Below, piece by piece: positions 1 through 64,000 of a stretch of DNA of 64,000 bases. The notes beneath the pieces were generated by a model, which did not search any database, was not told where the DNA came from, and was given only the letters and a program-made list of their open reading frames with translations. The stretch is from Peptoniphilaceae bacterium. GTDB lineage: Bacteria > Bacillota > Clostridia > Tissierellales > Peptoniphilaceae. Each line of letters opens with the position of its first letter. Within the stretch, counting starts at the first letter, position 1. A program made the translations under genes and the position numbers. The stretch spans positions 1-64,000 of the forward strand of contig JALEKO010000012.1 of NCBI GenBank assembly GCA_022769085.1. The letters are read 5' to 3'.

Positions 1-123
1 CCCGTTCGCCACTAATCCATTAATATTCCTTCCGAAGAATTCATACTAACTTCATCGTTCGACTTGCATGTGTTATGCACGCCGCCAGCGTTAATCCTGA
101 GCCAGGATCAAACTCTCAATTTT
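1..123 (-). rRNA. rrs: 16S ribosomal RNA, 5' end only (continues left of window)
   Basis: Reverse complement reads ...TTGAGAGTTTGATCCTGGCTCAGGATTAACGCTGGCGGCGTGCATAACACATGCAAGTCGAACGATG..., the canonical bacterial 16S 5' end. Confidence 0.98.
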
Positions 124-270
124 AGTTTGTTTGATTCTGACTTTCTTCATTTAATCTACCTGACCGAAAATCATAAAATCAGATAGATGGTTTTCTCAAA
201 GTAATTCACTTTGGTTATTATTTATATAATTTTTGAGGTTCTTTGCAGTTCTTTCGAACTGACTTTTAAT

Positions 271-454
271 AGTGTACTACTTAATTTTTAGCTTGTCAAA
301 TTTTTTTATCAATTTTTTTGATTTTTTTTATTTTTACGCTTTTTTTCTTCAGTAGTAACTTTTGTATAATACTCTGTAAATTTTATTATGTCAAATATGA
401 TTTTTAAAATTTACAATGCTTTTTAATAATACGTTCTATTTTTAGTTTTGTCAA
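271..454 (-). promoter_or_regulatory. Three tandem sigma-A type rRNA promoters
   Basis: On the minus strand: TTGACA-17-TACACT (294-299/271-276), TTGACA-17-TATTAT (389-394/366-371), TTGACA-17-TATTAT (449-454/426-431), all pointing at the 16S gene. Confidence 0.85.
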
Positions 455-467
455 ATTTTATTTTTAA

Positions 468-512
468 AAAAATGATGTATTCAGTTTTACTTATATACAT
501 CATTTTTTACTT
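468..512. terminator. Hairpin between rRNA promoters and nan operon end
   Basis: AAAAATGATGTAT...ATACATCATTTTT inverted repeat. Confidence 0.5.
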
Positions 513-674
513 GTTAATTAAAATTATATTCTGTAACTTTTTTATTTTTTTGTCTGATATTAAATTATTCCATAAAGAATTACCAAAAGTGCGATAGAAA
601 TTAATACTGATTTTGTAAGTTAGCAATAATATTTTTTATTAATTATTTTTATTTTATATAAATCTCATAATTAT

Positions 675-718
675 AAAAAAAGATGTGATCTTTTATTTTC
701 ACATCTTTTTTTCTTTAA
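675..718 (-). terminator. Terminator of nan operon
   Basis: AAAAAAAGATGTGA...TCACATCTTTTTTT inverted repeat just downstream of the ROK gene stop. Confidence 0.75.
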
Positions 719-721
719 ATT

Positions 722-1585
722 TTAAAATTTTTTATTTATTTTTAATTTTTTTATCATAAGATATGTTGCACCTATTCTTTGTGCATCATTTCCTAATTTT
801 GCAGGTAATACATCTGGCATAAAAAGTTTTGAATACATCTTTTTTTCTAATTCTTTTTTTATTTTAGGAATTAGTATCTCACTTCTTGCCATTATTCCTC
901 CACCTATTACTATTGTATTAGGATTTAAAATATATGATACATAAGTAAGTCCACTTGCAAAATCTTCTGCAAACTCATCTATTATTTTTATTGCTTCTTT
1001 TTCTTTTTTTTCATAATTTTCAAATAATATTTTTCCATCTGCATATTCTAGATTTTTTTCTTTTTTATATTTTTTTGAAAGAGCATCTGCACTTGCTAAG
1101 TGTTGCCAGTCTTTACCATTTACTTTTATATATCCTATTTCTCCTGCAGAGAAATTTTTACCATGTAGTATTTCTCCATTTGTTATAACTGCACCACCAA
1201 TTCCCGTTCCAACTGTTAATACAAATGAGTTTTCAGTTGCATTTCCTTTTGCAAGTTCTCCATAAGCTGCTGCATTTACATCATTTTCAAGTATGCAAGG
1301 TTTATTTATAGCATTATAAAAATTTGTTCCTATATAACCAGGTATTGTATCACCTGAATATATTATCTCTCCTTTTTCACTATCGCATACTCCTGCAGAT
1401 GCAATTGCAACTGCATCGATATTTTCTTTCTCATCTATAAGTTTTACAACTGTTTCAAGTATTAGATTTTCTTTTTCATTAGCAATAGTTTTTAATTCTT
1501 TAAACTCATTATATGATTTTAAGTTTTCATCATATACATCACTTTTTATTGTAGTTCCGCCTATATCAATTGCCAGAATTCTCAT
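722..1585 (-). CDS. nanK: ROK-family sugar kinase, probable N-acetylmannosamine kinase
   Basis: N-terminal DIGGTTIKSD, GTGIGGAVITNG and NPNTIVIGGGI motifs; in cluster with nanA/nanE. Confidence 0.85.
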   Translation of the reverse strand: MRILAIDIGGTTIKSDVYDENLKSYNEFKELKTIANEKENLILETVVKLIDEKENIDAVAIASAGVCDSEKGEIIYSGDTIPGYIGTNFYNAINKPCILENDVNAAAYGELAKGNATENSFVLTVGTGIGGAVITNGEILHGKNFSAGEIGYIKVNGKDWQHLASADALSKKYKKEKNLEYADGKILFENYEKKEKEAIKIIDEFAEDFASGLTYVSYILNPNTIVIGGGIMARSEILIPKIKKELEKKMYSKLFMPDVLPAKLGNDAQRIGATYLMIKKLKINKKF

Positions 1586-2384
1586 TTCTTATCTCCAACT
1601 CATAAAGTGTGTCGTTAAATATTCTTTTTCTCATTTCATTTGATTTCAGTAAGTATGCATAAAATATATCCACCATTACCAAAACTGGAAATTGTGGAGA
1701 TATTATATTTCCATTACTTAAATTTTCTTTAACCGCTATATTTATTACTTCATCGCAAAATTCCAAAAAGTAAGGATCTTGATTTGCGGTTATTAGTATG
1801 GTTTTAGAATTTCTTTCTTTTGCTCTTTTTAATGAATTTACAGTTGCTTTTTTCTTTCCAGATACACTTATTCCTATTACAAGTGTAGTTTCATTAAGAA
1901 GAGCATTATTCATTTTCATTATGTCTTCATCACTTATTGAATCACAGTTTATTCCAAGCCTCATAAATCTTAATTTCATTTCGTCGGCTACAAGCCCACT
2001 TGAGCCTTTTCCATAAATATATATTATTTTTGATGTATTTAATAATTGCGTTGCATGTTTTAATTTCTTTTCATCTACAAGAGAATATGTTTTATTAAGA
2101 AGTTCTTCATAATCATTTAAAACTCTTTTTGTTATTTCACCTGAAACAGACTTTATTTTCTTATGTGTCATTTCATATTCATATATAAATTCTCTGTATC
2201 CTGAAAATCCACATTTTTTTGCAAATCTTGTTAGAGCTGAAACTGAAACATGTATTTTATTTGAAACTTCCTTTGCTGAAAAGTCAATATCTGTATTTGA
2301 TATAAAATAATTAGCTATCTCTTTTTCGGTATCTGTTAAATTGGAATAATTTCCTTCTATAAGCGGTATTACATTTTTTTGCAT
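1566..2384 (-). CDS. MurR/RpiR-family transcriptional regulator (HTH + SIS domain)
   Basis: N-terminal HTH_6 'SNLTDTEKEIANYFISN...VSVSALTRFAKKCGFSGYREF' and SIS domain 'IIYIYGKGSSGLVADEMKLR'. Confidence 0.9.
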   Translation of the reverse strand: MQKNVIPLIEGNYSNLTDTEKEIANYFISNTDIDFSAKEVSNKIHVSVSALTRFAKKCGFSGYREFIYEYEMTHKKIKSVSGEITKRVLNDYEELLNKTYSLVDEKKLKHATQLLNTSKIIYIYGKGSSGLVADEMKLRFMRLGINCDSISDEDIMKMNNALLNETTLVIGISVSGKKKATVNSLKRAKERNSKTILITANQDPYFLEFCDEVINIAVKENLSNGNIISPQFPVLVMVDIFYAYLLKSNEMRKRIFNDTLYELEIRNENSGN

Positions 2385-2403
2385 CTTTTTACCCGATGTT
2401 TTT

Positions 2404-3369
2404 TTATAATAATTCTATTGTTGATCCTGTAAGTTTATTAAACATAAAATCTTCAACATAAACATTCATAGTTTCATGACCATACTCTGGAAGGTGATAT
2501 ATTTCTTTTTCACATTCAAGTCTATTATATATTGCATATTGGGTTGATGGAAAACAAACTATATCTTCAAGACCTGTTATCATAGTAACATCAGATTTTA
2601 TTAAATGTGAAAAGTTTTTTACATCAATATAAGCCAATGTTTTCATTACTTTTTCTTCTGTAATGTGGAATGGATCTTTATATTTAAAATATCTATATAA
2701 CTCGTCATAAGGTTCTTCATGGCTTTGCCATAAAAGTAGACGTTTTAAATCTCCAAGCCATGGATATTGAACAACTGTTTTTTTTATTTTTTTATTAAGA
2801 GCACTTCCAACAAGTGCAAGTGCTCCTCCCTGACTTCCACCTTGAGTAAAAAGCATATTTTCATCTACAAATTCAAGTTTTGAAACTATTTCTATTAATC
2901 TAAAGACGTCTTTATATATTTTTGTATAAAATAAATTTTCTCTTCCATCTTCAAGTCCTCTTATTACATGACCTTTAGCTGTTATTCCTGAATATTTTCC
3001 CATATCAGTCGATTTTCCACATTGACCTCTTACATCCATCATAACTATCCCAAAGTCATTCATAGGATATTTCATTGCATAAGTCCGTGCAGGAGACTGA
3101 TTCTGATAACCATGAAAATAGAAAACTGTTGCCGACTTCTTCTTATTTTTTGGAAACATACATTTTGAATATATTTCAGAACCATCATCATCTCTAAAAA
3201 TTAGTTCATAACAGTCTGCATTTTTTATATTGTAATCTTTTTTTATTAACTTATATTCATTGGTGTTACAATTTTTAATTTCATCTTCCCGAAATTTATC
3301 AAAATCTTCAGGTATCGGATCTGCACCTTTGTAGGTTTTCATCTCCTGCAAGCTCATTTGATCATACAT
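2404..3369 (-). CDS. Acetylxylan esterase / cephalosporin-C deacetylase family alpha/beta hydrolase
   Basis: AXE1-type motifs 'DVRGQCGKS' and 'FTQGGSQGGALAL'; likely start is the internal Met (MYDQMS) preceded by GGGGGTG. Confidence 0.85.
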   Translation of the reverse strand: MYDQMSLQEMKTYKGADPIPEDFDKFREDEIKNCNTNEYKLIKKDYNIKNADCYELIFRDDDGSEIYSKCMFPKNKKKSATVFYFHGYQNQSPARTYAMKYPMNDFGIVMMDVRGQCGKSTDMGKYSGITAKGHVIRGLEDGRENLFYTKIYKDVFRLIEIVSKLEFVDENMLFTQGGSQGGALALVGSALNKKIKKTVVQYPWLGDLKRLLLWQSHEEPYDELYRYFKYKDPFHITEEKVMKTLAYIDVKNFSHLIKSDVTMITGLEDIVCFPSTQYAIYNRLECEKEIYHLPEYGHETMNVYVEDFMFNKLTGSTIELL

Positions 3370-3400
3370 TTTTATCACCCCCAATATTTACAAAATTAAA

Positions 3401-4321
3401 TTATAAATATTTGTTTATTGTATTTTGAATAAATTCTGCAACTTCTTTTACTTTTTCTTTTTCTTCGCCTTTTAAAGCTGTAAGTGGGCTTCTTACGGAG
3501 CCAACATCTATTCCTTCATTTATTCTTAATACTTCTTTTATTACAGCATACATATTTGCATGGAATCCTAAAAGTTTTGCGATACATCTGTTTATATCAA
3601 ATTGAAGAGCTTTTGCATCTTCAAGTCTATTTTCTTTAATTAGTTCGTTTAATTTAAGATAAAGCTCAACCATTGCACCATATGTTCCACCTATTCCAGC
3701 ACCAGCACCCATAAGTCTTCCTGCTAAAAACTGTTCATCAGGACCATTAAATACTATTCTTCCATCTCCTCCCATTTCTGAGAAAATTTGTATATCATAT
3801 ACTGTCATAGAAGAATTTTTTATCCCTATAACATTTGGATTTTTCATCATTTCTTTATAAATTTCAGGGGTTAAAGCAACTCCTGCAAGTTGTGGAATAT
3901 TATAAATAACAAATGGCGTATCATTTGCAGCTTTACTAATATCATTCCAATAGTCAACTATTCCCCATACAGGAAGTTTAAAATAAATAGGTGGTATTGC
4001 AGCTATAGCATCGACTCCAAGGCTTTGTGCATGTGCAGCAAGTTCCATACTTTCTCTTGTACTATTACATGCTACATGACAAATTACCGTAAGTTTTCCC
4101 CTTGCAACTTCCATTACGTTTTCTAAAACAAGTTTTCTTTCTTGAACATTTAAATATATACACTCACCGCTTGATCCATTTACATAAAGACCTTTTACTT
4201 TCTTTTTTATGTAATAGTTTGTAAGATCTTTTATTCTCTGTGGGCTTATATTTCCATCTTCATCATAACAAGCATAAAAAGCAGGGATTACTCCTTCAAA
4301 TTTTTCTAATGATGTATTCAT
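3401..4321 (-). CDS. nanA: N-acetylneuraminate lyase (DHDPS/NAL family)
   Basis: 'GVIPAFYACYDEDG...LYVNGSSGECIYL', 'PFVIYNIP', 'GIKNSS', in nan operon. Confidence 0.88.
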   Translation of the reverse strand: MNTSLEKFEGVIPAFYACYDEDGNISPQRIKDLTNYYIKKKVKGLYVNGSSGECIYLNVQERKLVLENVMEVARGKLTVICHVACNSTRESMELAAHAQSLGVDAIAAIPPIYFKLPVWGIVDYWNDISKAANDTPFVIYNIPQLAGVALTPEIYKEMMKNPNVIGIKNSSMTVYDIQIFSEMGGDGRIVFNGPDEQFLAGRLMGAGAGIGGTYGAMVELYLKLNELIKENRLEDAKALQFDINRCIAKLLGFHANMYAVIKEVLRINEGIDVGSVRSPLTALKGEEKEKVKEVAEFIQNTINKYL

Positions 4322-4365
4322 TTAATTCTCCTTATATAAATAAATTACAAATTTTTAAACAATAT

Positions 4366-5352
4366 TTATTTGTTATTTAGCCAGCATGCTACACTATGGC
4401 TATCTTCAATTTCTAAAAGTTGTGGTTTTTCTTTTTTACATTTTTCCATGCAATATTTACATCTTGTATGGAAAGGACAACCACTAGGCTTATTTATAGG
4501 ACTTGGAACGTCTCCTTCTAGTATAATCCTTTTGCTCTTTTTTTCTACTGTAGGGAGTGGAATTGCAGATACTAAAGCCTGAGTATATGGATGAACTGGA
4601 TTTTTATATAAATCTGTGGCTTTTGCTATTTCCATAATTTGACCTAAATACATTACTATAATTTTATCAGAAACATATTCAACTATGGAAAGATCATGTG
4701 CTATAAAAAGGTAAGTTAAACTCATTTTTTTCTGAATTTCAAGAAGAATATTTAAAACCTGAGCCTGAATTGAAACATCAAGTGCTGAAACTGGTTCATC
4801 TAAAACAAGCACTTCAGGTTTTACTAAAAGAGCTCTTGCAATACAAATCCTCTGTCTTTGACCTCCAGAAAACTCATTTGGATATCTATAAAGGTATTCT
4901 GGCTGAAGATTTACAAGTTTCATCATATCTTCCATTATATTCAATCTTCCTTCTTCATCACTTATTCCATGAAGTTTTAAAGGCTCGTTAAATGAATCTA
5001 TTATTTTTTTCATTGGATTTAAAGCTGAATAAGGGTCCTGAAATACCATTTGAACTTGTCTTCTAAAATCAAATAATTCTTTTTTAGAAAATTTGGTTAT
5101 ATCTTTCATTCCATCTTCTGTTTGAAATTCAACAACTCCACCTGTTGGTTTTTGAATCATCATGAGGTTTTTTGCAAGTGTAGATTTACCACATCCACTT
5201 TCACCTACAATTCCAATTGTTTCACCTCTTTTTACATTGAAAGAAACATCGTCAACAGCTTTAACATCGTTTACTTTTCTTTTTTTTATGAAACCTTCCA
5301 TTATAGGGAAATATTTTTTTATATTTTTTACTTCATATATATACTCACTCAT
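4366..5352 (-). CDS. Oligopeptide-type ABC transporter ATPase (OppF family)
   Basis: Walker A GESGCGKSTLAK, signature SGGQRQRICIARAL, Walker B VLVLDEP, C-terminal oligo_HPY 'GCPFHTRCKYCMEKC'. Confidence 0.95.
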   Translation of the reverse strand: MSEYIYEVKNIKKYFPIMEGFIKKRKVNDVKAVDDVSFNVKRGETIGIVGESGCGKSTLAKNLMMIQKPTGGVVEFQTEDGMKDITKFSKKELFDFRRQVQMVFQDPYSALNPMKKIIDSFNEPLKLHGISDEEGRLNIMEDMMKLVNLQPEYLYRYPNEFSGGQRQRICIARALLVKPEVLVLDEPVSALDVSIQAQVLNILLEIQKKMSLTYLFIAHDLSIVEYVSDKIIVMYLGQIMEIAKATDLYKNPVHPYTQALVSAIPLPTVEKKSKRIILEGDVPSPINKPSGCPFHTRCKYCMEKCKKEKPQLLEIEDSHSVACWLNNK

Positions 5353-6358
5353 GAACAACCCCTTTCGCACGATCTTCTACAAGTACGCATCTTACTTTAT
5401 GATTATTTCCCATATCGTAATAAGGTATATCATCTTTACATTTTTCTTTGTGATAAGGACATCTGTCAAAAAATTCGCATCCCTTTACATAATCTTTTGG
5501 ATCTGGAGTAGAACCTGGTATTGTTTCAAGTTTTTTATCTTTACTCATTCCAGGAACTGGTACAGAACGAAGAAGTGCTTCTGTATAAGGATGTAGAGGA
5601 TGCTCAAATATATTTTTTATTGGAGCATATTCCATAATTCTTCCCATGTACATTACACATACATCATCGGCATTTTCAGCTACAAGACCCATATTATGAG
5701 TAATTAAAATTATAGACTTATTGTCTCTATCTCTTATTTCTTTCATTAAGTCCATTATCTGAGCTTGTATTGTAACATCCAAAGCTGTTGTAGCTTCATC
5801 TGAAATAAGAAGATTTGGATCATTTACCATTGCAATTGCAATCATTACTCTCTGCTTCATTCCACCTGAAAATTCATGTGGATATTCATCAATACGCTTT
5901 TCAGGAGATGGAATTGCAAGTTTTTTTAAAATTTCAATAGCTCTTTCTTTTGCTTCTTTTTTAGAAACTTTATTATGTTCTCTAATATTTTCTATAATTT
6001 GATCACCTATTGTATAAACTGGATTTAATGAGCTCATAGGATCCTGAAATATCATTCCTATTTCTTTTCCCCTGATTTTTCTCATCTCTTTCCCAAAAGG
6101 TTTCATTTTTATTAAATCAAATTCTCCATTTTCTGTTTTTAAAATTGCACTTCCTTCAGTTACTTTTCCATTATTTGGAAGTAAGTTCACTGCAGAATTT
6201 ACAGTTACAGATTTTCCACTTCCGCTTTCTCCAACTATTGCAAGTATATGACCTTTATAAACATCAAAGCTTACACCTTTTATTATTTTATTTTCATAAG
6301 ATCCAACTTTAAAATTTGTGTGTAAATTTCTTACTTTAAATACTATATCTTTTTCCAC
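5345..6358 (-). CDS. Oligopeptide-type ABC transporter ATPase (OppD family)
   Basis: GESGSGKSVT, SGGMKQRVMIAIAM, LISDEATTALDVT, C-terminal 'CEFFDRCPYHKEKC'. Confidence 0.95.
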   Translation of the reverse strand: MEKDIVFKVRNLHTNFKVGSYENKIIKGVSFDVYKGHILAIVGESGSGKSVTVNSAVNLLPNNGKVTEGSAILKTENGEFDLIKMKPFGKEMRKIRGKEIGMIFQDPMSSLNPVYTIGDQIIENIREHNKVSKKEAKERAIEILKKLAIPSPEKRIDEYPHEFSGGMKQRVMIAIAMVNDPNLLISDEATTALDVTIQAQIMDLMKEIRDRDNKSIILITHNMGLVAENADDVCVMYMGRIMEYAPIKNIFEHPLHPYTEALLRSVPVPGMSKDKKLETIPGSTPDPKDYVKGCEFFDRCPYHKEKCKDDIPYYDMGNNHKVRCVLVEDRAKGVVHE

Positions 6359-6366
6359 AAAATCAC

Positions 6367-7230
6367 CTACACTCTCGGATCCAAAACATCTCTAAGACCA
6401 TCTCCCAGAAAGTTTATGCTCATAACAAAAATTGAAATACATGCTCCAGGAATTACCCATAACCACCACTGATTTTGTATTACAGTAATACTTTTAGCTG
6501 CATTTATAATAGTTCCCCATGTTGCAACATTTGTCGGAACTCCTAATCCTAAAAATGAAAGAACTGTCTCTTGAAGAATAAAGAAAGCTACATTTATTGT
6601 TGTTGCAACTATTATAGGTGATAATGTATTTGGAAGTATATCCTTAAACATTATGCTTGCTGATGGTGCTCCAAATGCTTTTGAAACATCTACATATGTT
6701 TCTTCTCTTATTCTCATTACTTCATTTCTAACTATACGAAAAACTGTCATCCAACCTACAAAACAAAATATTAATATAAGGTTTTTTACTCCTGCACCTA
6801 CAATTGTTGCAAGAAGCATTACCAAAATTGTCATTGGAAAAGCCATTAATATTTCTGATATTCTTACAAGTAATGAATCTATTTTACCTCCAAAATATCC
6901 TGCAATTAGTCCTAAACATGTACCTATTACAGATGTTAAAATTGCAGAAAATATTCCTATCATTATAGAAATTCTTCCACCATATACAAGTCTTGTAAAC
7001 AAATCTCTTCCAAGAGAATCAGTACCTAAAATATGTTCACCACCAGGAAGTTTATTCATGGATGAAAGGTCTGTTAAATTAGGATCATAGCTTGTTATAA
7101 ACGGCGCAAAAATGCTTAAGAAAATATATATAACAACTACAATAAGTCCAAACATAGCAAGCTTATTTGCAGTAAATTTTTTTAAGCTTCTTTTTGCCAT
7201 TGAAGATTTTTTTATTTTATTTTCACTCAT
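6367..7230 (-). CDS. ABC transporter permease (OppC/DppC family), canonical architecture
   Basis: 'HILGTDSLGRDLFTRLVYGGRISI' and EAA loop 'YVDVSKAFGAPSASIMFKDILPN'. Likely start MSENKIKKSS. Confidence 0.93.
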   Translation of the reverse strand: MSENKIKKSSMAKRSLKKFTANKLAMFGLIVVVIYIFLSIFAPFITSYDPNLTDLSSMNKLPGGEHILGTDSLGRDLFTRLVYGGRISIMIGIFSAILTSVIGTCLGLIAGYFGGKIDSLLVRISEILMAFPMTILVMLLATIVGAGVKNLILIFCFVGWMTVFRIVRNEVMRIREETYVDVSKAFGAPSASIMFKDILPNTLSPIIVATTINVAFFILQETVLSFLGLGVPTNVATWGTIINAAKSITVIQNQWWLWVIPGACISIFVMSINFLGDGLRDVLDPRV

Positions 7231-7234
7231 AAAA

Positions 7235-8185
7235 TCACTCCAATCTAATTCTTGGATCAAGAAGTGCTGAAATAACATCTATAAGGAATGATGCTACAAG
7301 AAGCACTGTTGCAAGAACAAGTGTAATCATCATTATTACAGGGTAATCTGAGCTTGAAACACCACTCATTAACTGGCTACCAATTCCTGGCCAATTGAAA
7401 ATAGTTTCAATTACTACAGATCCTCCAATTAAAGCTGGTATTCTAAGCATTATCGTTACAAGTACAGGCCCAAGTGCATTTCTGAAAGCATGTTTTAAAT
7501 ACACTTTCCATTCTGCAATTCCCTTACTTCTTGCTGTTTTTATGTACTCTTTTCCCATTACATCAAGCATTGAATTTCTTGTGTACCTGAAGACTGTAGA
7601 TATAAGTCCAATCGATAGTGCAAAAGCCGGAAGAATTATAGGCTTTATGTTTGCCATTGCTCCATTTCCAAATGGTGCTCTTCCACCAGGAGGAAACCAC
7701 GCTAATTTGAATACAAAAATAACCATAAGAACCATAGCAAAAACAAATTCTGGTATTGACTGACCTACAACCGCAATAATTCTTGTAATATAATCAACTA
7801 TTCCATTTTGATGAACTGCAGCAATTATTCCAAGAACAATTCCCAAAACAGATGAAATTACTAAAGATACAAGTGCAAGTTGAATTGTAGCTGGAAATCT
7901 TTGAGCTAATATATTTGAGATTGCCTCACCAGAAAGAATGCTATATCCGAAATCTCCATGTAAAATTCCAGAAATCCAGTCAATATATTGAATTGGAATA
8001 GGTTTATCAAGACCTAAATCATGTCTTAACGCTTCAATATTTGCTGTATTATTCATAGCATCAGGAGAGATCATGTAATTTATAGGATCAACTGGCATTA
8101 ATTGTAATGCTGAGAATATAAGTATCGATATTACTAATAACATCGGTATCATCATTAGTAATTTTCTCATTATGTATTTAAACAT
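7235..8185 (-). CDS. ABC transporter permease (OppB/DppB family)
   Basis: 'MFKYIMRKLLMMIPMLLVISILIFSALQLMPVDP', EAA loop 'YIKTARSKGIAEWKVYLKHAFRNAL'. Confidence 0.95.
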   Translation of the reverse strand: MFKYIMRKLLMMIPMLLVISILIFSALQLMPVDPINYMISPDAMNNTANIEALRHDLGLDKPIPIQYIDWISGILHGDFGYSILSGEAISNILAQRFPATIQLALVSLVISSVLGIVLGIIAAVHQNGIVDYITRIIAVVGQSIPEFVFAMVLMVIFVFKLAWFPPGGRAPFGNGAMANIKPIILPAFALSIGLISTVFRYTRNSMLDVMGKEYIKTARSKGIAEWKVYLKHAFRNALGPVLVTIMLRIPALIGGSVVIETIFNWPGIGSQLMSGVSSSDYPVIMMITLVLATVLLVASFLIDVISALLDPRIRLE

Positions 8186-8219
8186 ACATCTTCCTTTCTC
8201 TACTTTTTAATTTATATAT

Positions 8220-8253
8220 CAAGATATCCTCGAAATATTTCGAGGATATCTTG
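8220..8253 (-). promoter_or_regulatory. 34-bp perfect intercistronic palindrome (stem-loop) between SBP and oppB-type gene
   Basis: CAAGATATCCTCGAAATATTTCGAGGATATCTTG equals its own reverse complement. Confidence 0.85.
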
Positions 8254-8259
8254 TATTTA

Positions 8260-9954
8260 TTATTTATTCAAAGTCCAATCCTCAAAATGCAGGTCATATG
8301 CATACCGTGGATTTCCGAACTGAGCATCTTTTCCAACATTTATATTCTTTGTATTTACAAAGATTACATTTTTAAGTGTGAATAAAGGAAGTTTTAAAAG
8401 TTGTTCTTGCTCTGTTTTTTGCAAGCTCTTTAATATTTCACTTCTCTTTTCAACATCAGATTCTTTTAGAAGTTTGTCATAATCATCTGCAAAAGCTTCA
8501 CCCTGGTTTCCGATTATATTAGGGAATGTTGCATTTGAAGTTGAATATTCTCCGTACCATTCTTCATAACCAAAGGCTGAAAGTCCTTTAAGTACAAAAT
8601 CATAATCTCTTATTTGAGAAATTTCACTTGTTGCATCTCCGCTGAATGCTTGTACTTCAACCTGAACTCCAATTTGTCCAAGTTGTGCTGCTATTGCATT
8701 GTATAAATCTACAGATGTTTGATCTGCCATGTAATATCTGAATTTATAAGTTTTTGAAAAATCAAATTTTGCTTCTTCAAGAAGTTTTTTAGCTTTATCA
8801 GGATTAAATTCATATGTTTCATTTTCTGAATTGTAATTTTTCTCATCACTTTCAGGAACACCAGAATTAATAACATTTGCAAGACCTGGATATAAACTTT
8901 CAGCTAAAGATTTTCTATCAATTGCATACATGAAAGCTTCTCTTACTTTAGGATCTTCAAAAGTATGGTTTTCATTTACGTTACCATCAACACCTTCTAT
9001 ATTCATTATTAAATAATAATAGAATAATGTGTCTACTGGATATCCGCTCCATCCATCTTGACCGTTCATTTCATCAATTTGAGGAGGTACTTTTGTATTG
9101 AAATAATCAATTTGTCCTCCCTTAGCAGCTGTTAAGAAATCTGAAACCATAACAACATCCATATTTTTGATTTGTGGTTCTTTTCCATCATAATTTTCAT
9201 TATATGATAATTTTATGCTTTGATCAGTTTTTACTTCATCAACTTTGAAAACTCCATTTGTAACTGGTGCTTTCCAAAATTCAGCTGTATTTAATTTTAA
9301 AGGATCTTGATCTTTTAAACTATGCTCAGGTAAAATTGCAAACTGGCTTAAAATTCCAATAAGATTTCCTACTGGTTGTGTAAGTTTTAACTTGATTGTA
9401 TTTCCATCAACAGTTACACCTGTTAATTCGTCAGCTTTTCCGTCTTTTACTTCATCAGCTCCTTCTATTTTAGAAAAAGATGTTACATATATTCCGTTAA
9501 TTAAAGAAGTTTTAAGAGCTGTATTAAGTGAAAATTTTACATCTTCAGCTGTTAAAGGTTCTCCATCAGACCATTTAAGGCCATCTTTCATTTTAAAAGT
9601 ATATTCAAGACCATCTTCACTCATTTCGTAACTTTCAGCTAAATCTGGCTCAAATTCAGTTAAAGCAGGATTTGCTTTAAAAAGTCCTCTAAATGTCAAA
9701 ACTTGATAGATATTTCCTCTATTCCACCATACATAATCAAAATTATGTCCTGTTGTTCCCTGTAAATCAAAAGCTACTCTTATTGAATCTCCCGCAGGAG
9801 CAGTTGCAACAGAGCTTACTTCTTCTGCAGGTTTGTTGCTTGCTGCATTGCTTGTTGCATCGTTATTATTTTGTGTTTGAGAACCGCATGCGGTCAAAAC
9901 GAATGCAAAAGCTAAAGACATCATTAAAGTTAATGTCCCTTTTAGTTTTTTCAT
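8260..9954 (-). CDS. Extracellular solute-binding lipoprotein, family 5 (Opp/Dpp type), probable sialic-acid or conjugate SBP
   Basis: Lipobox 'MKKLKGTLTLMMSLAFAFVLTACGS', SBP_bac_5 features 'MSEDGLEYTFKMKDGLKWSDGEPLTAEDVKFSL'. Start revised to MKKLKG with GGGAGG SD. Confidence 0.92.
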   Translation of the reverse strand: MKKLKGTLTLMMSLAFAFVLTACGSQTQNNNDATSNAASNKPAEEVSSVATAPAGDSIRVAFDLQGTTGHNFDYVWWNRGNIYQVLTFRGLFKANPALTEFEPDLAESYEMSEDGLEYTFKMKDGLKWSDGEPLTAEDVKFSLNTALKTSLINGIYVTSFSKIEGADEVKDGKADELTGVTVDGNTIKLKLTQPVGNLIGILSQFAILPEHSLKDQDPLKLNTAEFWKAPVTNGVFKVDEVKTDQSIKLSYNENYDGKEPQIKNMDVVMVSDFLTAAKGGQIDYFNTKVPPQIDEMNGQDGWSGYPVDTLFYYYLIMNIEGVDGNVNENHTFEDPKVREAFMYAIDRKSLAESLYPGLANVINSGVPESDEKNYNSENETYEFNPDKAKKLLEEAKFDFSKTYKFRYYMADQTSVDLYNAIAAQLGQIGVQVEVQAFSGDATSEISQIRDYDFVLKGLSAFGYEEWYGEYSTSNATFPNIIGNQGEAFADDYDKLLKESDVEKRSEILKSLQKTEQEQLLKLPLFTLKNVIFVNTKNINVGKDAQFGNPRYAYDLHFEDWTLNK

Positions 9955-10011
9955 ACTAACCTCCCAATTATTTTTCGTCAAATTACTTTGACCTTTGTTA
10001 AATACATTACC

Positions 10012-10021
10012 CAAACGTTTG
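10012..10021. promoter_or_regulatory. CAAACGTTTG palindrome upstream of SBP (cre/LacI-like operator candidate)
   Basis: Perfect 10-bp palindrome about 57 bp upstream of the revised SBP start. Confidence 0.35.
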
Positions 10022-10086
10022 CAAATATAAACAGAATATTTAATAACGTAGGTTGAAACAATTCTTCAAACAATTTTATAAAAAAT

Positions 10087-10764
10087 TTATTTTTTTATTT
10101 CATCTACAAATCTTTTTGTAATTAGTTGAGGTCTTGTTATAATACTTCCTACAACTACTGAAAAACACCCTAAATCCAAAACTCTTCTTGCTTTTTTTGG
10201 AGTGTCAATATTTCCTTCAGCAATCATTGGATATTTTATTTTCGAAAGTGCATTTCTTATAAGTTCAAAATCATTATCTTCAATTTTTAAATTTTTACTT
10301 TGAGTAGTATATCCTACAAGCGTTGTCCCGATAAAATCAAAGCCAATTTCATCAGCATGAATCATCTCTTGAAGAGTTGAACAGTCTGCCATTAATTTCT
10401 GCTCTGGATATTTTTCTCTTATTTTTTTAACAAAATCATCTAAACTTTCTCCGCCTGGTCTTTTAGATGTTGTAGCATCTAAAGCTATAATTTCAGGTTT
10501 TACCTGCATTAATTCATCAACTTCCTTCATTGTAGGAGTTATATAAATTTCAGCATCATCATAATTTCTTTTTATTATTCCAATAATAGGTAAAGAAACT
10601 TCTTCTCTTATAGCTTTAATATCTTCTACAGAATTAGATCTAATTCCTTTTGCTCCCCCAACTTTTGCTGCAAGAGCCATTTTAGACATTATGTATGAAG
10701 AATGCAATGGTTCATCATCTAAAGCCTGACAGGATACTATTAAATTACCTTTTAAGCTTTCCAT
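10087..10764 (-). CDS. nanE: N-acetylmannosamine-6-phosphate 2-epimerase
   Basis: NanE-like 'LIVSCQALDDEPLHSSYIMSKMALAAKVGGAKGIRSNS', 'MADCSTLQEMIHADEIGFDFIGTTLVGYT'. Confidence 0.95.
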   Translation of the reverse strand: MESLKGNLIVSCQALDDEPLHSSYIMSKMALAAKVGGAKGIRSNSVEDIKAIREEVSLPIIGIIKRNYDDAEIYITPTMKEVDELMQVKPEIIALDATTSKRPGGESLDDFVKKIREKYPEQKLMADCSTLQEMIHADEIGFDFIGTTLVGYTTQSKNLKIEDNDFELIRNALSKIKYPMIAEGNIDTPKKARRVLDLGCFSVVVGSIITRPQLITKRFVDEIKK

Positions 10765-10919
10765 TTTTCACCTCTTTGTTAATTTTGATTATATAAAATT
10801 ATAAAAATAATTTCAAATTTTTTTTATAATTAGAAAGTACTTTTAAACGAAACGACAAAACAAATCATTTTTTATTTTTTTATAAAACTATTTTTGAAAC
10901 AAGTAAATTCACTGTAAAA

Positions 10920-10953
10920 AACCTGCACAAGTGTAAATTACTTTATGCAGGTT
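10920..10953 (-). terminator. Terminator downstream of M20 hydrolase
   Basis: AACCTGCA...TGCAGGTT followed by a T run on the minus strand. Confidence 0.65.
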
Positions 10954-11001
10954 ATTTTAATTTATAAAATTTTAATTAAAAAGCTAAATATTTTTATATT
11001 T

Positions 11002-12180
11002 TTAAATATCACTATTTAAAAAATTAATTGCATATTTTGCATATACCAAACTTGCTGCAGATAAAACATCATCATCCATATTAAATCTTTCATTATGATG
11101 AGGATATTGTTTAAATTTATTTTCATTCTTTATTCCAACAAATGCAAAACAACCAGGTTTATTTTGCATATAATATGCAAAATCCTCTCCACCAGTAGTT
11201 CTTGTATATTTTGTTAAATGTTCCTCTCCAAGAGTTTCTTTTACAGTATCTTCAGCAAGTTTTGAGGATTTACTTTCATTTATTGTAGGTGGAACTATTT
11301 TTTCATATTTTAGTTTTGCATCCGCACCAAATGCTTTTGCTGTATTTACAATAACTTCATTCATTCTTTCTTCAATTGTATCTCCAATTTTTTTACTAAA
11401 ATATCTTACCGTTCCTTCCATGTGTGCACTTCCAGAAATTATATTAAATCTGTTGCCTGATTTAAGTTCTCCAACAGTAACTACCAAATCATCGTATGGG
11501 CTGTACTTTCTTGATACAAGAGTTTGAAGATTCATTACAATTGCACTTGCAACAACCGTTGCATCTATTGATTCATCTGGTTTTGCACCATGACCACTTT
11601 TTCCTATAACATCAATTGTAAATTTATCTCCTGCAGCCATTCTAGGACCTTCTTCAACAGAAATTTTTCCTGCATCAAGTTCTCCCCAAACATGTCCTCC
11701 AAATACATTATCTACTTTTTCATACCAATCTTTAAAACGAATCATGTATTTTGCACCTTCTCCGATTTCTTCAGCAGGTTGAAAAACTAAATAGACTGTT
11801 CCATTTATTAGATCTTTGTGTTCAGATAAGATTTTAGCTGCTCCAAGAAGTATTGCGATGTGCCCATCATGACCGCATGCATGCATTGCACCTTCATTTT
11901 GTGATTTAAAATCAAAATCATTCATTTCTTTTACATTAAGCCCGTCAATATCAGCTCTTAGCATTACTCTTTTTCCATTTGGATTTGTACTTATTGTCGC
12001 TAAAATTCCACTGTTCCACTCAGGGGCTATTTCATAATCTATTCCAAATTTTTCAAGCTCTTTTGCAATTCTTTTTGTTGTATTAACTTCATGAGCTGAA
12101 AGCTCAGGATGCATATGAAATTCTCTTCTTAAATTTTTTACATATTCTTTATTTTCTTCAACAATTTTTTCAAAATCCAT
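11002..12180 (-). CDS. M20-family amidohydrolase/peptidase (HipO/N-acyl-amino-acid hydrolase type)
   Basis: 'LRREFHMHPELSAHE', 'LRADIDGLN', 'MHACGHDGHIAILLGAAKIL', 'TTGGEDFAYYMQNKPG'. Confidence 0.93.
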   Translation of the reverse strand: MDFEKIVEENKEYVKNLRREFHMHPELSAHEVNTTKRIAKELEKFGIDYEIAPEWNSGILATISTNPNGKRVMLRADIDGLNVKEMNDFDFKSQNEGAMHACGHDGHIAILLGAAKILSEHKDLINGTVYLVFQPAEEIGEGAKYMIRFKDWYEKVDNVFGGHVWGELDAGKISVEEGPRMAAGDKFTIDVIGKSGHGAKPDESIDATVVASAIVMNLQTLVSRKYSPYDDLVVTVGELKSGNRFNIISGSAHMEGTVRYFSKKIGDTIEERMNEVIVNTAKAFGADAKLKYEKIVPPTINESKSSKLAEDTVKETLGEEHLTKYTRTTGGEDFAYYMQNKPGCFAFVGIKNENKFKQYPHHNERFNMDDDVLSAASLVYAKYAINFLNSDI

Positions 12181-12190
12181 ATTCTCCCCC

Positions 12191-13378
12191 TTACAGTGTC
12201 GATGCTAAAATTCCAGCAAGTACAACTGATGCTATTGATACGGTTATAAAGCCTGAAACAAGCATTTTCGGCATTATTTTTGATAAAATAAATTGTTTTT
12301 CTTCTTTGTTTTTTGCAAGAGCACTTGCAACTTCATTTGAAATTATTAATGTTCCAGGAAAACCAAATAGTGCAGAAATTCCTATTGCAACACTCATAAA
12401 TTTCGATTCTTTTAAAAATTTTCCAGCTATTATTGAAAATACAAAAACCCCAATAGTTCCAAATAAAAGAGCTATTATTAGAGAAGGCAAAATATTTAAA
12501 AGAAGAGAAGGTGTATCTTTTGAAAGGCTTGAATATATTACAGTCATAAGACATGCTATGGCAAGTCCATAAGAATTTGCTTTACTTAAAATTCCAACTT
12601 CCAAAAATCCAATAGCTGCAAAAACAACGCCAAGAATTAACGATAATACATTCTGATCAATCAAATTAAATCCTAATGCATTTTTTACAGAAGTCGAAAT
12701 AACAACAGCTATAGATGCAACTATTGCTGCTTTTGCAAGATATAAATTATCTCCAAGATACTTTTCTGGAAGTTTTGGAATTAATTTTCTCTTTTCACTC
12801 TCTTCTTTTGTTTCTTCTTCAACAATCTTAATATCAGGATTTTTCCTATATTCTTCAATAACTCTAAGTCCTTCTTTTTTTAAACAAAAAGATGCTATAG
12901 GATATCCTACAAAACCTTGAGCAACAACAAGTAACGTTGCAAATGTGGCAAGATCATTTCTTCCAATTGATTTTGCAGCCTCTCCCATTTGAATTCCTGC
13001 TATAACTCCTCCAGCAACTGGCGGAGCTGCAATTATTGCCGCTTCTCTTCCAATGAATATTTTTGCAAAAACTAAAATAAAAAAAGCTATTCCTAAAACA
13101 GAACTTAATGCAATAATAACAGTTTTCCATTGAGCTTTTAGTTGTGCAATGTTCATCATACTTCCCATATGAACAAGCAAAATCGGAATTATTACAGCAC
13201 CAATTGAAAGCATTGTGGATGATGCAAAAAGATCCTGTGGTACTCCTATAGAAAAACCAATTAAAAATAAAATTGCCGCTACAAATAATGACGAAATAAT
13301 AGATTTGGTTTTTACAGAAACTGCATCACCTATGGCAAAAACCACTAATATGAATGTCATAGCTAAAATTGCCTGCAT
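12191..13378 (-). CDS. Polytopic membrane protein, putative carrier co-transcribed with the M20 hydrolase
   Basis: About 395 aa with repeated hydrophobic segments; stop lies 10 bp from the M20 start. Confidence 0.6.
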   Translation of the reverse strand: MQAILAMTFILVVFAIGDAVSVKTKSIISSLFVAAILFLIGFSIGVPQDLFASSTMLSIGAVIIPILLVHMGSMMNIAQLKAQWKTVIIALSSVLGIAFFILVFAKIFIGREAAIIAAPPVAGGVIAGIQMGEAAKSIGRNDLATFATLLVVAQGFVGYPIASFCLKKEGLRVIEEYRKNPDIKIVEEETKEESEKRKLIPKLPEKYLGDNLYLAKAAIVASIAVVISTSVKNALGFNLIDQNVLSLILGVVFAAIGFLEVGILSKANSYGLAIACLMTVIYSSLSKDTPSLLLNILPSLIIALLFGTIGVFVFSIIAGKFLKESKFMSVAIGISALFGFPGTLIISNEVASALAKNKEEKQFILSKIMPKMLVSGFITVSIASVVLAGILASTL

Positions 13379-13515
13379 AATATACCTCCTTATTAATTAT
13401 AAATATTAAAATAAATAAATATTTTTATTAGTATATTTTGTTTTTTGAAAATGTCAAATTATAGCAATTTATTTTTAAAATTTAATACGTTTATTTGATA
13501 TAAAAATGTAAAAAA

Positions 13516-13533
13516 AGAGGTCATATGACCTCT
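13516..13533 (-). terminator. Terminator of peroxiredoxin gene
   Basis: AGAGGTCATATGACCTCT perfect palindrome followed by a T run on the minus strand. Confidence 0.7.
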
Positions 13534-13549
13534 TCAGTAAAATTTATTT

Positions 13550-14011
13550 CTATTTTTCAGATACTATTTTTTTGATTTCTTCAATGTCAGGTCTTTGAGC
13601 AGGTTCATATTGTTTTGCCCATAAAACTTCTCCATCTTCAGAAACTAAAACTGCAGCTCTTCCACTTGCTCCAGATTCTTCATTAAATTCTCCATAAGCT
13701 TTACTCATATTTCCAATCGGATTAAAATCAGATAATATTCTTAATTTTGAAAGTCCAATTGAGCTTGCCCATACTTTTTTTGCAGGATATGCATCAACTG
13801 AAATTCCTAAAGCAACTGTATTATGTTCTTCAAAGAAATCATAGTTATTTTCCAAATCTCTCATCTGATCTGTACAAACTGATGTAAATGCTAAAGGATG
13901 CCAAGCTAACAAAACTTTTTTTCCTTTAAAATCTGATAATGATACATGATTTGCATCTTGATCTACAAGTCTAAAATCAGGTGCTTTTTCTCCAACTTTA
14001 ATTAAATCCAT
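13550..14011 (-). CDS. Peroxiredoxin (AhpC/TSA family), 1-Cys type
   Basis: Thioredoxin-fold with 'LAFTSVCTDQMRDLE' peroxidatic Cys; only one Cys in the ORF. Confidence 0.88.
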   Translation of the reverse strand: MDLIKVGEKAPDFRLVDQDANHVSLSDFKGKKVLLAWHPLAFTSVCTDQMRDLENNYDFFEEHNTVALGISVDAYPAKKVWASSIGLSKLRILSDFNPIGNMSKAYGEFNEESGASGRAAVLVSEDGEVLWAKQYEPAQRPDIEEIKKIVSEK

Positions 14012-14147
14012 AATATCTCCTTATTTTTAATTCTAATGTCTTTTCGTTTTTACAAATATATATATACCCTAAATATATAAAAAATACCAATCAAAAATTT
14101 ATTTTTAAATTTATTTTTTTATAGCATAATCTATTTAAGGAGAATTT

Positions 14148-14456
14148 ATGTTTTATTTAGATCAAAACAAACATATTGAGAAATTTTTTAAAGAAAATTC
14201 AATTTCAAAAAAAGATTTTTTAAAAGAGGTGGAAAGAAAATATAATGAGATAATTTTAATTCCTGGAAAAATAAAACTTATTAAAGATATTTTTTTTGAC
14301 AATGAAAAAGCTAAGGAATTTAAAATATCTTTTAATAATAAATTTTATAGAATTGCATTTATTTCAAAAAATAAAAATGTAATAGTTTTTTATGTTACAG
14401 ATAAAATTTTAAAATCTGAATTCATAAAGAAAATAAATTCAATTAAATTTAAATGA
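14148..14456 (+). CDS. Small Lys-rich hypothetical protein
   Basis: 102-aa ORF with AAGGAG SD a few bases upstream and a shared terminator downstream; no recognised family. Confidence 0.55.
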   Translation: MFYLDQNKHIEKFFKENSISKKDFLKEVERKYNEIILIPGKIKLIKDIFFDNEKAKEFKISFNNKFYRIAFISKNKNVIVFYVTDKILKSEFIKKINSIKFK

Positions 14457-14462
14457 AATAAT

Positions 14463-14507
14463 TAATCCCATAGATAAAATATTAAAAATATAAGATCTAT
14501 GGGATTT
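14463..14507. terminator. Bidirectional terminator
   Basis: AATCCCATAGA...TCTATGGGATT between convergent genes. Confidence 0.75.
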
Positions 14508-14546
14508 TTATGTTTTTATTTAAACTATGTATTTAATAAATATATT

Positions 14547-16022
14547 TTAACTATATGCTTTTTCATCTATTTTAGAATTTTCTTTTGAATTTTCACATTC
14601 TTCAATCTCATAATCATTTTTTTCAAACTCATAATCATAATGAAGTTCTTCACCTTTTGCTTTCTGCTTGTCATAATCATTTAAAATTTCTTTAACCTGT
14701 TTTGACAATAAAAATAATGCAATTATATTTGGAAGTGCCATAAGCCCCATTGCACAGTCAGCAAGTTGCCATACAAAACCAGCTTTTAAGAAAGAACCGT
14801 AGAATAATGCAAATATTACAATAACTTTGAAAATAGAAATTACTTTCTTATCTCCATTAAATAGCATTTTTATGTTTCCTTCTGCAAAGAAATACCAACC
14901 AACTATTGTTGTGAGTGAAAAGAATGACAAAGAAACTGATAAAAATTTCTCTCCAAAAGATCCATATGTTAAAAAGAAACCTTTTTGTGTCATAAGTGCA
15001 GCGGTTTTACTCATGACTTCAGCACTTACACTTGGATCGTATGAATGTGAACTTAATGATACCATTACAGTTGACATGCAAATTAAGAAAGTTGAAATAA
15101 ATACCCCAATCATTGCTATAAATCCCTGTTCTGCAGGATGATCTGTACTTGCAACTGCATGTGAATGAGGTGTAGATCCCATACCAGCTTCATTTGAAAA
15201 AAGGCCTCTTGCAACTCCAAAACGCATTGCCTGCTGAACTCCTATTCCTAAAGCTCCTCCTGCAATTGCTTGTGGTTTAAAAGCTCCTATAAAAATAAGT
15301 GAAATTGCACTAACAAAATTTTGTCTGAATATTATAATCAGTACTATTGATGCTATTATGTACGCAAATGCCATGAAAGGAACTACAATTTCTGTAAATT
15401 TAGCTATTCTTTTCATTCCTCCTGTTAAAATTAAAGCAACAATAATTGCAAGTCCAATTGCTACTGCAAGCTTAGATATACTAAAAGATTCACTTACAGA
15501 TACTGAAACAGAATTTGACTGCACCATTATTCCTACAAAACCTAAAGCTATAACACAAAAAATTGCGAAAATGTTTGCCATAAATTTCGATTTAAGTCCA
15601 TTTTTTATGTAATATGCAGGTCCTCCTACAAGTTGTCCATCATGATATTCTCTATATTTCTGTGCTAAAACAGCTTCAGCAAAAATTGTGGACATTCCAA
15701 AAAATGCGCTTACAATCATCCAAAATGCAGCCCCTGGACCTCCTGCAGCAATTGCTGTTGCAACTCCTATAATATTTCCTGTTCCAACTTGAGCTGCAAT
15801 TGCTGTTGATAACGATTGGAAAGGTGTCATTCTTCCTTCTGGAACTTCTTCTTTTTTAATTATACCTTTTATTAAATTTTTAAATGCAATAAAAACTCTC
15901 TTAAATTGTGGGAATTTTAATTTTATACTTAGATAAACACCTAGAAATACAAGGCCAAAAAGCAATACATAATCCCATAAAACAGTATTTATCATTTTTA
16001 CAGCACTTTCGATTATATTCAT
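14547..16022 (-). CDS. Amino acid carrier protein, AGCS (sodium:alanine/glycine symporter) family
   Basis: 'TPFQSLSTAIAAQVGTGNIIGVATAIAAGGPGAAFWM', 'GLFSNEAGMGSTPHSHA'. Confidence 0.95.
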   Translation of the reverse strand: MNIIESAVKMINTVLWDYVLLFGLVFLGVYLSIKLKFPQFKRVFIAFKNLIKGIIKKEEVPEGRMTPFQSLSTAIAAQVGTGNIIGVATAIAAGGPGAAFWMIVSAFFGMSTIFAEAVLAQKYREYHDGQLVGGPAYYIKNGLKSKFMANIFAIFCVIALGFVGIMVQSNSVSVSVSESFSISKLAVAIGLAIIVALILTGGMKRIAKFTEIVVPFMAFAYIIASIVLIIIFRQNFVSAISLIFIGAFKPQAIAGGALGIGVQQAMRFGVARGLFSNEAGMGSTPHSHAVASTDHPAEQGFIAMIGVFISTFLICMSTVMVSLSSHSYDPSVSAEVMSKTAALMTQKGFFLTYGSFGEKFLSVSLSFFSLTTIVGWYFFAEGNIKMLFNGDKKVISIFKVIVIFALFYGSFLKAGFVWQLADCAMGLMALPNIIALFLLSKQVKEILNDYDKQKAKGEELHYDYEFEKNDYEIEECENSKENSKIDEKAYS

Positions 16023-16351
16023 CTATTTTCCTCCTTTTAAATATATTTAGATTTTTTTAGGAAATCTAAAACCTTAATCATTATAAAATAATGATATCAT
16101 AAAAATAACGTTTTCTATATGCATAATAAAATGCACATATGTGAAATCACTTTCCCATTATATCGTTTTTTTCATAAATTTAAATAGTTTTTTTGCTTTT
16201 TTTTTAAAAAAACTTTTGCTTATTTAAATTTAATTACTATTTTATGTTTATATAAAAAAATGATATCATAAAAATATAAGTTATTTTATAATGATTACTA
16301 AATTAAAATTTAAAAAGATGTATAAAGAATATAAGGATAATTAAAAAATTT

Positions 16352-16609
16352 ATGATTTCATTAAATAATAAAATTATTTCAAAGATAAAAAATGATTTAG
16401 ACAAAAATAAAAAAATTTCAATAAGAACATATAAAAATGATAGAGGTTTTACTATATATTTTACAAATTCAGAATATGTTATAAAAGAAGATGGATTTTT
16501 TAATAAAGAATATAAATTAAAAGATTGGCAAAGTTCAAAAAAGATTTTGAAAAAAATATTTAAAACTGAATTTCCAAGATCGAATAATATAAGATATAAC
16601 ATCTCATAA
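16352..16609 (+). CDS. Small hypothetical protein
   Basis: 85-aa ORF flanked by a convergent terminator; the overlapping minus ORF 16303..16602 looks like low-complexity antisense. Confidence 0.4.
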   Translation: MISLNNKIISKIKNDLDKNKKISIRTYKNDRGFTIYFTNSEYVIKEDGFFNKEYKLKDWQSSKKILKKIFKTEFPRSNNIRYNIS

Positions 16610-16648
16610 TAATTTTTAATTTATAAAAAAATTATTATGTATGTAAAA

Positions 16649-16686
16649 AATTCCATCATTACTAATATATTAGTAATGACGGAATT
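16649..16686. terminator. Bidirectional terminator
   Basis: AATTCCATCATTACTAATATATTAGTAATGACGGAATT near-perfect palindrome between convergent genes. Confidence 0.75.
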
Positions 16687-16697
16687 TAAATTTGTTT

Positions 16698-19226
16698 TTA
16701 TGCTTCACAAAATTCACAGTTTTCAACTTCAAGTGACTTACTTCTTACATAGTAAATTGATTTAACTCCATTTTCATATGCTTTTATATAAAGATTTAAA
16801 ATCTGCCTCATTGTGTAGTCATTTGTAATATATAAATTCATGGACTGAGCTTGATCAATGTGCCTTTGTCTTACTCCTGCAGCTTTTATTGTTATTTCTT
16901 GGTCAATTTCATGTGCATTTTCATAAAGCCAAAATGTTTTTGTATCAAGACCAGGCGCAACTCTAGGCTCTATTGCTCCCTTTTTTTCTTCTATAAAGTA
17001 TCTATTCATTATAGGATCAACTCCTGGGCTTGTTCCTGCTATTATTGATGTAGATCCTGTAGGAGCTATTGCTATTAAATATCCATTTCTTAGTCCGTTT
17101 TCTTTTACTTCTCTTCTAAGATTTTGCCATCTGTTAGAATTATAATTTCTTATTTCAAAATAATTTCCATTTTGCCAGTCAGAGCCTTCAAAATATTTGT
17201 AAGCTCCTTTTTCTTTTGAAATATTTACACTAGCTTTTATTGCATAGTAGTTTATATCTTCAAAAACTTTATCTGCAAATTTACAATGTTCATCTTCATC
17301 TGTCCATTTAATTCCATGTTTTACAAGCATGTGATGGTAACCTGAAACACCAAGTCCTATTGCTCTATATTTTTTATTTGTTACAAATGCATATGGCGTT
17401 GGATAATAATTTAAATCTATTACATTATCTAAAGCTCTTACTGTTGTACTTACAACTTTTTCGAGTTCTTCTTTATCATCTACATCAACATTTCCAAGAA
17501 CTATACTTGCAAGATTACATTCAACAAAATCTCCTGGTTTTGTTTTATTTACTATTATTTCATCTCCATCTTCAGTTTGAACTTTTACAGAAATCGTCTC
17601 AGATGCACTCATATTTTGTGCAATTTCCGTACATAAATTTGATGAATATATAATACCTTTGTGTTTATTCGGATTTTGTTCATTTACTATATCTCTATTA
17701 AATACAAATGGTGTTCCTGTTTCTGTCCGTGATTTTATTATAAGTCTAACCATATCTTTCATTGGAATTACTCTTTTTGAAATCTCGGGATCTTCTATTA
17801 AATCATAATAATGTTTTTCAAATTCTTCAGAAAAAGTATCTTCAAGTGCATAACCTTTTTTAACTAAAATTTCATGGGGATCAAACATATACCAGTCACC
17901 ATCAAGATTGTCTCTGCACATTTTCCAAAAAAGATTTGGAACGCAAATTGCAGGAAATACATCATGTGCTTTCATTCTGTCATCTCCGTTATTTGTTCTT
18001 AGTGCTAAAAATTCTGGCATGTCTTTATGCCACATATCAAGATATACCGCAACAGAACCTTGTCTTACTCCTAGTTGGTCGACTGCAACTGCTGTGTCAT
18101 TTGCAAGTTTTATCCATCTAATGACTCCACCTGCAACGCCTTTAAATCCTCTTATATCAGATCCATTTGCTCTTACTTTTCCAAAATATAGACCCATTCC
18201 ACCACCATGTTTTGAGACTTCAGCAAAATTTGTTATTGATCTATATATTCCTTTTAATGTATCCGCAACTGTATCTATAAAACAACTTGATAACTGATTA
18301 TATGGTTTTCTTGCATTACTCATTGTAGGTGTTGCCATTGTGACTTTAAGTGTACTTAATAAGTCATATAAATCTTTTGCAAAGGAAATTTTATTTTTTT
18401 CAGGTATTGCAAGATGCATTGCTATTCCCATATACATCTCTTGGATTCTTTCTAAAGGCTCTCCGTCATGAGTTCTTATAATGTACCTTTTAATAAGAAG
18501 ATCAAGCCCTGAATAATTCATCAATTTGTCACGATCATAATCAATATATTTTTCAAGCTCATCTATTTCTTCATCAGAATAATTTTCAAGCATATATTGA
18601 CCATATAAATTTTTATCGGTTAAAAATTTTATTTTTGATTTAAAATCAGATATCTGATATTTATTTTCGCAAAGATCTATTTTTTTATTTAATCCATAAT
18701 CCATAAATCTTGCAGCAATAAATTCCCATTTTGGACTTTCTTTATTTGTAAGTTCGCTTGCAGCTTTTGTCAATGAAATAAGTATTTCTTCATCAGTCAT
18801 ATTTGGTTTTAAAAATGATTCAAATTTTAAAAACAAATCTTCTATAGAATATCTCTGGCTGTCAAATTCTTTATTTAATTCAGATATTATGGATATTAAT
18901 TTTGCATCTTTTACATATTCTTTAAAATCATCAACGGTTTTTCTATCCATTGTATGTTTTGCTCTATAAAGAATATACGATTTTACTTCTTTATAATATC
19001 TTTCATCTATTAATTTAAGTTCAACAAGATCTTGAATTTCTTCAACTGTAGGAATATGTGTTTGGGGAAATTTTTCCTTCACAGTTTCTTTAATATCATT
19101 TGCTATTTTTGATAGTTTTTCTTTGTTAATTGAAGATCCTACCGAATTAAATGATTTTCTTATAGCATTTTCTATTTTTGTAATTTCAAATTCAACAATC
19201 TTTCCATCTCTTTTTTTTATCTGCAT
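16698..19226 (-). CDS. nrdA: Ribonucleoside-diphosphate reductase alpha subunit (class I, N-terminal ATP-cone)
   Basis: ATP-cone 'MQIKKRDGKIVEFEITKIENAIRKSF', 'LSSCFIDTVADTLKGIYRSI', 'NLCTEIAQNMSAS', 'IAPTGSTSIIAGTSPGVDPIMNRYF', C-terminal 'ENCEFCEA'. Confidence 0.95.
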   Translation of the reverse strand: MQIKKRDGKIVEFEITKIENAIRKSFNSVGSSINKEKLSKIANDIKETVKEKFPQTHIPTVEEIQDLVELKLIDERYYKEVKSYILYRAKHTMDRKTVDDFKEYVKDAKLISIISELNKEFDSQRYSIEDLFLKFESFLKPNMTDEEILISLTKAASELTNKESPKWEFIAARFMDYGLNKKIDLCENKYQISDFKSKIKFLTDKNLYGQYMLENYSDEEIDELEKYIDYDRDKLMNYSGLDLLIKRYIIRTHDGEPLERIQEMYMGIAMHLAIPEKNKISFAKDLYDLLSTLKVTMATPTMSNARKPYNQLSSCFIDTVADTLKGIYRSITNFAEVSKHGGGMGLYFGKVRANGSDIRGFKGVAGGVIRWIKLANDTAVAVDQLGVRQGSVAVYLDMWHKDMPEFLALRTNNGDDRMKAHDVFPAICVPNLFWKMCRDNLDGDWYMFDPHEILVKKGYALEDTFSEEFEKHYYDLIEDPEISKRVIPMKDMVRLIIKSRTETGTPFVFNRDIVNEQNPNKHKGIIYSSNLCTEIAQNMSASETISVKVQTEDGDEIIVNKTKPGDFVECNLASIVLGNVDVDDKEELEKVVSTTVRALDNVIDLNYYPTPYAFVTNKKYRAIGLGVSGYHHMLVKHGIKWTDEDEHCKFADKVFEDINYYAIKASVNISKEKGAYKYFEGSDWQNGNYFEIRNYNSNRWQNLRREVKENGLRNGYLIAIAPTGSTSIIAGTSPGVDPIMNRYFIEEKKGAIEPRVAPGLDTKTFWLYENAHEIDQEITIKAAGVRQRHIDQAQSMNLYITNDYTMRQILNLYIKAYENGVKSIYYVRSKSLEVENCEFCEA

Positions 19227-19240
19227 TATTTTCTCCTAAA

Positions 19241-19289
19241 ACTATACAATATATAGAATTTATTTTTTAAAACATCAATATATTGTATA
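19241..19289 (-). promoter_or_regulatory. Candidate NrdR-box pair upstream of nrdA
   Basis: ACTATACAATATATAG and ATCAATATATTGTATA, two related AT-rich palindromic elements upstream of the nrdA start. Confidence 0.45.
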
Positions 19290-19387
19290 AAGTGACTATA
19301 TAATAGTACCATTTTATTTTTAAATTTCCTTACGAAATTATTTTAAAAAATGCTAAATAATTCAATTATTATTAGTTTTAAAATATA

Positions 19388-19425
19388 AAAAATCGACAAA
19401 AAATTAATATTTTTTGTCGATTTAA
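19388..19425 (-). terminator. Terminator downstream of pcp
   Basis: AAATCGACAAAAAA...TTTTTTGTCGATTT inverted repeat. Confidence 0.75.
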
Positions 19426-19444
19426 TAATTAAAATTTTTCATTT

Positions 19445-20083
19445 TTAAGAAATTGCTCCACCTGAAACTTTTATATCTTCATTGTAATTTACAATTGTTT
19501 TTACTGCAATATTTAATGCTTTTACTATATTTTCTAAAGACATCGATGAAGTATTTGGTTTATCTACAACCTGTTCAGGTAAAAATGGAACATGTATAAA
19601 ACCTGCTTCTTTGATATTATATTTTTCAGAAAGATATAATGCTTGATACATAATATGATTACATACAAATGTTCCTGCTGAATTTGAAACTGATGCAGGT
19701 ATGTTTTCTTTTTTTATTTCTTCTACAATCCTTTTTATTGGAATTGTTGCAAAATAAGCATTTTTACCATCTTTTCTAATAGGTATATCAATTGGCTTAT
19801 TTCCTTCATTATCTTCTATTCTTGCATCATCCTGATTTATTGCAACTCTTTCAACTGTAATATCATATCTTCCACCAGCTTGACCTACACATAAAATTGC
19901 ATCTGGTTTAAAATCTTTTATTGCTTCTTCCAAAACTTGTGCACTTTTATGAAATACAGTTGGTATTTCTAATTTTTTAATTTCAGCATTTTCTATATCT
20001 TCACTTATTCTTTTTACAGATTCTATAGCAGGATTTGTTTTTTCTCCACCAAATGGATCAAACCCTGTAATTAATATTTTCAT
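19445..20083 (-). CDS. pcp: Pyrrolidone-carboxylate peptidase
   Basis: '[21 protein letters not shown]', '[18 protein letters not shown]'. Confidence 0.95.
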
Positions 20084-20125
20084 TTTTCATCTCCTTATAT
20101 AATTTTACCTTAAAAAATATTTAAT

Positions 20126-21049
20126 TTAAAATGCAAGAAAATACATGAGAAGAATATGTATTACTATCATTATTAAAGCTATAGGAAGTTGTGCTTTTAT
20201 AACTCCATTTTCATCTTTCATTTCTAAAAGAACTGCAGGCAACATATTGAAATTTCCAGCCATTGGAGTCATAAGTGTTCCACAATATCCAGCAGTCATA
20301 GCTAAAGCAGATGCTATTGCAGGATTTGCTCCTTGTACAAAAACAAAAGGAACTCCAATTCCTGCTGTTATAACTGTAAATGCTGCAAAAGCATTTCCCA
20401 TTATCATTGTAAAGATAACCATTCCTAAACAATAAGCAATACATCCTGCAAGTATATTTGTTTCAGGTATAAATCCTCCAATCATATTTGATATAACATC
20501 TCCAACTCCTGCTAATGTAAAAATTGCTCCAAGAGATGCTAAAAGCTGTGGAAGTATTCCCAAAGGTCCAACCTGTTGTACCATTCTGTCAGACTGAGTA
20601 AGTACTTCTTTAGGATTTGATTTTGTAATTAAAAGTGCAATAAGAATAGATACAGCAGCAGAAATTCCAAGTGCTATTTTACTTGAACCTTCAACTAAAT
20701 TTGCAATTAAAAGTGCTATAAGTGCCATTAATATAACTGGTAAAAAAATTAAATTTCCATATTTTTTTGATTTTTCTTTTTCTTCAATTTCATTTTCAAC
20801 AGTTTTATTTTTATTAATTACACTATTTCCTAAATTAAGTACTCCTAAAACTACAACACCTACCCCACTAAGTAAAGGTGGTAAATAAGAGCCGAAAATA
20901 AATAATGCTGAAAGTAAAAACCAAAAAATAGAGGTTGTAATTTTTTTATTTGAATCATCTGATCTTAAAACTTTATATCCAGTATAAAAAAATTGAAGTC
21001 CTATAACTATATAAATTATCTCCAAAATTTTTGAAAAAATCGCATCCAT
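20126..21049 (-). CDS. DUF979-family membrane protein
   Basis: 'GYKVLRSDDSNKKITTSIFWFLLSALFIFGSYLPP', '...YCGTLMTPMAGNFNMLPAVLLEMKD'; adjacent to DUF969 and pcp. Confidence 0.85.
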   Translation of the reverse strand: MDAIFSKILEIIYIVIGLQFFYTGYKVLRSDDSNKKITTSIFWFLLSALFIFGSYLPPLLSGVGVVVLGVLNLGNSVINKNKTVENEIEEKEKSKKYGNLIFLPVILMALIALLIANLVEGSSKIALGISAAVSILIALLITKSNPKEVLTQSDRMVQQVGPLGILPQLLASLGAIFTLAGVGDVISNMIGGFIPETNILAGCIAYCLGMVIFTMIMGNAFAAFTVITAGIGVPFVFVQGANPAIASALAMTAGYCGTLMTPMAGNFNMLPAVLLEMKDENGVIKAQLPIALIMIVIHILLMYFLAF

Positions 21050-21723
21050 TATTCCCCTCCATTAATTCTTTTTAATTTTTTATCATCTAAAATATTTTTA
21101 ACAACTCCAAGTACAAATGCAATAATTGCTATGGGTATTGAATATTTTGCAACATCAGCATTACTTACACTATATCCTAGTGAATCAAGAGTTCCTGCTA
21201 TAAGCAAAACTCCACTTGCTCCCATAAATGTATTTTGTGCAAAGAAATTTCCTATATTTTCCATTGATGCAGATCTTGCTTTTATTTTTTCTTTAACTTC
21301 TTGATTGCTTTCTTTTTCATTTGCCTCAAAAGATGCCTGTGCCATAGGTTCAACAATTGGTCTTACAAGTTCTGGATGTCCTCCAAGTTTTATTGAGAAA
21401 AATCCTGCAATTTCTTTTATTAATAAATAGATACTTAAAAATTTACTTGTTGTTAAATTTTTTCTGCTATTTATCATTTCAACTGCTCTTTGTTTTAAAC
21501 CATTTATTTCGCTTAAACCTATTACAGGAAGAGTTATAATAAATAATGTTACTATTCTATTATCTACAAAACTTTGACCTAAAGTTGATAAAAAATCAAA
21601 AATAGATATTCCTGAAACAAGTGCTGTAACAAACCCTGCAAGAATAACTACAAACATTGTATTCATTTTAAGCATGAATCCTAAAACTATTATTAATATT
21701 CCAATAAGTTTCAAATATTCCAT
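21049..21723 (-). CDS. DUF969-family membrane protein
   Basis: 'MEYLKLIGILIIVLGFMLKMNTMFVVILAGFVTALVSG...GLKQRAVEMI'; 1-nt overlap with DUF979 gene. Confidence 0.85.
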   Translation of the reverse strand: MEYLKLIGILIIVLGFMLKMNTMFVVILAGFVTALVSGISIFDFLSTLGQSFVDNRIVTLFIITLPVIGLSEINGLKQRAVEMINSRKNLTTSKFLSIYLLIKEIAGFFSIKLGGHPELVRPIVEPMAQASFEANEKESNQEVKEKIKARSASMENIGNFFAQNTFMGASGVLLIAGTLDSLGYSVSNADVAKYSIPIAIIAFVLGVVKNILDDKKLKRINGGE

Positions 21724-21826
21724 TATATCCTCCTTGTATATTTATAAAATATTATATATTATTTTTTTATTTACTTCAATGATTTTTTTTACAAAACAAT
21801 ATCAATTTTTAAACATCAATTAAAAA

Positions 21827-21861
21827 AATCAAAGCATAATTATTTTTTGTTGCTTTGATTT
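21827..21861 (-). terminator. Terminator of sigma operon
   Basis: AAATCAAAGCA...TGCTTTGATTT inverted repeat. Confidence 0.65.
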
Positions 21862-21871
21862 TTACTATTTT

Positions 21872-22645
21872 TTATTTGATTTTATTAAATTCTATTGAAA
21901 ATTTTTGATTGATTTTTTTCTCAATTCTTGAAACTGTCATTTGGCTTATATCAAGTTTTTGTGCAATTGCTACCTGAGTCCAACCTTCATAGTACCTTAA
22001 ATTTAAAATATCTTTTTCTAAATCATTTAGTCTATCTATTGACTTTGTTATCATATCATTTAAATCGATGGATTCAAAATTTTTATCTTCTTCGCCAACT
22101 ATATCTGATAAATTAAGTTTATTTTCCCCTCTTTGAATTTCAAATTCACTATCTAAGCTTTGCGGAGAATATACTTTACTTGCTTCAATTGTTTCAAGTA
22201 TTGTTTCTTCATCTTCTCCTAAATAATCAGAAATATCTTTAATTGTAGGTGTTCTTTGTAATATTTGAGGAAGTGTCTTTTTGGCATTATTTATTTTTTT
22301 ATAAAGATTTTGTATTCTTCTTGGTACTCTTATTACCCAACCTTTATCTCTAAAATATCTTTTTAATTCTCCCATTATTGTAGGAGTTGCAAATGATGAA
22401 AAAGCATATCCTTTTTCAGGATTAAATCTATCAACTGCATAAATTAAACCCACTGATGCTACTTGATATAAATCATCTTTTTCTATTCCCTTATTTACGT
22501 ATTTATTTGATAAAATATCAACAAGATACATATGTTCTTCAATAAGCTTTTCTCTTAGCTTTGGATCTTTTGTTTTGTAATATTCTTCAAACTGTTTATT
22601 TATTTCATCCTTATCAGGTTTTATATATCTACTTTTATCAGACAT
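21872..22645 (-). CDS. RNA polymerase sigma factor, SigB/SigF/SigG family
   Basis: 'LYQVASVGLIYAVDRFNPEKGYAFSSFATPTIMGELKRYFRDKGWVIRVPRRIQNL' and region 4 'LRYYEGWTQVAIAQKLDISQMTVSRIEKK'. Confidence 0.95.
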   Translation of the reverse strand: MSDKSRYIKPDKDEINKQFEEYYKTKDPKLREKLIEEHMYLVDILSNKYVNKGIEKDDLYQVASVGLIYAVDRFNPEKGYAFSSFATPTIMGELKRYFRDKGWVIRVPRRIQNLYKKINNAKKTLPQILQRTPTIKDISDYLGEDEETILETIEASKVYSPQSLDSEFEIQRGENKLNLSDIVGEEDKNFESIDLNDMITKSIDRLNDLEKDILNLRYYEGWTQVAIAQKLDISQMTVSRIEKKINQKFSIEFNKIK

Positions 22646-22646
22646 T

Positions 22647-22979
22647 TCACACCTTTTTAACCAGCTTTATTTCAGAATCTCCTATTTCTACAAAATCAAC
22701 AAGTTCAGACAGAATAACATTTCTTATCGAAAGAATTTTTTCATCCATTTTTCTATCTTTTCCAAACACTTCAATAGTAAGCTTATTTTCTTCTATTATA
22801 TATTTTATAAGAACATCTTCTCCAGATATTTTATAATTAACCGCTTCTGAAACTACAACTCTTATATCTTCAACACTTTCAACGTCAAAACCCATTGATG
22901 ATGCTACAGAAGATGAAAATAATCTTACAGATTGCAGATACTTTGTATCAGATGGGATTTTTACAATTATTTCTTCCAT
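22647..22979 (-). CDS. RsbW/SpoIIAB-like anti-sigma factor, apparently lacking ATP-binding motifs
   Basis: 'GFDVESVEDIRVVVSEAVNYKI' resembles the N-box region; position between the STAS and sigma genes. Confidence 0.75.
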   Translation of the reverse strand: MEEIIVKIPSDTKYLQSVRLFSSSVASSMGFDVESVEDIRVVVSEAVNYKISGEDVLIKYIIEENKLTIEVFGKDRKMDEKILSIRNVILSELVDFVEIGDSEIKLVKKV

Positions 22980-23287
22980 TATTCATCCATCCCAAAAAGT
23001 TTTAATAAATCTGTTATCTCAAATATTTTCTTTATATTTCTTTTCGCATTTATTATCTTTACATTTTTATTTTTTTCATTTTGAATTTTATAAATATTAA
23101 TAAATTGACCAATTCCTGTTGAATCTATATAGTTTAGATCATTAAAATCAAATAATATATTTTTTTTGGTATTTTTTATATTATCATTTATAAAGTCTTT
23201 AAATGAATCTATAGAATAAACATCAAGATCACCTTTTATTATAACTTCTAATGTATCATCTTTTTCAATTAGTGTTTTTTCAAACAT
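22979..23287 (-). CDS. Anti-sigma factor antagonist (STAS domain, RsbV/SpoIIAA-like)
   Basis: 'VIIKGDLDVYSIDSFKDFI' and phospho-site motif 'LNYIDSTGIGQFINIY'. Confidence 0.9.
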   Translation of the reverse strand: MFEKTLIEKDDTLEVIIKGDLDVYSIDSFKDFINDNIKNTKKNILFDFNDLNYIDSTGIGQFINIYKIQNEKNKNVKIINAKRNIKKIFEITDLLKLFGMDE

Positions 23288-23288
23288 T

Positions 23289-25721
23289 TTAGTCCTCTTC
23301 CAAGTATTTTGTTACCGAAACAATTTTATCTTCATCTGAAACTATATCTTTTAATTTTACACCTTTAGTATTTCTTCCTTGAGTTGAAACATCTCTTACT
23401 GAAATTCTTATTATATCACCACTAAGTGAAACAAGCATGATATCTTCATCAATATTTACTGCAATTGATGCAACAATTTTTCCAGATTTTTCGCTAACTT
23501 TATGTGCTCTAATTCCAAGTCCGCCTCTTTTTTGTACTTTAAAATTGTTCAAACTTGTTTTTTTACCATTTCCATTTTCAGTTACCAAAAGTAAGTATAC
23601 GTTATTGTCAACTGAAACCATAGATATAACTTTATCGTCATCTTTTAATTTGATTGATTTTACACCACTTGCTTGTCTTCCCATTGTTCTTACATCTGAT
23701 GATGAGAATCTTATTGCCATACCATTTTGTGTTGTAATTATAAGATCAGTTTCTTTGCTTATCTGTTTTACAGATATTAACTTGTCATTATCTTTAAGTG
23801 CTATCGCAATTATTCCATTTGTTCTGATTTTTTTGAAATTTTCTGCGTTAGTTTTCTTTATTGTACCGTTGGCAGTTGCCATAACAAACTGATCTTCATC
23901 AGAAACTTTTGATAATGATACTATTTCAGCGACGTGTTCATCTTTTGAAAGATTTAATATATTTACAATAGCTTGTCCTCTGGCAGTTCTTGAAGCTTGT
24001 GGAATCTCATAAGCCTTTATTTTGTAAACTTTTCCAAGATCTGTGAAGAATAAAAGTTCTCCATGTGTATCGCTTGTTATTAATGATTCTACATAGTCTT
24101 CTTTTCCTGATGCAATTGCAGAAACTCCTTTTCCGCCTCTTTTTTGTACTTTATAATTTTCAATAGGAGATCTTTTAATATATCCTGAATGCGTAAAAGT
24201 TATTAATACATCTTCTCTTTCAACAAGTTCTTCAATATCAAATTCACCAGGATCTGCAACAATTTGTGTTCTTCTTTTATCTGAATAATTTTCTTTTATT
24301 TCATTTAATTCATCTTTTATTAAATTTAAAAGGTTATTTTCGCTAGATAATATTGAGTTGTAATATTCAATTTTTGCAATCAAATCTTTTTCTTCATCTT
24401 TAAGTTTATCTTCTTCAAGACCAGAAAGTCTTTTTAATTGCATGTCAAGAATTGCTTGACTTTGAACATCTGTTAAACCAAATTTTTCGTAGAATACTTT
24501 TTTTGTCTCTTCAATACTGTAATTTGATCTTATTATTTTTATTATTTCATCGATATTATCTATTGCAATAAGAAGGCCTTCAACAATGTGTTTTCTTGCT
24601 TTTGCTTTTTCTAAATCATATTTTGTTCTTCTTGTTACAACTTCTTTTTGGTGCTCTACATAAAAATGAATAAGATCTTTTAAATTTAAAATCTTTGGGA
24701 CACCATCTACCAGTGCAAGGTTAATTATTCCAAAAGAAGATTCCAAAGGAGTATGTTTGTATAAATTATTAAGAACTATCTCAGAATTAGCATCTCTTTT
24801 AAGTTCAACTACAATTCTAAGCCCATTTCTATCAGACTCATCTCTTACATCACTTATTCCTTCTATTCTCTTATCTTTTACAAGATCAGCAATTCTTATT
24901 ATAATTTTTGCCTTATTCTGCATATAAGGTATATCTGTAAAAACAATTCTTTCTCTATTCTTTTTGAAAGGCTCAATTTTTGAAGTAGCTCTTAATTTTA
25001 TAATTCCCCTTCCACTTTCATATGCTCTTTTAATCCCAGACTTTCCTAAAATATTTGCACCCGTTGGAAAATCAGGTCCTTTTATAATTTTATTTAATTT
25101 ATCAATAGTTATTTCAGGATTATCTATGTATTCAATAACTCCATCAATTACTTCTGATAAATTATGTGGAGGCATATTCGTGCTCATACCTACTGCGATA
25201 CCATTTGAACCATTTACAAGCAAATTAGGAAATCTTGAAGGAAGTATAACAGGTTCTTTTTCACTTTCGTCAAAATTAGGAATAAAATCAACAGTATCTT
25301 TATTTATATCTCTCATCATTTCAAGTGCAAGATCTGTAAGCTTAACCTCAGTATAACGCATAGCAGCTGCACCATCTCCATCAAGAGAACCAAAGTTTCC
25401 CTGACCATGTACTAATGGGTATCTTGTTGAAAAATCCTGTGCAAGTCTTACAACTGCATCGTAAATTGCAGAATCTCCATGAGGATGATATTTTCCCATT
25501 ACTTCTCCTACAACTCTTGCTGATTTTCTTGTAGCTTTATCAGGTGTAAGTCCTAAACCATACATTCCATACAAAATTCTTCTATGAACGGGTTTAAGTC
25601 CATCTCTTACATCTGGAAGAGCTCTTGACATTATTACCGACATAGAATAATCCAGGTATGAAGTTTTCATTTCATGTTCTATATCTACATTGTATATATT
25701 ATCATTTTGTATCTCTGTCAT
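23289..25721 (-). CDS. gyrA: DNA gyrase subunit A
   Basis: '[33 protein letters not shown]', GyrA-box-like 'QRGGKG', C-terminal beta-pinwheel repeats. Confidence 0.98.
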
Positions 25722-25730
25722 TTAAACCTC

Positions 25731-27668
25731 TTATACATCTAAATTCTCAACATTTTTAGCATTTACCTGAATAAATTCTCTTCTTGGTGCAACTTTATTT
25801 CCCATTAGCATAGAAAATGTCTGATCAATACTTACATCATCCTCTGAAGGAGCAACTTTAAGCAAAATTCTATGTTCTGGATTCATTGTAGTTTCCCACA
25901 ATTGATCCGCATTCATTTCTCCAAGTCCTTTGTATCTTGAAACTTTATATCTTTTATTTTCTTCTTGAAGTTGTTTTGTGACTTTTTCCATTTCTTTATC
26001 ATCATATACATATCTTTCATTTTTTCCTATTGCAAGCCTGTATAATGGAGGCTGTGCAATGTATACATGTCCTTGGTCAACCAAAGGTCTCATATATCTG
26101 TAAAAGAATGTAAGTAGAAGTGTTCTTATATGAGCTCCATCTACATCAGCATCTGTCATTATTATTATTTTTCCATAACGAAGTTTTTTAATATCAAAAT
26201 CTTCTCCAATTCCTGTTCCAAATGCTGTAATCATAGCCTGAATTTCTTCATAACCAAGAATTCTGTCAAGTGTTGCCTTTTCAACATTCATAATTTTTCC
26301 ACGAAGTGGAAGAATAGCTTGTGTTTTGTTATCTCGTCCTAGTTTTGCAGAACCTCCAGCTGAATTACCCTCTACAAGAAAAATTTCATTTTCATTTATA
26401 TCAGTACTTTGAGAATCAGCAAGTTTTCCAGGAAGTGTTGTATTATCAAGAATTGATCTTTTTCTCGTTATATCTCTTGCTCTTCTTGCAGCTTCTCTTG
26501 CTTTCCTACTTCTTAATGATTTTTCAATTATTATTTTCGAAGTTGAAGGATTTTCTTCTAAAAAATCTCCTACTTTTTCATATACAAATGTATCGACAGC
26601 TCCTCTTACTTCGCTATTTCCTAGTTTTGCTTTTGTTTGTCCTTCAAACTGCGGATTTTTTATTTTTACAGAAAGAATTAATGTAAGACCTTCTCTTATA
26701 TCATCTCCTGTTAAATTTTCTTCTTTTTCTTTTAAAAATGAATATTTTCTTGCATAATCATTTACAGCTCTTGTTAAAGCTGATTTAAAACCAGATAAAT
26801 GCGTTCCACCTTCGCTTGTAAAAATATTATTGCAATATGAGTGTATATTTTCAGAATATGAATCTGTATACTGCATTGCTATTTCAACTTGAGTGTCTTC
26901 CTGAATTCCATTAAAATAAATAACTTCAGGAAAAAGAGATTCTCTATTTTGATTTAAATATTCTACAAATTCTTTAATTCCACCTTCATAATAAAAAATA
27001 TTATCATATGGTATAAAATTTTCTTCATTTTCTAGATTTCTTCTATCTATAAAATGTATTTTGACTTCTTTATTTAAAAAAGCCATCTCTCTAAATCTCT
27101 TTATAAGGATTTCTCTTTTAAATTCAACTGTGTCAAATATTTCACCATCTGGTTTAAATGTTATTTTTGTACCAGTATCATCTTTATTAATATCTGAAAG
27201 TACTTTTAAATCTGAAACTGTAGTTCCTCTTTCAAATTTCATTTGATATACATGACCATTTCTTTTTACTTCTGCAATCATGTATTCACTTAATGCATTT
27301 ACTACAGATACCCCTACTCCATGAAGTCCTCCAGAAATTTGATAAGCATCATTGTCAAATTTTCCTCCTGCATGAAGTACTGTTAAAACTGTTTCCAAAG
27401 TTGATTTATGTGTCTGTGGATGCTCTTCTACAGGTATTCCAGAACCATCATCTGTTACTGTACATATATTCCCTTCATCAAGTTCTACAAGTATTTTTGA
27501 TGCCCTATTTGCAAGTGCTTCATCTATTGAATTGTCAACCACTTCATAAACAAGCTGATGAAGACCATGTTCTGATGTCGATCCTATGTACATTCCAGGT
27601 CTCATTCGTACTGCTTCAAGCCCTTTTAATACTCTTATATTTTTTGCAGTATAATTGTTCTCACTCAT
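25731..27668 (-). CDS. gyrB: DNA gyrase subunit B
   Basis: 'VRMRPGMYIGSTSEHGLHQLVYEVVDNSIDEALA', 'LPLRGKIMNVEKA', 'MTDADVDGAHIRTLLLTFFYR'. Confidence 0.98.
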   Translation of the reverse strand: MSENNYTAKNIRVLKGLEAVRMRPGMYIGSTSEHGLHQLVYEVVDNSIDEALANRASKILVELDEGNICTVTDDGSGIPVEEHPQTHKSTLETVLTVLHAGGKFDNDAYQISGGLHGVGVSVVNALSEYMIAEVKRNGHVYQMKFERGTTVSDLKVLSDINKDDTGTKITFKPDGEIFDTVEFKREILIKRFREMAFLNKEVKIHFIDRRNLENEENFIPYDNIFYYEGGIKEFVEYLNQNRESLFPEVIYFNGIQEDTQVEIAMQYTDSYSENIHSYCNNIFTSEGGTHLSGFKSALTRAVNDYARKYSFLKEKEENLTGDDIREGLTLILSVKIKNPQFEGQTKAKLGNSEVRGAVDTFVYEKVGDFLEENPSTSKIIIEKSLRSRKAREAARRARDITRKRSILDNTTLPGKLADSQSTDINENEIFLVEGNSAGGSAKLGRDNKTQAILPLRGKIMNVEKATLDRILGYEEIQAMITAFGTGIGEDFDIKKLRYGKIIIMTDADVDGAHIRTLLLTFFYRYMRPLVDQGHVYIAQPPLYRLAIGKNERYVYDDKEMEKVTKQLQEENKRYKVSRYKGLGEMNADQLWETTMNPEHRILLKVAPSEDDVSIDQTFSMLMGNKVAPRREFIQVNAKNVENLDV

Positions 27669-27682
27669 ATATTTCCTTTCTC

Positions 27683-28756
27683 CTAAACAAGGTGACCTTT
27701 CACTATTCTTCTTACTTTAGTATTTTTCATTTTTTCTATATTAGTAAAATCCGTTGAAGTTATTATTGTTTGAAATCCTTTCAAATTTTTAAGCAGAAAT
27801 TTTGATCTTTTTTCATCAAGTTCAGAAAATACATCATCGAGTAATACTATAGCTTTTTCATTTTTTAATTCAAAAAGCATTTTTACACTTGCAAGTTTTA
27901 TAACTAATACCACTGAACGTTGTTGACCCTGACTTGCAAAATTTCTTATGTCTTTTCCGTTAATATATATTTTTATATCATCTCTGTGAACTCCAGATGA
28001 TGTTGTTAATTTTTCAAAATCTACTTTTCTATTTGAAAAAAGCATTTTTTTATATTCTTCAAAACTATCTACATTTAAATCAGGTATATACTTAATTTCT
28101 AATATCTCATTATTATTGGTTAATTCTTTTTGAATATTAGATGCATATTTTTCGACAATTTTTACATATTTTTTTCTATATTTTTCTATTTCAAATCCTA
28201 CTTTTGAAATTTGCTCATCATTTGCTAAAAGTTCTTCATTGAAATACTTATCTCTTCTTTTCTTGAGTAATTTATTTCTATTATCTAATATTCTTAAATA
28301 ACTAGATTTTAATTTCTTATATATAGGGTTAATTTGAATTATTATATCATCAAATAAGTCCCTTCTTAAAGAGGGACCTTCTTTTGCAATTTTCAAATCT
28401 TCTGGAGTAAAAGTTACTATATTGAAAATATTTTGTAAATCTCTATTTTTGGTATATTTTATTTTGTTTACACATATTTCTTTCTTATTATTTACAAGCT
28501 TTATCTCAACATCTTTAAATCTATTTTTTTTTTGAATTAGACCTTTTAATCTCATTTCATTTTCACCAAATGTAATAAGATCTACATCTTTTATTTTTTT
28601 AAAGCTTTTTGCATTCGCCAAAAAATATATACTTTCTATTAAATTAGTTTTACCCTGTGCATTATCTCCTATAAATATATTAATATCTTTATCAAAATTT
28701 ATACTTTCATAAAAATAATTCCTAAATTTTATTAAATTTATATTTTTAATCCACAT
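27683..28756 (-). CDS. recF: DNA replication and repair protein RecF
   Basis: 'NLIKFRNY', Walker A 'GDNAQGKTNLIESI', 'ASQGQQRSVVLVIKLA', 'ALLDDVFSELD'-like. Confidence 0.96.
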   Translation of the reverse strand: MWIKNINLIKFRNYFYESINFDKDINIFIGDNAQGKTNLIESIYFLANAKSFKKIKDVDLITFGENEMRLKGLIQKKNRFKDVEIKLVNNKKEICVNKIKYTKNRDLQNIFNIVTFTPEDLKIAKEGPSLRRDLFDDIIIQINPIYKKLKSSYLRILDNRNKLLKKRRDKYFNEELLANDEQISKVGFEIEKYRKKYVKIVEKYASNIQKELTNNNEILEIKYIPDLNVDSFEEYKKMLFSNRKVDFEKLTTSSGVHRDDIKIYINGKDIRNFASQGQQRSVVLVIKLASVKMLFELKNEKAIVLLDDVFSELDEKRSKFLLKNLKGFQTIITSTDFTNIEKMKNTKVRRIVKGHLV

Positions 28757-28955
28757 TTATTTTTATTATTTCTTCTCCATATTCGACTATGTCATTATTA
28801 TAAAGTTTTTTACCAGGAGATATGCAAATTTTAGAATTTAACTTTACTTCTCCATTTTTTATAATATTTTTTGCTTCTCCTCCAGATGATGTTAAATTAC
28901 AAACTTTAAGTAGATCTTTAAGTTTTATAAAACCATCGGCTTTAAAATTTATCAT
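28746..28955 (-). CDS. S4-domain protein YaaA
   Basis: 'IKLKDLLKVCNLTSSGGEAKNIIKNGEVKLN'; between dnaN and recF. Confidence 0.9.
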   Translation of the reverse strand: MINFKADGFIKLKDLLKVCNLTSSGGEAKNIIKNGEVKLNSKICISPGKKLYNNDIVEYGEEIIKINVD

Positions 28956-28964
28956 TTTACTCTC

Positions 28965-30086
28965 CTATTCATTTGCAAGTCTAACAGGTAATGCAAGATA
29001 GATGTATTCATCACTTTCTTTTTTTGTTTCTTCATTAAATGAATACATAAGACATGGTGTATATGAACTTTGAAAATTAAGCTTTATATATTTAGTGTTT
29101 ATCGCTTTTACTCCGTCTAATAGATATCTTGCATTAAAAGCAATCTTTAAATCATGACCGCTCTTTTTAGCTTCAACTTCTTCAAAAACATCACCAAGTT
29201 CAGAATTACTTTTTATACTTATTTGACCATCTTTTATTTCTAACTTTATAAGATTAGCTTTTGTATTATCCGCAAGTAAAGATGCTCTTTCAATAGAATT
29301 TGCTAAATTAGACCTGTTACAAATTACTGAAAGTTTAGAATTGTCTTCCATAAGATTTGAGTATTCTATATATTTTTTATCTATTAATCTACAATAAATT
29401 ATTGTACTTTCTGATTTAAAAACTATATCATTATTAAATTTATATATTTCACATATTGAACTATCTTCAATTATCCTAGAAACTTCCAAAAGACATCTTT
29501 TAGGAATTACTGCTTTCATATCTTCAAAATTTTTAGGATATAAAGACTTTATTTTCTTTTTAGCAACTCTAAAACCATCTACAGCTACAAAATTTATGTT
29601 ATTATCTTTACATTCCATAAGTATTCCAGTTAATGCTAATCTTGTTTCATCTATTGAAGTTGCAAATTCAGTTTGTGTTACAGCTTGTTTTAAATTAAAA
29701 TTTTCAATATTTATATGTTCTCCTTTTAATTCTGGAAGTTTTTCTTTTTCATAATATGAATATGCTACTAAATTAAATCTTGATTTTTGACAAACTATTT
29801 CAACCTGATTATTTTCAGTTTTTATATTTATTTCATCATTTGGAAATTTTCTTATTATATTTGAAATTATATTTGCATTTAATGCCATGAATCCTTCTTC
29901 AAGAACACTACAAATGCATGATGTTACTATAGAAATTTGTCCATCAGTACTATATAAAGTTAATTTATCATCTTTTGCTTCAAAATATATAAGTTCATGA
30001 ATTTCTATATTTGTTTTTGAACTAACTGCTTTTTGTGAAATACTTATGCTATTTAAAAGATCTTTTTGTTTGATTTTTATTTTCAT
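28965..30086 (-). CDS. dnaN: DNA polymerase III beta subunit
   Basis: Three-domain sliding clamp; 'TRLALTGILMECKDNNINFVAVDGFRVAKKK', C-terminal 'YIYLALPVRLA'. Confidence 0.97.
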   Translation of the reverse strand: MKIKIKQKDLLNSISISQKAVSSKTNIEIHELIYFEAKDDKLTLYSTDGQISIVTSCICSVLEEGFMALNANIISNIIRKFPNDEINIKTENNQVEIVCQKSRFNLVAYSYYEKEKLPELKGEHINIENFNLKQAVTQTEFATSIDETRLALTGILMECKDNNINFVAVDGFRVAKKKIKSLYPKNFEDMKAVIPKRCLLEVSRIIEDSSICEIYKFNNDIVFKSESTIIYCRLIDKKYIEYSNLMEDNSKLSVICNRSNLANSIERASLLADNTKANLIKLEIKDGQISIKSNSELGDVFEEVEAKKSGHDLKIAFNARYLLDGVKAINTKYIKLNFQSSYTPCLMYSFNEETKKESDEYIYLALPVRLANE

Positions 30087-30251
30087 TTTTTCCCCTTAAT
30101 AATAAATATATACTTAGTAGTATTAGTAGTAGGTATTGTATAAAAGTTTATAAATCTATTATTTATTAAAATTTCAACAATTATTTTTGTTAAAAAGATG
30201 TTAAAAAACTTAAAAGTTATTATTTACTTATAAACATGTTTAAACAAAACT

Positions 30252-30320
30252 TTATCAACACTTATGTTAATAACTTTATTAACATTGTTATACACATATT
30301 TTTCCACAATTTGTGAATAA
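30252..30320. promoter_or_regulatory. DnaA-box cluster between dnaA and dnaN
   Basis: TTATCAACA (30252), TTATACACA (30288), TTTTCCACA (30300), TGTGAATAA (30312, reverse of TTATTCACA). Confidence 0.6.
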
Positions 30321-31703
30321 CTAGCCTTTGATTTTTTGTATTAAATTTTCTATTTCTCTTTTAAATTCAGGATCTTCATTTATTTGAGTTTCAATTTTAT
30401 CATAGCTGTGCATTATTGTTGTATGATCTCTATTAAATTGATCGGCTACTTTTACTAAAGAGTCATTTGTTAGTCTTCTTGAAATATACATTGCAATTTG
30501 TCTTGGATTAACTATTTCTTTTCTTCTGCTTTTTCCTTCAAGATCTGATACTGTAATATCATAATTTTCTGCTACTGTTTTCTTTATAAGTTCTGTTGTA
30601 ATTTCAATGTTTTTTTCTGTAATTATTGATTTCAAAGCTTCCTTTGCATCTGAAAGTTCAGCAATTTTTTTCCCTCTTATATTTGCCTGTGCTAATACAT
30701 TTAAAAGAGCACCTTCAAGTTCTCTTATATTTCTATCTACATTGGTTGCAATATAATCTATTACTTCATCTGTTACATTTGCATTTTCATTTTGAAGTTT
30801 TTTTTGTAAAATTGCCACTCTTGTTTCAAAATCAGGTTTTTGTATATCTACAATTAATCCCCGACCAAATCGGCTTACAAGCCTATCTTCTAATTTATTT
30901 ATTTCTTTTGGTGGTTTATCTGATGAAATAATTATTTGCTTTCCAGAATTATATAAGTCTTCAAAAGTATGGAAAAATTCCTCCTGAGTACCTGTTTTAT
31001 TTGCTATAAACTGGATATCATCTACAAGTAAAAGATCAACTGATCTATATTTTTGTCTGAATTCTTCATTTTTATTATTTCTAACGGATGTAATCATTTC
31101 ATTTGTAAATTTTTCGCTTGAAATATATAAAACACATGTATCAGGGTTATTATCATATACTCTATGTCCTATTGCATGCATCAGATGGGTTTTTCCAAGA
31201 CCGCTTGCTCCATATATAAATAGAGGGTTATAGTCTTTTCCTCTAGTTTCTTCATTTGATGCTGACTTTGCTACAGCTTCACATGCAGCAACTGCAAGTT
31301 CATTTGATTTTCCTTTTACAAAATTTTCAAATGTATAGGTTTTATTTAAACTAGGTCTTTGATTTTGTGATTGTATATCAAATTTTTCTTGACCACTTTT
31401 TTCAATTGTTTTTCCTATCATCATTATATCATGATAATCTTCTTTTTTAGGATATGTAAGAACAATTTTTGAGTTTTTATTTTCATTATCAATAATAATA
31501 TCAAGACTCATTTTAAGAAGGTCAAGATAATCTCTTGTAACTGCATCATATAAAAATTTAAATTGTGCATCAATGTATAAAGTTTTATCTTTAATAGCAA
31601 TTACAACTAAAGGATTTATCCGCATATTATAAGCAAGATCATCTGATATATATGTTTTCATAATGTTTTTTAATTCATTTTCAATTTTTTTTAAATTGTA
31701 CAT
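30321..31703 (-). CDS. dnaA: Chromosomal replication initiator protein DnaA
   Basis: 'NPLFIYGASGLGKTHLMHAIGH', 'LLVDDIQFIANK', 'VADQFNRDHTTIMHSYDKIE'. Confidence 0.99.
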   Translation of the reverse strand: MYNLKKIENELKNIMKTYISDDLAYNMRINPLVVIAIKDKTLYIDAQFKFLYDAVTRDYLDLLKMSLDIIIDNENKNSKIVLTYPKKEDYHDIMMIGKTIEKSGQEKFDIQSQNQRPSLNKTYTFENFVKGKSNELAVAACEAVAKSASNEETRGKDYNPLFIYGASGLGKTHLMHAIGHRVYDNNPDTCVLYISSEKFTNEMITSVRNNKNEEFRQKYRSVDLLLVDDIQFIANKTGTQEEFFHTFEDLYNSGKQIIISSDKPPKEINKLEDRLVSRFGRGLIVDIQKPDFETRVAILQKKLQNENANVTDEVIDYIATNVDRNIRELEGALLNVLAQANIRGKKIAELSDAKEALKSIITEKNIEITTELIKKTVAENYDITVSDLEGKSRRKEIVNPRQIAMYISRRLTNDSLVKVADQFNRDHTTIMHSYDKIETQINEDPEFKREIENLIQKIKG

Positions 31704-32357
31704 AATCTCCCTCTACATTTTCAGTTATTAACATTAAAAAGCATTTAGAAATATTTATATTAACTATTTAAATTGATTTTTCCACAAAATCTTAATAAAA
31801 TGTGCAAAACAATTATGTTTATAAAATAAATGCTTATATAATCGTAAAATTTTAAGAAAAACTTATTTAATAATATAGTTTTCCACATCTAAAAATTAAT
31901 TTTTTGTGGAAAATAAAAAAATTATTTTTAAAATAAATTTTAATACACAACTAACAATACCTTTATTTAAACGATTTATCAACTTTTCCACATTATCAAT
32001 GTTTAAAACTTTTTAGTTTTTTATTTATAAAAAAATCAATTTTAAAATTGTGGATAATGTGGAAAAGTGCTGGCGAAAAATAATATTTTTTAATTTTAAA
32101 AATATAAAATTGAGTTTTAAGCAAATTTCAAAAAAAATTAATCATTAATTTGAATAAAAATAATAATGAAAAAATCAAAAATAATTAACATTTTATTTTC
32201 ATTTATAATTTTATCAACAATTAAATATAATTACATTTTATTTTTTTATTATAAATTATTATTTTTAAATTCATAAAAATTGTTTTAAATCTTGACAATA
32301 TGGTATTTTCAACCTATAATTATAAATAGTCTTATTAGAAAACGAGGGGGTGTTATA
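31704..32357. other. oriC: Replication origin region (oriC)
   Basis: Gene-strand switch between dnaA and rpmH; perfect DnaA box TGTGGATAA (32049-32057); TTTTCCACA-type boxes at 31778, 31879, 31905(rc), 31984, 32058(rc); very AT-rich interior. Confidence 0.9.
32292..32320 (+). promoter_or_regulatory. Perfect-consensus sigma-A promoter for rpmH operon
   Basis: TTGACA (32292-32297), 17-bp spacer, TATAAT (32315-32320). Confidence 0.9.
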
Positions 32358-32492
32358 ATGAAAAGAACTTACCAACCAAACAGAAGAAAAAGAAAAAATG
32401 ATCATGGTTTTATGAAAAGAATGTCTACACCTGGCGGAAGACGTGTTCTTAAAGCTAGAAGAAAAAGAGGAAGAAAAGTACTTTCAGCTTAG
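32358..32492 (+). CDS. rpmH: 50S ribosomal protein L34
   Basis: [47 protein letters not shown]-track start at 32292 lies on the promoter, so start revised to ATG 32358. Confidence 0.98.
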
Positions 32493-32562
32493 GTGTATAT
32501 GAAGAGGGCATGAGCTAATCTAAGTCCTCTTTTTACTAAAAATTAAAGAGAAAGAAAATAAT

Positions 32563-32913
32563 ATGCAAAAAAAAATCAGGCTTAGAGACAATAGAGATTT
32601 TAAATCTGTCTACAAAAAGCCTTTTGCTTTTTATAACAAAGATTTTACTATACTTATAAAGAAGAATAATAAATATTCTCCAAGATTTGGATTTTCCATT
32701 TCAAAAAAAGTTGGTAAAGCAGTAATCAGAAATAAGCTTAAAAGAAGACTTAAAGAAATTGTAAGAATTAATTACTCAAATATAAATAATGTTGATGTAG
32801 TTATAATTCCCAAAAATCATACCAAAGATTTTGATTTTTCAAAATTAAAAAGAAGCTTTGATGATTGCTTTGGAAAAGCTTTTAAAAAGAAGAAAGTTTT
32901 TTATGTTAAATAA
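32563..32913 (+). CDS. rnpA: Ribonuclease P protein component
   Basis: 'RLRDNRDFKSVYKK...RFGFSISKKVGKAVIRNKLKRRLKEIVR'. Confidence 0.95.
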   Translation: MQKKIRLRDNRDFKSVYKKPFAFYNKDFTILIKKNNKYSPRFGFSISKKVGKAVIRNKLKRRLKEIVRINYSNINNVDVVIIPKNHTKDFDFSKLKRSFDDCFGKAFKKKKVFYVK

Positions 32914-33118
32914 AATTTTTTTAAAAATTATTAAATTCTATCAATTATATATTTCTCCGCAACTTGGAAGAGGAAAGTGCAAATATATACCTACATGTAG
33001 TGAATATTCAAGACAGGCATTTATGAAATATGGTTTTTTAAAAGCACTTAGACTTAGTTTGTGGAGAATTTTAAGATGTAATCCATTTTCAAAGGGTGGA
33101 TACGACCCTTTAAAATAG
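32903..33118 (+). CDS. yidD: Membrane protein insertion efficiency factor YidD
   Basis: 'KIIKFYQLYISPQLGRGKCKYIPTCSEYSRQAFMKYG...LRCNPFSKGGYDPLK'. Confidence 0.95.
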   Translation: MLNKIFLKIIKFYQLYISPQLGRGKCKYIPTCSEYSRQAFMKYGFLKALRLSLWRILRCNPFSKGGYDPLK

Positions 33119-33134
33119 ACGGAGGAAATAAAAA

Positions 33135-33866
33135 TTGAATTTTTTAGCTAATATTTTGGGAACTATAATGAGATTTATGTATGAAGGACTTGCTAATTTG
33201 ACAAGTGAACCTGAAAGTATATCTTTTTATGCAATATCAATTATTTTAATGACTATTTTGACAAAAGCTATTACTATACCTTTAACAGTTAAAAGTCAAA
33301 AAACACAAAGACAAATGCAGGAATTGCAGCCTGAAGTAGAGAAACTGCAAAAAAAATATGGATATGATCAATTAATTTTACAGCAGAAAACTCAAGAAAT
33401 GTATAAAGAAAAAGGAGTAAGTCAAATTGGATTTTCATCATGTATTACAATGATAATTCCTTTTATAATTCTTATTGCACTTTTTAGAGTTATTAATGAT
33501 TCTGGTAGATTTGTTTTTAATAGTAATGTAAGTATGGAAAATATAAGTACAAATTTCTTTTGGGTTCCTACTCTTATGAAATCAGATCCATTATGGTTTG
33601 GTCTTCCACTAGCTACAAGTTTAAGTCAGTTTGCAGTTTCACTTTTTAATATGAAGACGAACCCTGCTATGAATAATAACCCACAAATGGGTTCAATGAA
33701 TACAATGTTTTTGATTTTGCCTTTGGTTTATTTCTTCTTTTTCAGATCTCTTCCAGCAGGTCTTCCTCTTTATTATACGGCATCATCTTTAATAGAACTT
33801 ATTTTTAGGGTTGTTATGTATTTCTTTTTTGAAAATAAAAATGTACCATTAGAGGATAAAAAATAA
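33135..33866 (+). CDS. yidC: Membrane protein insertase YidC/OxaA (TTG start)
   Basis: 'TKAITIPLTVKSQKTQRQMQELQPEVEKLQKKYG', 'FFRSLPAGLPLYYTASSLIEL'. Confidence 0.95.
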   Translation: MNFLANILGTIMRFMYEGLANLTSEPESISFYAISIILMTILTKAITIPLTVKSQKTQRQMQELQPEVEKLQKKYGYDQLILQQKTQEMYKEKGVSQIGFSSCITMIIPFIILIALFRVINDSGRFVFNSNVSMENISTNFFWVPTLMKSDPLWFGLPLATSLSQFAVSLFNMKTNPAMNNNPQMGSMNTMFLILPLVYFFFFRSLPAGLPLYYTASSLIELIFRVVMYFFFENKNVPLEDKK

Positions 33867-34822
33867 TGAAAAAATCAATTATAAAAACAGCAGATAATGT
33901 TGAAAAAGCAATAGATTTAGGTCTTAAAGAGCTTTCAAAATCACGTGATGAAGTTGAAGTTGAAATAATGGAAGAAGGAAAAACTGGAGTTCTTGGTATT
34001 TTTGGAAAAAAGGAAGCCGTAGTAAAAATTAGTTATGAAGATGAATTTATTGAAAGAGAGATAGATGGAGATATAGATAATATCCAAGAAGATCTTTCAA
34101 TAGATGATTCAGAAGTAATTCATGATGATTTAGATACAACTTTTATTGAAGAAACAAAAGATGAAGATTTTTCTATATTAGCTTCAGATGATGAAATTGT
34201 TTTTGAAGATGATAAAGATTTGGAAAATGAAATTGATTTAAAAAATAATAAGAATGAAAATTTAGAACAAATAGAATCTGATAATGAAAATATTGAAGAT
34301 ACATCAGAAGAAAAAGTTTCTCTTGAAGATGAAGAACTTTTGGATGAAGAAAATATAAGTGAAGTTGAAAAATTTTATAGAGCAAAAGAATTTTTAACAA
34401 ATATTTTTGAAGACATGCATGTAGATGCAAAAATCTATGGAAATATGGATGAAGAAAATCACATAAAATTTGATGTTAAGGTAAATAAAAAAGATGTTGG
34501 AATTGTTATAGGCAAAAAAGGGCAGACATTAAATGCACTTGAAATTCTTCTTAGAAAAGCTATAAATAAATCATCACATTTTCCTAGGATAACGCTTGAT
34601 ATAAATAACTATAAAAAAAGAAATGATGAAAAAATAATTTCATTTGCTTCAATTTGTGCGAAAAAAGTTTTGAAAAGTAAAAGAAGTTTTTCATTTAAAC
34701 CTATGAATGCATATTCTAGAAAACTTATTCATTCAGAAGTTTCGAAATATCAAAATCTAACTACTCATAGTGAAGGAAATGAACCAAAAAGATATGTAGT
34801 AATTGAATATAAAGAAGACTAG
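33866..34822 (+). CDS. jag: Jag/KhpB family RNA-binding protein with long acidic linker
   Basis: Jag_N 'EKAIDLGLKELSKSRDEVEVEIMEEGKTGVLGIFGKKEA', KH 'GIVIGKKGQTLNALEILLRKAI', R3H region. Confidence 0.93.
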   Translation: MKKSIIKTADNVEKAIDLGLKELSKSRDEVEVEIMEEGKTGVLGIFGKKEAVVKISYEDEFIEREIDGDIDNIQEDLSIDDSEVIHDDLDTTFIEETKDEDFSILASDDEIVFEDDKDLENEIDLKNNKNENLEQIESDNENIEDTSEEKVSLEDEELLDEENISEVEKFYRAKEFLTNIFEDMHVDAKIYGNMDEENHIKFDVKVNKKDVGIVIGKKGQTLNALEILLRKAINKSSHFPRITLDINNYKKRNDEKIISFASICAKKVLKSKRSFSFKPMNAYSRKLIHSEVSKYQNLTTHSEGNEPKRYVVIEYKED

Positions 34823-34888
34823 AGCGTCAAAGGCTGTAAGTTTTCCTTTAACAAGGGATTCTTCAGTCTTTTTTTATGAGGAGGATAA

Positions 34889-36253
34889 ATGAAGTACGAT
34901 ACAATCGCCGCGATTTCAACTCCAATAGGAATTGGAGGAATTTCTATCATTAGAATGAGTGGAGAAAAAAGCTTGGAAATTATAAATAAAATTTTTAAGC
35001 CTTCAAGAAATAGACCGATTGATAAAAATATTGACAATAAAAAAATGATTTATGGTGTAATTGAATATGAAAATGAAGAATATGATGAAGTTATGGTTAA
35101 TTTTTCAAAAGCACCTTCGACTTATACTAGAGAAGATGTTTGCGAAATAAATTGTCACGGTTCAATGATTTCAACGAAAAATATTCTTAATTTACTTTTG
35201 GACTTAGGTTGTAGAATTGCAGATCCTGGTGAATTTACAAAAAGAGCTTTTTTAAATGGACGAATTGATCTTTCTCAGGCAGAAGCTGTAATAGATATAA
35301 TTAATTCAACTAATGATCTTTCTCAAAAGAATGCTTTAAATCAACTTAAAGGCTCTATTGGGAAAGCTATTAGCGATATTAGAGAAGATATATTAAATGC
35401 ACTTTCAAGAATAGAATATTCAATTAATTTTACAGAAGACGGAGAAGATATTTCACAAGATGAAATAATAAAATATATTAAAAAAGCAGATTTTAAAATT
35501 AAAAAACTTGTAAAAACTGCAAATAAAGGAAAAATTTTAAAAAACGGTGTAAATACAACAATAATAGGAAAACCAAATGTTGGTAAAAGTTCTCTGTTAA
35601 ATAAACTTTTAAGAGAAAATAGGGCAATAGTTACAGATATTCCTGGAACAACAAGGGATTCCATTACAGAATATTTAAATATTGGAGGAATTACATTAAA
35701 AATAAATGACACTGCAGGAATTAGAGAATCTGAAGATGAAGTTGAAAAAATAGGTGTTAAAAAATCTCAGGAACTTTTATTAAATTCGGATTTAGTAATT
35801 GCAGTTTTTGACACATCAAGAAAATTTGATCAAGAAGATGATAAAATTTTAAAATTAATTGAAGAAAAACCAAAAATAATTATTTTAAATAAAATAGATC
35901 TTGAAAGCAATTTTAATGAAGAAAAATTTAAAAAATACGATTATGTTATAAAAACATCTATGAAAGAAAATATTGGAATAGAAACATTAGAAAATTTCAT
36001 AGTTAAAATATTTGATGCAGAAGAAATAATGACTGAAGATGTTGTAATTAATAATGTAAGACACGAAAGGCTACTTAATGAATCTTTAAATGAAATATCA
36101 TCTTCATTAAATGATATTTTATCTGGAATTAGTATTGATGCTGTTGAAGTAGATTTAAGAAGTGCATATAATCACTTAGGAGAAATAACAGGCCAAACAG
36201 TTGGTGATGAAATATTAGATAAAGTATTTAAGGAGTTTTGCGTTGGAAAATAA
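34889..36253 (+). CDS. mnmE: tRNA modification GTPase MnmE
   Basis: '[21 protein letters not shown]', G1 '[15 protein letters not shown]', C-terminal '[11 protein letters not shown]'. Confidence 0.98.
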
Positions 36254-38141
36254 AAATTATTTATATGAAGATGATTTATATGATGTAATTGTTGTGGGAG
36301 CAGGACATGCAGGATGTGAAGCATCACTAGCATCATCAAGACTTGGCAAAAAAACTTTGCTACTTACAACTACGATGGAATCAATCGCTGATATGCCTTG
36401 TAATCCTAATGTTGGAGGAACTGGTAAGGGACATATTGTAAGAGAAATTGATGCACTTGGTGGTGAAATGGCAATTAATATTGATAAAACATTTATTCAA
36501 TCAAGAATGCTAAATACATCAAAAGGGCCTGCTGTACATTCTCTTAGAGTTCAAGCTGATAAAAGAAGATATCATGAAGAAATGAAAAAAACTCTTGAAA
36601 ATCAGGATAATTTAGACATCTTTGAACAGGAAGTAACAAAATTAAATGTAAAAGATGGAAAAATTGTTTCATGTGAAACAAAACAAGGAGCTATTTTTAA
36701 TGCAAAAGCAATAATAATTGCAACAGGAACTTACCTTAATGGAAAAATTTTAATGGGTGAAGTTTCTTATACTTCAGGTCCTCATGGACTTTCTGCCGCA
36801 ACTTATCTTTCAGAATCTTTAAAAGAATTAGGATTTGAAATTAGAAGATTTAAAACAGGAACACCAGCTAGAGTAGACGGAAAAACAATTCATTATGAAA
36901 AAACTACAGCCCAAAAAGGTGACGAAGAAATAATACCTTTTTCTTTTTTAAATGAAGATAAAGATTTTTCAAATTTAAAGCAAGCACAATGCTATTTAAC
37001 ATATACAACTGATGAAACAAAAAAAATAATAATGGATAATTTAGATAGAAGTCCAATATACAGCGGAAAAGTAAAAGGAATAGGACCAAGATACTGTCCA
37101 TCACTTGAAGATAAAATGGTAAGATTTCCAGATCATGATAGACAACAGGTTTTTATTGAGCCTGAAGGATTAAGTACTAATGAGATGTATATTCAGGGTT
37201 GTTCATCTACTCTTCCTCAAGAAATTCAAAAGAAATTTTATAAAACAATAATTGGTCTTGAAGATGCTAAATTTATTCGACCAGCTTATGGAATAGAATA
37301 TGACTTAATAGATTCAACAGAATTAAAAAGAACATTAGAATCTAAAAGAATTTCTGGACTTTATTTTGCAGGGCAGATTAATGGAACAAGCGGTTATGAA
37401 GAGGCAGCAGGTCAAGGCCTTGTTGCAGGAATAAATGCATCATTAAAAATAGATGAAAAAGATGAATTTATAATGGATAGGTCAGATTCTTATATAGGAG
37501 TTTTAATAGATGACATTGTAACTAAGGGTACAAATGAACCATATAGAATGATGACATCAAGATGTGAGTACAGACTAACAATGAGACAAGACAATGCTGA
37601 TTTTAGATTAACACAAAAAGGATATGAAATAGGTCTTGTATCTAAAGAAAGATATGAAAGAATGTTAAAAAGAAAAAAAATAATATTTGATGAAATTGAA
37701 AGATTAAAAAATATTGTACTAACTCCAACAGATGAAACTAATGAGAAGCTGTTAAGCATTAATTCATCTGAGATAAATAAAGCATACTCTCTTTATGATT
37801 TATTAAAAAGACCAGAAATAACATATAATGATTTAAAAATATTTGATGAAAATATAGGAAATTTAAAAAAACAACATTCTCTTTCAGTTCAAACTTTTAT
37901 AAAATATGAAGGATATATTAATAAACAGATGGCTGATATTGATAGATTTAAAAAGATGGAAAATAAAAAGTTAGACATTGAAGACTATAGTAATATAAAT
38001 GGGCTAAAAGCTGAAGCTGTTGAAAAATTAAATAAAATTAAACCAGATTCGTTAGGTCAAGCATCTAGAATTTCAGGGGTTTCTCCAGCAGATATTAATG
38101 TAATATTAATTTATTTAAAAACAAAGGAAAATAATGAATAA
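36243..38141 (+). CDS. mnmG: tRNA uridine-5-carboxymethylaminomethyl modification protein MnmG (GidA)
   Basis: '[61 protein letters not shown]'. Confidence 0.98.
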
Positions 38142-38775
38142 GTTTGATATTTTTTGTGATTTTTTAATTGATGAAAATAAAAAAATAAATTTGACGGCAA
38201 TAACAAATCCAGAAGAAATAAAAATAAAACATATATATGATAGCCTTAGTGTTAGTGAATATATTAAAGATGACTCAAAAGTTTTAGATATAGGTTCAGG
38301 AGCGGGATTTCCTGGAATAGTTGTTAAAATTGAAAATCCTTCACTTGATATGACGCTTATAGATTCAGTAAATAAAAAAGTGATTTTTATGAACAAAGCA
38401 ATTTCGTTATTAAAACTTGAAAATATAAGAGCTATTCATACAAGAGCTGAAGATTTTGCAATAGAAAACAAAGAAAAATTTGATTATGTATTAACTCGAG
38501 CTGTTTCAAATCTTTCTACTTTAGCTGAAATTTCTATACCATTTTTAAAAATTAATGGAATTTTTATTGCGATGAAAGGTCCAAACATTAAAGAGGAGAT
38601 GGAAGAAGCAAAATTTTCAATAAATAAGATGGGAGGGAAAATAGAAAAAATAGTCAGTAAAAATATTTATGGAAATAGTAGAAACTTAGTTTTTGTAAAA
38701 AAAATCAAAGAGTCTCCAAAAGGATTTCCAAGAAGTGGAAATAAAGCATTTAAAAATCCATTAAAAAAAATTTAA
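38134..38775 (+). CDS. rsmG: 16S rRNA (guanine527-N7)-methyltransferase RsmG
   Basis: '[37 protein letters not shown]', '[21 protein letters not shown]'. Confidence 0.95.
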
Positions 38776-38800
38776 AGAGAGGAAAGTACCTCTCTTTTTT
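38776..38800 (+). terminator. Terminator downstream of rsmG
   Basis: AGAGAGGAAAGTACCTCTCTTTTTT; abuts a parS site. Confidence 0.8.
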
Positions 38801-38815
38801 GTTTCACGTGAAACA
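38800..38815. promoter_or_regulatory. parS: parS centromere site (perfect)
   Basis: TGTTTCACGTGAAACA, 16/16 palindromic ParB (Spo0J) site. Confidence 0.95.
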
Positions 38816-38832
38816 AGAAGTATATTAAATAT

Positions 38833-39501
38833 ATGGAGAAAAAAGAATTTTTAAATAAAAAATTTATTCAACAAGATATAAATATTTTTGATATAATGAG
38901 AAATTATATTCCAAAAGAAAACACAAATTTATTTTTAAAAGAAAATGATGTTTTTTTAAAAATAAATTCAAAAGATAAATTTGAATTTATTTTAAGTACT
39001 AAAAAAGAAGTTGAAGACTTTTTTAAATTATTAACATATTATTTAGATAGAGATAATAAGGAATATAAACTAATTAAAAAATTAAAAGAAAGAAATGAAA
39101 AAATTTCAACAGCAGAATCTATAACAGGAGGTCTAATAGCATCTAGCATAATAAATATATCTGGTGCAAGTGAAGTTATTGAAGAATCTTATGTAACATA
39201 TTCAGATGGAATAAAAGAAAAAATTTTAAATGTTTCACATGAAACAATTTCTAAATATTCTGCAGTCAGTAAAAATACATGTAGTGAGATGTTAGATGGA
39301 CTTTTTAAACTTACAAACTCAAATTTATGTATTTCAACTACAGGATATGCTCATATTGGTAAATCATATATAGGAATTTTATATAATGGTAAAAAGAATA
39401 TTTATTTTGAAAATTTATCAGGGAGTAGAAATGAAGTGAGGTTTAAAATTAAAGAAAAAGCATTGGATTATGCTTTGTTAATGATGAAAGGAAAACCATG
39501 A
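38833..39501 (+). CDS. CinA C-terminal-domain (nicotinamide-nucleotide amidase-like) protein
   Basis: 'ISTAESITGGLIASSIINISGASEVIEESYVTYSDGIKEKILNVS...CISTTGYAHIG'. Confidence 0.8.
   Translation: MEKKEFLNKKFIQQDINIFDIMRNYIPKENTNLFLKENDVFLKINSKDKFEFILSTKKEVEDFFKLLTYYLDRDNKEYKLIKKLKERNEKISTAESITGGLIASSIINISGASEVIEESYVTYSDGIKEKILNVSHETISKYSAVSKNTCSEMLDGLFKLTNSNLCISTTGYAHIGKSYIGILYNGKKNIYFENLSGSRNEVRFKIKEKALDYALLMMKGKP
39231..39246. promoter_or_regulatory. parS-like site (1 mismatch) inside cinA-like CDS
   Basis: TGTTTCACATGAAACA. Confidence 0.6.
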
Positions 39502-40391
39502 TGAAGACAATATGTGTTTTTAACCAAAAAGGTGGAGTTGGAAAGACAACTACAACGGTAAATTTATCTACAGCTTTATCTGATAAAGAAAAAAAAGTTC
39601 TTATGGTAGATATGGATCCTCAAGCAAACGCAACAACAGGTGTTGGAATAGAAAAAAATGATTTAGAAAAAACCATTTATGATCTATTTTTTTATGAAAA
39701 AGAAGATGAATTTAAAAATGGAGATTTTTTAATAAAAAGTGAGGAACATAATAACCTTGATATTCTACCTTCAAATTCACTTTTATCAGGCCTTGAAGTT
39801 GAACTTGTTGGCTTTGAAAATAGGGAATTAATTCTTAAAGAAATTTTAGAAAGATTTGAAAAAGATTATGATTTTATTATAATTGATTGTCCACCTTCTT
39901 TAGGACTTTTAAGTATAAATTCTCTCGTTGCCTCAGATTCTGTTTTAATTCCAATTCAAAGTGAATATTATGCTTTAGAAGGCGTTGGCCAGCTTATAAA
40001 AACTTATGATATGGTTAAAGATAATCTAAATAAAAATCTTGAAATTGAAGGGGTTCTTCTTACTATGACTGATATGAGAAATAACCTTTCGATTGAGGTT
40101 ATAGAAGAAGTTAAAGCGTATTTTAAATCTAAAGTTTTTTCAACAATGATTCCGCGAAATATTAAATTAGCTGAGGCTCCAGGATTTGGCAAATCAATTT
40201 TAGATTATGAAAAAAAAGCAAAGGGTTCTATTGCATATAAAAGGCTAGCAGATGAAATAATTGAAAATAATAAAAATTTTAAAAGAAAAGTTGATATAAA
40301 AAACGAAGAAGATGAGTTAGATTTAAACTTTTTTGATAAAGATGAAAATTTAAAAGAAGATGATAAAATGGAGATAGATAATGAGAAATAA
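39498..40391 (+). CDS. parA: Chromosome partitioning ATPase ParA/Soj
   Basis: 'FNQKGGVGKTTTTVNLSTALSDKEKKVLMVDMDPQANATTGVG'. Confidence 0.96.
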   Translation: MMKTICVFNQKGGVGKTTTTVNLSTALSDKEKKVLMVDMDPQANATTGVGIEKNDLEKTIYDLFFYEKEDEFKNGDFLIKSEEHNNLDILPSNSLLSGLEVELVGFENRELILKEILERFEKDYDFIIIDCPPSLGLLSINSLVASDSVLIPIQSEYYALEGVGQLIKTYDMVKDNLNKNLEIEGVLLTMTDMRNNLSIEVIEEVKAYFKSKVFSTMIPRNIKLAEAPGFGKSILDYEKKAKGSIAYKRLADEIIENNKNFKRKVDIKNEEDELDLNFFDKDENLKEDDKMEIDNEK

Positions 40392-41229
40392 GAGTCTTGG
40401 GAAAGGTCTTAATGCATTAATTCCACAAAGCTACGAAAAAACCAACGATAAAAATAGCATTGTTTTTGAAAAATTAGAAAATATTAAACCAAGAATTGAT
40501 CAGCCAAGAAAAGAATTTGATGAAGAATCTTTAAAAGGACTTTCTGAATCTATAAAAAAATATGGCCTTCTTCAACCTATTGTGATAACAAAAAAAGGTG
40601 AAGAAAATATAATTGTAGCTGGAGAAAGAAGATATAGAGCATCAATTCTTGCGGGTATAAAAGAAGTTCCTGTCATAGTCAAAAATGTAACAGATAAAGA
40701 GCTTGACATACTTTCTTTAATCGAAAATGTTCAAAGAGAAAATCTTTCTGCATTGGAAGAAGCAAACGCATATGAAAGTTTATCTGGAAAATATAAAATC
40801 ACACAGGAAGAAATTGCAAAAGCTGTTGGGAAAAGTAGATCTTATATTGCTAATTCATTAAGACTTTTAAAACTTGATGAGAATTCAAAAAAAGAGCTTG
40901 AATCAGGAAGAATAACTTCATCTCAAGCAAGATCACTTCTATCAGTTGATGAAGATAAAAGGAAAGAAATTGTAGAAAATCTTGTAAATAAAAAGATGAA
41001 TGTAAGAGATGTTGAAGAAAATGCTAGAAAAATTAAAAATAGTAAAAAAAATGAAGATGATAATATAAATCTTGAAAAAATTTTACTAGAAGATGTTGAA
41101 GAAAGATATACACAGGCTGTTGGCTCGAAAGTTGACATTATAAAAAATAAGAACAAATATAAAATACAAATAGAAATGTATTCAAAGGAAGATGTAGAAA
41201 ATTTATTAGAGAGGTTAGAAAATGCTTAG
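40381..41229 (+). CDS. parB: Chromosome partitioning protein ParB/Spo0J
   Basis: 'LGKGLNALIPQ', 'IKPRIDQPRKEFDEESLKGLSESIKKYGLLQPIVI', 'VAGERRYRAS', 'LIENVQRENLSALEEANAY'. Confidence 0.97.
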   Translation: MRNKSLGKGLNALIPQSYEKTNDKNSIVFEKLENIKPRIDQPRKEFDEESLKGLSESIKKYGLLQPIVITKKGEENIIVAGERRYRASILAGIKEVPVIVKNVTDKELDILSLIENVQRENLSALEEANAYESLSGKYKITQEEIAKAVGKSRSYIANSLRLLKLDENSKKELESGRITSSQARSLLSVDEDKRKEIVENLVNKKMNVRDVEENARKIKNSKKNEDDNINLEKILLEDVEERYTQAVGSKVDIIKNKNKYKIQIEMYSKEDVENLLERLENA

Positions 41230-41782
41230 AAATTTAACTGTACAGGAACTAATTAACAAGACAAAAGCAAGAGAAGCAAATCCTGGTGGAGGTTCAATTG
41301 TTACACTTACAGGTATTTTAGGAATAAATCTTGTATTAATGTTAGGAGAGTTATCAAAACTTGATGATGTTGCAAAAGAGAGAAGTAAAAAATTAAACGA
41401 TATTTCAATTAAACTTGAAAAAGTAATGGAAGATGATGTGTATGCCTTTGATAGTGTTTTAAAAGCCCTAAAACTTCCAAAAGGAGATGAAAGAAAAGAA
41501 AAAATTCAGCTTGGATATAAAGAGGCTACAAAGCCTCCTCTTGATACAATTAATTATCTTTTAGAAGCACTTGATTTATGTGATGAAATTTTAAAACAAG
41601 GAACAAAAAATGCTATAAGCGATGGCAAAATTGGAAATGATTTAATATACAATGCTATAATTTTAAGCTTTAATAATGTTGAAATTAATGCAAAATATAT
41701 AAAGGATTTTGATGTGGATTTGGATGAAATAAGGAAAAAAGCTGAAGATTTATATAAAAGAAATAAAAATATATTTGTTTAA
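41222..41782 (+). CDS. Formimidoyltetrahydrofolate cyclodeaminase-like (FTCD_C) protein
   Basis: 'LTVQELINKTKAREANPGGGSIVTLTGILG...DDVYAFDSVLKALKLPKGDERKEKIQLGYKEATKPPL'. Confidence 0.85.
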   Translation: MLRNLTVQELINKTKAREANPGGGSIVTLTGILGINLVLMLGELSKLDDVAKERSKKLNDISIKLEKVMEDDVYAFDSVLKALKLPKGDERKEKIQLGYKEATKPPLDTINYLLEALDLCDEILKQGTKNAISDGKIGNDLIYNAIILSFNNVEINAKYIKDFDVDLDEIRKKAEDLYKRNKNIFV

Positions 41783-41796
41783 AAAAAGAGGTGATT

Positions 41797-42276
41797 ATGA
41801 AAGATAACATAATTTATATTATTTTAGCTTTTTTATTTTTAATCAATATTATTGAATTTATTCAATTAATAGCACTAAGAAATAAACAAAAAAGGCAGAA
41901 AAAAAGATATGACAGACTTTTGAGAGGAATGAGTCCAGATTTAGATTTAGAAGAAGTTCTTTTAAATTTAAACAAATCTATTTCAAATGTAGATAAAAAG
42001 ATATCAGAAGTTGAAGAAGACTTTAATACAAATAACGCAAAATCAATTTCAGCATTTGTAAAAACTGGTGTCGTTCATTATAATGCCTATGAAGATCAGC
42101 ATAATGAATTATCTTTCTCTTTGTGCCTTTTGGATAAAACAAATACAGGTATAGTACTAACGAGTATATATGGAAGGGATTTTTCAAATGTATATTTGAA
42201 AGATGTAAAAAACGGAGAGATTGAAAATGCTTCTCCAGAAGAAATAAAAAGCCTTAAAATAGCTTTAGATGAATAG
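41797..42276 (+). CDS. DUF4446 family protein
   Basis: Single TM + 'RYDRLLRGMSPDLDLEEVLL...VVHYNAYEDQHNELSFSLCLLDKTNTGIVLTSIYGRD'. Confidence 0.85.
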   Translation: MKDNIIYIILAFLFLINIIEFIQLIALRNKQKRQKKRYDRLLRGMSPDLDLEEVLLNLNKSISNVDKKISEVEEDFNTNNAKSISAFVKTGVVHYNAYEDQHNELSFSLCLLDKTNTGIVLTSIYGRDFSNVYLKDVKNGEIENASPEEIKSLKIALDE

Positions 42277-42285
42277 GAGGAATTA

Positions 42286-43272
42286 ATGATAGAAGAACAT
42301 CAGATTATTAAAGATATTAAAAAAAATATTTCAGGTAAAAATTTAAGAATAGTTTTTCCTGAAGGGGAAGACCCAAGAGTTTTAAGAGCTGCATTAAGAC
42401 ATAAAGAAGATGGATATATAATACCTATACTTCTTGGTGATATGGGAAAAATTCAAAAAGTTGCCGATAAAGAAGGAGTAAAACTAGGTGATATTGAAAT
42501 AATTGATGTTGAATATGCAGAAGATTTTGATGAATTGGTTGATGCATTTGTAGAAAGAAGAAAAGGCAAAAACACTAAAAGAGATGGACAATATTTATTA
42601 AAAGACCCAAATTATTATGGAACTATGATGGTTTACACAGGTAAAGCAGACGGAATGGTTTCTGGTGCAATACATCCTACGGGAGATACTGTAAGACCTG
42701 CTCTTCAAATAATAAAAACAAAACCAGGAATAAAAAGAGTAAGTGGAGCAATGTTGATGTTAGGTCCAAATGGTGAAAAATATCTTTTTGCCGATACTGC
42801 AATAAATATGACATTGCAATCTCATGAAATGGCTGAAATTGCAATTGAATCTGCGCAGACTGCACAGCAATTTGGAATTGAACCAATTATTGCAATGCTT
42901 TCATTTTCTACAAAAGGTTCTGCAAATAGTGAAGATACACATAAAGTTGCAGAAGCTACAGAAATAGCTAAAGAAAAAAGACCAGATTTAAAAATTGATG
43001 GAGAAATGCAATTTGATGCTGCACTTGTACCTGAAGTTGGAAAACAAAAAGCACCAAATAGTGATGTTGCAGGAAAAGCAAAAGTATTTATTTTCCCATC
43101 TCTTGAAGCTGCAAATATTGGTTATAAAATAGGTCAGAGATTTGGGCATTATGAAGCCTTAGGACCTATTTTACAGGGACTTAACGCACCTGTAAATGAC
43201 CTTTCAAGGGGATGCGTTGAAGAAGATGTTTATAAATTAGCAATATTAACAGCTAATCAAGTAGAAAAGTAA
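42286..43272 (+). CDS. pta: Phosphate acetyltransferase
   Basis: 'RIVFPEGEDPRVLRAALRHKEDGYIIPILLGD', 'GKADGMVSGAIHPTGDTVRPALQIIKTKPGIKRVSG'. Confidence 0.95.
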   Translation: MIEEHQIIKDIKKNISGKNLRIVFPEGEDPRVLRAALRHKEDGYIIPILLGDMGKIQKVADKEGVKLGDIEIIDVEYAEDFDELVDAFVERRKGKNTKRDGQYLLKDPNYYGTMMVYTGKADGMVSGAIHPTGDTVRPALQIIKTKPGIKRVSGAMLMLGPNGEKYLFADTAINMTLQSHEMAEIAIESAQTAQQFGIEPIIAMLSFSTKGSANSEDTHKVAEATEIAKEKRPDLKIDGEMQFDAALVPEVGKQKAPNSDVAGKAKVFIFPSLEAANIGYKIGQRFGHYEALGPILQGLNAPVNDLSRGCVEEDVYKLAILTANQVEK

Positions 43273-43287
43273 TATTTATTTAAGATA

Positions 43288-43334
43288 TAAAAGATGCTCT
43301 GATTCATATTTATTATGGTGAAAGGGCATCTTAA
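43288..43334 (+). terminator. Terminator downstream of pta
   Basis: AAGATGC...GCATCTT long hairpin. Confidence 0.5.
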
Positions 43335-43390
43335 TTTATATAATAAAATATTAATAGAAATAAAAAATAGTTTTACAGGAGGTAAAAAGT

Positions 43391-44544
43391 ATTTTTAAAG
43401 AAGAAATAAAACAGAATACAAAAGCAGAGTAGCTCCTATAGCTATTTTTGTTTTGATTTTAAATTTTTTAAAACCTTTTGATACTAGTTTACTTATAAAT
43501 TTTCTAGTAGCTTGTTTAGGAGTAATTTTAGGTCTTTCGATTTTTTTATCAGGAGTGGATTTATCAATATCTAAAATTGGTTTAATGATGGGAGATTTTG
43601 TAGGTGAGCTAAATAAATTACATCAGATAGTTTTTTTTGGAGTTTTTATTGGGTTTATAATATCTATGACAACGCCATTTATAATTGCAATATGCTTAGG
43701 CATTTCGAAATTAATGGCTAGTCACAATGAAGAAGATTCTTTTGCTCTTGTAGGAATAGCTTTAACAGGACCTGTAAACTTTGGTTTAATGATGACTTTA
43801 TATGCAAATTTTTCAAAAATAGCTATTGAAGATGGAAATTATATAGATCTAATTTTAAGTGTAATTATATCTTCAACTTTTGCAATGCTACCAATAGTTT
43901 TAATTTTTTTTATAATGAATCATTTTGTTTTTAAGAAGAAAAATTTAAAATCTTTAATATTAGTATTAATGTATACTCTAATTGGTTTAATAATTTTTAT
44001 TGCATCGGTAGAGGGTGGATTTATGGACTTAGCAAGGCAGATGGGAGAAAATTATTCAGACTTTAAACTTTTACATTTAGTAGGATTTATTCTAGGTATA
44101 CTTGTTGTTTTAGTTAAGCCTATGGTGTATGCATTAAGTGATCAAGTAGAAGAAGTTACTGGTGGTTCTATTCATCAAAAAACTATATTAATAATCCTAT
44201 CAATTGGAGTAGCATTATCTGTTAGCCTATCTATGTTAAAATTAAATATAGGTGGCTTTAAATTGTGGATGGTAGTCATACTAGCTTTAATAATAAGCTT
44301 ATTACTATCAAGGAAAATATCACAAAATGTTGCTATAATAGCTTTTGATTTGGGTGGTGTTACATCAGAACCTATTATAGCAACATTTATCTTAGCTTTT
44401 TGTCAAGGAGTTTCAGGGAGTAATTCTTATGGTTTTGAAGTAATAGCTTTTGTAGCCATGATGTCTATAGTTACTATAATGACACTAGTATATATAATAG
44501 GAGTAGATAATGAAGCTTTTAACAACAATATTAGCAAAAAATAA
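43391..44544 (+). pseudogene. DUF1538 membrane protein, N-terminally frameshifted
   Basis: 43391-43429 encodes IFKEEIKQNTKA(E*), then a -1 nt shift gives VAPIAIFVLILNFLKPFDTSLL... continuous with the 363-aa ORF; no ATG at the expected start. Confidence 0.65.
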
Positions 44545-44572
44545 GAAAATACAGCAGTTTTCTTTACTGTAA
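44510..44572 (+). pseudogene. Possible truncated P-II-like regulator remnant downstream of DUF1538
   Basis: MKLLTTILAKNKKIQQFSLL* with an SD-like AGGAG; followed by about 220 bp of gene-like but ORF-broken sequence. Confidence 0.4.
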
Positions 44573-44807
44573 ATATAGAAGATAATGATAATAATAGAGT
44601 AAGAAAAAGATATAGTTATTAATGCTAGTAAAAAGCTATCAAAAAATAAAAGATGTTATCTATTAACAAATGAATCTAGATAAAGAGTTAAAATGAATAA
44701 TATTTAGCATTATAGTTTCAAATTTTAGTGGTCTTGTTGATAAAAATTAAAAAAGTATAATACAAAAATATAGATCAAGAAAATTTTAGAAATAATTGGA
44801 GGAAAAT

Positions 44808-45116
44808 ATGAAAGAAATAAATTCACAAGAGTTTAAAGATAAAGTAGTAAATGGAAAGGGTTTGTCACTTGTTGATTTTAATGCAACATGGTGTGGACCA
44901 TGCCAAATGCAAAAACCAGTTTTGGAAGATTTAGATAAAGAAAGCGAATTTGAAATATACGGAATTGATATAGATCAAAATCCAAATGTTGCAGCAGCCT
45001 ATAATGTTCAGGCAGTTCCTACACTCATGATATTTAAAGATGGAACTTTAAAAGAAACAATGGTGGGATTTCAAGCAGCTTCTGTATTAAAAGAAACTCT
45101 TGAAAGATATAAATAA
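44808..45116 (+). CDS. trxA: Thioredoxin
   Basis: 'LVDFNATWCGPCQMQKPVLEDL', 'VQAVPTLMIFKDG'. Confidence 0.95.
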   Translation: MKEINSQEFKDKVVNGKGLSLVDFNATWCGPCQMQKPVLEDLDKESEFEIYGIDIDQNPNVAAAYNVQAVPTLMIFKDGTLKETMVGFQAASVLKETLERYK

Positions 45117-45982
45117 TGAGATATGATATGGCAATAATCGGCAGAGGGCCTGCAGGGCTTTCTGCCGCTTTAAATGCAAGTATTAGAAATAAAAATATTA
45201 TTGTATTTGGAAATAGTCCATTAGATTTAACAAAAAGCAAAAGAATTGATAACTATTTGGGAATTCCAGATATTAATGGAAAAGATTTGTATAATCTCTT
45301 TTTAAAACATACAGAAAAATATAATATAAATTTTTCAAAACATAGAGTTAGAGAAGTCTATGCTATGGGTGATTATTTTGCTTTAACATTTGACGATAAA
45401 TCTATAATAGAAGCAGTAACTGTAATAGTAGCTTGTGGAACACAGCTTAAAAAAGATATAAAAAATGAAGAAAAATTTGTTGGAAAAGGAATAGGATATT
45501 GTGCCACTTGTGATGCTGCTTTATATAAAGGAAAAAAAGTTGTAATAATTGGTTATAATGAAGAATCGGTATCTGAAGCAAACTTTATAAATGAAATTGT
45601 AAGAGAAACAATTTATGTAAATATGTATAAAAAAGATATAGATTTAAATAAAGATATAAAAGTAATAAATGATATACCTGTTGAATTTTCAGGAAACAAT
45701 CGTGCAGAAAAATTAATATTAAAGCAAAATGAAATAGAAGCTGATGGATTTTTTGTTATAAAAGAAAGTTCAAAACCAGAAAGATTAGTCCCAAGTTTAA
45801 AAACAGAAGGATCTTACATAATTACCAATCATAAAGACATGTCAACATCAATACCAGGATTATTTGCTGCAGGAGATATTACTGGATTACCATACCAAAT
45901 AATGAAAGCAGTTGGCGAAGGACAAGTTGCTGCACTATCTGCAGCTAGATATATTTCAGGAAAAAATAGAATTAAGAAATAA
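45116..45982 (+). CDS. Thioredoxin-reductase-like flavoprotein lacking NADPH-binding motifs
   Basis: FAD motif 'AIIGRGPAGLSAALNASI', redox 'CATC', C-terminal 'GLFAAGDITGLPYQIMKAVGEGQVAALSA'; second motif is 'VVIIGYNEESVSEANF' and no HRR. Confidence 0.88.
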   Translation: MRYDMAIIGRGPAGLSAALNASIRNKNIIVFGNSPLDLTKSKRIDNYLGIPDINGKDLYNLFLKHTEKYNINFSKHRVREVYAMGDYFALTFDDKSIIEAVTVIVACGTQLKKDIKNEEKFVGKGIGYCATCDAALYKGKKVVIIGYNEESVSEANFINEIVRETIYVNMYKKDIDLNKDIKVINDIPVEFSGNNRAEKLILKQNEIEADGFFVIKESSKPERLVPSLKTEGSYIITNHKDMSTSIPGLFAAGDITGLPYQIMKAVGEGQVAALSAARYISGKNRIKK

Positions 45983-45983
45983 A

Positions 45984-46012
45984 AAGCAAAGCTTATCTTT
46001 GCTTTTTTTAAT
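45984..46012 (+). terminator. Terminator downstream of trxB-like gene
   Basis: AAAGCAAAG CTTAT CTTTGCTTTTTTT. Confidence 0.8.
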
Positions 46013-46149
46013 TAAAGATAATAATATTAAAGCTAATAAATTTGATGAAGAATTATATTTAATTTTTAAAAAGATATATAATCTTTATTAAAGATTAATA
46101 TTATCAAATATGTTTTTGAAAAATAAAAAATATTAAATTTCAATAAACA

Positions 46150-46222
46150 AATATAGATTATTAATTTTTATATTTAAATCTTTAATAAAAATAATTACAT
46201 ATAAAAATTAATAATCTATATT
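46150..46222. repeat. 24-bp perfect inverted repeat with 25-nt loop
   Basis: AATATAGATTATTAATTTTTATAT (46150-46173) / ATATAAAAATTAATAATCTATATT (46199-46222). Confidence 0.9.
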
Positions 46223-46305
46223 ATATATAATAATATAGATTTAAATATAAAAAAATATTATATATAATATAAGTAAAAAACATAAAAGTTTTATATTTAT
46301 AAAAA

Positions 46306-46332
46306 TGATAATATTTATGATAATGTTTATCA
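46306..46332. promoter_or_regulatory. Tandem overlapping Fur-family-like boxes upstream of asrABC
   Basis: TGATAATATTTATGA (46306-46320) and TGATAATGTTTATCA (46318-46332) versus TGATAATnATTATCA: 2 and 1 mismatches. Confidence 0.6.
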
Positions 46333-46343
46333 TTGCAAAATTA

Positions 46344-46372
46344 TTGACAAATTAAATTCCTTAAACTAAAAT
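46344..46372 (+). promoter_or_regulatory. Sigma-A promoter of asrABC
   Basis: TTGACA (46344-46349) - 17 bp - TAAAAT (46367-46372). Confidence 0.75.
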
Positions 46373-46474
46373 GAAATCATAAAAGTTTACTAAAAGTGTT
46401 GAAATTGAGACTTTTTATCAACTGATATGATTTTTGCACTTTTTGTCTGCTTAACAAGGAAGGGAGGAATTTAA

Positions 46475-47521
46475 ATGTTCAACAAAATGAAAGAACTGCC
46501 AAATGATAATATTAGATCGTGGTTTGATAAACTTACTGAAAAATATAATGTTTATGCACCTGTAAATATTCCAGCAGGCGGTCGTTATCAAGGTATTGAT
46601 GCAGTTCAATACAAGAATGTCGATTCTTTTGAGAAAATCGTTTTCGACAAGAGATCTGATTATCCTATGAAAGAAGTCATAACCCCAATCACCCAAACTT
46701 TATATACTTTTATGGGTGATGATTATAGAGAAGTTCCACTCGAAAATCAAAAAGATTATTTAATCTTTGCCAGAGCATGTGATATAAATTCTGTAAAAAT
46801 TCAAGATCAAATATATCTTGAAAATGGTAATTTTGAGGATCTTTTTTATAGCAGAGTAAGAGAAAAAATTCATTTTGCTCTTATTGAATGTACAAATGAA
46901 TTTGACGGATGTTTTTGTGTGAGCACAAATACAAATAAAGTTGATGATAAAGACATAGCTTTTAAAATTGCAATAAGAGATGGAAAAGTATTTATTAATG
47001 CAAATGAAGATTTTTCACAAGATTTAGAACAGCTTAATGACAGTAGCATTGAATTTACATATCCTGAAGAAAACGAACTAAAAGTTAATTTTCCTGAGTT
47101 TAAAGGAATTGAAGAAGTTAATGAATTAAAAAATCATCCAATGTGGGATGAATATCAATCAAGATGTATTCACTGCGGATCATGTACAACAGCATGTTCA
47201 ACATGTACATGTTTTGATACAAGAGATATGGTATATAATATAAATCATCATGTTGGAGAAAGAAGAAGAACAGAAGCAAGTTGCATGATTGCAAGTTTTG
47301 ATGAAGTTGCAGGTGGAGCTCATTTTAGAAAATCTACAAAAGACAGATATAGATATAAAATTTTACATAAAATTTATGCTCATAATGCAAGATTTAAAAC
47401 TGGTGCAATGTGTGTAGGATGCGGAAGATGTTCAGCTCATTGTCCTCAACTTATATCGTATCCAGAAACTATAAACAAAGTTTCAAAAGCTTTGGAAGAA
47501 ATTAGAGACAGAGAGGTGTAG
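46475..47521 (+). CDS. asrA: Anaerobic sulfite reductase subunit A
   Basis: 'CIHCGSCTTACSTCTCFDTRDMVYNI', 'CVGCGRCSAHCPQLISYPETINK'. Confidence 0.95.
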   Translation: MFNKMKELPNDNIRSWFDKLTEKYNVYAPVNIPAGGRYQGIDAVQYKNVDSFEKIVFDKRSDYPMKEVITPITQTLYTFMGDDYREVPLENQKDYLIFARACDINSVKIQDQIYLENGNFEDLFYSRVREKIHFALIECTNEFDGCFCVSTNTNKVDDKDIAFKIAIRDGKVFINANEDFSQDLEQLNDSSIEFTYPEENELKVNFPEFKGIEEVNELKNHPMWDEYQSRCIHCGSCTTACSTCTCFDTRDMVYNINHHVGERRRTEASCMIASFDEVAGGAHFRKSTKDRYRYKILHKIYAHNARFKTGAMCVGCGRCSAHCPQLISYPETINKVSKALEEIRDREV

Positions 47522-47523
47522 GT

Positions 47524-48324
47524 ATGACATTAAATATTGTAACGCCTAAAGCACATAAAGTTTTGGATGTAATAAAATATACAGAAACTGAACGGACTTT
47601 TAGAGTAGAATTTGATGGTGAAATAAATCATGGTCAATTTATGGAACTTTCTATTCCAAAAGTAGGAGAAGCACCAATATCAATATCAGGTTACGGAGAA
47701 GGGTATCTTGATTTTACAATTAGAGCTGTTGGAAGAGTAACTGATGAAATATTTAATTTAAAAGCAGGAGATACAATTTATTTAAGAGGACCATATGGAA
47801 ATGGTTGGCCTAAAGATAAATTTAAAGGGAAACATATAGTTGTAATAGCAGGTGGAACAGGAGTTTCTCCAGTAAAAAGTTTAGTTAACAGTTTTAATGA
47901 TGATAAAGATTTTACAAAATCAGTTCACCTTGTCATGGGATATAAAAATCATCAGTCAATTCTTTTTAGAGACGAGCTAGAAAAACGGAAAGAAAATGAA
48001 AAATTCCAATGTATTTATTGTCTTGATACAGAAGATTATGATTATTTTAGAAAAGGAATGGTAACAGCGTTTTTTGACGAAATACCTTTTGAAGAATTTG
48101 GAGATGATTATGAATGTATAATTGTAGGACCTCCTATAATGATGAGATTTGCTGCTTTAGGACTTCAAAAGAAAAATGTACCTGATGAAAAAATTTGGGT
48201 TTCATTTGAAAGAAAAATGAGTTGTGCAGTAGGAAAATGCGGACATTGTAGAATTGATGAGACATATGTATGTCTTGATGGCCCTGTGTTTAATTACACC
48301 AAGGCTAAAAATCTTTTAGATTAG
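47524..48324 (+). CDS. asrB: Anaerobic sulfite reductase subunit B
   Basis: FNR-like 'LYLRGPYGNGW', 'VIAGGTGVSPVKSLV', 'SFERKMSCAVGKCGHCRIDETYVCLDGPVF'. Confidence 0.95.
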   Translation: MTLNIVTPKAHKVLDVIKYTETERTFRVEFDGEINHGQFMELSIPKVGEAPISISGYGEGYLDFTIRAVGRVTDEIFNLKAGDTIYLRGPYGNGWPKDKFKGKHIVVIAGGTGVSPVKSLVNSFNDDKDFTKSVHLVMGYKNHQSILFRDELEKRKENEKFQCIYCLDTEDYDYFRKGMVTAFFDEIPFEEFGDDYECIIVGPPIMMRFAALGLQKKNVPDEKIWVSFERKMSCAVGKCGHCRIDETYVCLDGPVFNYTKAKNLLD

Positions 48325-48333
48325 AGGTGGATT

Positions 48334-49371
48334 ATGCAAGATATTAATATAGGAAAATTAAGAGAAATGTGTTTCCGTCAATCTAAAATTCCGGGAGAAT
48401 TTATGCTTCAACTTAGAACTCCTGGTGGAACTTTTAGAGCTGATTTGGCAGATATTGTTCAAGAAGTTGCAAATAAATATGGAGACGGAAGAATACATTT
48501 AGGAACAAGACAAACCCTTGATATAACAGGAATAAAATACGAATATGTAGATGAAGTTTTAAAACTTATTGAACCTTTTATTCATGAAATAGAAAATGAA
48601 GTAAGTGGAGTTGAAATGGAAACTAAAAATGGTTATCCATATATAGGTCCTAGAAATGTAATGGCATGTATTGGTGGAGACCATTGTATAAAAGCGGCTC
48701 AAAAATCTCAAGAAATGGCAAGAAAAATTGAAAAAATAATTTATCCTGCACCATACCATGTTAAAATAGCTGTTTCAGGTTGCCCAAATGACTGCACTAA
48801 GGGACAATTTTCTGACTTTGGTATAATTGGTGTAACAAAACCTGTTTATGACCAAGATAGATGCATAGGTTGTGAAGGATGTGTTGAAAAATGTGAACAA
48901 GCTGCAACAAGAGTTTTATCACTAAATGAAGAAACTCATAAAATAGATAAAGATCCTTGCTGCTGTGTTGGCTGTGGTGAATGTGTTTCAAGGTGCCCGA
49001 CAGGAGCATGGAGAAGGCCTGACGTTCAAATGTGGAATATAGTTTTAGGTGGAAGATCTGGTAAACAATATCCTAGAATGGGACAGATGTTTGCTAAATG
49101 GCTTACAACAGATTCTGTTTTACAAATTTTTTCAAATTGGCATAAGTTTAGTGAATGGGTAATGGGTGGTGAACCTAAATACCTTCATGGAGGACATTTA
49201 ATAGATATAGCAGGTTATCAAGCATTTAAAGAACATATTTTAGATGGAGTAAAACTTAATCCAGAAGCATTGATATCTGAAAATGTACTTTGGACTGAAA
49301 AAGAATATCGTTCAAATATACATTTGAAACCTCTTTCAAAGCATAAAAAAGTTAAGACACCTAAGGAGTAA
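48334..49371 (+). CDS. asrC: Anaerobic sulfite reductase subunit C (siroheme subunit)
   Basis: 'HLGTRQTLDITGI', 'VKIAVSGCPNDCTKGQFSDFGIIG', ferredoxin motifs 'CIGCEGCVEKCEQAA', 'CVGCGECVSRCPTGAW'. Confidence 0.95.
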   Translation: MQDINIGKLREMCFRQSKIPGEFMLQLRTPGGTFRADLADIVQEVANKYGDGRIHLGTRQTLDITGIKYEYVDEVLKLIEPFIHEIENEVSGVEMETKNGYPYIGPRNVMACIGGDHCIKAAQKSQEMARKIEKIIYPAPYHVKIAVSGCPNDCTKGQFSDFGIIGVTKPVYDQDRCIGCEGCVEKCEQAATRVLSLNEETHKIDKDPCCCVGCGECVSRCPTGAWRRPDVQMWNIVLGGRSGKQYPRMGQMFAKWLTTDSVLQIFSNWHKFSEWVMGGEPKYLHGGHLIDIAGYQAFKEHILDGVKLNPEALISENVLWTEKEYRSNIHLKPLSKHKKVKTPKE

Positions 49372-49374
49372 TAT

Positions 49375-49845
49375 ATGGCAGAACAATTTAAAGTTGTAGA
49401 TTTAATAGAATCTTTAGTAAGACTTGAACAGTTTGGAAAAAGATTTTATATAAAATGTGCTAAAAAAACTAAAGAACTTGAAAATAAGAAATTTTTTAAC
49501 TTTCTAGCAAATCAAGAATCAAGACATGAAGATATTTATAAAGATTTAGCATCTAAATACAAAGGCCAGCAAGGAATTGATAATAAATATGACGAAGATT
49601 ATTCAGCTTATTTGAGTGCTCTTGTTGACCAATCATTTGATTTTGATGAAGATATTGATGTAAATAATTTTAAGGTAGCAATGAAAAGAGCATTGGAACT
49701 TGAAAAAGATACAATAATTTTTATTTCAGAAGTTGAAAATATCTTAAATAGCAAAGACGAAGTTATTGAAAAGATAAAAGAAGAAGAGAGAGGACATATT
49801 CGTCTTATAAACGATTATTGGAATACTCACAAAGATAGAGTATAG
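49375..49845 (+). CDS. Ferritin-like/rubrerythrin-type diiron protein in asr operon
   Basis: 'LVRLEQFGKRFYIKCAKKT...FLANQESRHEDIYKDL...ALELEKDTIIFISEVE...EERGHIRLIND' paired E/ExxH motifs. Confidence 0.75.
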   Translation: MAEQFKVVDLIESLVRLEQFGKRFYIKCAKKTKELENKKFFNFLANQESRHEDIYKDLASKYKGQQGIDNKYDEDYSAYLSALVDQSFDFDEDIDVNNFKVAMKRALELEKDTIIFISEVENILNSKDEVIEKIKEEERGHIRLINDYWNTHKDRV

Positions 49846-49854
49846 TTTTAAAAT

Positions 49855-49882
49855 TCAAGAGCTCATTTATGAGCTCTTTTCT
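49855..49882 (+). terminator. Terminator of asr operon
   Basis: AAGAGCTCATTTATGAGCTCTTTT. Confidence 0.8.
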
Positions 49883-49909
49883 TTTGTAATTTTAAATGAA
49901 AGGAAATTT

Positions 49910-51136
49910 ATGAAATTTGCATCTGTAGGTATAAATCAGCATGAAACACCAATAGAAATAAGAGAAAAAGTTCATTTTAAAGATTCACAAATTATAAAAG
50001 CAAGTGAAGAAATATTAAATTCTACAAGTATAAAAGAAATGGTAATACTAAATACTTGTAATAGAAGTGAAATTTATTTTGTTTTTCAAAATGAAAGTGA
50101 AATAAATTTTATAAAAAACTATATAAGAAAATTTTTCAAAGTTGATATAAAAGATGATAAATTTATAAGTTATATTGGTGATGATGCCATAAAGCACTTA
50201 TTTAAAGTTGCAATAGGACTTGATTCTGCAATAATTGGTGAAGATCAAATTCTTGGACAAATTAAAGAAGCATGGGAAAGTGCAATGGAAATAGGTACAA
50301 GTGGAAAGTACATAAATAAAATATTTAGAGAAGCAATAACTTTTTCAAAAAAGATAAAAACCGAAACTGAAATTTCAAAAAAGCCATTAAGTTTATCATA
50401 TGTAGGAATTAAGCTAATAAGTGAAAAAATAGATTTAAAAGATAAGAAATGTATAATTATAGGAATTGGGAAAATAGGAAAACTTGCACTTTTAGATTTG
50501 ATTTCAAAAAAAGCAAATGTCTTTGTATCAAATCATAATTTAAATAATTCATTAAAATTAAAAAAAGAATTTAAACAAATTAATATAATAGAATTTTCAA
50601 ATATAAAAGAAGAACTTAAAGATAGTGATTTATTGGTATGTGCAACATCTTCTCCTCACGTATTAATAAAAAAAGAAATGATAGAAGATAGAAAAAAGAA
50701 TCTTTACATTCTTGATTTTGCACTTCCAAGAGATGTGGATTCAAAAGTACAAGATAAGGATAAAGTTTATCTTTATAATATAGATAAAATTGAATTACTT
50801 TCAAAAAGTAATCTTGAAGATAGAAAAAAAATACTTTCTTCATATGAGAAAAAAATTGATGAAGAAGTTTTAAATATAAATAAGTGGATTAAAAATAGTA
50901 AAATTGATCCACTAATAGAAAAAATTTCACAAAGAAATAAAAAAATATCATCTGATACGCTTGATTATATTTTTAGAAAAACAGACCTAACTCATGGCCA
51001 AAAGAAAAAAGTTGAAACAATTGTAAATTCAGCCATTAAAAAAGTTATGCTTGAACCTTTAAAAAATTTAAAAGAAATAAAAGATGAAGAAAAACGCGAT
51101 AAAATAATAGAAGTTTTGGGAGAAATTATTAAATAA
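49910..51136 (+). CDS. hemA: Glutamyl-tRNA reductase
   Basis: 'GINQHETPIEIREKVHF', 'ILNTCNRSEIYFV', 'GLDSAIIGEDQILGQIKEAWESA'. Confidence 0.95.
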   Translation: MKFASVGINQHETPIEIREKVHFKDSQIIKASEEILNSTSIKEMVILNTCNRSEIYFVFQNESEINFIKNYIRKFFKVDIKDDKFISYIGDDAIKHLFKVAIGLDSAIIGEDQILGQIKEAWESAMEIGTSGKYINKIFREAITFSKKIKTETEISKKPLSLSYVGIKLISEKIDLKDKKCIIIGIGKIGKLALLDLISKKANVFVSNHNLNNSLKLKKEFKQINIIEFSNIKEELKDSDLLVCATSSPHVLIKKEMIEDRKKNLYILDFALPRDVDSKVQDKDKVYLYNIDKIELLSKSNLEDRKKILSSYEKKIDEEVLNINKWIKNSKIDPLIEKISQRNKKISSDTLDYIFRKTDLTHGQKKKVETIVNSAIKKVMLEPLKNLKEIKDEEKRDKIIEVLGEIIK

Positions 51137-51714
51137 TGAGATACTTTCCTATTTCAATAGATACAAAAAATAAAAAAATGGCATTTTTAGGTGGAGGAAA
51201 AATAGCAGAAAGAATTATTAATAATTTTTTAAAAAGTGAAATTAAAATTTATGTATTTTCGAATGACTTCACTAAAAAAATAAAGTCTTTAAAGAATATA
51301 AAATTAATAAAAAGAGAAATTGATGAAAATTTCAACTTTGATTTATTTGATTATGTAGTAATTTCATTAAGTAATAAAGAATTAGCATTTAAATTAGAAA
51401 AGAAACTTAAAAAAGAAAAAAAGATGTATATGATTGCAGATGAAAGATCAGAATCAACTTTTATAACTGGAAAAGTAATTGAAAAAAATGCTATAACAGT
51501 ATCAGTAAATACTGATGGAAAAAATCCTTTTATTTCTAAATTAATAGGAGAAAAAATAGAAAATCTTTTAGGTAAATTAAGCATAGAGAAAATAAATTTA
51601 TTAAATGAAATTAGAATTGAACTTATCAAAAAAAATTACGATGTTTCACGTGAAACAAAAAAACTTATTAATAAAGATATAGATTATTTAAAGAAATATT
51701 TGGAGAATTTATGA
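51136..51714 (+). CDS. Precorrin-2 dehydrogenase / siroheme synthase N-domain (Met8/CysG-N type)
   Basis: 'YFPISIDTKNKKMAFLGGGKIAERIINNFL', 'VSVNTDGKNPFISKLIGEKIE'. Confidence 0.88.
   Translation: MRYFPISIDTKNKKMAFLGGGKIAERIINNFLKSEIKIYVFSNDFTKKIKSLKNIKLIKREIDENFNFDLFDYVVISLSNKELAFKLEKKLKKEKKMYMIADERSESTFITGKVIEKNAITVSVNTDGKNPFISKLIGEKIENLLGKLSIEKINLLNEIRIELIKKNYDVSRETKKLINKDIDYLKKYLENL
51642..51657. promoter_or_regulatory. parS: parS centromere site (perfect) inside siroheme gene
   Basis: TGTTTCACGTGAAACA, encodes ..DVSRETK... Confidence 0.92.
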
Positions 51715-52622
51715 AATTAATCATAGGAACAAGAGGGTCAAAACTTGCACTTATTCAAACAGAATATATAAAAAATTTAATAAAATCAAAATATGAAAAT
51801 ATAGATATAGAAATAAAAATAATAAAAACAAAGGGCGATATTTTATTAAATAAAAAAATCAAAGATATTGGTGGGAAGGGAATTTTTGTAGAAGAAATAG
51901 AGAAAAATCTTTTAGAAAAAAATATAGATATAGCAGTTCATTCTATGAAAGATATTCCTTCACAAAAAAATTCTAATCTTGAATTTGCACCACCTCCTGT
52001 TGCAGAAGATCCCAGAGATGTACTCGTTTCTAATAAAAAAATAAGTTCTTTAAATGATATTAGGGGTTTAAAAATAGGAAGTGGTTCTTTAAGAAGAGTT
52101 ACACAAATAAAAAAGTTAATCGACGTAAATACAGTAGATATAAGAGGAAATATTGATACAAGAATTTCAAAAGTTGATAATAATGAAGTAGATGGCGTTA
52201 TTTTAGCTTATTCAGGTTTAAAACGAGCTAATTTAACAGAAAAAATTTCATATATATTTGACCCTTTAGAAATTATTCCGGCTCCATGTCAAGGAATTCT
52301 TGCAATTGAATATAGAAAAGATGATTTAAAAATAAAAAAAATACTTGAAAATATATCTGATAAAAAAACAACCTTCAGAGCAAATTTGGAAAGAAAGTTT
52401 CAATGTGAAATTGATTCTGATTGTAAAAAGCCAGTAGGAATATACATAAATTTAGAAAATAACTTAGAAGAAAAAATAAAAGTAACAGCATTTTACGGCA
52501 AAGAAGATGGTTCATTTACAATACGAAAAACAATTGAAACGGACAAAAAAAATGCATTTAAAGATATTGAAAAACTTGCAAAATATTTAAAGGAGAAAGT
52601 AAATGAAAAAGGGAATTGTTAA
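51711..52622 (+). CDS. hemC: Porphobilinogen deaminase
   Basis: 'LIIGTRGSKLALIQTEYIKNLI', 'KDIGGKGIFVEEIEKNLLEKNIDIAVHSMKDIP'. Confidence 0.96.
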   Translation: MKLIIGTRGSKLALIQTEYIKNLIKSKYENIDIEIKIIKTKGDILLNKKIKDIGGKGIFVEEIEKNLLEKNIDIAVHSMKDIPSQKNSNLEFAPPPVAEDPRDVLVSNKKISSLNDIRGLKIGSGSLRRVTQIKKLIDVNTVDIRGNIDTRISKVDNNEVDGVILAYSGLKRANLTEKISYIFDPLEIIPAPCQGILAIEYRKDDLKIKKILENISDKKTTFRANLERKFQCEIDSDCKKPVGIYINLENNLEEKIKVTAFYGKEDGSFTIRKTIETDKKNAFKDIEKLAKYLKEKVNEKGNC

Positions 52623-54078
52623 ATTAGTAGGGGCAGGGATTGGTCCAAAAGATAATTTAACTATAAAAGCATATAATGCCATCAATGAATGCGATGTTTT
52701 AATCTATGATAGACTTTTAAACAGTGAAATTTATGAAAATTTGCTTGATAGGAAAGAATGCTATTATGTTGGAAAAACTATGGGGAATCATTCAATGGAT
52801 CAAAAAAAAATTGAAAAACTCATGGTAGAAAAAGCAAAAGAAGGGAAAAATGTAGTTAGACTTAAAGGTGGAGATCCATATGTTTTTGCAAGGGGAGGTG
52901 AAGAGGCAAAATTTTTATACGAAAATAATGTGGATTTTGAAGTTGTCCCAGGAATAACATCTGGAATTGCTGCATTGACTTATGCAGGAATTCCTGCAAC
53001 AATAAGAAAAAAGGTTGAGTCATTAACATTTATTACAGGGCATAAAGAAAAAGATAAAGAAAGTGATTTTAGTAAATATGCAAAATTAAAAGGTACACTT
53101 GTTTTTTATATGGCTCTTAAAAATATAAAAAAAATATTTCAAGATCTACTTAAAGGTGGAATTGATGAAAATATGCCGTGTGCAGTAATTTATAATGGTG
53201 GATACCCTAATCAGGAAGTTTTAATTTCAACTGTAAAAGAACTAAGTTATAAAGATATTGAATATAAATCCCCTGCAATACTAGTTGTTGGAGAAGTTGT
53301 AAAATATAGAAATAAATTTAATTTTTATGAAAAATTACCTCTATTTAATAAAAAAATAGCAGTAACAAGATCAAAAGAACAGACAAAAGATTTAAGCTAT
53401 ATTTTAGAAAATAAAGGAGCATCTGTAATTGAACTTCCTTCAATAGAGATAAAACCTGTAAATGAAAATATTCTTAAAAAATTAATTTTAAATAACAATT
53501 ATACTCATATAATTTTTCATTCTGCAAATACAGTTAAAATTTTTATAAATGAATTATTTAAATTCGCAGATATCAGAAAACTTAATGGAGTTAAAATTTG
53601 CTGTGTTGGGAAAAAAACAGCAAAAGTTTTTAAACAATATGGAATCATTGCAGACATCGTTCCAGATAAATATCTTGGTGAAGAACTTTATGATTTAATA
53701 AAAAATGATAAAGAAACTAAAACAAAAAAAATACTTTTTCCACATTCATCATTAAGTGATGAAACTTTAGTAGATAAATATAAAGAAAATTTTGATGTAG
53801 ATGAATTTGTAATTTATGAAAATAATAGACCTAAGAAAATGAATGAATTTGAGGATTTTGACTATATAACATTTACATCATCATCAACAGTTATAAATTT
53901 TATAAAATACTATGGGATTTGTAAATTAAAAGATAAAATTTGTGTAAGCATTGGGCCTACAACAACAAAAACATTACAAAATTATGGAATAAGAAAAATA
54001 ATAGAAGCTAAAAAATCTACAATTGAGGATATTGTGGATGTTATTGAGGAGAATGTATATGAGAATGAGAAGAATTAG
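52603..54078 (+). CDS. Uroporphyrinogen-III C-methyltransferase / uroporphyrinogen-III synthase fusion
   Basis: SUMT half 'VKLVGAGIGPKDNLTIKAYNAI...RLKGGDPYVFARGGEEA...GITSGIAALTYAGIPATIR' plus HemD half 'KKIAVTRSKEQTKDLSYIL...FTSSSTVINF'. Confidence 0.94.
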   Translation: MKKGIVKLVGAGIGPKDNLTIKAYNAINECDVLIYDRLLNSEIYENLLDRKECYYVGKTMGNHSMDQKKIEKLMVEKAKEGKNVVRLKGGDPYVFARGGEEAKFLYENNVDFEVVPGITSGIAALTYAGIPATIRKKVESLTFITGHKEKDKESDFSKYAKLKGTLVFYMALKNIKKIFQDLLKGGIDENMPCAVIYNGGYPNQEVLISTVKELSYKDIEYKSPAILVVGEVVKYRNKFNFYEKLPLFNKKIAVTRSKEQTKDLSYILENKGASVIELPSIEIKPVNENILKKLILNNNYTHIIFHSANTVKIFINELFKFADIRKLNGVKICCVGKKTAKVFKQYGIIADIVPDKYLGEELYDLIKNDKETKTKKILFPHSSLSDETLVDKYKENFDVDEFVIYENNRPKKMNEFEDFDYITFTSSSTVINFIKYYGICKLKDKICVSIGPTTTKTLQNYGIRKIIEAKKSTIEDIVDVIEENVYENEKN

Positions 54079-55027
54079 AAATAATAAAGTAATGAGAGAT
54101 ATGGTTAAAGAAACAACTTTAAGCATAAGTGATTTAATATATCCACTTTTTGTGGTTGAAGGTGAAAATATAAAAGAAGAAATAAAATCAATGCCTAATA
54201 CATTTCATTTTTCAGTTGATATGCTTAAAGATGAAATAGAAGAAATTTCAAAACTAAATATTCCTGCTGTAATACTATTTGGAATACCTTCACATAAAGA
54301 TTCTAAAGGTAGTGAGGCATACAAAGAAGATGGGATAATTCAAAAAGCAATAAAAAAAATAAAAGAAATAAATAAAGATTTAATAGTAATTACAGATGTA
54401 TGTATGTGTGAATATACAGAAAGCGGGCATTGTGGAATAATTGATAATTTTGGAAATGTAGATAATGACACATCTATTAAATATATTGCAAAAATTGCAC
54501 TCTCTCATGCAAAAGCAGGATGTGATATTGTAGCGCCTTCTGATATGATGGATTTTAGAGTTGGTGAAATAAGAAAAACACTTGATGAAAATGGATTTAA
54601 AAATGTTCCGATAATGAGTTATGCTGCAAAATATGCATCAAATTTTTATGGACCTTTTAGAGAAGCTGCAGATTCAAAACCAAAATTTGGAGATAGGAAA
54701 TCTTATCAAATGGATTATCATAACAGTGATGAGGCATTAAAAGAAGTAAAACTAGATTTAGAAGAAGATAGTGATTTTATAATTGTAAAACCTGCAATGA
54801 GTTATCTTGATATAGTAAGAAGAGTAAAAGAAAATTTTAATACAAATATTGTAGCATATCAAGTTAGCGGAGAATACTCAATGATATTAAATGCAGTAAA
54901 AAATAATCTTGTATCAGAAGAAATAATATATGAAACATTAATTTCTATAAAAAGAGCAGGAGCAAAAAATATAATAACATATTTTGCAAAAGATATTGCA
55001 AGAAAAATAAAAGAAGGACAAATATGA
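54059..55027 (+). CDS. hemB: Porphobilinogen synthase (delta-aminolevulinic acid dehydratase)
   Basis: 'ISDLIYPLFVVEGENIKEEIKSMP', 'DVCMCEYTESGHCGII', 'IVAPSDMMD', 'KPAMSYLDIVRRVK'; start revised downstream. Confidence 0.96.
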   Translation: MRMRRIRNNKVMRDMVKETTLSISDLIYPLFVVEGENIKEEIKSMPNTFHFSVDMLKDEIEEISKLNIPAVILFGIPSHKDSKGSEAYKEDGIIQKAIKKIKEINKDLIVITDVCMCEYTESGHCGIIDNFGNVDNDTSIKYIAKIALSHAKAGCDIVAPSDMMDFRVGEIRKTLDENGFKNVPIMSYAAKYASNFYGPFREAADSKPKFGDRKSYQMDYHNSDEALKEVKLDLEEDSDFIIVKPAMSYLDIVRRVKENFNTNIVAYQVSGEYSMILNAVKNNLVSEEIIYETLISIKRAGAKNIITYFAKDIARKIKEGQI

Positions 55028-56295
55028 ATTTATTTACAAGGGCAAAAAAAGTAATCCCTGGTGGGGTTAATTCACCTGTTAGAGCATTTGGTTCTGTTAA
55101 TATGGATCCAATTTTTATAAAAAAAGCAAAAGGACCATTTCTATATGATGTAAACTCAAATAAATATATAGATTATATAAATTCATGGGGGCCTGTTATA
55201 CTAGGTCATGGTAAAAAAGATTTAATTGAAAAAGCAAAAAAATATTTAGAAGACGGAATAACCTTTGGTCTTGCAACAGAAGAAGAAGTAAAACTTGCAC
55301 AATTAATTACAAATGCAACAAATACAGATATGATAAGATTTGTAAATTCTGGAACAGAAGCTACAATGAGTGCTATAAGACTTGCCAGAGGATTTACAAA
55401 AAGAAATAAAATTCTTAAATTTGAAGGTTGCTATCATGGCCATTCTGATTCACTTTTAGTAAAAAGTGGTTCTGGAGCACTTACATTTAATAGTCCTACA
55501 TCTGAAGGGGTTTCACGTGAAACAATTATGCATACAATTGTAGCAAGATATAATGATATAAATGATGTAAAAGAAAAAATAGAAGAATATAAAAATGATA
55601 TAGCTTGTGTAATAATAGAACCTGTTGCTGCAAATATGGGAGTTGTCGTTCCAGATGAAAGCTTTATAAAAGATTTAAGAAAAATTACCGAAGAAAATAA
55701 AATACTTTTAATATTTGATGAAGTTATTACAGGATTTAGAATTAGATTTGGTTCTGTTGATAAACTTTTTAATGTAAAAGCTGATTTATATTGCTTTGGA
55801 AAAATAATTGGAGGGGGCTTGCCAGTTGGGGCATTTGCTGGAAGAAGAGAAATAATGCAAAAACTTACACCTCTTGGTGGAGTATATCAAGCAGGTACAT
55901 TATCTGGAAATCCGCTTGCAATGAAAATGGGTTATGATGTTTTAACATATTTAAAAGACCATCAAGAAATTTATGATAAATTAGATAAAAATGCAGAAAA
56001 ATTAGCTTTGGGATTTGAAAAAAATATAAAAGAACTTGGTATAAATGCAAAGGTGTCAAAATTCCATTCAATATTAAGTTTATTTTTTGGAATTGATTCT
56101 GAAATAAAATCTTATGATGATGTAAAAAATGCAGATAACAATATGTTTGAAAAATATTTTAAATCAATGTTAAAATCAGGATTTATGTTTGCACCATCAC
56201 AATATGAGGCAATTTTTCTTTCAGATGCAATAGATGATTCTATAATAGAAGAAACAATTAGAAAAAATAGAGAAGCTTTAAAAAGTATTAATTAA
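55024..56295 (+). CDS. hemL: Glutamate-1-semialdehyde 2,1-aminomutase
   Basis: 'VIPGGVNSPVRAFG', 'FVNSGTEATMSAIRLARG', 'FDEVITGFRIR', 'GKIIGGGLPVGAFAGRREIM'. Confidence 0.97.
   Translation: MNLFTRAKKVIPGGVNSPVRAFGSVNMDPIFIKKAKGPFLYDVNSNKYIDYINSWGPVILGHGKKDLIEKAKKYLEDGITFGLATEEEVKLAQLITNATNTDMIRFVNSGTEATMSAIRLARGFTKRNKILKFEGCYHGHSDSLLVKSGSGALTFNSPTSEGVSRETIMHTIVARYNDINDVKEKIEEYKNDIACVIIEPVAANMGVVVPDESFIKDLRKITEENKILLIFDEVITGFRIRFGSVDKLFNVKADLYCFGKIIGGGLPVGAFAGRREIMQKLTPLGGVYQAGTLSGNPLAMKMGYDVLTYLKDHQEIYDKLDKNAEKLALGFEKNIKELGINAKVSKFHSILSLFFGIDSEIKSYDDVKNADNNMFEKYFKSMLKSGFMFAPSQYEAIFLSDAIDDSIIEETIRKNREALKSIN
55509..55524. promoter_or_regulatory. parS: parS centromere site (1 terminal mismatch) inside hemL
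   Basis: GGTTTCACGTGAAACA, encodes ..GVSRETI... Confidence 0.85.
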
Positions 56296-56469
56296 AAAAT
56301 ATAGAATACATTTAATTAAAAAACTTATTTAAAATTTTCGCTTTTAAAACTAGCAATTATAACACTTGTAAAAACTTTTATACTTTATATATTAAATAAA
56401 TTAATGATGGAGTTAATATTAAAAATAATTTATAGAACGTTTTACAACAAGCTTATTGAAAGGATGATT

Positions 56470-57702
56470 ATGAGATTTGCAATTATAGGTGCAGGAAACA
56501 GAGGAAGAGAAACATATGCAAAACTTTTAAAAGAAAAAGGATTTGAATTAACAGCAGCAGTAGATACAAATGCAGATAAAATAGAAACGGTAAAAAATGA
56601 ATTTAATTTACCAGATAGTAGACTTTACGATGATGTAGATAAATTTTTTAACGATTTAAAAAAAGAAAAATTTACAGATATTTTGGTAATAGCTACACCT
56701 GATAGAAAGCATTACGATATTACATTAAAAGCACTTGATTTTCCAGTACATATACTTTTAGAAAAACCAATTTCTCCAAATGAAAAAGAAGTAAGAGAAA
56801 TAGCAAAAAAAGCACAAAATAGAGATTATGTTTTTATGATATGTCACGTATTAAGATATGCACCTTTTTATAGAAAAATAAAAAGATTACTTGATGATGG
56901 AGAAATAGGAAAAATAATGACTATAAATCACAACGAAAATATAGGATATTACCATTTTGCCCATTCTTTTGTAAGAGGAAATTGGAATAATGAAGAAAAA
57001 TCTTCACCTTTAATACTTCAAAAATCATGTCATGATATGGATATTTTACTTTTCCTTACAGGCAAAAAACCAAAATCAATAAATTCTTATGGGAATTTAA
57101 GCTATTTTAAAAAAGAAAATCAGCCAGAAGGTGCATCAGAAAGATGTATTGATTGTAAATATGAAAAAACATGTGTATTTTCAGCAGTAGAATTTTACAG
57201 GTCACTTCCTGAAAGAGGATGGAGAAAAGTTGTAAGTGAAAAATCAGGATATGAAGCTTTAATTAAAGCATTAAAAACAAATTCTTATGGAAAATGTGTA
57301 TGGCAAAGTGATAATGATGTGTGTGATCATCAGTCAGTTTCAATAGAATTTGAAGATGAAATTTCAGCGGTATTTAATCTATCAGCTTTTTCAAATGAGA
57401 TACATAGAAATATAAAAATACAAGGTACGAAAGGTGAAATAATAGGAGATGATCTTAAAGAAGAAATTATGCTTAGACATTTTGGGGAAGATGAAATTAA
57501 AGTTTTTAAAATTTTAGATACTTCATCTGGTCATGGAGGAGGAGATGAAGCTTTAATAGATGCATTTGTCGATGCGGTAAATGGGGATATTACAAAGGTT
57601 AAAACAGGAGCAAAAGAATCTGTTATGTCACATATAATGTGTTTTGCATCTGAAAAATCAAGAAAAGAAAATATAAGAGTTAATATTGATGATTATATAT
57701 AA
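56470..57702 (+). CDS. Gfo/Idh/MocA family oxidoreductase
   Basis: 'MRFAIIGAGNRGRETYAKLL', 'LEKPISPNEKEVREIAK', 'CIDCKYEKTC' cysteine cluster; start revised to 56470 with AGGATG upstream. Confidence 0.92.
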   Translation: MRFAIIGAGNRGRETYAKLLKEKGFELTAAVDTNADKIETVKNEFNLPDSRLYDDVDKFFNDLKKEKFTDILVIATPDRKHYDITLKALDFPVHILLEKPISPNEKEVREIAKKAQNRDYVFMICHVLRYAPFYRKIKRLLDDGEIGKIMTINHNENIGYYHFAHSFVRGNWNNEEKSSPLILQKSCHDMDILLFLTGKKPKSINSYGNLSYFKKENQPEGASERCIDCKYEKTCVFSAVEFYRSLPERGWRKVVSEKSGYEALIKALKTNSYGKCVWQSDNDVCDHQSVSIEFEDEISAVFNLSAFSNEIHRNIKIQGTKGEIIGDDLKEEIMLRHFGEDEIKVFKILDTSSGHGGGDEALIDAFVDAVNGDITKVKTGAKESVMSHIMCFASEKSRKENIRVNIDDYI

Positions 57703-57711
57703 AATTATTTT

Positions 57712-57744
57712 TAAAAGCGGAAATTTTTAATTTCCGCTTTTTGC
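57712..57744 (+). terminator. Terminator downstream of oxidoreductase
   Basis: AAAAGCGGAAATTTTTAATTTCCGCTTTTT. Confidence 0.85.
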
Positions 57745-57827
57745 ATATAAAAATAAAAAATTAATTTTGTCTAAAAAAGAAATATATCTTATAATTAATA
57801 TAAGTAATTATTTAGAAAGGAGAAAAA

Positions 57828-58874
57828 ATGGCTGATAAATTAAAAAAAAGAGGAATATTTAACCCTGATGGTGATGTTGACTTAACAAAAAGAAAAATAA
57901 TCGGTGGTAATACAACAAATTTAAACGATTATAACAATTTAAAATATGAACGGACTTATGATTGGTATAGACAAGCCATGAATAATTTTTGGATACCAGA
58001 AGAAATTAATTTAAATCAAGATATAAAAGATTATAGAAATTTAGATGAATATGAAAAAAGAGCATATGATATGATACTTTCTTTTTTAATATACCTAGAT
58101 TCAATTCAAACTGCACAACTTCCAAATCTTGAAATGTACATAACTGCAAATGAAATAGACTGGTGTCTTGCAATACAAACTTTTCAAGAGGCTATTCATT
58201 CACAGAGCTATTCATATATATTAGATACAATAGCAAACCCTTCAGAAAGAGATAGTATAATATACCTTTGGAAAGATGACAAAACACTTCTTGACAGAAA
58301 TCAGTTTATAGGAAGTCAATATAATGATTTCTTAATGGAAGGAACAGATGTTGCTTTCATGAAATCACTTATTGCAAATTATATCCTTGAAGGAATTTAT
58401 TTCTATTCTGGATTTTCATTTTTCTATAATTTAGGAAGAAATGGAAAAATGCCAGGTACAGTGCAAGAAATAAGATATATAAATAGAGATGAAAATACAC
58501 ATCTTTGGCTTTTTAGGTCAATGATAACAGATTTAAAAAAAGAAAGAGAAGACCTTTTTACAGATGAAAAGGTAGAATATTACAAATCCCTAATAAAAAG
58601 AGGAGTTGAAGAAGAAATAAAATGGGGCTCATATGCAATAGGAAATGACATACAGGGCTTAAACACAAAAATGATTGAAGATTATATAAAATATCTTGGA
58701 AATCTTCGTTCATCTGGACTTGGTTTTGGAAATATTTACGAAGGATACAGACACATTCCTGAAAGCATGAAATGGGTTGATGAATATTCAGATCCTAATA
58801 CTGTAAAAACAGATTTCTTTGAAGGAAAAGTTTCTGCATATTCAAAATCTTCAATAATAAAAGATGACCTTTAA
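57828..58874 (+). CDS. nrdB: Ribonucleoside-diphosphate reductase beta subunit (class I)
   Basis: 'FLIYLDSIQTAQLPNLEMYITANEIDWCLAIQTFQEAIHSQSYSYIL' includes diiron ligands and radical Tyr (EAIHSQSY). Confidence 0.95.
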   Translation: MADKLKKRGIFNPDGDVDLTKRKIIGGNTTNLNDYNNLKYERTYDWYRQAMNNFWIPEEINLNQDIKDYRNLDEYEKRAYDMILSFLIYLDSIQTAQLPNLEMYITANEIDWCLAIQTFQEAIHSQSYSYILDTIANPSERDSIIYLWKDDKTLLDRNQFIGSQYNDFLMEGTDVAFMKSLIANYILEGIYFYSGFSFFYNLGRNGKMPGTVQEIRYINRDENTHLWLFRSMITDLKKEREDLFTDEKVEYYKSLIKRGVEEEIKWGSYAIGNDIQGLNTKMIEDYIKYLGNLRSSGLGFGNIYEGYRHIPESMKWVDEYSDPNTVKTDFFEGKVSAYSKSSIIKDDL

Positions 58875-59115
58875 ATTTAATTTTTATAAAGTAATTCATA
58901 TAAACTGAATATTTTATAAAAATTAATAAAAACGTTTTTACAAAAAATATGAAATAAGCCTATTATTAACTGAAAATCTTATGTTTTTAAATTATATAGA
59001 AGAAAAATTTAAGTCTAAGAATTTTCACAAAACGAATAAATATTCAATAAATAGTTAATATAGAATCTTAAACTACATAACTAAGCAATAATTTATCAAA
59101 AAAATATAAAAAATA

Positions 59116-59144
59116 TTGACAATTATGTAATTGGAATGTAGAAT
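59116..59144 (+). promoter_or_regulatory. Sigma-A promoter of second Opp operon
   Basis: TTGACA (59116-59121) - 17 bp - TAGAAT (59139-59144). Confidence 0.75.
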
Positions 59145-59178
59145 GTTTTACAAGTATTTTAAAAAGGAGAAGGTATAG

Positions 59179-61320
59179 ATGAAAAGAAAACTAACTGTCG
59201 CACTAGCAACACTTGCGATGAGTTTTACGCTTGTAGCATGTGGTCAGTCAAATGACACAGCGACAAACTCAAATGCAAAAGTTGCAAGTAATGCTAATAG
59301 TGCAAGTAACGTTGCAGTAACAGAAAACGCAACAAGTAATGTTGAGGACTTTCAAGCTCAAACAGATGACAAAACACTAGTTGTTGGTCTTGATAGTATT
59401 GGTGGAGATTTTATTGGTGGATTTACAAACACTGTAAATGATAATTATGTAAGATATATGTTAGGAACTTATGGTTTTTCTGGATATAATACTGTTTATC
59501 AGGATAAAGACGGAGAATATAAGTTTAACATGAATATTCTTACAGAAGAGCCTGAAATAAAAGAAAATGACGATAAATCAAAAACATATACTTTTAAACT
59601 AAATCCAGATATGAAATGGTCAGATGGAGAACCTATTACTTCAAAAGACTATATATTTGGCTCAATTTTAGTAACAGATTCAAAATATATTCCAATTACA
59701 GGTTCAAGTGATATTGGATCTGAAAGTATAAAAGGATATGAAGCATTCCATAAAGGTGAAACAAATGTATTACAAGGAATAAAATATATCGATGACAATA
59801 CATTTTCATTTACAATTGATTCAAGTTTCCTTCCATATTATTATGAAATAACACTTGCAGGATGGGGACCAACACCAATGCATGCACTTGCACCAAATAT
59901 GGATTTAACACCAGAAGGAAATGGTCTTGTTGCAAAAGAAGGGTACAAACTTTCAGATGATGATAAGGCAAGTTTAACAAAACTTTTAGATTCAAGACTT
60001 GATGATGTTAAAAAAGAACTTGAAGAAGCAAAAGCAAGTGAAGATTTTGCAAGTTCAGATCAAAAAGAATATGACACACAAATAGCAGATATTGAAAAAC
60101 AAAAAGCTGATGTAGAATCTGGAAATGCAGATGCAACAGATATTTTATATCAAGAAGCAGCTTTAAAATATACACAAGATTATAGATTAAAACCACAGCC
60201 AACAGCTGGACAATATAAATTTGTAAGTTATGAAAATAACATGGTTAAACTTGAGCTTGATGAAAACTTCTTAGGAAATCAAGATGGCAAGAAAGCAACT
60301 ATTCCTAATGTAATTTTCCAAAGAATAAATCCAGCAATAGCTACAGATTTAATTGAAAACGGCGATATAGACGTTTATGAACAAGAAATGGACGGAGCCA
60401 AAATTGAAAAAATGACTCAAAAAGCCGATAAAGGAAAATTACAAACATACACATTTAACAGAAATGGATATGGAAAACTTGTATTTATTACAGATAGAAG
60501 TGCTACACAATACAAAGAAGTAAGACAAGCCGTAGCATTCTTACTTGATAGAGATTCATTCGTACAGGATTTTGCAGGAGGATATGCAACTGTAACTGAT
60601 GGAGAATATGGTTTAAGTCAGTGGATGTATGAAGAAAGAGGAGCAGACATCGAAGGAAAACTTGTTCATTATACATTAAATTTAGATGAAGCAAACAAGA
60701 GACTTGATGAAAGCCCATATAAATTTGAAAAAGATGGAAAAACTCCTTGGAACTATGACAAAGCACAAGAATTATATAACAAAGATAGCAAAGGCTTTGA
60801 TTATTACAGATATAACGATAAAGGCGAAAAACTTCAGGTAAATCAACAGGGATCACCTGATAGTGAAATTACAACTTTAATTAATAACCAATTACCTGAA
60901 AATGCTAAACAAGTTGGAATGGAATACAACGTAAAAGCTGTAGATTTCTCAACTATGATGCAGAATTTGTATTTCCCAAAAGATGATGCTGAATATACAG
61001 CATTTAACATGGGTTCAACTTTTGGAGATCCATATGATCCATGGGGACAATACAATACAAAAGGTAACGACAACACTACAAAAACAAACGACCCAGCTGA
61101 AGATGAACTTACAGAGAAATTTAGACATGTTGATCCTTCAGATAAAGAAAAATATTTGGATTATTGGGAAGAACATCAATTATGGTTTAACGATTATCTT
61201 CCAGAAATCCCACTATATTCAAATATTATCTATTCTGAAACTTCAAACAGAGTTGAAGGATTCGAGACAAGCCCTTATTGGGGAGTTGACGATGCAATCT
61301 TTACGATGACTCTAAAATAA
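59179..61320 (+). CDS. Oligopeptide-type solute-binding lipoprotein (SBP family 5) with helical insertion
   Basis: Lipobox 'LATLAMSFTLVACGQ', 'KNDDKSKTYTFKLNPDMKWSDGEPITSKDYIFG'-type SBP_bac_5 core; Glu/Lys/Ala-rich insert about 59947-60177. Confidence 0.93.
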   Translation: MKRKLTVALATLAMSFTLVACGQSNDTATNSNAKVASNANSASNVAVTENATSNVEDFQAQTDDKTLVVGLDSIGGDFIGGFTNTVNDNYVRYMLGTYGFSGYNTVYQDKDGEYKFNMNILTEEPEIKENDDKSKTYTFKLNPDMKWSDGEPITSKDYIFGSILVTDSKYIPITGSSDIGSESIKGYEAFHKGETNVLQGIKYIDDNTFSFTIDSSFLPYYYEITLAGWGPTPMHALAPNMDLTPEGNGLVAKEGYKLSDDDKASLTKLLDSRLDDVKKELEEAKASEDFASSDQKEYDTQIADIEKQKADVESGNADATDILYQEAALKYTQDYRLKPQPTAGQYKFVSYENNMVKLELDENFLGNQDGKKATIPNVIFQRINPAIATDLIENGDIDVYEQEMDGAKIEKMTQKADKGKLQTYTFNRNGYGKLVFITDRSATQYKEVRQAVAFLLDRDSFVQDFAGGYATVTDGEYGLSQWMYEERGADIEGKLVHYTLNLDEANKRLDESPYKFEKDGKTPWNYDKAQELYNKDSKGFDYYRYNDKGEKLQVNQQGSPDSEITTLINNQLPENAKQVGMEYNVKAVDFSTMMQNLYFPKDDAEYTAFNMGSTFGDPYDPWGQYNTKGNDNTTKTNDPAEDELTEKFRHVDPSDKEKYLDYWEEHQLWFNDYLPEIPLYSNIIYSETSNRVEGFETSPYWGVDDAIFTMTLK

Positions 61321-61329
61321 TATTATTTG

Positions 61330-61359
61330 CAAGGGTCCCTTTAGGGACCTTTGTTTTTT
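61330..61359 (+). promoter_or_regulatory. Intercistronic hairpin + T-run between SBP and permease (attenuator/partial terminator)
   Basis: CAAGGGTCCC TTTA GGGACCTTTG followed by TTTTTT. Confidence 0.75.
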
Positions 61360-61385
61360 GTCATAAAATTTAAAGAGGGAAAAAA

Positions 61386-62354
61386 ATGTTAAAATATACA
61401 TTAAAAAGAATCGTAAATTTAATACCTGTTCTTTTCATAATCTCAGTTTTGGTATTTTTTCTAATGAAAGCAATGCCAGGAGACCCTGTAGTACTTATGA
61501 TGCCAAGAGGTGGGGGAAAACAGATGACACAGGAAGAGTTTGATAAACTTTACGATACACTTTCTGAAAAATATGGTTTTGATAAATCAATTCCTGAACA
61601 ATATGTAAGATGGCTTGGAAAGACTTTGAAAGGTGATTTTGGAGATAGTATGCAAACTAGAACACCTGTAAGAAAGTTTTTGTCTGAACCGTTAAAAAAT
61701 ACAATTATTTTAAATTTAGGAGCTACGGTAATTTCGTTTGTTCTTTCTATTTTGATAGGGATAAGGTCTGCGGTGAAAAAGGGAGGATTTTTTGATAAAT
61801 TCTTCCAAGTATTTACACTTGTGGGAATTTCTCTTCCTACATTTTTTATCGGACTTTTATTAATTTATATAGTAGCTTTTAAATTGAAATGGTTGCCTGC
61901 AAATGGAATGCCAAGAGATAATAGTTTTTTGCAATGGATTAGATATTTAATACTTCCTACAATAACTTTAACTGTAGGCTCTCTTGCATCACTTTCAAGA
62001 TATGTAAGAAGTTCAATGCTTGATGCACTTAATGAAGACTATATAAGAACTGCACGTGCAAAGGGATTAAAAGAAAAAACTGTAATTTACTCACATGCAT
62101 TTAGAAATGCACTTATTCCAGTTGTCACGGCAATGGCATGGTCTATAATTGGAATGTTTTCAGGTTCTGCTATAACAGAAAGGGTATTTGCATATAAAGG
62201 AATAGGAAACGAACTTATTACAGCCGTTATTGCAACAGATTATAACGTCGTTTTGGCTCTATCTATGTTTTATGCACTTTTAACTTTACTAGGAAATCTT
62301 CTTATGGATATAACATATGCACTTGTTGATCCTAGGGTAAAGCTGGAGGCTTAA
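61386..62354 (+). CDS. Oligopeptide-type ABC permease (OppB family)
   Basis: 'MLKYTLKRIVNLIPVLFIISVLVFFLMKAMPGDPV', EAA loop 'YIRTARAKGLKEKTVIYSHAFRNALIPVV'. Confidence 0.95.
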   Translation: MLKYTLKRIVNLIPVLFIISVLVFFLMKAMPGDPVVLMMPRGGGKQMTQEEFDKLYDTLSEKYGFDKSIPEQYVRWLGKTLKGDFGDSMQTRTPVRKFLSEPLKNTIILNLGATVISFVLSILIGIRSAVKKGGFFDKFFQVFTLVGISLPTFFIGLLLIYIVAFKLKWLPANGMPRDNSFLQWIRYLILPTITLTVGSLASLSRYVRSSMLDALNEDYIRTARAKGLKEKTVIYSHAFRNALIPVVTAMAWSIIGMFSGSAITERVFAYKGIGNELITAVIATDYNVVLALSMFYALLTLLGNLLMDITYALVDPRVKLEA

Positions 62355-62355
62355 T

Positions 62356-64000
62356 ATGAAAAAACACAATTTAATACATTATTTAAAATTGTATTTCAAA
62401 AGAATACTTCAAGGGTTTACTTTTGGTGCATCTAGTGGTGAGGAAATTAATTTAAATAATGAAGAGGTTATTGAAAAAGAAGAAGCCATTGAGTCTCCAG
62501 GAAAAGTTGCATTAAAAAATTTCTTTAGCAATCCTTTGGGTGTAATAGGTCTTGTTTTGTTTTTGTCTATAATTATAACTATTTTTATAGGATCAAGATT
62601 ATTTAAATTTGATAGCAATTATTCTCAAGGAACTATGAAAAATATTTCACCTGGATATGGTTATATGAATTATCCAAAAGCACTTAAAGATGAAGGCGTA
62701 TCTGAAATTTCTGTCGGAATTACATACTCTATAGGTCTTTCAAATGAAGGGAATTTATATCTATGGGGAAAAAATACCGAAGATGATATTTTGGATATAC
62801 CAAAAGATATACAAGAAAAAATAAAAGATAAGAAAATTTCTCATGTTGCATCTGGTGATAGACATGTAATTATTACAACAGAAGATAATGAATTTTATGG
62901 CTGGGGTGATAAAGCATTCCAACAGACATCTTTAACTGGTGACAAACAACAAATAATAAAAAATGAAAAAGTAAAAAAACTTGGTGCTGGAACACAGTAT
63001 TCTGTAATTTTAACAGAAAAGGGAAATCTTATCATTTGGGGTTCTACTTTAAATACAAAATTAAATATGATACCAAAAGAAATTGAAGGTAAAGTAGTAG
63101 ATTTTGTAGCATCAAATACAAATGTAATAGTAGTTCTTGATGATGGTTCAATTAGACTGTTAGGTGCAAGAGGAACTGAACTAGACACACAAATGCCAAG
63201 TGAACTTAAAGATGGTTCTATAAAAGTTAAAAAAGTAGCCATGACTCAGACATCTGCAATAGCATTAGATGAAAATGGAAAAATATATACATGGGGTCCA
63301 AAAAGAGAAGCTCTTACAGGAGAAAGTGTGCCTGAAATAAATTCAAAAATTGTTGATGTTGCAGGTGGAAATAGCCATTTTGTTGTAGTAGATGAAAATG
63401 GAAAACTTTATGCTTGGGGAAAAGATAAATATAAAGAAACTAACACACCAAAGAGTGATGCAAAATACGAAAAAGTCTTTGCAGGATACTATAACAACTA
63501 TGCAATAGAAAAAGAAGGAGAAATTGATACTTGGGGATTAAACGGATTTTTATTTGGCTCTGATGAACAAGGACGTGATTTATTTACTAGACTTGTTTAC
63601 GGTGGACAAATGACTATGATAATCTCTTTGGTTTCAACTTTACTTAGCATAGTTTTAGGTGTTGTAATAGGAATGATATCAGGTTTTTCAGGTGGAAAAA
63701 TTGATAATCTTCTTATGAGATTTTCTGAAATTATAGCATCTTTCCCATTTTATCCTCTTATAATAACTCTTTCAGGGTTACTTCCTGTAAATGTAAGCCA
63801 AAATACAAGGCTTATGATGATAATGGTTATTTTGGGAGTTTTAGGATGGACTGGAATAGCAAGACTTGTAAGAGGTCAAATATTAGCTGAAAGAGAAAGA
63901 GATTATGTAACGGCAGCACGTGCTTTGGGAATTTCTACAAATTCAATACTTAAAAATCACATTTTCCCAAGTGTGCTTTCACTTGTAATAGTTGAAGCAA
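62356..64000 (+). CDS. OppC-family ABC permease with inserted RCC1-type beta-propeller (3' end beyond window)
   Basis: Continuous frame from ATG 62356: TM1 'PLGVIGLVLFLSIIITIFIGSRLF', then about seven repeats with 'G..YSIGLSNEGNLYLWG'-type cores (62698-63546), then 'FLFGSDEQGRDLFTRLVYGGQMTMI' and EAA loop 'YVTAARALGISTNSILKNHIFPS'. Confidence 0.95.
   Translation, partial: MKKHNLIHYLKLYFKRILQGFTFGASSGEEINLNNEEVIEKEEAIESPGKVALKNFFSNPLGVIGLVLFLSIIITIFIGSRLFKFDSNYSQGTMKNISPGYGYMNYPKALKDEGVSEISVGITYSIGLSNEGNLYLWGKNTEDDILDIPKDIQEKIKDKKISHVASGDRHVIITTEDNEFYGWGDKAFQQTSLTGDKQQIIKNEKVKKLGAGTQYSVILTEKGNLIIWGSTLNTKLNMIPKEIEGKVVDFVASNTNVIVVLDDGSIRLLGARGTELDTQMPSELKDGSIKVKKVAMTQTSAIALDENGKIYTWGPKREALTGESVPEINSKIVDVAGGNSHFVVVDENGKLYAWGKDKYKETNTPKSDAKYEKVFAGYYNNYAIEKEGEIDTWGLNGFLFGSDEQGRDLFTRLVYGGQMTMIISLVSTLLSIVLGVVIGMISGFSGGKIDNLLMRFSEIIASFPFYPLIITLSGLLPVNVSQNTRLMMIMVILGVLGWTGIARLVRGQILAERERDYVTAARALGISTNSILKNHIFPSVLSLVIVEA

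Follow-up and report, generated by a model that had tools for sequence, protein, structure and literature searches.

Among described systems, the pneumococcal Ami permease (AmiACDEF) is a Gram-positive type I peptide importer in which a permease subunit carries a large extracellular domain, the extracellular domains (ECDs) of AmiC having been proposed, from modelling, to act as a clamp on the binding protein (PMC11192437). In Ami, it is the larger, OppB-type subunit (AmiC) that holds the insert, for which no propeller has been described, while the TM1-TM2 loop of the OppC-type subunit AmiD is short (residues 64-99) and was modelled in contact with lobe 2 of the binding protein (PMC11192437). 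A folded extracytoplasmic permease domain that contacts the binding protein is also found in the maltose importer (MalF P2; PMC3150292), but with another fold, in another loop and in a Gram-negative periplasm. The OppBCDF, OppABCD and DppABCDF systems of E. coli and M. tuberculosis share the membrane fold and the ATPase fold of the importer described below (8z21_B, 8z21_D), whereas their OppC has no propeller and their ATPase has no four-helix insertion at the corresponding site. In the locus analysed here, unlike in Ami, OppB is ordinary (322 aa, without insert) and a predicted RCC1 propeller sits in OppC.

The window (the whole stretch of DNA that was analysed, 64,000 nucleotides from a Peptoniphilaceae bacterium) ends inside a gene that a sequence-only reading had described as one unbroken frame, starting at 62356, for an OppC-type permease with seven RCC1 repeats in its first extracellular loop. 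The frame is indeed unbroken in the window and on its continuation in the 155 kb contig (L001 = G000:C15:62001-80000), where it ends 242 bases beyond the window, at the window-equivalent position 64242, and encodes 628 aa. It belongs to an operon with the complete gene set of an Opp/Dpp type I importer (SBP_bac_5 protein, OppB, OppC, OppD and OppF):

59179..61320, + strand: oppA, lipoprotein solute-binding protein (SBP_bac_5, 104 bits), 713 aa, of a subfamily found only with propeller permeases
59929..60171, + strand: expanded segment of OppA, residues 251-331 (between anchors 236-340: 35-109 aa in the propeller clade vs 17-22 in controls)
61386..62354, + strand: oppB permease, ordinary length, without extracellular insert
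62356..64000 in the window, contig end 64242, + strand: oppC with the predicted RCC1 propeller
contig 64248-65249, + strand: oppD, beyond the window, after oppC
contig G000:C15:65239-66810 (L001:3239-4810), + strand: oppF, 523 aa, with a predicted four-helix insertion at residues about 87-240, beyond the window

Upstream in the window, at 52603-56295, reading of the translations points to tetrapyrrole genes (a uroporphyrinogen methyltransferase/synthase fusion, a HemB-like and a HemL-like gene).

Profile searches of the 628-aa OppC placed OppC_N (47-91), BPD_transp_1 (435-624) and RCC1-like profiles above their Pfam gathering thresholds in one and the same chain, with 165 bits for WD40_RLD (RCC1-like domain; gathering 150) and 110 bits for RCC1_2 (gathering 22). 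In the profile search of the genome, PF13540 matched, unlike PF00415, which gave no match. The NCBIfam Opp4C equivalog scored 294 bits on the full-length protein, under its curated cut-off of 350. Within the genome, the insertion is specific to this operon, as had been proposed: RCC1_2 matches across the assembly fall only in this ORF, and the paralogous OppC at 6367-7278 (303 aa) has the ordinary short loop without insert. An AlphaFold2 model built from an alignment of 10 orthologue sequences, in which the propeller blocks mostly reach 77-92 pLDDT, shows membrane helices and seven blades of three detected strands each between TM1 (60-82) and TM2 (from about 409), so that the number, the boundaries and the position of the repeats given by the sequence-only reading all stand:

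62533..62601, + strand: TM1 of OppC, residues 60-82 (AlphaFold2)
62698..62769, + strand: propeller blade 1, residues 115-138 (AlphaFold2, alignment)
62836..62907, + strand: propeller blade 2, residues 161-184 (AlphaFold2, alignment)
62971..63042, + strand: propeller blade 3, residues 206-229 (AlphaFold2, alignment)
63094..63165, + strand: propeller blade 4, residues 247-270, the least conserved blade (AlphaFold2, alignment)
63226..63294, + strand: propeller blade 5, residues 291-313 (AlphaFold2, alignment)
63349..63420, + strand: propeller blade 6, residues 332-355 (AlphaFold2, alignment)
63466..63537, + strand: propeller blade 7, residues 371-394 (AlphaFold2, alignment)
63538..63579, + strand: passage from the propeller into TM2, residues 395-408, LNGFLFGSDEQGRD, where conservation around the insert is highest (alignment)

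When the model was compared with the PDB using Foldseek, the membrane part matched E. coli OppC (8z21_B, E 5e-15) and the propeller matched BLIP-II best (3qi0, E 7e-17, TM 0.85 over target), with UVR8 also among the best matches. The RCC1/BLIP-II propeller group thus shares both the fold and the repeat profile with the OppC insert, but BLIP-II is a free secreted beta-lactamase inhibitor while the propeller found here is embedded in a membrane transporter. Homologue alignment agreed with the model, since the seven blades are present without gaps in 61/61 aligned homologues and the stretch corresponding to residues 83-408 (306-399 residues across homologues) ends in a conserved G[ST]D-x-x-GRD motif, which comes after the short loop in ordinary OppCs. 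Conservation is lowest in the inter-blade loops (0.37, vs 0.45-0.54 for strands and turns), and blades 4-5 are less conserved than the others, although only suggestively so (p about 0.002 for the lowest neighbouring pair). Chance repeats are ruled out by the profile scores and the predicted structure. Altogether, profiles and model indicate that this OppC carries a complete seven-bladed propeller of the RCC1/BLIP-II type between TM1 and TM2. In OppC proteins, the TM1-TM2 loop lies on the outer side of the cell, from which we infer that the propeller is extracellular. If its strands follow the order usual in propellers, the chain would enter and leave at the lower face, towards TM1 and TM2; this face would then rest on the permease and the upper face would point outward.

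The propeller permease is real and not a one-off, as it belongs to a clade with dozens of carriers over the Bacillota. The same OppC architecture was found in more than 60 other assemblies, isolates included, and among 60 relatives the same protein in one open frame came from nine other genera. An assembly chimera, a risk raised along with the original reading, is thereby excluded, because independent genomes carry the same protein. Scanning one genome from each species yielded at least 53 further propeller loci, at least 51 of them with a complete gene, and in a draw of 399 genomes taken evenly from the phylum a propeller OppC was present in 12 (about 3%, the window's own genome included). 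Carriers among the matches listed include Anaerococcus, Erysipelothrix, Peloplasma, Falcatimonas, Butyrivibrio and Clostridium sp. Cult1, together with many Oscillospiraceae, Lachnospiraceae and Clostridia bins and one Treponema bin; most carriers are gut and animal-associated, many coming from gut and rumen samples. The clade is thus spread over the Bacillota, plus one Acholeplasmataceae member (Peloplasma, L035) and one Treponema. This last case is a single propeller operon (L045) in a bin outside the Bacillota, for which horizontal transfer or a binning error are both possible.

Trees were built only from the part of OppC that follows the propeller. The propeller OppCs fell on one side of one branch under a mixture model (SH-aLRT 100), also when 61 propeller rows were in the tree (SH-aLRT 98) and in a careful search (100/100 ultrafast bootstrap/SH-aLRT), and within the clade, these trees showed no member that lacks the propeller. 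Mapped onto the transporter part, the architecture thus defines one clade, and these sequence comparisons and models indicate that the propeller importers arose once and form a subfamily of their own among the oligopeptide (Opp-type) ABC importers. Three other OppCs (L023:1258-3084, L123:168-1922, L132:731-2320) carry a different, beta-rich and repeat-like insert of 200-310 residues at the same site, between TM1 and the H-W-L-G-T-D motif, but without RCC1 or any other Pfam domain. As an unrelated beta-rich domain occupies the same loop in these proteins, this loop accepts domains repeatedly.

The order oppA-B-C-D-F is retained in all propeller loci whose contigs show it, and oppA lies directly 5' in every locus with sufficient upstream sequence (43 loci). 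A comparison of neighbour clusters found no recurring gene beside the propeller operons (regulator, kinase, peptidase or adhesin), the two commonest clusters being antisense ORFs over the opp genes. One propeller operon has two oppA genes (L040:4235-6223 and an adjoining second oppA).

The ATPase subunit OppF is elaborated as well. The distance between Walker A and the Q-loop is at least 148 residues in 45/47 propeller operons (median 231), compared to 50-57 residues in controls, none of the 20 control OppFs from the same order having such an insertion. Among 61 genomes of the order, the ten that have the propeller are also the ones with a long OppF, whose gene lies beside it. In an AlphaFold2 model of OppF (37 sequences; mean pLDDT 89.5), the 150-180 or so residues inserted between Walker A and the Q-loop fold into four long helices (87-119, 123-156, 160-193 and 208-237), while the rest of the protein resembles the E. 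coli OppF ATPase (8z21_D, TM 0.92 over target). The insert diverges very fast, a sequence search of the PDB gave no significant match for it (best E 0.029), and no counterpart of it was found in the ATPases matched by structure. This insertion is a second, cytoplasmic elaboration of the propeller importer. A strict one-to-one rule is nevertheless ruled out: L049 and L058 have a propeller with an OppF that lacks the insertion, and genome G228 retains oppD-oppF with the insertion while oppABC are gone. This last locus (L138, G228:C42:40000-50443), where genes named kbl/tdh-like from their translations replace oppABC, is a natural partial loss of the system. Next to the OppCs with a non-propeller insert, OppF had an ordinary length in the loci examined (L120 and L123). 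The Mycoplasma OppD and OppF (NCBIfam MMSYN1_0167, 0168) are also unusually long Opp ATPases, and the OppD model aligns through the OppF insert, so that long insertions in Opp ATPases may extend beyond the propeller clade; the Mycoplasma OppC model, in contrast, has only 307 positions and therefore no space for a propeller.

The binding protein of these operons also stands apart. OppA measures 597-815 residues in the propeller clade vs 552-635 in controls, and when a clade OppA query was run against the 399-genome draw, its matches were confined to 11 of the 12 genomes that have a propeller OppC and lay on the contig of that gene. These comparisons show that the propeller operon has its own OppA subfamily. 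In 19/44 propeller operons (for example L064:3239-5653, L055:3352-5733 and 17 further loci), OppA is circularly permuted, its C-terminal SBP segment having moved to the N-terminus behind the lipobox, and one change suffices to explain this on the OppC tree. Among ABC binding proteins, TpMglB-2 is likewise circularly permuted in nature (PMC4990184), but it is a glucose-binding Type I protein, whereas the OppA of propeller operons is of the SBP_bac_5 peptide type and is permuted in a subclade only.

What does the propeller do? Since modelling places the ordinary TM1-TM2 loop of OppC-type subunits in contact with lobe 2 of the binding protein, a propeller at this site most likely serves as a docking or clamping platform for the operon's own lipoprotein OppA over the channel, a reading that we hold with moderate confidence. 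The propeller would take the place of the loop through which OppC meets the binding protein and would keep the tethered OppA above the channel, in the way suggested for the AmiC extracellular domains and in the way MalF-P2 holds MalE. Several observations count in its favour: the closest fold, BLIP-II, is a secreted protein binder (PMC9218822); oppA is always directly upstream, and the clade OppA is confined to propeller genomes in the 399-genome draw; genome G228 lacks both the clade OppA and the propeller OppC; OppA shows clade-specific expansions, and no other gene recurs beside the operon.

Pairwise divergences over 37 operons were also compared by partial correlation, controlling for the other subunits. 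The propeller co-diverged with OppA (partial r 0.49, bootstrap 0.35-0.62, shuffle maximum 0.28), as compared to 0.06 with its own TMD and 0.09 with OppB, the known interface between OppB and the OppC TMD reaching 0.74. The signal was strong in the permuted-OppA clade (0.79, 16 loci) but not distinguishable in the 21 non-permuted loci that include the window's lineage (0.17), so that co-divergence is suggestive of a contact rather than proof of it; blade by blade, correlations with OppA were similar throughout (0.17-0.38). Among the roles that the sequence-only reading had offered, docking of the binding protein finds some support here, whereas a gate, a host receptor and a sensor find none. 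Against docking, propeller and OppA are both extracellular and fast-evolving, which can be enough to correlate their divergences; the Gram-positive OppA is already membrane-tethered, so that the need for an extra clamp is not obvious; and the co-occurring OppF insertion is left without explanation.

Other readings are less probable. BtuG is a propeller lipoprotein thought to work with BtuB, and the propeller might similarly be a receptor or lid that catches peptides or proteins and passes them to OppA or the channel. RCC1/BLIP-II propellers do bind proteins (PMC9218822), BtuB and BtuG are described as forming stable complexes at the surface for B12 uptake (PMC10404256), and the poor conservation of the inter-blade loops is as expected for a varying ligand surface; still, OppA is always retained beside the propeller, which argues that the binding protein was not replaced, and we regard this reading as rather unlikely. 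The association of propeller and OppF insertion (10/10 genomes of the order, nearly all operons, no control) would fit a sensory importer, in which a ligand on the propeller would act through OppC on the four-helix insertion to regulate the ATPase or recruit a cytoplasmic partner. We consider this improbable, as no kinase or regulator recurs in the neighbourhood, L049, L058 and G228 uncouple the two domains, and the OppF insert diverges very fast. In a related scheme, which strikes us as quite unlikely, domains co-evolved on both membrane sides, and the propeller would bind a ligand or loaded OppA and control the ATPase via OppC and the OppF insertion; if this were true, a ligand-gated or sensory peptide importer would be a type without earlier description.

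Extracellular exposure, which follows from topology, and the many carriers from gut and rumen samples would also be compatible with a propeller that anchors the transporter to the cell wall, the host or a partner surface molecule, for adhesion or localisation. The Acholeplasmataceae are a group without cell wall, however, and the presence of the propeller in Peloplasma (L035) argues against a peptidoglycan ligand common to all carriers; no adhesin-like neighbours accompany the propeller operons either, and we see little chance for such an anchor. It is very improbable, finally, that the propeller is a neutral addition of little function that a single recombination event fixed and that has since been passed on: a single origin and a propeller that evolves faster than the TMD would agree with this, but seven blades are kept gap-free in 61 sequences and no propeller-less clade member was found.

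We thus favour docking of OppA as the role of the propeller. The parts of this importer were already known, namely the Opp importer, the propeller of the RCC1/BLIP-II type and the permease equipped with a clamp for its binding protein, while their combination was not found in the papers searched. The original claim that a propeller built into a permease had no known description holds for the literature searched, where no paper describing an RCC1 propeller in a permease was found, but AmiC is a precedent for a large extracellular permease domain (PMC11192437). The finding bears on how peptide importers of Gram-positive bacteria keep a tethered binding protein positioned above their channel, a question for which the AmiC clamp is a modelled answer. 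At the contact site of the binding protein, this family offers a compact domain whose fold is known as a soluble protein, and this fold, together with an own OppA and a natural permuted-OppA subclade, makes docking directly testable. More broadly, the same OppC loop has received large folded domains on more than one occasion, and importer subunits on both membrane sides were elaborated together.
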